24,191 nucleotides of DNA from a virus, in the IMG/VR virus record IMGVR_UViG_3300006121_000047, positions 1 to 24,191 of that record; one strand, 5' to 3'. Position numbers and translations under genes: made by a program. Numbering within the stretch: position 1 is the stretch's first letter; the number at the start of each line of letters is the position of its first letter. Under the pieces are notes generated by a model. It was not told the origin of the DNA and searched no databases. It worked only from the letters and a program-made list of their open reading frames with translations. This document shows, piece by piece, positions 1 through 24,191 of the stretch.

Positions 1-2186
1 TAGCGGTCGGTTCGGGTGGTCTGGGCATTTCAACTACTCCGGCTAACGGGTACATCCCTATTGGTAACGGTACAAATTACACTGCTGCGGCACTGACTGC
101 CGGTTCAAATATTACAATCACCAACACCGCCGGTGGGATTACAATTGCTTCAACTGGCGGCGGCGGTAGCGGAACCGTAAATAGCGGAACCGCAGGACAG
201 TTAACCTATTACGCCTCTACTGGTACGGCAGTGTCGGGCAATGCCAACGCTACCATATCTAATGGCGCATTAACGCTTGGTGTATCTACTTCAGTTGCCG
301 GAAGCCTTGGATTGTCTGGCTCTACATCTGGCAAAGTAACACTTCAAACGGCGGCGGCTGCGGGTACGTGGTCAATGACCCTGCCAACAACTGCCGGGAC
401 AAATGGTTATGTTCTTTCAACAGATGGTACGGGTGTTACATCTTGGATTGCTACTTCGGGTGGCGGCGGTACGGTTACTTCGGTTGCACAGTCGTTTACT
501 GGCGGGATAATTTCAGTTAGCGGATCGCCCATTACTGGTTCGGGTACACTTGCACTGACGGTTGCTGGTACTTCTGGTGGCATTCCATATTTTGGTTCTG
601 CATCAACTTGGGCTTCTTCTGCCGCATTAACTGCCAACGCGCTTATGATTGGCGGCGGTGCGGGATCCGCTCCAGCCACAACAACAACTGGAACTGGCGT
701 ATTAACGGCTCTTGGCAATACCACCAATGCCGCAAGCGGTATCGTGGTTAAGGATGCCAACGCTAACATCACAACAAATGCTCTGTATCAAGGCTTTACT
801 AACGCAGCCGCCACAACGACAATCACTTTAACCGCTTCATCAACGCCAAATAGGGTTGTCGCTGGATCGGGCGGTCAAACATTTACGTTGCCTGACGCAA
901 CAACTTTGCCCGTTGGCGCAACATTTACGTTCAACAATAACCAATCTTCTGGCGCAATAACGGTTAATAACAACTCTAGCACTTTAATAGTTTCAATCCC
1001 ATCGGGCGGGTTTGCTACGGTTATTTTGTTAACCAACTCAGTAGCCGCCGGAACGTGGGATTATCATTTTGGCGCTCCCGCAAACGTATCTTGGTCAACC
1101 AATACCTTTTCGTATCCCGGCTCAATAACATCGGCAACGTGGAACGGAAACATCATTGGTCCAGCATACGGCGGGACTGGTATCGCCAATAACGCAGCTA
1201 GTACACTTACCATTAGCGGCAATTTTGCGACAACTTTAACGGTTAGCGGAACTACATCGTTAACATTGCCAACGTCTGGTACGCTTGCCACCACGGCAAA
1301 CATTAACACAGCATTGCCGTCTGCTACTTCATCACAAATATATATTGGAACGGGTTCTGCTGGGGCAGCCGCCGCCGCATCTACTTTACCAACGGCAGCT
1401 TTCCCCGCACTTACGGGTGATGTGACCAACACTGCGGGTTCGGTTGCTACTACGGTTGGCAAGATAGGTGGCAATGCGGTTAGTTTGGGTGGCGCATTTA
1501 CGCTTTCTGGCGCGTTTGCAACGACATTAACTGTTACTGGAACAACAACGCTAACATTGCCAACAAGTGGCACGGTGACAGCCCTTGGTAATACCACTAC
1601 TGGCTCTGGTAGCATTGTCCTCGCAACCACGCCAACCCTTGTAACGCCCGTTCTTGGTGTGGCAACTGCTACTTCCATTAACGGCCTGACCATTACGTCT
1701 TCAACGGGTACGCTTACGGTCACAAACGCCAAAACGCTTTCTGTCAGCAATACATTAACTTTGGCGGGTACTGACAGTACAACTATGACATTCCCATCAA
1801 CTAGCACAACCGTTGCTGGATTGGGTACAACTCAAACATTCACTGCGACAAACACATTTAGCCAAGTCAACTACACAAATAATGCCGTTACGGTTACATC
1901 TAATGCGGGTACGGTTCCAATAACCTATCGCTTAAACACATTTACCAACTCTTCTGCTGCCACAATGGCTATTACAATGGCGGTAACAAGTGCCGTTGAT
2001 GGTCAAATGTCTATTGTTCGCATTTATGATTTTAGTGCGGCTGCCCAAACTATTGGGTGGACTAACACCGAAAACAGCACGGTTTCAGTGCCAACAACAT
2101 CAAATGGCTCCACAACCTTGCCATTAACGGTTGGTTTCATGTATAACGGCCAAACGTCCAAGTGGCGTTGCATAGCTTCGGCATAA
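1..2186 (+). CDS. Tail fibre-like structural protein, 5' end cut by window edge
   Basis: The reading frame is open from base 3 to the stop at 2184-2186, so the gene begins upstream of the window; the in-frame GTG at 231 is an internal codon, not the start. About 727 residues are visible. Composition is extreme: Thr, Ser, Ala, Gly, Val and Asn dominate, with almost no Cys or charged residues, as in beta-rich phage fibre shafts. Motifs of the form LTLPTSGT recur, including two longer copies encoded at 1224-1283 and 1515-1574. A segment starting near 865 (GGQTFTLPDATTLPVGATF) resembles a fold repeated in many phage tail proteins. The last roughly 110 residues look like a separate C-terminal beta domain. 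It lies just before a small accessory gene and a glycine-rich gene, fitting a host-recognition module. Fibre is a composition and context call; receptor and fold are unknown. Confidence 0.75.
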   Translation, partial: AVGSGGLGISTTPANGYIPIGNGTNYTAAALTAGSNITITNTAGGITIASTGGGGSGTVNSGTAGQLTYYASTGTAVSGNANATISNGALTLGVSTSVAGSLGLSGSTSGKVTLQTAAAAGTWSMTLPTTAGTNGYVLSTDGTGVTSWIATSGGGGTVTSVAQSFTGGIISVSGSPITGSGTLALTVAGTSGGIPYFGSASTWASSAALTANALMIGGGAGSAPATTTTGTGVLTALGNTTNAASGIVVKDANANITTNALYQGFTNAAATTTITLTASSTPNRVVAGSGGQTFTLPDATTLPVGATFTFNNNQSSGAITVNNNSSTLIVSIPSGGFATVILLTNSVAAGTWDYHFGAPANVSWSTNTFSYPGSITSATWNGNIIGPAYGGTGIANNAASTLTISGNFATTLTVSGTTSLTLPTSGTLATTANINTALPSATSSQIYIGTGSAGAAAAASTLPTAAFPALTGDVTNTAGSVATTVGKIGGNAVSLGGAFTLSGAFATTLTVTGTTTLTLPTSGTVTALGNTTTGSGSIVLATTPTLVTPVLGVATATSINGLTITSSTGTLTVTNAKTLSVSNTLTLAGTDSTTMTFPSTSTTVAGLGTTQTFTATNTFSQVNYTNNAVTVTSNAGTVPITYRLNTFTNSSAATMAITMAVTSAVDGQMSIVRIYDFSAAAQTIGWTNTENSTVSVPTTSNGSTTLPLTVGFMYNGQTSKWRCIASA
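1224..1574 (+). repeat. Diverged direct repeat inside the tail-fibre gene
   Basis: Two roughly 60-bp segments, 1224-1283 and 1515-1574, are offset by exactly 291 bases (97 codons). They encode nearly the same peptide, FATTLTVSGTTSLTLPTSGT versus FATTLTVTGTTTLTLPTSGT. The DNA has drifted mainly at synonymous positions, so this is an old internal duplication kept at protein level. Confidence 0.7.
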
Positions 2187-2196
2187 GGGGACAATA

Positions 2197-2382
2197 ATGC
2201 GGTCGGCCATGATTGACATTAACACCAATATTGTCGTTGGCGTTATCATGGCTGACGCAACCGTTGATTTGCCTCCCAAAGATACATTTTTGGTTAATTT
2301 GCCTGACGATTCTTCCGTTGGAATTGATTGGCTTTATGATCCATCTACGCAACAGTTTACCAATCCATTGGTGGGTGCATAA
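2197..2382 (+). CDS. Small conserved-looking phage protein between fibre genes
   Basis: A 61-residue protein. The start at 2197 is supported by an AGGGG ribosome-binding site overlapping the upstream stop codon; a later ATG at 2209 lacks such a site. The stop overlaps the next start by one base (TAATG), so the two genes are translationally coupled. The sequence is mixed beta-type with DINTNIVVGVIMADATVDLPP followed by an acidic, aromatic segment (DWLYDPSTQQFTNP). No membrane segment or signal peptide is seen. I do not recognise a family. Its position between a fibre gene and a glycine-rich fibre-like gene suggests a fibre-associated or assembly role, by context only. Confidence 0.7.
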   Translation: MRSAMIDINTNIVVGVIMADATVDLPPKDTFLVNLPDDSSVGIDWLYDPSTQQFTNPLVGA

Positions 2383-3614
2383 TGGCTACGAACGTCATCA
2401 TCCTTACCAGTGGTACATCATGGACAGTTCCCGCAGATTGGAACAACGCTAACAATACCATCGAAGTTATTGGCGGCGGCGGCGGGGGTAGCAGTTCTGC
2501 GGCTGGATCGCAAGGTGCTGGTGGCGGCGGGGCGTATACTAAATTAACTAATTTTACGTTAACCCCTAGCAGTAGCGCATTTATCCAAATTGGCGGAGGC
2601 GGAGCGGCCGGCTCTGCTGGAACGGACACTTGGCTTAATAAAACAACCAACGCCGCTCCCTCTTCATCTACGGATGGTCTATTAGCAAAAGCTGGCGCTA
2701 CTTCAACATCATCGGCTGGCGGTCTTGGTGGTGCGGCGGCTTCTTGTGTTCCATCAGCGGCGGCGTTTAGCGGCGGTGCGGGTGGTGCTTTTGTAATCAG
2801 TGGCTCTTTCCCCGGCGGCGGTGGTGCTGGTGGCCCTAGCGGCGTTGGTGGTGCGGGCGGTGTTGGTTATTCAGTTGGTGGGTCAGCCGGCGGTGGCGGT
2901 GGTGGAAATAACGGTTCAATTGGCGGCACAGGAACGTCTTCAGCGGGCGGCGCTGGCGGTGCGGGCGGCGGAACGTCAGGCGGTGCGGGTGGTAACGGTG
3001 GCGCATCAGCGACAGCCGCAGGGATTGGCAAAACGGGAACGGGCGGTGGCGGTGGCGGTGGCTCAAGAGACGTTTCGGGTAGTGGTAAGGGCGCTCCCGG
3101 CGGTAGCGGTAATCTTTGGTTAGCTACAACTACCACATCTCAAACAGTTACTATATCGCAAGCATCTCCGGGTGTTTGCACCGTTACAACTGCCCCACAG
3201 CAAGGAACGCCCGTTGTTTTTTCAACAACTGGAACGCTCCCAACGGGATTAACTGCTGGAACTACGTATTATGTTAAAAGTATATATTCCTCAACAATTG
3301 TTTCAACAACCACATTTAACGTATCCGCTTCTCTTGATGGAACAGCGATAAATACTACTAGCGCAGGATCGGGTACACATACTGCAACTTTTACCGCAAT
3401 TGCTGGTTCCGGCGGTGGTTCTGGAGGTGGTTCTTCAACTGCTAATACTGGCGGAAGTTCAACAACTGGTTCTGGCGGTCTATACGGCGGCGGCGGTGGG
3501 TATTGTAACGGAACTACCCCCGCAACTTATGGCACTGGCGCAAAAGGTGTTATTGTCATAACTTATACAACAGGCGGCGTTGCAGCCAATGGTAATTTTT
3601 TCTTACTGATGTAA
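2382..3614 (+). CDS. Glycine-rich tail fibre/adhesin-like protein
   Basis: A 410-residue protein, ATG overlapping the preceding stop by one base. The N-terminus (MATNVIILTSGTSWTVPADW) and the long Gly/Ala/Ser tracts that follow match the general pattern of phage glycine-rich domain proteins, often found at fibre tips. Around residues 245-345 the glycine tract is interrupted by a Thr/Val-rich beta module with PVVFSTTGTLPTGLTAGTTY, after which glycine-rich sequence resumes, so this looks like a domain inserted in a glycine-rich scaffold. The end (GVIVITYTTGG...) matches the closing strand typical of such proteins. Large antisense open frames here are an effect of GGC/GGT-rich codons. Likely a second host-contact protein; receptor unknown. 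Confidence 0.7.
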   Translation: MATNVIILTSGTSWTVPADWNNANNTIEVIGGGGGGSSSAAGSQGAGGGGAYTKLTNFTLTPSSSAFIQIGGGGAAGSAGTDTWLNKTTNAAPSSSTDGLLAKAGATSTSSAGGLGGAAASCVPSAAAFSGGAGGAFVISGSFPGGGGAGGPSGVGGAGGVGYSVGGSAGGGGGGNNGSIGGTGTSSAGGAGGAGGGTSGGAGGNGGASATAAGIGKTGTGGGGGGGSRDVSGSGKGAPGGSGNLWLATTTTSQTVTISQASPGVCTVTTAPQQGTPVVFSTTGTLPTGLTAGTTYYVKSIYSSTIVSTTTFNVSASLDGTAINTTSAGSGTHTATFTAIAGSGGGSGGGSSTANTGGSSTTGSGGLYGGGGGYCNGTTPATYGTGAKGVIVITYTTGGVAANGNFFLLM

Positions 3615-3678
3615 TAAAATATCTTTATATATAACCCTACATGTAACTTGAACTACCCACTATAGTCGGAGAAAAAAA

Positions 3679-3873
3679 ATGTCTATCTTAATTAACTTAG
3701 AGCATACCGTAGAAGAAGTTAACTCAATTCTTGCTGCTTTGGCTGACCGGCCATTTAAAGAAGTGGCTGATTTGATTGCAAAAATTCAAGCCAAAGGAAA
3801 GTCTGCTCTTGAAGCATCGCAGTTAACGGCAAAACCTTCTGATGATTCTGCCACCGAAGCTGACGCTTCTTAA
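3679..3873 (+). CDS. Small helical phage protein
   Basis: A 64-residue protein with a strong ribosome-binding site (GGAG at 3668-3671, seven bases before the ATG). It follows the longest gap of the late region (64 bp, AT-rich, with a TTTATATATAAC stretch near 3624-3635 but no convincing full promoter). The pattern, HTVEEVNSILAALADRPFKEVADLIAKIQ, is amphipathic helical and resembles a small protein often encoded next to phage tail-fibre genes (the VNxxLxxLxxxPfxxVxxLIxKI pattern). The C-terminal roughly 15 residues are Ser/Asp/Glu-rich and probably disordered. No function is known; start of the lysis-cassette transcript is possible. Confidence 0.75.
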   Translation: MSILINLEHTVEEVNSILAALADRPFKEVADLIAKIQAKGKSALEASQLTAKPSDDSATEADAS

Positions 3874-3901
3874 TTTATAGCCATTGGCGAAGGTCAATAA
3901 G

Positions 3902-4090
3902 ATGACAAATGTTGAAGAAACCAAAATTGTCGTTGACGTTGGCCTCGCCACTGGCGTGATCACCATGCCTCTTTGGGTTGTTGAGGCAAGTTTTTGGATA
4001 CAATTAACGGCGGGTATTCTTGGTTTGGTTCTTATGGTTATAAGATTAGCCGCCGCCTTTAGGGATTGGAACCGTGGCGGGGGTAAATAG
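3902..4090 (+). CDS. Small membrane protein, holin- or antiholin-like
   Basis: A 62-residue protein if it starts at ATG 3902, preceded by a GAAGG-like ribosome-binding site near 3889-3893; a TTG at 3884 would add six residues but has no site. It has two hydrophobic stretches, roughly residues 10-28 (VVDVGLATGVITMPLWVV) and 33-53 (FWIQLTAGILGLVLMVIRLA), then a basic tail (RDWNRGGGK). Size, two predicted membrane segments and charged C-terminus fit a class II holin or antiholin. Its TAG overlaps the GTG of the next gene (TAGTG). It lies three genes before the GH108 endolysin. The lysis role is inferred from topology and context. Confidence 0.6.
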   Translation: MTNVEETKIVVDVGLATGVITMPLWVVEASFWIQLTAGILGLVLMVIRLAAAFRDWNRGGGK

Positions 4091-4557
4091 TGGACCCATT
4101 TACCCTTATTGCTGGAGCAACCGCCCTTTATAACGGCATTAAATCTGCCGTTGACGCTGGGCAAGACATGATGGACACCGCCGATAAGGTGGGAAGTCTA
4201 TTTGCTAAAGTTGCCCAGATCATTCAATTAACGTCTGAGCCACGCAAAAAGAAACTGTTTCAATCTCAAGCCGATTTTGAGGCTGAAGCGGTTAGAATTT
4301 ATACGGCAAAAGCCAAAGCCCAACAGATGGCGGCTGATGTCAAAAATATGTTTGTGAGCCAATATGGCATAGCTGCTTGGACTGCAATTCAGAAAGAAGT
4401 AACTGAAATGCGGAAAGAGGCCGCCAGAGAGGCGGCGGCAGCCATGAAGCAACAAAAAGAAACACAGGATGATCTAATTATGATAAGTAGCATTATTGGA
4501 TTTTTAGTAGTTGGAATTGGCATAATTGGTATCATTCTTATGGTTACGGTGAAATAA
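4090..4557 (+). CDS. Tail-anchored coiled-coil membrane protein of the lysis region
   Basis: A 155-residue protein starting with GTG at 4090, overlapping the upstream stop. Residues about 1-125 are soluble and helical, with Lys/Glu/Gln/Ala-rich segments likely to form coiled coil (AKAKAQQMAADVKNMF, VTEMRKEAAREAAAAMKQQK). Residues about 131-153 are one strongly hydrophobic segment (ISSIIGFLVVGIGIIGIILMV) ending at the C-terminus. A single C-terminal anchor is the reverse of an inner-membrane spanin, which is anchored at its N-terminus. The TAA is directly followed by the ATG of the holin-like gene. It may modulate lysis or be a virion component; I do not recognise a family with certainty. Confidence 0.6.
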   Translation: MDPFTLIAGATALYNGIKSAVDAGQDMMDTADKVGSLFAKVAQIIQLTSEPRKKKLFQSQADFEAEAVRIYTAKAKAQQMAADVKNMFVSQYGIAAWTAIQKEVTEMRKEAAREAAAAMKQQKETQDDLIMISSIIGFLVVGIGIIGIILMVTVK

Positions 4558-5061
4558 ATGGACTTGTTGAAAACATTTGGCCCCCTATTGGGTTCTGTTG
4601 CCCCGACAATTGCTACGGCTTTGGGCGGGCCGGTTGCTGGTATGGCTGTAAAGGCTATTTCGGGCGCATTGTTTGGACACGACAATGGTACGGAAGAGGA
4701 TATTACGACTGCCCTTGCCAACCCTAATGGCGATCAATTAGCTGCATTAAAGAAGATTGACTCTGACTTTAAAACCCAGATGAAGTCATTGGATATTGAT
4801 TTGGAACGGATTGCGGCATCTGATCGCGATTCTGCCCGTCAGATGGCTATTCAAACCCATGATTGGACACCCCGCATTTTAGCCGTTGTAGTCATCTGCG
4901 CGTGGGTATTTATCCAATGGCATTTGCTAAATAGCGTTATTCCTGACGTAATGCGGGAATTAATTGCGCGTGTTCTTGGAACGCTTGATGCGGCGCTAAC
5001 TTTGGTTTTGTCGTATTATTTTGGATCGTCGCACCAACATTCCCCCGCACCAAAGGAATAA
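4558..5061 (+). CDS. Holin-like protein resembling the 3TM/GTA holin family
   Basis: A 167-residue protein. The N-terminal third is Gly/Ala-rich and weakly hydrophobic (LLGSVAPTIATALGGPVAG), then comes a charged helical linker. The core SDRDSARQMA...DWTPRILAVVV, a membrane segment near residues 102-124, a second near 133-155 and the ending LSYYFGSS match the pattern I associate with 3TM holins described for gene-transfer-agent release (Pfam GTA_holin_3TM). These proteins permeabilise the inner membrane so that the endolysin reaches the wall. The endolysin gene follows after three bases, which supports this. Holin class is fairly secure; the exact family assignment is from memory of the motif pattern. 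Confidence 0.7.
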   Translation: MDLLKTFGPLLGSVAPTIATALGGPVAGMAVKAISGALFGHDNGTEEDITTALANPNGDQLAALKKIDSDFKTQMKSLDIDLERIAASDRDSARQMAIQTHDWTPRILAVVVICAWVFIQWHLLNSVIPDVMRELIARVLGTLDAALTLVLSYYFGSSHQHSPAPKE

Positions 5062-5064
5062 ACT

Positions 5065-5577
5065 GTGAAAGATAATTGGGAAAAGTGTTTTGCCCTCATT
5101 CTAAAAAACGAAGGTGGTTTTGTTAACAACCCCAAAGACCCCGGCGGCGTTACTAATTTAGGTTGCACAAAAGCAACATGGGAAGCATACGTTGGACATG
5201 AAGTGTCAATCGACGACATGAAGGCTTTAACTCCATCGGATGTTATGCCTTTGTACAAAACGAAATATTGGGATAAAATTAATGGCGATGCACTTCCTTA
5301 TGGCGTTGATTATGCTGTCTTTGATTTTGGGATCAATTCTGGGGTAAACCGTGCGGCAAAAGTCCTTCAGTCGGTTGTCGGTGTTGCAACGGATGGGTCC
5401 ATCGGCCCCTCCACGCTTGCTGCTCTTGAAACGTCTAACATACGTGATGTTGCTACGCGAATCTGCGAAGAACGTCTAGCATTCTTGCAGAGTTTGCCTA
5501 CTTGGGGTACATTCGGCAAAGGTTGGGGGCGGCGTGTTGCTGAGGTTGAGCAAACGGCCTTTAGCATGGTGAAATAG
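5065..5577 (+). CDS. Endolysin, GH108-family N-acetylmuramidase
   Basis: A 170-residue protein starting with GTG at 5065. The N-terminal KNEGGFVNNPKDPGGVTNLGC is the hallmark of glycoside hydrolase family 108 (canonical EGGxVxDPxDPGGxTxxG), with Glu16 as the expected catalytic residue that cleaves MurNAc-GlcNAc bonds in peptidoglycan. The segment around KYWDKINGDALPYGVDYAVFDFGINSG matches the family core, and the C-terminal half (QSVVGVATDGSIGPSTLAAL) matches the associated peptidoglycan-binding domain. Length is normal for the family. There is no signal peptide, so export depends on the holin encoded just upstream. Confidence 0.93.
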   Translation: MKDNWEKCFALILKNEGGFVNNPKDPGGVTNLGCTKATWEAYVGHEVSIDDMKALTPSDVMPLYKTKYWDKINGDALPYGVDYAVFDFGINSGVNRAAKVLQSVVGVATDGSIGPSTLAALETSNIRDVATRICEERLAFLQSLPTWGTFGKGWGRRVAEVEQTAFSMVK

Positions 5578-5588
5578 GATTGCCGTAA

Positions 5589-6386
5589 ATGACCGTAGCT
5601 ACCACAGCCCTGTCGTATAATGGATACGTCACCCAAGTTGCGACCTTGGCTGTGTTGCAGAATACGCTTGTGACAACCGGAACGTCTCCTAATAGTTTGG
5701 TAACGTCATCCGACCCAAACTTCCAAGCTATTATTCCCCAGATGCTAAACTATGCGGAACTTCGCATTCAACGTGATTTGGACTTTTTGGCTACTCAAAA
5801 CGCCAACTCTTCTTATTCATTAACGTCTGGCAATAACAGTTTAGCAATCCCAACTAGCACTTTCGTAACGCTCCAGACCATTTATGTAACGGACACGAAT
5901 GGTAACGTAACGCCGTTGTTGCCAGTAACAAAAGAATTCCTACGCAATGTATACGGAAGCGCAAGCGGTGCATCTACACCATTATACTTTGCTGTTTATG
6001 GCGGTGACGTTGCAACTGGTGGTCAGGCGAGCCAAAATATTATCTTTGGGCCTTGGCCTGATGCTAATTATAGCATTACCATTTCTGGAACAACACGCCA
6101 ACCAACTTTGAACAATTATGCAGTTCAAGGTAGTGCAGATACAACGTACACATTTATTAGCCAAAATTTGCCAGACATCATGCTTATGGCAAGCATGATT
6201 TATATCAGTGCATATCAACGCAACTTTGGTCGGATTAATGACGATCCGACTATGGCTCAAACTTACGAAAGCCAATACCAAGCCCTTCTCAAGGGTGCGA
6301 TGGTTGAAGAGGCTCGTAAGAAGTTCCAATCGTCGGCGTGGACTTCTTATTCGCCTTCCCCCGTTGCTACACCGACTAGGGGGTAA
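5589..6386 (+). CDS. Head-tail adaptor-like protein
   Basis: A 265-residue protein with an AGGAT ribosome-binding site overlapping the previous stop. The N-terminal half is helical (DPNFQAIIPQMLNYAELRIQRDLDFLA) and then beta-rich (NSSYSLTSGNNSLAIPTSTFVTLQTIYV); the end is again helical (LPDIMLMASMIYISAYQRNFG...TYESQYQALLKGAMVEEARKKF). This layout and the phrase IPxMLNYAELRIQRDLDFLA match the phage adaptor family known from SU10-like podoviruses, which forms the ring between portal and tail nozzle. The nozzle-like gene follows immediately, as expected. Family call from recognised pattern, not from a search. Confidence 0.7.
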   Translation: MTVATTALSYNGYVTQVATLAVLQNTLVTTGTSPNSLVTSSDPNFQAIIPQMLNYAELRIQRDLDFLATQNANSSYSLTSGNNSLAIPTSTFVTLQTIYVTDTNGNVTPLLPVTKEFLRNVYGSASGASTPLYFAVYGGDVATGGQASQNIIFGPWPDANYSITISGTTRQPTLNNYAVQGSADTTYTFISQNLPDIMLMASMIYISAYQRNFGRINDDPTMAQTYESQYQALLKGAMVEEARKKFQSSAWTSYSPSPVATPTRG

Positions 6387-6389
6387 ATC

Positions 6390-8693
6390 ATGCCCCATAA
6401 TAGCATCAAATTAATTCCGGGCGTTAATACCACCAAAACAATGGCATTAAACGAAACGGGGCTTTCTGCATCCAATCTTGTGCGGTTTTTGCCAGATAGG
6501 GCATTTCAACTTGGTCAAGCTGGGACAAGTGGCATGTCGCTAGTTCAAAAAATTGGCGGATGGGTTCTTTGGTTTGTCGGCGCAATTGGGTCAATTGTTA
6601 AAAATTTACACGCTTGGGAAGACTTAAATTCTAATCAATGGTTGGCTGCTGGCGCTACGGCCGGATTATACGCCATTGAATACGGTTCAGCGGGTGGTTT
6701 GACCACTGAGTCGGGTAACATTATTGTTACCGAAACTGGTACGCCATCATATTCTGCATATGGCTTGTTAGCTAATTCCCCTTCTATAAACAACACGATC
6801 ACACCACAAACAATCACAACTAATCCAAAACCTAATTTTACGTTGCAAAGCGGTATATTATTAACCGAATCTAGCAATACAGCACCAACTGGTCCAAGTT
6901 ATGGGTTAGTTACTGAGGCAGGAACAGCAAATTACCCAAGTTATAATTTTCAAGTTGCGACACCTAGCCAAACGGTTACTGTTATTGATACTGGCTCAAA
7001 TACTCGCGTTGGTGATGTTGTTTATATTGAAACACAAGTTTCAGTTGGCGGCGGAACTATTCAAGGCGTTTATCCAATTGCAAGCGTTATTGATGCGAAT
7101 ACTTACACGATAAATGTCAGTTATTATGCAACAAGTGAAACCACAAATGGTGGAACTTTGCCAACCTTTACATCTTTTGCAAATACAGGTTCAATTACAG
7201 TAAATTACCCAAATCACGGATATACTGGTGGCGAAACTGTTGTTTACGTTGTTCAAACAGTAGTTGGTGGCGTAGATATTTTTGGAAGCTACACCGTATC
7301 TTCTATTGTTGACGCAAATAATTACAAAATTATTGCTCAAAATCAGGCGGCTTTTGCACAGACTGCCACAATGAATTTTGGCAATGTTTTAAACCTTTAT
7401 TATCTTAACCTTGGTCCGGCTGGTTTGACTACTGGTTATGGCTTGGGAGGGTATGGTTATGGTGGTTACGGCATTGGTCAACCAAGCGGAAGTTCACGAA
7501 CTGGAACGGCCATAACTGCAACAGATTGGTCATTGGATAACTACGGCCAACTTTTGATTGCATCCCCTTACGGTGGTCCAATTTATTACTGGCAACCAAA
7601 TGGCCCGTCACAAACGGCATTAATTTTCAACAATGCTCCAATCGTAAATAATGGAACATTTGTGGCAATGCCTCAAAGACAAATTGTGGCATATGGGTCA
7701 ACATTTAATGGCATTCTTGATCCATTATTGATTCGGTGGTGTGACGTTGGCAATCCAAATGTGTGGAATGCCTCGTCCGTTAACCAAGCTGGCTCTTATA
7801 GAATACCTGAAGGCAGCTTGATTGTTGCCGCCTTCCAAACGCCACAGCAAGCCCTGTTTTGGACGGATGAGTCGGTGTGGTCAATGCAGTATATTGGCGC
7901 ACCGCTAGTTTACTCGTTTAACAAGATTGGTTCGGGCGTTGGCGCTATATCGCAAAAATCAATTGGCGTGTTAAATAACGTAATTTTCTGGATGTCGCCC
8001 TCACAGTTCAATATGCTTTCGCCAAATGGCATAAGCAATATTCCTTGCACAGTATGGGACGTGGTTTTTCAAAATCTTAACACTGCCTATAGTGCCAACA
8101 TTCGTTGCGCCACCAATAGCTTGTTCAATGAAGTAACGTGGTACTACCCGTCAAACAGTAGCACAACGGGCGAAAATGATTCGTACGTAAAATATAACAT
8201 TAACAGCCAAACTTGGGATTATGGGTTCTCAACGCCGACATTAAACGTGGGTCGGACGGCTTGGATTGACCAGTCAGTATTGGGATCGCCAATCGGCGCT
8301 GGAACAGACACGTATATATACCAACACGAAATTGGTAACGATGCCGCCAGTGGAAGCACAACAGTAGCCTTAACGCCATCATTTGAAACGGGATATTTTG
8401 CACTTACCGAAGGCGACAATATGGTTTTCATTGACCAGATGTGGCCAGACATGAAGTGGACGGACTACGGACAAACGAACAGCGCCAGTTTGCAGATTAC
8501 GTTTTACGGTACAAATTATCCGGGGGATACGCCGACAACGTATGGCCCGTATACGGTCACGCAAAGCACCGAATACATTTCAACTCGTATTCGCAACCGC
8601 TTACTGGCTTTTTCAGTGTCATCAAGTGATCTTGGATCGTTTTGGCGCTTAGGCAATCTTCGTTATCGTTATCAACCTGACGGAAAATACTAA
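6390..8693 (+). CDS. Tail nozzle / stabilisation-like protein with inserted repeats
   Basis: A 767-residue protein three bases after the adaptor gene. The N-terminus (KLIPGVNTTKTMALNETGLSASNLVRFLP...QKIGGW) matches a large phage family that includes P22-type gp10 stabilisation and nozzle proteins closing the tail tube. The core from about residue 378 (TDWSLDNYGQLLIASPYGGPIYYWQPN) to the end looks like beta-propeller repeats (LFWTDESVWSMQYIG; PTLNVGRTAWIDQSVLGSP). Residues about 105-330 are an apparent insertion rich in Thr/Asn/Tyr containing two related modules, about 188-245 and 262-325, each ending in I-A/S-S-V/I-DANxYxI. A Gly/Tyr run (GYGLGGYGYGGYGIG) follows. The insertion makes it longer than simpler members and may be surface exposed. 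Confidence 0.75.
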   Translation: MPHNSIKLIPGVNTTKTMALNETGLSASNLVRFLPDRAFQLGQAGTSGMSLVQKIGGWVLWFVGAIGSIVKNLHAWEDLNSNQWLAAGATAGLYAIEYGSAGGLTTESGNIIVTETGTPSYSAYGLLANSPSINNTITPQTITTNPKPNFTLQSGILLTESSNTAPTGPSYGLVTEAGTANYPSYNFQVATPSQTVTVIDTGSNTRVGDVVYIETQVSVGGGTIQGVYPIASVIDANTYTINVSYYATSETTNGGTLPTFTSFANTGSITVNYPNHGYTGGETVVYVVQTVVGGVDIFGSYTVSSIVDANNYKIIAQNQAAFAQTATMNFGNVLNLYYLNLGPAGLTTGYGLGGYGYGGYGIGQPSGSSRTGTAITATDWSLDNYGQLLIASPYGGPIYYWQPNGPSQTALIFNNAPIVNNGTFVAMPQRQIVAYGSTFNGILDPLLIRWCDVGNPNVWNASSVNQAGSYRIPEGSLIVAAFQTPQQALFWTDESVWSMQYIGAPLVYSFNKIGSGVGAISQKSIGVLNNVIFWMSPSQFNMLSPNGISNIPCTVWDVVFQNLNTAYSANIRCATNSLFNEVTWYYPSNSSTTGENDSYVKYNINSQTWDYGFSTPTLNVGRTAWIDQSVLGSPIGAGTDTYIYQHEIGNDAASGSTTVALTPSFETGYFALTEGDNMVFIDQMWPDMKWTDYGQTNSASLQITFYGTNYPGDTPTTYGPYTVTQSTEYISTRIRNRLLAFSVSSSDLGSFWRLGNLRYRYQPDGKY

Positions 8694-8695
8694 CA

Positions 8696-9037
8696 ATGGC
8701 TTCGCAAGACGACTTTCTCACAACGCAAAAGAATTTTGTGTCGGCAATGAATGGTTTTTCTGACTCAAATTTTACTCTTGCTGGTAAGGCTAATAGCGGG
8801 GAAATTACAACTACTACCGCCGTAAGTTCAAAGGCGGGGTATTTTGTTGGCGTGTCGGTTATTGTCGCTGGTAGCGGTACTGCTACCGTTTACGATTCAA
8901 CATCCGTATCAAACCCCACCAACAGAATTGCCATTATTTCTCCGTCCGTTGGTCTGTCTAGGTGGGATATTCCAGTTGCAAACGGCATTGTTATCGCCCC
9001 CGGAACGGGTATGACGGTTAACGTAATTTACAGTTAA
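8696..9037 (+). CDS. Small beta-rich structural-type protein
   Basis: A 113-residue protein starting two bases after the nozzle stop. A short helical N-terminus (DDFLTTQKNFVSAMNGF) is followed by Ser/Thr/Val/Gly-rich beta sequence (SKAGYFVGVSVIVAGSGTATVYDSTSVSNPTNRIAII) and a closing strand. This composition suits a small virion decoration, tail accessory or trimerising protein. No signal peptide or catalytic motif is visible and no family is recognised. Its place inside the structural block is the main clue. Confidence 0.65.
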   Translation: MASQDDFLTTQKNFVSAMNGFSDSNFTLAGKANSGEITTTTAVSSKAGYFVGVSVIVAGSGTATVYDSTSVSNPTNRIAIISPSVGLSRWDIPVANGIVIAPGTGMTVNVIYS

Positions 9038-9046
9038 AGGTGTAAT

Positions 9047-9574
9047 ATGCCACTCAAGCATGGGTCATCCCAAGCCACCATCAGTAAGAATATAAGCGAG
9101 ATGTCTCGTGCTGGTCATCCGCATGATCAGGCGGTGGCGGCGGCACTTAACATTGCTCGTTCAGTAAAGGCGCGTGGTGGTGCATCGGAACAGAACAAAA
9201 ACATAGTTCACGTTGGCCCAATCCACAGCCATGTAGCCGGCAGAACGGACCATTTGCCTATGCATGTTCCAGCGGGGGCTTACGTTATTCCCGCCGAAGA
9301 AGTAGCTTACCTTGGCGAAGGCAATACGCTCAATGGCTTTAAAAACATCGACGAGTGGGTGCGCAAATATTACGATCACAACTATACTCAGCATGGCGAA
9401 CCTGTGCCAATTGTTGCAGCCGGCGGCGAATATGTTATCCCGCCAAATGCAGTATCTGGGGTAGGTGATGGAAACTTAAACGAGGGACATCGTATTTTAG
9501 ACCAATATGTTCTAAAGCTGCGCAAGAAGCACATTAAAACGCTTCAAAAACTGCCAGCCCCCGTTAAGGATTAA
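9047..9574 (+). CDS. Phage structural-block protein with duplicated GxYVIP motif
   Basis: A 175-residue protein with an AAAGGTG ribosome-binding site. The N-terminus (MPLKHGSSQATISKNISEMSRAGHPHDQAVAAALNIAR) matches a very common phage motif of the type MPLxxGxSxxTIxxNIxxxxxxGxPxxQAxAIAL. The body carries two copies of a module: GAYVIPAEEVAYLGEGNT and GEYVIPPNAVSGVGDGN, each followed by a segment with an acidic, aromatic helix. The C-terminus is basic and helical (LKLRKKHIKTLQKLPAPVKD). Such proteins typically lie between nozzle and internal-protein genes, as here. The biochemical role is unknown. Confidence 0.75.
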   Translation: MPLKHGSSQATISKNISEMSRAGHPHDQAVAAALNIARSVKARGGASEQNKNIVHVGPIHSHVAGRTDHLPMHVPAGAYVIPAEEVAYLGEGNTLNGFKNIDEWVRKYYDHNYTQHGEPVPIVAAGGEYVIPPNAVSGVGDGNLNEGHRILDQYVLKLRKKHIKTLQKLPAPVKD

Positions 9575-9576
9575 AC

Positions 9577-10146
9577 ATGGACCCTATGTTCAAAAAACAA
9601 CGTGTTAGATTGTCAAAAAGCGCACGTAAACGTATGCCAAAATTTGAAAAGATTACAACGGAACCATTGGTTAGGACGGCTCAGCCAGAGGACGAGGAGG
9701 GCATTATGACCCTCGCCCGCATGATTCATACTGAGATCGGCATGTTCAATCTAAATGAAAACAAAGTGCGGGACATGATTCGCCCGTTATTGTATAAGCA
9801 TTTAGGTATTATCGGTGTTGTCGGTAAAAAAGATCACCTAGAGGCAATGATTCTGCTTCGTGTGGCAACAAATTGGTATTCAGACACGCCTTTTCTTGAA
9901 GAAATGTCAGTATTTGTCCGCCCAGAATACAGGAATGCCACAATATCTCGCGTTCACACTATGATTGAATTTGCAAAAAAAGCGGCAGATGGTCTTGATT
10001 TACCCCTAATGATTGGGGTTTTGTCAAATCAAAGAACAAATGCTAAAGTAGAACTGTACGAAAAGCACTTTGGAGTCCCTGCTGGTGCCTTTTTTATCTA
10101 CGGGGCAAAGACTGGGCAGCCCGACGAGGCTGAAATGATTGCGTAG
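9577..10146 (+). CDS. GNAT-like acetyltransferase-fold protein
   Basis: A 189-residue protein two bases after the preceding stop. After a basic N-terminus (MFKKQRVRLSKSARKRMPKF), residues about 30-165 follow the GNAT layout: VRTAQPEDEEGIMTLARMIHTE (beta1-alpha1), GIIGVVGKKDHLEAMILLRV (beta2-3), TPFLEEMSVFVRPEYRNATISRVHTMIEFA (beta4 and the acetyl-CoA loop), and LPLMIGVLSNQRTNAKVELYEKHFG (beta5-alpha4). The acetyl-CoA pyrophosphate loop, normally R/Q-x-x-G-x-G/A, reads YRNATISRV and has no glycine, so activity is uncertain. It sits between structural genes, where similar proteins occur in other phages. Substrate unknown. Confidence 0.7.
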   Translation: MDPMFKKQRVRLSKSARKRMPKFEKITTEPLVRTAQPEDEEGIMTLARMIHTEIGMFNLNENKVRDMIRPLLYKHLGIIGVVGKKDHLEAMILLRVATNWYSDTPFLEEMSVFVRPEYRNATISRVHTMIEFAKKAADGLDLPLMIGVLSNQRTNAKVELYEKHFGVPAGAFFIYGAKTGQPDEAEMIA

Positions 10147-10160
10147 CTAGGAGAAGTCTC

Positions 10161-13112
10161 GTGTGTGGTTCTAAAGGTTCATCTACTACCAGTTCGTCAT
10201 ATACGCCCCCTCCAGAGGCGGCGGCAAACTATAAGTATTTGGCTGAAAGAGCCAAGAACGTAGCCGCTACGCCATTTCAACAGTACCAAGGCGAAATGGT
10301 TGCTCCTATGACACCGGAACAACAAGCCGGTATTGGGCAAATTAATGCCGCCGCTAATCTTGCTCAACCTTATATGCAAGCTGGTGCGGCATACACTCAG
10401 CAAGGTGCACAACAATTTGATCAAAATGCCGCCAATAGATACCTATCCCCATATCTAAATAGCGTTGGGGCTGCGACGATGGCCAACCTCAATGAAACCA
10501 ATGCTCAACAACAACAGCAACTTCTTGGCAATAATATTAGTCGTGGCGCTTACGGTGGCGACCGCTCCGACATTGCTCAGTCTGAATTGGCACGTCAGCA
10601 AGGTCTTGCAAACAATCAAGCTATTTCACAACTTTACAACACTGGCTACGGCACTGCACAACAACAATTTAGTGCCGATCAGGCTCGCGCTTTAGCTGCT
10701 GGTCAAAATTTAGGTCAATTAGGTACTTCGGCGCAAAGTGCGGCAATGCAGGGTGGTCAGGCTATGATGGGCGCTGGCGCTCAAGAGCAAGCTTATCGGC
10801 AAGCTTACGATACTGCCAATCAGCAACAGTTCCAATTGGCGCAAGCTTATCCGTTTCAAACCACCCAATTTCTTGGCAATGAACTTTTGGGCATTGGTGC
10901 GCAATCTGGTGGAACGTCTCTTACATCACAACCCGGACCAAATATTGGATCACAAGTTCTTGGTGGGTTAGTGACACTTGGCTCATTGGTTGGTTCGGAT
11001 GAACGCCTTAAAGAAAATATGGAACCCGTTGGAAAAACTTTTGATGGGCAAAATATTTACAAGTACAATTACAAAAACGATGACCACACAATGCTTGGGC
11101 TTAGTGCGCAAGAAGTTGAAAAGCATAACCCAGATGCCGTTAAAAAAGATGGCGAAGGTGTTCGCTATCTAGATTATAACAAGGCTACGCATAAAGCAGC
11201 AGATCGAGGCCACTTTGCTGATGGCGGCGGGACTGACTGGATGGGTGGAGCAGTACATGATGGCGGCTTGGGTCGTTTGCATTACGCATCTGGCGAAAGC
11301 ATACCATACACCGAAGCGCCAAGTTCCGCATTGCTTTCGGGCGTTCCCGCTGGTGGAAGTGTTGATACTGGGGCGCGTCCCTTAACATTGGGTGAACTTG
11401 AAGCGGCTTTAACTGCCGTTTCCGCTGCTGGTAAACAAGATAAATCCATTATCAAACAAGGCATTCCAGAGGCACCCAAACCTTTTGAAGATACTGGTTT
11501 AGCTGACGTTGAAAAGCGTTTGCAAAATGCGAGTGGCGAACAAAAAACAAACCTCAAAAACAATTTGAGCAATTTATTTGGTGGAAATGGGTTAACCAGA
11601 ACGGGCGGATTAGGTTCGATGGATAATCCTAATCTTTACACAAGCGCGATTGGCCCCACTCTATCGGGCGCTCCAATGGCTACTGGCGGCGTTGTACGTG
11701 ACGGTTATGCGGATGGTCAGGTCGTTCAGCCACAAGCTGACACGCAAGGTAATCAATCTGGCCAATCGTTAATTGAAAAGGCAACTGGCTTAAATTTAGA
11801 TGAAAACGCTCGCATGGGTGTATTAGCGGCAGGGTTAGGCATGCTGAGCAGTCGGTCGCCATTCTTTGGTGTTGGCGTTGGCGAAGGTGCTACGGCGGGT
11901 CTTGGCACGTATTACAATGCGAAAGCAAATGATCGTGCATACGCCAACAAACAGCGCGAACTAGAATTGACGCAACAAGAACGCAATACACAACAACAAA
12001 CTGCTGACATTGCCAAGGGCAAAGCACCGTCGGAAATTGCACTTGCCAACGCTAACGCTCTTGAAGCAGTTCAACGTGCAAAAACTGGTGCTGGTGCCAT
12101 GTTTGAAAAAACGTGGATTCCCGGTGAAGGTTATTATGTATTTGACAAAAACAACCCAATGGCTCCGCCCGTCAAAATTACGGACGAAAAGATGGTTCCA
12201 CTGGGCAATGTAAATCCAACAACTATTCCAAATAAAGCGACAACGGTAGTTACCCCTTCAGTTAGTACGGGCGAACAAGTTAAACCGCCAAAAGTTGCAG
12301 AACCAACAGTTGTTAATCCAGTTGTCTCACCTAAACCACCAGAAGAGCCAACAAAAACAACTGAATGGACACCAGTAACCACGGTTCCAACAGATTATAA
12401 GTATTCTGGCTCAATGAATTTGGCGCTTACACCGGGCGCATTAGAAAAAGCACAAGCTTCTGCTGAAAAGATGAAATCTGACCAAGATGCCAAATCGCAA
12501 GGCGCATTTGATACGCTTTATCAATTAGACAACTTAGACCACGCTTTTAATAACACTGCGCTTACCGGATTATTGACAGTCGGCCAGCATATTGATGAAA
12601 GAACGCAATTTGCATCAGGAATTAATACCATGTCCAGAATTTTGGGCGGTAAACCAATGTTTGATCCAAATAATCTTTCTGCGTTAGAAGAAATGGCGAA
12701 AGATAATAAACGCCTTGGATTCGCGTTATCAAAATCAATGGGTAGGGAGCCGGGGTTCATTGTTCAGCAAGCCATTAGTGCTAACCCAAGTGCAGCCAAT
12801 GAACCATTAGGATTCCACCGTCTTACAGAAGGATTGCGTCAAGCAGCACAATATGAACAAGATCGTAATGCTTTTTACGATAGTTATTTAGCAAAATTTG
12901 GCCATTTACAGGGCGCTAATGATTTATTTACCAAACTAAATCCTCCAGAAAAGTATGCTGATAAAGCTATTTTATCTACAATTGATAAAGGGCATGTGGA
13001 TCTAATTAGGGCATGGGCAGACGCTAATCAAGGACGTGACCTTTCTAAAGGACGCGCAGAGTTTGATAAAACTTGGGGAAATGGGGCATTTAAATTGGTT
13101 ACGGGGCTATAA
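10161..13112 (+). CDS. Large internal/ejection-type virion protein with central S74 chaperone motif
   Basis: A 983-residue protein starting with GTG at 10161 (AGGAG site 10149-10153). Residues about 20-250 are Gln/Ala-rich and helical (AYTQQGAQQFDQNAANRYLSPY). Residues about 279-345 (SDERLKENMEPVGKTFDGQ..., MLGLSAQEVEKHNPDAVKK) match the intramolecular chaperone/peptidase S74 domain of endosialidases and tail spikes, where the enzyme cuts just before the Ser of SDERLK. Ser279 and Lys283 are present. Unusually, more than 600 residues follow, first Gly/Asp-rich (GHFADGGG, RDGYADGQ), then a helical region with a Pro/Val/Thr-rich linker near 690-745 and a helical C-terminus. Context suggests a virion protein injected with DNA. 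No lytic domain is recognised. Confidence 0.65.
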   Translation: MCGSKGSSTTSSSYTPPPEAAANYKYLAERAKNVAATPFQQYQGEMVAPMTPEQQAGIGQINAAANLAQPYMQAGAAYTQQGAQQFDQNAANRYLSPYLNSVGAATMANLNETNAQQQQQLLGNNISRGAYGGDRSDIAQSELARQQGLANNQAISQLYNTGYGTAQQQFSADQARALAAGQNLGQLGTSAQSAAMQGGQAMMGAGAQEQAYRQAYDTANQQQFQLAQAYPFQTTQFLGNELLGIGAQSGGTSLTSQPGPNIGSQVLGGLVTLGSLVGSDERLKENMEPVGKTFDGQNIYKYNYKNDDHTMLGLSAQEVEKHNPDAVKKDGEGVRYLDYNKATHKAADRGHFADGGGTDWMGGAVHDGGLGRLHYASGESIPYTEAPSSALLSGVPAGGSVDTGARPLTLGELEAALTAVSAAGKQDKSIIKQGIPEAPKPFEDTGLADVEKRLQNASGEQKTNLKNNLSNLFGGNGLTRTGGLGSMDNPNLYTSAIGPTLSGAPMATGGVVRDGYADGQVVQPQADTQGNQSGQSLIEKATGLNLDENARMGVLAAGLGMLSSRSPFFGVGVGEGATAGLGTYYNAKANDRAYANKQRELELTQQERNTQQQTADIAKGKAPSEIALANANALEAVQRAKTGAGAMFEKTWIPGEGYYVFDKNNPMAPPVKITDEKMVPLGNVNPTTIPNKATTVVTPSVSTGEQVKPPKVAEPTVVNPVVSPKPPEEPTKTTEWTPVTTVPTDYKYSGSMNLALTPGALEKAQASAEKMKSDQDAKSQGAFDTLYQLDNLDHAFNNTALTGLLTVGQHIDERTQFASGINTMSRILGGKPMFDPNNLSALEEMAKDNKRLGFALSKSMGREPGFIVQQAISANPSAANEPLGFHRLTEGLRQAAQYEQDRNAFYDSYLAKFGHLQGANDLFTKLNPPEKYADKAILSTIDKGHVDLIRAWADANQGRDLSKGRAEFDKTWGNGAFKLVTGL

Positions 13113-15467
13113 ATGACTGACACCGCTTTACCCCCAGCTTCGCCGTTAGTTTTAACGCCAGTTCCGGGCATTTACACTCCATCCGAACAAACCCAGAAAT
13201 CGGATAATAAAACCTCCGATTTGCCTTCAGCAACTCCCTTAAATCTTCCTCCGGTTCCGGGCATTTACACTCCGCCGCAACCTTTGACGGAAACGGAGAA
13301 ATTTGAGAAAAATGTTCAAAGCAAAGTTCCGCAAGCCAAAGAAGAAGTAACAAAAAATCCTTGGACTTCCTACGTTCCAAACGGATATCAATTGCCATTG
13401 GTTGGCGAACCTTATCGTCGCGCCGTAATTGCAAGTGAGGCGGCTCTTGGTTATGGAAAAGGTCAAACTTACGCAGAACGCCAAGCCGACCTATTGGCTC
13501 AAAGTCGCGCTCGTGACATTGCAAAACATGAAGCCGCCCCACTTACTAGTAGCTTTATTCAAGGAACGGCTGAAGCTATTCCATCCATAGCATTAGCACC
13601 CGAATTGGGTATTGAGGCTTTGGCATCCAGAGCCTTACCTTATGTTTCCAAAGGTGCTGGATACGTTGGTCGTATGATTGAACAGGGTATTTATGGCGGC
13701 GCACAAGCGGCGCAACAAAGTACGCCCGGCGAGACAGCGGAGGATGCCGCCAAACGTATTGCTCTTGGGGCAACAGTAGGTGCGGCTGGCGTTCCAGTAG
13801 CAACTGTTGCTGGTAAGGTTCTTCAGGCTCCCAAAGCCGTTTATAATTGGGCATCCAAGTTGTGGAACCCAGAGGGTGCAGTTGCACGTGATATAGCCGC
13901 TGGTGCCGCCACAGTGTCGCCAACCGTAAAAGGTCAAGGTCTTACAGTTGAGCAATATGCGGCTGCTAAGGCACGTGGTGAACCCGTAACCATTGCCGAC
14001 ATACAAGGTGCCAAACCACAGATTGCTAAAGCGGCGGAAGATTTACCCACAGATCAACGCATTCAAGAAATAAACGACAGCCTTCAACAACGGTTGGCCG
14101 GCGAATCTTCTCGCGTTGGAGAGCAAGTTGATACGGCTTTTGGCAAACCAATTGATGCATTCCAAGCCCGAAAAGAGGCGGACGAACTGGCACGTAAGGT
14201 TAATAAACCAGCTTACGATGCCGCCTACGCCAAGCCAATTGACTACGCATCGGACGAGGGGCGGAATATTGAAGGTTTGATTAAAGGTCGAGTACCAGCC
14301 TCCGCCATCAAGGGTGCCAATGAATTAATGCGTTTGGAAGGTGCGCCCGAATCAAAGCAAATCATGGCCCACATTGCGGATGACGGCACGGTTAAATACG
14401 AGACGATGCCTGATGTAATGCAAGTGGATTACATTACACGCGCTTTGAATGATACTGCCAAGCGAGAAGAGGGCGCTGGCGCAATGGGTGGCATTACTCA
14501 AAAGGGAAGTGCCTACCAAGGATTGGCAAAAGATTTGCGCGACAATCTTCGCACGGCTGTCCCAGAATACGATACCGCCTTAAATGGGGCTGGTAAGTTT
14601 ATTCGTGGAAATAACGCCCATGATGAAGGCATGTCATTTCTTGACCTAATTGCAAACAAAAATTCCGATCCCAAAGAAGTGGGAAGCACTATCAATAATC
14701 TTGAAAAGGCATATACGCCGGAAGAAAAAAGATTGTTTGGTGAGGGCGTTGCGGCGGATATTAAAGAAAATCCAGTTAAAGCGGCAAAGCTTTTTGCAAG
14801 CAATGATACGGTTGCAATGGATCGGTTAAAAAGCGCAATTGGTGACGATGCATTCAATCAAATTGATTCGTCTATGCGTCTCAATCGCATCATGGCTCTG
14901 TCAAAAGAAATTGGCAAAGCACCAGCGGGTTCGATGCTTTCACCAAAAAATTTGGCTTCTAGTGTGCCTACAATCTTTGGGGCGGGTACGTTAGTTGGAC
15001 AATTTGGGCCGCAACTTTTTCAAGCGCTACCAAACATAGCCAAATATGGTGCCGATCCTATGGCTTTAACTGCTGCGGCGGCGGCACTTTCGGGTGGTGC
15101 GTTAGGTGCCGGGATTACCAGTGCGGGCAACAAAGCAAAGTCTAGTGCCATTCTTGGTATGGCTCTATCAAATGATCCAAAATATACCAACATCCTTTTA
15201 AGGGCGGCTAAAAATGATGCCGAAGTACGTGACACATTGGATCAATTTGAAAAAGGGTTAAGTCGCTATTTGGCTTTAAACCAGAATAATCCGCCAAGAG
15301 AAGGCCGTAAGTCGGGCGGCTCCGTAATTGACAAGAAGTCTGACCAGCTTATCAACGAGACAATGCGCAATCAAAAACTTCTTGCCAATCACACTGAGCA
15401 AATGCTTGCCATGCCAGACGATGCCATTGTGCAAGCTTTGAAGGTTGCCAAGAGCGTGGCGGCCTAA
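13113..15467 (+). CDS. Large putative internal virion / DNA-ejection protein
   Basis: A 784-residue protein whose ATG directly follows the previous stop. The first about 60 residues are Pro-rich and hold two copies of PVPGIYTP. Next come helical Ala-rich segments, a hydrophobic stretch around residues 215-235 (ALGATVGAAGVPVATVAGKVL), long charged helices (about 310-620), and a second hydrophobic Ala/Gly stretch near 650-675 (LTAAAAALSGGALGAGIT). The C-terminus (KSGGSVIDKKSDQLINETMRN...MPDDAIVQALKVAKSVA) matches an ending common in large phage ejection-type proteins. Length, helix content and position at the end of the structural block fit an ejected core protein. Its stop overlaps the stop of the opposite-strand lytic transglycosylase gene by four bases. 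Confidence 0.65.
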   Translation: MTDTALPPASPLVLTPVPGIYTPSEQTQKSDNKTSDLPSATPLNLPPVPGIYTPPQPLTETEKFEKNVQSKVPQAKEEVTKNPWTSYVPNGYQLPLVGEPYRRAVIASEAALGYGKGQTYAERQADLLAQSRARDIAKHEAAPLTSSFIQGTAEAIPSIALAPELGIEALASRALPYVSKGAGYVGRMIEQGIYGGAQAAQQSTPGETAEDAAKRIALGATVGAAGVPVATVAGKVLQAPKAVYNWASKLWNPEGAVARDIAAGAATVSPTVKGQGLTVEQYAAAKARGEPVTIADIQGAKPQIAKAAEDLPTDQRIQEINDSLQQRLAGESSRVGEQVDTAFGKPIDAFQARKEADELARKVNKPAYDAAYAKPIDYASDEGRNIEGLIKGRVPASAIKGANELMRLEGAPESKQIMAHIADDGTVKYETMPDVMQVDYITRALNDTAKREEGAGAMGGITQKGSAYQGLAKDLRDNLRTAVPEYDTALNGAGKFIRGNNAHDEGMSFLDLIANKNSDPKEVGSTINNLEKAYTPEEKRLFGEGVAADIKENPVKAAKLFASNDTVAMDRLKSAIGDDAFNQIDSSMRLNRIMALSKEIGKAPAGSMLSPKNLASSVPTIFGAGTLVGQFGPQLFQALPNIAKYGADPMALTAAAAALSGGALGAGITSAGNKAKSSAILGMALSNDPKYTNILLRAAKNDAEVRDTLDQFEKGLSRYLALNQNNPPREGRKSGGSVIDKKSDQLINETMRNQKLLANHTEQMLAMPDDAIVQALKVAKSVAA
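13161..13273 (+). repeat. Perfect 20-bp direct repeat in the 784-residue protein gene
   Basis: The 20-base word GTTCCGGGCATTTACACTCC occurs at 13161-13180 and again at 13254-13273, 93 bases (31 codons) apart and in the same frame, encoding VPGIYTP both times. The intervening residues are also related (SPLVLTPVPGIYTP and TPLNLPPVPGIYTP), so this is a recent duplication of a short Pro-rich unit. Confidence 0.85.
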
Positions 15468-15883
15468 TAGTTGCCCGACCGTTTAAGCACACGTTTGGCG
15501 TACTTGTTTTTGGTGGACGTGCTTCCGTTGTAACATCCAAGCATCAGCGTAATGTCGTTGTGTTTGGTGTAACAGTATTGCAGATACCTCATGCCATACT
15601 CAATGTTGGTTTCTGGCTTCATTAAGCCAGCTACGGAGCCTTTGTAGCCCATTGATATGGCTGTACCGTACCTAAGTTGCATAAGCCCGTAATTGCCGTC
15701 CTTAGAGGCTGTAGGCTTAAAACTGCTTTCAACGTCGATGAGTGCAAGTGCAATCTTGGGATCAACGTCATGCGATACCGCTGCCGCACGAATCATTTCG
15801 TGCAGGGGCGACTCTGTTGTGTGTCCGACAGTTTGGCATCCGACTGTAAACAACCCGACAGCTATTAAGGTTGATAGCTTCAT
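15464..15883 (-). CDS. Lytic transglycosylase (SLT-type) with putative lipoprotein signal
   Basis: A 139-residue protein if it starts at ATG 15883, five bases after the upstream gene's stop; a longer frame starting at 15928 would overlap that gene and put charged residues before the signal. The N-terminus MKLSTLIAVGLFTVGCQ is a short lipoprotein-type signal with Cys16 (lipobox TVGC, not ideal at -3). The catalytic core follows: IALALIDVESSFKPTAS with Glu52, then DGNYGLMQLRYGTA and NIEYGMRYLQYC...LMLGCYNGS, the standard order of goose-lysozyme-like SLT domains that cleave glycan strands with anhydro-ring formation. It is the last gene of the leftward recombination operon, far from the other lysis genes, which is unusual. 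Confidence 0.85.
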   Translation of the reverse strand: MKLSTLIAVGLFTVGCQTVGHTTESPLHEMIRAAAVSHDVDPKIALALIDVESSFKPTASKDGNYGLMQLRYGTAISMGYKGSVAGLMKPETNIEYGMRYLQYCYTKHNDITLMLGCYNGSTSTKNKYAKRVLKRSGNY

Positions 15884-15888
15884 CACGC

Positions 15889-16245
15889 TCAACGCGAGAC
15901 AATGGTGCCATCTAGCTTGCGCTTCCATCTGGAGTTTTTACCATATGGAAGCGGCGTGCGCGACTGTTTTAATCCTAAGTGATTTTGCTTAGTTCTCTTA
16001 GCTTTAGCTGTCATTTGGTGATCTTTCTTTGTTTTCTCTTTTGCACACGGTTTGCACGTTAACCGAATGTTATCGTCGGTATCAGTGCCGCCCAGTTCAA
16101 GTGCGCGAACATGCTCGTAAATGAATTGCCCAGTCATAAGTTTGACATTGCAAAGCATACATTTGCCGCCTTCGCGTTCCCAAATTGTTAATTTTCGTCG
16201 GCCAGACAGGGAGCCTCGCGCAGTGGTTCCTACATCGTCATTCAT
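15889..16245 (-). CDS. HNH endonuclease-like protein
   Basis: A 118-residue protein, ATG at 16245 with an AAGGAT site about ten bases upstream, overlapping the preceding gene by eight bases. The core is IWEREGGKCMLCNVKLMTGQFIYEHVRALELGGTDTDDNIRLTCKPCAKEKTKKDH: two zinc-type CxxC pairs (Cys29/Cys32 and Cys64/Cys67), the EH of the HNH motif (Glu44-His45), the central Asn59, and His76. The C-terminus is basic (KRTKQNHLGLKQSRTP...RWKRKL), fitting DNA binding. Free-standing HNH proteins in phages can be homing nucleases or packaging and recombination partners; its place in the recombination operon favours a DNA-processing role. Confidence 0.85.
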   Translation of the reverse strand: MNDDVGTTARGSLSGRRKLTIWEREGGKCMLCNVKLMTGQFIYEHVRALELGGTDTDDNIRLTCKPCAKEKTKKDHQMTAKAKRTKQNHLGLKQSRTPLPYGKNSRWKRKLDGTIVSR

Positions 16246-16690
16246 TAAAATTAAATCCTTTTATCCGTCTAAATTCTTTGTAGGGCATTTCGTAGACTAT
16301 TTCATTATAGTCTCGTGGATCGTTGCGATTTGTTTGCCCAGACTTTCTGGAGTAATATTGATTATGGGTAAGTTTTACGTATGCAAAATCATCAAACCAT
16401 TTAACAACAACGAAGGATGGTATGCCTGTTTCTGCCGAAAGCTGTAACCCATAATCAATATCTTTGGTTGTGCAGATATATGTATCGTAATCATTAACTG
16501 AGCGATTTTTTGTTTTAACTTCAATGTAAGCAACGGGGTTATCCCCCCTGAAACAAAGAAAATCAAAAACGCTATAATCGCCCAGTTTTTTATATTCAAA
16601 CCGCCACTTCTTACTCAGAAACTCTATGATCTGATGTTCCCGGTTAAGATCGTTAACGGTTTGGTACGGTATGAACGGGGAATACGTCAC
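16238..16690 (-). CDS. PD-(D/E)XK nuclease-like protein
   Basis: A 150-residue protein, start ATG 16690 overlapping the previous stop by four bases. The stretch LGDYSVFDFLCFRGDNPVAYIEVKTKNRS has the PD-(D/E)XK signature: Asp43, then Glu57-x-Lys59 in a strand-turn-strand, preceded by a helix with Glu19 and Glu23. After it come TKDIDYGLQLSAETGIPSFVVVKWFDDFAYVKL, typical of the helix and strand that complete this fold in Holliday-resolvase- or VRR-like nucleases. Being inside the ERF/Gp157 operon it could be the exonuclease or junction enzyme that works with ERF. Family level is well supported; substrate is inference. Confidence 0.72.
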   Translation of the reverse strand: MTYSPFIPYQTVNDLNREHQIIEFLSKKWRFEYKKLGDYSVFDFLCFRGDNPVAYIEVKTKNRSVNDYDTYICTTKDIDYGLQLSAETGIPSFVVVKWFDDFAYVKLTHNQYYSRKSGQTNRNDPRDYNEIVYEMPYKEFRRIKGFNFNE

Positions 16691-17025
16691 TTAAACGTAC
16701 TGCCCGCCCGTTGGTTGGCTTGCTCTGATCGCCAAGCCTCGATGATTGCCTCCGCCCTGCTACGCTCTGCGCGAAAATATTCGTCGTTGCGTATGGCATT
16801 GGCTTCGTCATCTATGGATTGAGCATATCGTTCGTGCTGTTCAGCCCAAGCTTCCCTCATGCCAGATGTTTTTTCGTTTGATGAGAGGATCAAGTTGGCC
16901 CTGATCCTCTTACGTGCATGCTCAGCTTTAAACCGTTCGGCTCTGGCTTCAGCCCCCATGTCACTATGTGTGGCTAAGAAAGTTAAGGCTTCTTCCATCA
17001 TGTCGTCGGTTATAAACTTTGTCAT
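16687..17025 (-). CDS. Unknown charged helical protein of the recombination operon
   Basis: A 112-residue protein with ATGA-type overlaps at both ends. Nearly all of it is predicted helix, very rich in Glu, Arg, Ala and Lys (ATHSDMGAEARAERFKAEHARKRIRANLIL; HERYAQSIDDEANAIRNDEYFRAERSRAEAIIEAWRSEQANQRAG). There is no Cys and no membrane segment. Similar short helical proteins occur beside phage recombination genes, but I know no function. The coupling with the nuclease-like gene downstream suggests the two act together. Confidence 0.7.
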   Translation of the reverse strand: MTKFITDDMMEEALTFLATHSDMGAEARAERFKAEHARKRIRANLILSSNEKTSGMREAWAEQHERYAQSIDDEANAIRNDEYFRAERSRAEAIIEAWRSEQANQRAGSTFK

Positions 17026-17258
17026 TCAAATTGCTCACCAAAGTTGGGATCATAAGGCACTAGGGACACCCAACATTCGCCGTCTTGGTTTGGCAATGGG
17101 GATGCCTCAAAGCTGATATTAATTGTGCCTTCTTTACGTCCACTAAAAGCCCGACCAAGTTTGGTTTTACGAACGTGGCCATGCTTATCTGTGCGGTAAG
17201 AAAGCGCAATATATTCCGTTACCGGGTCAGAATGGGATAAAGTCGTCATCTTCTTCAT
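17022..17258 (-). CDS. Unknown small protein overlapping the SSB-like gene
   Basis: A 78-residue protein overlapping the upstream gene by 32 bases; ATG 17258 has a GAGG about nine bases upstream, while ATG 17249 is an alternative. The sequence ALSYRTDKHGHVRKTKLGRAFSGRKEGTINISFEASPLPNQDGECWVSLVPYD has the look of a small beta-barrel protein of the DUF736-like pattern (KT..G.AF......GI.I..DA.PL). No catalytic motif is visible. Position between the SSB-like gene and the unknown helical gene suggests a role in recombination or single-strand DNA handling. Confidence 0.65.
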   Translation of the reverse strand: MKKMTTLSHSDPVTEYIALSYRTDKHGHVRKTKLGRAFSGRKEGTINISFEASPLPNQDGECWVSLVPYDPNFGEQFE

Positions 17259-17529
17259 CTGGGATTACCTCACGTTTTACTGGTGCTTTCGTCATTGGCT
17301 TGCTCTGTGAGGAAGTCGCTTTCGGGGCCGATGCACGTTCGCCCATTTCTTCATTAGGTGTCCACGCAAGGGACATAAATGGCCCCTTGGCGCCTTGCTT
17401 TACCCACAAGCTAAACCGACCCTCAACGCCACCAATCATACCTTTACCAGTATAAGTTGGCTGAGCGTCCGTTTTCTTGTAGTCGTTCTTAAAAATAGTA
17501 CCGCTATTGTCGCGTTCTTCAAAAGCCAT
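17227..17529 (-). CDS. Small SSB-like protein with acidic DDDFIPF tail
   Basis: A 100-residue protein one base after the ERF stop. Residues 1-58 (ERDNSGTIFKNDYKKTDAQPTYTGKGMIGGVEGRFSLWVKQGAKGPFMSLAWTP) are a compact beta-rich domain that resembles a family of small phage proteins. Residues about 60-88 are a flexible Ser/Pro/Lys-rich linker, and the last residues are EEDDDFIPF. Bacterial SSB proteins end in a nearly identical acidic tip (DDDIPF) that docks partner proteins. Domain, linker and tip in this order, next to ERF and Gp157, suggest a single-strand DNA-binding protein, though the N-terminal domain is not a clear OB fold by eye. Confidence 0.68.
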   Translation of the reverse strand: MAFEERDNSGTIFKNDYKKTDAQPTYTGKGMIGGVEGRFSLWVKQGAKGPFMSLAWTPNEEMGERASAPKATSSQSKPMTKAPVKREVIPDEEDDDFIPF

Positions 17530-17530
17530 T

Positions 17531-18199
17531 TTACTTCTCCTTTTTGGCTGCGTTGATTTCTTTTACACGTTCTGTGCAAAGTTGGTGTAATTCAGAGTAG
17601 TCGTCGCCACCCTTTTCTAGTTTAAATATTGGGAAGTTTTCCTTTAACTCTTGCTCCCAATATGTCTTAACTTCCTTAACTGTCTGGCACACTTCCACCG
17701 CTACCTGAAAAACTTTCATATAGGTATATAAGTCTTTGGTATAATCAGGCCAGTGATTTTCCGTTGCTGCAATTGTTGTGACGGTAGCAGTGTCACGCTC
17801 TGGATCATCTCCCGTCTCAATTTGGAACAGTTTAAACAAGAAGTATTTGTTGGCTCCCGTAATGGCTTTGTAAAGCCCCTTGTCGCCAACGGTACCATTT
17901 TTGGCACGGTCATTACCACATCCAGAAATGCGAATAACGTGAGGCCAAATGTCTCCATCTTTGTGAACGATTTCATATCGCATATCCACAACAGTATTGC
18001 CATGCTCATCGAGTGGCCGAACCATTTCAACAGATGGGATCAGAATAAGACCTTCTTCAATCAAGGCTGGGCGAAGCTTCTCAAGCAAATCTGCCTCAGA
18101 AACATATTTGTAGCCATGAAACTCGTTCTTACTTCCCTTTTGCACATAAGTGACTTTTGCCATCACGTTGTGCAGTGCGGTTGCAATTTTGGCACTCAT
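17531..18199 (-). CDS. erf: ERF-family single-strand annealing protein
   Basis: A 222-residue protein if it starts at ATG 18199, four bases after the upstream stop and preceded by an AGGGGAG site; an upstream in-frame codon at 18262 would create a long overlap. The N-terminal domain holds the ERF pattern: VMAKVTYVQKGSKNEFHGYKYVSEADLLEKLRPALIEEGLILIPS, then VDMRYEIVHKDGD, and GDKGLYKAITGANKYFLFKLFQIETGDDPE. These proteins anneal complementary single strands in phage recombination (P22 Erf group). The C-terminal part (about 155-222) is helical and Lys/Glu-rich. It is second in a leftward operon after Gp157 and before an SSB-like gene, a classic combination. Confidence 0.88.
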   Translation of the reverse strand: MSAKIATALHNVMAKVTYVQKGSKNEFHGYKYVSEADLLEKLRPALIEEGLILIPSVEMVRPLDEHGNTVVDMRYEIVHKDGDIWPHVIRISGCGNDRAKNGTVGDKGLYKAITGANKYFLFKLFQIETGDDPERDTATVTTIAATENHWPDYTKDLYTYMKVFQVAVEVCQTVKEVKTYWEQELKENFPIFKLEKGGDDYSELHQLCTERVKEINAAKKEK

Positions 18200-18203
18200 T
18201 TGT

Positions 18204-18701
18204 TTAGGCTCCCCTGATGACGAGGGAAGTGCCGCCGTTTGAGAGGGTAGCGCCACGCACATCCATTTTCTCCATTGCTTCTTTCAATAAAACTTTGTTG
18301 GGTTCTTTTTTAATTCGCATAAACTCGTCAGGTATCTCATCCTCATTTAGGATAACAACTTGGCGAGCGGTATTCATCAGTGACAAAGTAGCCGTTGGAA
18401 ATTCCATCTTACGAACGTCTGCCGCCTCCATGAGGCGCTTCATTAACTCACGCCCAAACTCAACGCGCTTTTCAAATCTCCTACGGCGGTCATGTATGTC
18501 ACGTTCTGCATCTTGGCAAGCCTTGCCAAGATATATGCTGTCTTGAGTGCGCCGAAGGAGTTTATCCATTGTCTCGTTAAAGTCTGTGGCACCTTCGAGC
18601 ATATCCGCTTTGAGTTCCTCATCTTCCCGCAATTCGGGATATCGCTCAAACAAAAGTTCAATCGTGCGCTTAAGCATATCTATGTCGTATTTGTTAGACA
18701 T
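18204..18701 (-). CDS. Siphovirus Gp157-family protein
   Basis: A 165-residue protein. ATG 18701 is preferred because AAAGGA lies five bases upstream; ATG 18707 would overlap that site. The helical N-terminal half (LKRTIELLFERYPE...FNETMDKLLRRTQDSIYLGKACQDAERDIHDRRRRFEKRVEFGRELMKRLMEAAD) and the C-terminal beta segment (ATLSLMNTARQVVILNEDEIPDEFMRIKKEPNKVLLKEAMEKMDVRGATL) follow the Gp157 family pattern closely, including the IPxEF and late GA motifs. Gp157 members sit next to phage recombinases; one was linked to resistance to phage in Streptococcus, but the molecular function is unknown. First gene of the leftward operon. Confidence 0.85.
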   Translation of the reverse strand: MSNKYDIDMLKRTIELLFERYPELREDEELKADMLEGATDFNETMDKLLRRTQDSIYLGKACQDAERDIHDRRRRFEKRVEFGRELMKRLMEAADVRKMEFPTATLSLMNTARQVVILNEDEIPDEFMRIKKEPNKVLLKEAMEKMDVRGATLSNGGTSLVIRGA

Positions 18702-18744
18702 TTGCATCCTTTGTAAGAAAAGTGTTTAGGTTTTATATCAGACG

Positions 18745-18791
18745 TTGTGTCCGATAGACGCATGATTTACGTATGATGCAAACTAAGTCAA
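18745..18791. promoter_or_regulatory. Divergent promoter/operator region between the two early operons
   Basis: The 99-bp gap between Gp157 and the rightward operon holds an imperfect palindrome at 18760-18779 (GCATGAT-TTACGT-ATGATGC, six of seven pairs). For the minus strand, TTGACT (18791-18786) and TAAATC (18769-18764) are 16 bases apart. For the plus strand, TATGAT at 18772-18777 is a good -10, but the -35 is weak. Both -10 elements lie inside the palindrome, so one bound repressor could shut both operons; the XRE gene at 19039 is the obvious candidate. Inferred from sequence patterns only. Confidence 0.45.
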
Positions 18792-18800
18792 GAGGGAAAT

Positions 18801-19046
18801 ATGTTACAACTTAATCCACCGATGCCAGTCATCACCCCAAAGGGCAAGGGATATGCTCACGTTTTGATTGATTATGGCGCAGAATTTGATTTGTTGTGGA
18901 TTGTTTTTCAGGACGACACTGGCGAATGCTGGACTTACAATAACAGGGAAATTCGCGCTCAGCCAAATGTTTCAATGGGCAGAAGTGTTGTTGTCACCCC
19001 GGTTGCAGCAAATCGCGAAAGGCCAAGAGTAGTACCCAATGAGTGA
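18801..19046 (+). CDS. Unknown 81-residue protein, first of the rightward operon
   Basis: An 81-residue protein with a GAGGG site before the ATG. The core TPKGKGYAHVLIDYGAEFDLLWIVFQDDTGECWTYNNREIRAQPNVSMGR has the look of a small beta protein and resembles short proteins encoded in the early region of many phages (the PKGKAxAHFLIDYGxExxLxWxVFxDDTGExW pattern). No catalytic residues or membrane segments are apparent. It overlaps the XRE gene by eight bases, so they are co-translated. Function unknown. Confidence 0.75.
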   Translation: MLQLNPPMPVITPKGKGYAHVLIDYGAEFDLLWIVFQDDTGECWTYNNREIRAQPNVSMGRSVVVTPVAANRERPRVVPNE

Positions 19047-19251
19047 TCATCCACTGCGTCAATGGCGCAAAAGAAACAAGGTTATTTTATCTGATTTGGC
19101 TAAAATGGCTAAAACCACGCCGTCATCCATTTCGCGTGTTGAACGTGGAATACAATTGCCGTCCTTGTCGTTAATGGTTCGCATTTGTGCTGCCACGAAG
19201 GGTGAACTTTCATTGATGAACTTTTTGTTTGAACATGATTATCCGGCTTGA
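19039..19251 (+). CDS. XRE-family HTH transcriptional regulator
   Basis: A 70-residue protein made almost only of one helix-turn-helix domain: LRQWRKRNKVILSDLAKMAKTTPSSISRVERGIQLPSLSLMVRICAATKGEL, the standard Cro/C1-type pattern with the recognition helix at TPSSISRVERG. It has no oligomerisation or cleavage domain, so it is more Cro-like than a full repressor. It lies 240 bases downstream of the divergent palindrome at 18760-18779 and probably acts there. Overlaps both neighbours. Confidence 0.88.
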   Translation: MSDHPLRQWRKRNKVILSDLAKMAKTTPSSISRVERGIQLPSLSLMVRICAATKGELSLMNFLFEHDYPA

Positions 19252-19627
19252 ATTGCCTTTAGCACCTAGCACTAACAGGCTGTGGAAAGTTGGCAAGGGT
19301 GGGCGCATGTACAAGTCACCCGAATACGTAGCTTGGCTTGATGAGGCGGGTTGGATGATTAAAGCCCAAACCAAAAATCAAGTTAACGGTCCTTATGTGA
19401 TTCACATATCGGCCAGTAAACCCGACAAGAGGCGGCGGGATTTAGACAACCTTTTAAAATCTACGAGCGACCTTCTCGTAAAAACAAAAATAGTTGACGA
19501 TGATTCAGAATGCCACGCGATTGCCGCCGAATGGTCGGAGCATAGCGCCCCAATGATCGTGACTGTTTATGGGATTCTGGAAAGTGCCGACGAATGGAAC
19601 AAGAGCCGCAGACTGTTGATGAACTAA
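19235..19627 (+). CDS. rusA: RusA-family Holliday junction resolvase
   Basis: About 130 residues from ATG 19235, inside the end of the XRE gene; TTG 19229 is an alternative, and no clear ribosome-binding site is visible, so translational coupling is likely. RusA features: LPLAPSTNRLWKVGKGGRMYKSPEYVAWL at the start, then the acidic site KPDKRRRDLDNLLKSTSDLLVKTKIVDDDSE with Asp69, Asp71 and the later Asp cluster 88-90 that coordinate metal. RusA enzymes cut four-way DNA junctions, resolving recombination intermediates before packaging. It pairs logically with the ERF annealase in the divergent operon. Confidence 0.92.
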   Translation: MIIRLELPLAPSTNRLWKVGKGGRMYKSPEYVAWLDEAGWMIKAQTKNQVNGPYVIHISASKPDKRRRDLDNLLKSTSDLLVKTKIVDDDSECHAIAAEWSEHSAPMIVTVYGILESADEWNKSRRLLMN

Positions 19628-20016
19628 GAGCCAGATATTTGGCTGTCAAAAAACGGCTTGGTGGAGTTGCTGGACCCACTGGAGTTGTGCCGTACGAGCG
19701 TGTCAATTTGCCGCATGCTCTAGTGCGGGACGAGCGCCCAGTTTCGTTGTGGTCAGTTCGATTGCCATGCCAAAAATTTACGGCAATGTTGCGTGAAGTG
19801 GCGGACATGCACGGTTTAGACCCAGAAATTGTTAAGAGCCAAACACTGAAGCAAAACGTGTTAAAAGTGCGACAAGAACTGTTTTACCGGGCTAAAAATG
19901 AATTGAATTTGGGGTACTCTCAGATTGGTCATTTGATGCACACTACCCACTCAACGGTAATTTACGGCGTTAAGCGCCACGAGAAAAGACTTGCACAGGG
20001 CGCAAAAACGCTCTAG
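19594..20016 (+). CDS. DnaA-domain-IV-like DNA-binding protein
   Basis: A 140-residue protein overlapping rusA by 34 bases. Residues about 65-135 (FTAMLREVADMHGLDPEIVKSQTLKQNVLKVRQELFYRAKNELNLGYSQIGHLMHTTHSTVIYGVKRHEKRL) follow the DnaA C-terminal domain, including the signature helix-turn-helix ending xIGxxMxxxHSTVxYGVK (DnaA consensus ..GRDHSTV..A). The Arg-Asp before the His is replaced by Thr-Thr. There is no AAA+ domain; the N-terminal 60 residues are unrelated (KKRLGGVAGPTGVVPYERVNLPHALV). Domain IV is what reads DnaA boxes. The noncoding segment just downstream contains three TTATCC cores, so it may be an origin-binding protein, or a factor that competes with host DnaA. Confidence 0.78.
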   Translation: MEQEPQTVDELRARYLAVKKRLGGVAGPTGVVPYERVNLPHALVRDERPVSLWSVRLPCQKFTAMLREVADMHGLDPEIVKSQTLKQNVLKVRQELFYRAKNELNLGYSQIGHLMHTTHSTVIYGVKRHEKRLAQGAKTL

Positions 20017-20068
20017 CTTATCCCTGTCTTCTGCTCCTCCTTCAGGAGATATAGATAACGGTGACTTG

Positions 20069-20104
20069 ACCCGCCTCCGCCCTTGTGACGGGGGTGGGTT
20101 CTTT
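20069..20104 (+). terminator. Rho-independent terminator after the DnaA-like gene
   Basis: ACCCGCCTCCG at 20069-20079 pairs with 20089-20099 to give an 11-bp, GC-rich stem with two G-U wobbles and a nine-base loop, followed by TTCTTT. It closes the rightward operon started near 18801 and separates it from the helicase-primase transcript. Confidence 0.75.
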
Positions 20105-20111
20105 CAAACAG

Positions 20112-20139
20112 TTGACAAAAACATAACGAATCAGATAGT
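20112..20139 (+). promoter_or_regulatory. Sigma70-like promoter with a GANTC site in the spacer
   Basis: A perfect -35 TTGACA (20112-20117) and a -10 GATAGT (20134-20139) are separated by 16 bases. The spacer contains GAATC (20128-20132), a CcrM/GcrA-type GANTC methylation site. It begins eight bases after the terminator and would drive the helicase and primase genes, with transcription starting at the edge of the palindromic array. In Caulobacter, GcrA acts with sigma70 at promoters whose GANTC sites lie near the -10/-35 elements, so the geometry is suggestive. Confidence 0.55.
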
Positions 20140-20246
20140 CGCGCGTGCGGCTTACTGTACAGTAATACTAAGTTATCCATGTATAGCTATACAGCCTTAC
20201 CAAGGAAGGGATAACTAAGGTAGCCTGTACAGTACCACGTGCGCGA
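20139..20246. repeat. Nested inverted-repeat array, candidate origin or operator
   Basis: Perfect palindromes lie at 20152-20165 (TTACTGTACAGTAA), 20180-20193 (TGTATAGCTATACA) and 20225-20232 (CTGTACAG). Larger arms also pair: TCGCGC 20139-20144 with GCGCGA 20241-20246, TACTGTACAG 20153-20162 with CTGTACAGTA 20225-20234, and AGTTATCC 20171-20178 with GGATAACT 20209-20216; the last two share the same centre near 20193.5. CCTT-ACC-AAGG at 20195-20205 forms a small hairpin inside. With the TTATCC at 20018-20023, the gap has three DnaA-box cores. The whole 20017-20270 gap has no credible gene. Confidence 0.7.
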
Positions 20247-20270
20247 AAAGCTTCAGCATGGATACCAAAA

Positions 20271-21761
20271 ATGACAAAAGCAATTCTTCGGGATTATCAA
20301 ACGGACGCTATTGCCAAGCTTCGCAAGTCGCTATCAAGCGGACACAAGCGACCAGTTGTTCAAATGCCTACGGGAGCGGGCAAAACCATTGCGGCGGCTG
20401 AAATTGTTCGCATGGCTTTGGAAAAGGGCAAGCGGGTTTTGTTTTGCGTCCCATCGCTCAGCTTGATTGATCAGACGGTTGAGAGATTTGAGGGTCACGA
20501 CATTTGGGAGATTGGCGTAATTCAAGCGATGCATGAGCGCACCGATCCAACGCAACCTGTACAGGTCTGCTCAGTTCAGACATTGGCTCGACGGAAAATT
20601 CCCAAGGCTGATTTGATTATCGTGGACGAATGCCACGTGTTGTTCAAGTTTTACGAAGTTTGGTTTAACAGCCCAGAGTGGTCAAATGTTCCAATTGTCG
20701 GCCTGACTGCAACGCCTTGGGCAAAAGGCATGGGCCGCTTATACGATGACTTGATCATTGGCACGACCACGCAAAGCCTGATTGACCAACGTCACCTGTC
20801 GGATTTCAAAGTTTACGCGCCTTCAAGCCCGGATTTAACTGGCGTTAAGGTAGTGGCTGGCGATTACAATAAGCTTCAGCTTGGTCAGGCAATGGACAAA
20901 GCCCCACTGGTAGCTGATATAATTTCAACGTGGTTGGAGAAGGGTGAAAACAGGCCGACCATTTGCTTCGCCGTCAATCGGGTACATGCCAAGCATATCC
21001 AAACCCTATTTCTTGAAGCGGGCGTTCCAACGGGTTACATGGACGCTTTCACCGACATTGCTGACCGGGCAGTAATTGCCAAACAATTCGCTGATGGCGA
21101 GTTGAGGATCGTCTGCAACGTGGGTGTTTTAACTACTGGGGTTGATTGGGATGTTCGATGTATCATTCTTGCCAGACCAACCAAGTCAGAAATTCTTTAC
21201 ACCCAAATGATTGGTCGGGGACTTCGGACGGCAAAAGGTAAGGATCACTGTCTTATTTTAGATCACAGCGATACAACATTGCGCCTTGGATTTGTCACCG
21301 ACATCGCTTACGACAGATTGGATGACGGCAAAGGAAAGGGAGTTTCTGAGCGTGAGAAAAAAATTGCACTCCCGAAAGCTTGTTCCAAATGCGCGTTCCT
21401 CAAGCCTCCCAGAACGCCAGTATGTCCAGCGTGTGGTTTCAAGGCTGACCCTGTTGATACGGTTGAAAGTGTTACAGGTGAATTGCTTGAACTTCGCCGT
21501 GATGGGAAACAACAAAAGCCAGTTTACACCACGCAGGAAAAAGAAACATTCTACGGAGAATTGCGTGGCTACGCGATCACTCGTGGATTCAAAGACGGGT
21601 GGTCTTATTGGGCATACAAGGATAAATTTGGGGTTGGCCCCGCTAATACGTTCAAAAACATCTCGCTCGCTCCGTCTGCGGCCACGCTGAGTTGGATCAA
21701 GCATCGCAACATAGTGAAAGCAAAACAACGTGACAAACATGAACAACGTAAAACGGGCTAA
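20271..21761 (+). CDS. SF2 DEAD/DEAH-type helicase with C-terminal zinc finger
   Basis: A 496-residue protein. Superfamily 2 motifs in order: Q-like LRDYQ (7-10), Walker A MPTGAGKT (32-39), Walker B DECH (119-122), motif III TAT (146-148), motif V-type LTTGVDW (288-293) and motif VI QMIGRGLR (312-319). This is the layout of the SSL2/UvrB-like 'res subunit' helicases common in phages. After the helicase core, CSKC (371-374) and CPAC (385-388) form a four-Cys zinc finger, followed by a helical domain to the end. The start has only a weak ribosome-binding site. It is coupled to the primase gene by a 32-base overlap and probably unwinds DNA in phage replication. Confidence 0.9.
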   Translation: MTKAILRDYQTDAIAKLRKSLSSGHKRPVVQMPTGAGKTIAAAEIVRMALEKGKRVLFCVPSLSLIDQTVERFEGHDIWEIGVIQAMHERTDPTQPVQVCSVQTLARRKIPKADLIIVDECHVLFKFYEVWFNSPEWSNVPIVGLTATPWAKGMGRLYDDLIIGTTTQSLIDQRHLSDFKVYAPSSPDLTGVKVVAGDYNKLQLGQAMDKAPLVADIISTWLEKGENRPTICFAVNRVHAKHIQTLFLEAGVPTGYMDAFTDIADRAVIAKQFADGELRIVCNVGVLTTGVDWDVRCIILARPTKSEILYTQMIGRGLRTAKGKDHCLILDHSDTTLRLGFVTDIAYDRLDDGKGKGVSEREKKIALPKACSKCAFLKPPRTPVCPACGFKADPVDTVESVTGELLELRRDGKQQKPVYTTQEKETFYGELRGYAITRGFKDGWSYWAYKDKFGVGPANTFKNISLAPSAATLSWIKHRNIVKAKQRDKHEQRKTG

Positions 21762-22659
21762 AGACATCGCAAAAGGCCACTGGCGGCAATTGCTCCCACA
21801 ATTGGGTGTTGATCAAAAATATCTCACGGGCAAGCATGGGCCATGCCCATCGTGCGGCGGCAAAGATCGGTTTCGTTTCTCCGACAAGAACGGGGACGGA
21901 ATGTTTTACTGCTCAATGTGCGGCACGAATGACGGTTTCAAGCTTGTAGAAATGGCTACTGGTCAGTCGTTCCGGCAAATTGCTGATCGTGTGTCGGAGA
22001 TATTGGGACAACCCACCGCACCAGCCCCACGTGAAGATGATCAACGTATAGAGCATAGACGGGCTATTAAACGCATTTGGGAGGCTTCCAGCCGCCCGTC
22101 AGCGGATGGGCCAGTATCCAAGTACCTAACGAAGCGTTTTGGGCTTGTGTGGGCTTCTAAATCGGTTAGGGAATTTATTGGCAAAAACCACAACCTGATG
22201 GTGTGTAAAATACACGGGCCAGACAATATGGCTCACAACGTCCACCTCACCTACATCGACAATCATGGCAACAGGGCCAAGGTTGATGTGGCAAAGCGAA
22301 TCATGTCGGGGCAAGTGCCGTCTGGCTCTGCAATTAGACTTGCGGAACCCGACATCCATATGGGCGTGGCTGAAGGCATCGAGACGGCTATAGCCGCCTC
22401 TGTCATGTACGGCTTGCCAGTATGGTCAGCATTAAATGCGCATAATATGGCTAAATGGGTACCGCCGGCAATTGCACAACGAATTACTGTGTTTGGCGAC
22501 AACGATTTAAGTTTTACAGGCCACGCTGCCGCTTACGCATTGGCTAGGCGGCTACGTCTTCAGTATAAGCTTCAGGTGGAAGTTTTGATCCCGGAGACTG
22601 AAGGGCAGGATTGGGCAGATGTTCTCGCTCTGGCTTCCAAGGATCAAGTCCAGCGATGA
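21730..22659 (+). CDS. DNA primase: zinc-ribbon plus Toprim, no helicase domain
   Basis: A 309-residue protein from GTG 21730 (ATG 21739 is equally possible, 306 residues), overlapping the helicase end. Residues about 35-70 form a primase zinc ribbon: GPCPSCGGKDRFRFSD...FYCSMCG with Cys39, Cys42, Cys61, Cys64. Residues about 205-300 form a Toprim fold: VAEGIETAIAAS (catalytic Glu) and ITVFGDNDLSFTG (Asp pair), with QDWADVLA near the end. This matches the P4-alpha/phage primase group minus the D5-type helicase. It probably makes primers with the upstream SF2 helicase as partner. The last 116 bases overlap an antisense HTH gene. Confidence 0.87.
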   Translation: MTNMNNVKRAKDIAKGHWRQLLPQLGVDQKYLTGKHGPCPSCGGKDRFRFSDKNGDGMFYCSMCGTNDGFKLVEMATGQSFRQIADRVSEILGQPTAPAPREDDQRIEHRRAIKRIWEASSRPSADGPVSKYLTKRFGLVWASKSVREFIGKNHNLMVCKIHGPDNMAHNVHLTYIDNHGNRAKVDVAKRIMSGQVPSGSAIRLAEPDIHMGVAEGIETAIAASVMYGLPVWSALNAHNMAKWVPPAIAQRITVFGDNDLSFTGHAAAYALARRLRLQYKLQVEVLIPETEGQDWADVLALASKDQVQR

Positions 22660-22819
22660 CGGCGGAGGCAACCAGATCAATATATTTTGGGCAACCAGTT
22701 TTCTGCCACTTGGCAATTGACTGCCTCGTCACGCCCATAGCCTTGGCAAGTTGATATTCCCACGCCCCAAATTCCTCTTTGATATATGAAACGAAAGCCG
22801 TAAATTCTGAAGCTTGCAT
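22544..22819 (-). CDS. Cro/XRE-like HTH regulator, antisense to the primase end
   Basis: A 91-residue protein. Residues about 4-55 (SEFTAFVSYIKEEFGAWEYQLAKAMGVTRQSIAKWQKTGCPKYIDLVASAVIAGLDPW) form a helix-turn-helix of the Cro type, recognition helix TRQSIAKWQKTG. The remaining about 35 residues (KPEREHLPNPALQSPGSKLPPEAYTEDVAA) are Pro-rich and lie antisense to the primase C-terminus. It diverges from the metallophosphoesterase gene across an 84-bp gap, suggesting a second switch point. The HTH makes this a real gene rather than a shadow frame; the tail could be less constrained. Confidence 0.78.
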   Translation of the reverse strand: MQASEFTAFVSYIKEEFGAWEYQLAKAMGVTRQSIAKWQKTGCPKYIDLVASAVIAGLDPWKPEREHLPNPALQSPGSKLPPEAYTEDVAA

Positions 22820-22835
22820 GAAATTAACCCCGTTT

Positions 22836-22887
22836 TGTTAAACACTTGTCATTTCTCCCGTTGTATGTATTTTGCACCTTGCGTCAA
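22836..22887. promoter_or_regulatory. Overlapping divergent promoters with a small dyad
   Basis: Plus strand: TTGTCA (22846-22851), 16-base spacer, TATTTT (22868-22873), toward the metallophosphoesterase. Minus strand: TTGACG (22887-22882), 16-base spacer, TACAAC (22865-22860), toward the HTH gene. The two overlap face to face, so they should compete. A dyad TGTTaAACA at 22836-22844 could be an operator for the HTH protein. Confidence 0.4.
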
Positions 22888-22903
22888 ATGGAGATGTTTA
22901 CAA

Positions 22904-23854
22904 ATGGTAATGACACCCGTCACAAAAGAAGTGCTTGAAAACATGGCACGTAATTATTTTAAAAATAAACAAAACTTGCGAGCCACCGCAAGGTCCATGC
23001 AAGTGCCTCTGTCAACGATTGCCAACCGTATGGAAATGATTAAACGGACATATCCAGAAATACTGGAAGCCTATTTAAGTGGCGACAAAACGGCGGCAAC
23101 AGATGAATGGCTTTACGCGCAATTTTTGACTGGTGACGTAATGGGCGGGACGGTGCTTGTCGGGGGCGATGCTCATATTTGGCCCGGCCCAGAAACGCTT
23201 ATGATGAAAGCTTTTGTTAAAATTGCTAAGCAATTGAAGCCACATACGATTGTTTTAAATGGCGACATCATTGACGGGGCTAGAGTAAGCCGGCACGGGG
23301 CTGTGTTGGGGTCGGCGGCACCGAAAGTGTCTGCCGAAATTGATGCCGCCAAAGCGTGGATGGATAAGCTTCCAAAGTGCCAACGCCGCATTTTTACGAT
23401 TGGCAACCACGACATGCGGGTAGACAACTACCTAGCCAACCAAGCGAGTGAACTTGAAGATTATGCTGGGCGGTTGGCTGACCGTTTCCCATTATGGGAA
23501 TTTTGCTATGCGTTTCAAGTTAACGATGAAGTTGAATTTAGGCATCGTTTTAGATCGGGCATCCACGCAGCCTACAATAACGCAATGGTGGCGGGCTGGA
23601 CGACAGTCACCAATCACACCCACGCCCAACAGATGACGGCAGTACGAAACCGCCGGGGAAGCCATTGGGGTATTGAGACGGGTATGCTTGGCGACCCTAG
23701 TCACAAATGTTTCCAATATGCAGAAGGCGCACCCTCACGCGCACATGAGGGTTTTGCCGTCCTTACATTCGACGAAATTGGAATTTTGATGCCACCTGAG
23801 TTTTGCCAGATGATAAATGGAAGACCGGTTTTTCGGGGGCATTACGTGCTATAA
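22904..23854 (+). CDS. Calcineurin-like metallophosphoesterase with N-terminal HTH
   Basis: A 316-residue protein from ATG 22904, with GGAG ten bases upstream; the frame is open further 5', but that part (Cys/His-rich, over the promoter) is unlikely to be translated. Residues about 1-50 (TKEVLENMARNYFKNKQNLRATARSMQVPLSTIANRMEMIKRTYPE) look like an HTH. The phosphoesterase core follows: GGDAHIWPGP (D-x-H), LNGDIIDGARVSRHG (GDxxD), IGNHDMRVDN (GNHD) and TVTNHTHAQQMTAV (NHTH), all metal ligands present, then GIETGMLGDP. The family hydrolyses phosphodiesters or monoesters with two metals. HTH plus phosphoesterase in one chain suggests action at DNA. Its 3' end overlaps the antisense GcrA-like gene by 92 bases. 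Confidence 0.85.
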   Translation: MVMTPVTKEVLENMARNYFKNKQNLRATARSMQVPLSTIANRMEMIKRTYPEILEAYLSGDKTAATDEWLYAQFLTGDVMGGTVLVGGDAHIWPGPETLMMKAFVKIAKQLKPHTIVLNGDIIDGARVSRHGAVLGSAAPKVSAEIDAAKAWMDKLPKCQRRIFTIGNHDMRVDNYLANQASELEDYAGRLADRFPLWEFCYAFQVNDEVEFRHRFRSGIHAAYNNAMVAGWTTVTNHTHAQQMTAVRNRRGSHWGIETGMLGDPSHKCFQYAEGAPSRAHEGFAVLTFDEIGILMPPEFCQMINGRPVFRGHYVL

Positions 23855-24191
23855 AGACTTCCTCGAAATGGGTTCTGCACCATGAACCCTCACGATACAC
23901 AGGCGCACCGCAACATTTGATTTTGTGAGCGTCTTTGCTTGTGTTGAGAATATATTTGCATTGCGTCTTGCGCGTCTCAAAGTAAGGAACGCCGCCCTCT
24001 GGTGGTGGATCTTCCTCGACGATGGGCGTGAATGAGTTGACTTGCACGACTGGGATTGGTTTGGGGCGGGGCGTTCGTGGCGCACTGCGTGGCTTTCCAA
24101 TCTTGTCGCCTTTTTCAGTCGTGTAGCGTTTCAAATCGGGCATTTGCTTGCGAAGCCTGAAAATAAAACCCAAAATACTATTCCGGGTACG
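23763..24191 (-). CDS. GcrA-like cell-cycle regulator, 5' end cut by window edge
   Basis: The frame runs open from the right edge (codon 24191-24189) to a TAA at 23765-23763, so the N-terminus lies outside the window; the TTG at 24173 is internal. The first visible residues, RTRNVFLGFIFRLRKQMPDLKR, resemble the end of the GcrA helix-turn-helix (TRNAVIGKVHRL). A Pro-rich linker follows, then CKYILNTSKDAHKIKCCGAPVYREGSWCRTHFEEVFIA, which matches the GcrA C-terminal Cys/His motif (C..P......F.FCG.......YC..H...AY). GcrA binds sigma70 RNA polymerase and GANTC-methylated promoters in Alphaproteobacteria. Phage copies can redirect host transcription. Tail overlaps the phosphoesterase gene on the other strand. 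Confidence 0.8.
   Translation of the reverse strand, partial: RTRNSILGFIFRLRKQMPDLKRYTTEKGDKIGKPRSAPRTPRPKPIPVVQVNSFTPIVEEDPPPEGGVPYFETRKTQCKYILNTSKDAHKIKCCGAPVYREGSWCRTHFEEVFIARNAPEKPVFHLSSGKTQVASKFQFRRM

Follow-up and report, generated by a model that had tools for sequence, protein, structure and literature searches.

A double-hairpin RNA element with an anti-Shine-Dalgarno loop downstream of a DnaA-domain-IV gene in an uncultured phage lineage

Genes flanking the gap and their relatives

The window analyzed here is a stretch of 24,191 nucleotides from an uncultured virus (IMG/VR record IMGVR_UViG_3300006121_000047), in which a 254-bp gap (20017-20270) separates a DnaA-domain-IV-like gene from a helicase gene (Table 1). 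From left to right, the gap contains a stop codon, a hairpin with the loop CTCCTCCTT, the segment GATAACGGTGACTTG, an intrinsic terminator, the hexamers TTGACA-16-GATAGT, and palindromes together with 37-nt arms. An earlier note had described the gap as a noncoding, palindrome-packed candidate replication origin between a DnaA-IV-like gene and genes for helicase and primase, and its gene assignments held. The upstream protein matched the Bac_DnaA_C profile (PF08299) with E=1.1e-9 and 38.7 bits against a gathering score of 31.5, in agreement with Foldseek, and the downstream products matched phrog_16 and phrog_510/Toprim. The gap is indeed noncoding, since in relatives indels interrupt the reading frames that span it. 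The conserved left block was considered separately as a coding segment and rejected, its frames being broken by indels in the nearest relative, L004.

Table 1. Features in and around the gap (coordinates of the window)
Feature	Position	Strand	Basis or remark
Small HTH_3 regulator gene	19039..19251	+	PF01381, E=1.8e-9; candidate palindrome binder
DnaA-domain-IV protein gene, 140 aa	19594..20016	+	PF08299, alignment, AlphaFold model
Double-hairpin RNA element (3'UTR / candidate sRNA)	20023..20104	+	Covariance model R1, covariation
Hairpin 1, stem TGTCTTCTG/CAGGAGATA, loop CUCCUCCUU at 20034-20042	20025..20051	+	Fold; stem drift with pairing kept
Linker GATAACGGTGACTTG containing GATAACGGTGAC	20054..20068	+	GATAACGGTGAC invariant in 8/8 sequences
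Intrinsic terminator hairpin CCCGCCTCC/GGGGGTGGG, then TTCTTT	20070..20104	+	Strong terminator
Sigma-70-like promoter TTGACA-16-GATAGT, helicase operon (putative)	20112..20139	+	Consensus match
Imperfect inverted repeat / leader hairpin holding the palindromes, lineage-specific	20142..20245	+	Fold z
Palindrome TGTATAGCTATACA, candidate operator	20180..20193	.	Exact in L008 and L010; one change in L004 and L011
phrog_16 DNA helicase gene, downstream of the gap	20271..21761	+	
Toprim primase gene, phrog_510	21730..22659	+	

Foldseek searches with the AlphaFold model of the DnaA-IV protein returned DnaA DNA-binding domains as top matches (1j1v, rmsd 1.1; also 3pvp). The model superposed on the DNA-binding domains of E. 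coli and M. tuberculosis DnaA, and the phage protein has the same DNA-binding fold as DnaA domain IV. Alignment revealed a conserved N-terminal motif of its own, ELxAxYxAVxxRLGG...GxVP, which is perhaps a partner-binding segment; the model places an N-terminal helix at residues 8-21 with low confidence. The motif (window 19594-19720) was common to the DnaA-IV proteins of both groups of relatives described below (L004-L020, L063-L074). In E. coli DnaA, the TTA half of the box is recognized by R399 (PMC5742627). The equivalent arginine, the reader of the 5' TTA half, appears to be retained in the phage protein (KVRQ) and the helix recognizing the 3' half is changed (THST versus DHTT in E. coli), which makes a modified box sharing only TTAT plausible. 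No relatives of the DnaA-IV protein were found in a search of bacterial genomes.

Viral contigs scanned with the helicase and DnaA proteins fell into three groups. Group 1 comprised close relatives with DnaA-IV proteins 62-90% identical and gaps of 183-257 bp. Group 2 comprised 11 distinct contigs (a few of them nearly identical) in which the DnaA-IV protein shared 27-36% identity and retained the DnaA-like (R/K)DHT recognition helix; here the gene overlapped the helicase start (-14 to -23 bp) and there was no gap. The remaining contigs carried the helicase only. The 11 contigs keep the gene order without a gap, and gene order therefore outlives the gap. The overlap of the dnaA-IV gene with the helicase start was observed in the distant phages L014, L015, L016, L019, L020 and L063-L074; in these phages the DNA target of the protein, if any, therefore lies elsewhere than between the two genes.

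The double-hairpin element and its kinship with known RNAs

Within group 1, the left part of the gap was strongly conserved (L004, L008-L011/L022 and L042/L044/L045 (=L053-L055)) and the right half aligned poorly. The most solid new fact of this analysis is a phage RNA element in the left part, supported by covariation, that combines an anti-Shine-Dalgarno loop with a terminator. A covariance model, R1, was constructed from six relatives only (L008-L011, L053 and L055), leaving out the window and L004. R1 matched the window with 51.5 bits (E 2e-9 to 8e-9) and L004 with 45.4 bits; no other place in 19 whole records scored better than E 0.1, and the model missed the element in L006, L007 and L018. 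In alignment A6, which was fitted to the structure and leans towards it, 98.2% of cells paired and double-sided (compensatory) changes occurred at 11 of the 16 pairs, as counted over seven distinct sequences after removal of one chance match. The covariation score was 0.54 compared with at most 0.15 when the partners were slid, and none of 500 shuffles reached any of the measures. Inspection of the raw sequences by eye showed the hairpins too, as did single-sequence folds, and the fold of 20014-20107 gave z=-3.1. The earlier note had offered an RNA-level role as a fallback, and for the left third of the gap the R1 match and the covariation bear this out.

Mean pairwise identity across the relatives was 57% in stem 1, 74% in loop 1 and 96% in the linker, and stem 1 still pairs. 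The first loop of the family reads (C/U)UCCUCC, and CUCCUCCUU is complementary to Shine-Dalgarno sequences. In most relatives the terminator loop carries CUCC too, but this phage has lost it. GATAACGGTGAC occurred once per genome wherever the element was present, with no second place in the genomes examined. Pairing does not account for these 12 invariant nucleotides of the linker, and they could be a DNA site.

Bacterial chromosomes in Rhizobiales, Burkholderia and Neisseria are known to encode anti-Shine-Dalgarno small RNAs. The ar14 RNAs (RF02344; NfeR1 of Sinorhizobium meliloti) form three hairpins that each expose CCUCCUCCC, with identical motifs on very different stems and pairing at ribosome-binding sites (PMC10746234). 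In the Burkholderia double-hairpin RNAs (RF02278), CU-rich unpaired stretches are predicted to cover ribosome-binding sites (PMC5688073). The phage element shares the CCUCC-type loop of ar14 (in most relatives in the terminator loop too), and as in ar14 its stems are free to drift and its loops are held. Unlike ar14, it is phage-borne at an operon 3' end, has an invariant GATAACGGTGAC linker, and forms two hairpins, with UCCUCC in loop 1 of all sequences and, in this phage, no CUCC in the terminator and hence one CCUCC loop only. The anti-hemB (RF02837) and Burkholderia RNAs likewise have two hairpins and, in unpaired CU-rich stretches, complementarity to ribosome-binding sites, and the general features of anti-Shine-Dalgarno double-hairpin sRNAs were all found in the phage element: two covarying hairpins, a CU-rich loop complementary to Shine-Dalgarno sequences and a terminal U tract.

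Permissive Rfam scans gave matches of 11.8-26.2 bits, all far below the gathering cut-offs of 41-59 bits. The highest-scoring was ar14, on the same segment and strand and over the full length of the model, with 26.2 bits in L008 (E 0.003) and E values of 0.011 in L011, 0.022 in L009 and 0.52 in L053; in the window ar14 was the sole match, at 11.8 bits (E 6) against its cut-off of 58.8. Anti-hemB reached 23.3 bits in L009 (E 0.0015; cut-off 49.5). L018, which R1 missed, gave very weak matches to suhB/MmgR, anti-hemB and NmsRb, and RF02278 gave no match in these scans. A hairpin with a C-rich loop followed by a terminator can draw such weak matches, and because the scores lie below the curated cut-offs the element was assigned to none of these families. 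Host copies were sought as TCCTCC-N8-20-GATAACGGTGAC in 257 Gb of genomes, which yielded 79 scattered matches where an estimated ~97 were expected by chance; these were rejected as host copies, their number being about that of chance and none of a mostly proteobacterial subset matching R1. A blastn search of named phages gave no match to the element. Rfam does not contain the RNA family, and the searches of named-phage and reference-genome collections gave no match to it; no phage anti-Shine-Dalgarno RNA of this kind was found in the literature searched, which is weak evidence of absence.

Putative promoter, palindromes and inverted repeat before the helicase gene

The three perfect palindromes of the earlier note were recovered as TTACTGTACAGTAA (20152-20165), TGTATAGCTATACA and CTGTACAG (at 20225), as were the nested arms around a center at 20193.5, which are 37 nt long (20142-20178 and 20209-20245) and 70% complementary. 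The inverted-repeat score of the gap was reached by none of 300 dinucleotide shuffles of the gap; a 254-nt stretch elsewhere in the window, from 16257 on, scored equally. The window also carries a perfect 15-nt inverted repeat with arms 77 nt apart (16355-16369 / 16447-16461) inside a PDDEXK nuclease gene (16238-16690, minus strand). A CGCGCG tract was dismissed as a special mark, such tracts being frequent elsewhere in these genomes. The expected conservation of the repeats was seen in part: beyond L004 it failed for the arms and for two of the palindromes, and it stood for TGTATAGCTATACA, the only right-half part recurring in several relatives (L004, L008, L010 and L011).

Where this phage has the left arm, L004 has direct repeats, GATACwTAGATAAC, in four 14-nt copies. 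The left arm agrees with the reverse complement of the L004 right arm at 30/40 positions and with the L004 left arm at 26/42, which suggests inverted copying; the large quasi-palindrome would then be a lineage-specific product of repeat turnover. The promoter-like hexamers have a counterpart in L004 (TTGACA-16-GATAAC), and the promoter-like matches numbered five against about three expected. From these consensus matches and its position, 20112-20270 is most simply read as the region in which the helicase-primase operon has its promoter, operator and 5' leader. For the palindromes, just downstream of the putative promoter, an operator is the likeliest role, and either the DnaA-IV protein or the small HTH_3 protein could be the repressor that binds them.

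Weighing the readings of the gap

The proposal of a replication origin at the palindromes fared less well, and most of the tests that the earlier note had set out for it, including a GC-skew turn at the gap, failed. TTATCC cores are present at 20018, at 20173 and reversed at 20209, and no other 250-bp stretch of the 24-kb fragment is as dense in TTATCC or in GATAAC; the background of the window predicts 0.23 such cores in the gap, not about 0.1. The match to seven of nine DnaA-box positions at 20173 (TTATCCATG) is real but not notable as a single site, because TTATNCACA with one mismatch occurs at 18 other places in the window. No full TTATNCACA box occurs anywhere in the window and the best in the gap is 7/9, so there is no box cluster. 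The local cumulative GC-skew minimum lies 0.8-1.35 kb upstream in 8/8 genomes examined, and in this phage it adjoins a divergent gene switch (18707-18801). An origin by DnaA boxes was rejected on the box scan, the skew and the relatives. Several relatives have an AT-rich tract and repeats with differing motifs; no AT tract was found in the window or L004. In L007 (4909-4980), L018 (4878-4980) and the gap of L006, tandem repeats TGTAATGGATATCT, TTGACTTCCAGTGC and CCAGAGTAATGTAAT are followed by a TATATATA tract before the helicase gene, an arrangement that looks origin- or promoter-like, unlike that of this phage.

An origin of another kind, at which the DnaA-IV protein, bound to repeats and TTATC/GATAAC sites of the gap, would recruit helicase and primase, is improbable. 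The DnaA-IV fold of the upstream protein, its apparently kept arginine with the plausible TTAT-sharing box, the clustering of short TTATC/GATAAC motifs in the gap of this phage and of L004 (GATAAC peaks of three and five copies, each in the densest 250 bp of its record), and the iteron-like repeats of L004 and, with AT-rich tracts, of L007 and L018 leave an origin or operator bound by this protein possible. However, repeats and motifs differ among relatives with 62-66% identical DnaA-IV proteins, the gaps of L007 and L018 contain no TTATC, the skew minimum is displaced, and the 11 group 2 contigs have the gene and no gap. DnaA's AAA+ and helicase-loading domains are missing from the 140-aa protein, and compared with DnaA and oriC-type boxes the phage has no full box and its clade a changed recognition helix. 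Still less probable is a role of the 20142-20245 hairpin as a leader RNA switch for the helicase gene. Its fold is very stable (z -4.7), and L004 reaches z -3.6 by partly different pairs, but L007, L008, L009 and L011 have no comparable fold (z -0.7 to +0.7) and the likeness of the left arm to the L004 right arm in reverse complement is what inverted copying would give. In L053, a different AT-rich hairpin (3512-3630; z -2.1) fills the right half of the gap.

For the left part, the element appears to be a phage-borne 3'UTR or sRNA of the anti-Shine-Dalgarno kind, and we infer a function in trans. It lies immediately behind the dnaA-IV stop and would be transcribed as the 3' end of the regulator-RusA-DnaA-IV operon, with the intrinsic terminator at its end and the first loop (in most relatives the terminator loop too) predicted to expose a CUCC/UCCUCC motif. 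As a small RNA, whether released directly or made by processing, it could base-pair through its loops with the Shine-Dalgarno regions of phage or host mRNAs and repress their translation, which would parallel the action reported or predicted for ar14 and the Burkholderia double-hairpin RNAs; the invariant linker may offer a further site of contact. A scan of phage start regions with loop 1 revealed no target consistent across genomes, and the erf start region ranked high in 2/4 genomes. This region, GUCAUCAGGGGAGCCUAAACAAUG (window 18199, minus strand; G009 17318), is identical in two relatives with a high loop 1 pairing rank, a conservation that may come simply from overlap with the upstream gene. 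The left hairpins might instead be merely a tandem terminator or processing structure with a C-rich loop that has no target, next to an operator. The strong terminator fits this view, as does the need for stable hairpins at a 3' end, but the loop and linker are held while the stems drift, and a terminator needs neither a conserved loop nor an invariant 12-nt linker; we regard this explanation as rather unlikely.

Taken together, the gap is better explained as two neighboring things, a conserved double-hairpin RNA and a fast-changing helicase promoter/leader. We give a probability of about 0.6 to the whole composite, in which an operon-3'-end double-hairpin RNA with a terminator and an anti-Shine-Dalgarno loop would act as an sRNA and the right part would serve as promoter, operator and leader. 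That this uncultured phage lineage carries its own trans-acting anti-Shine-Dalgarno sRNA, made from the 3' end of the DnaA-IV operon and silencing host or phage mRNAs, is a tentative proposal to which we give slightly less than even odds. The analysis corrects a tempting misreading, as palindromes next to a DnaA-like gene are not necessarily an origin. If the proposal is true, an anti-Shine-Dalgarno element fixed at one genome position would suggest that phages redirect translation by a bacterial trick, and it would provide a short, testable target.
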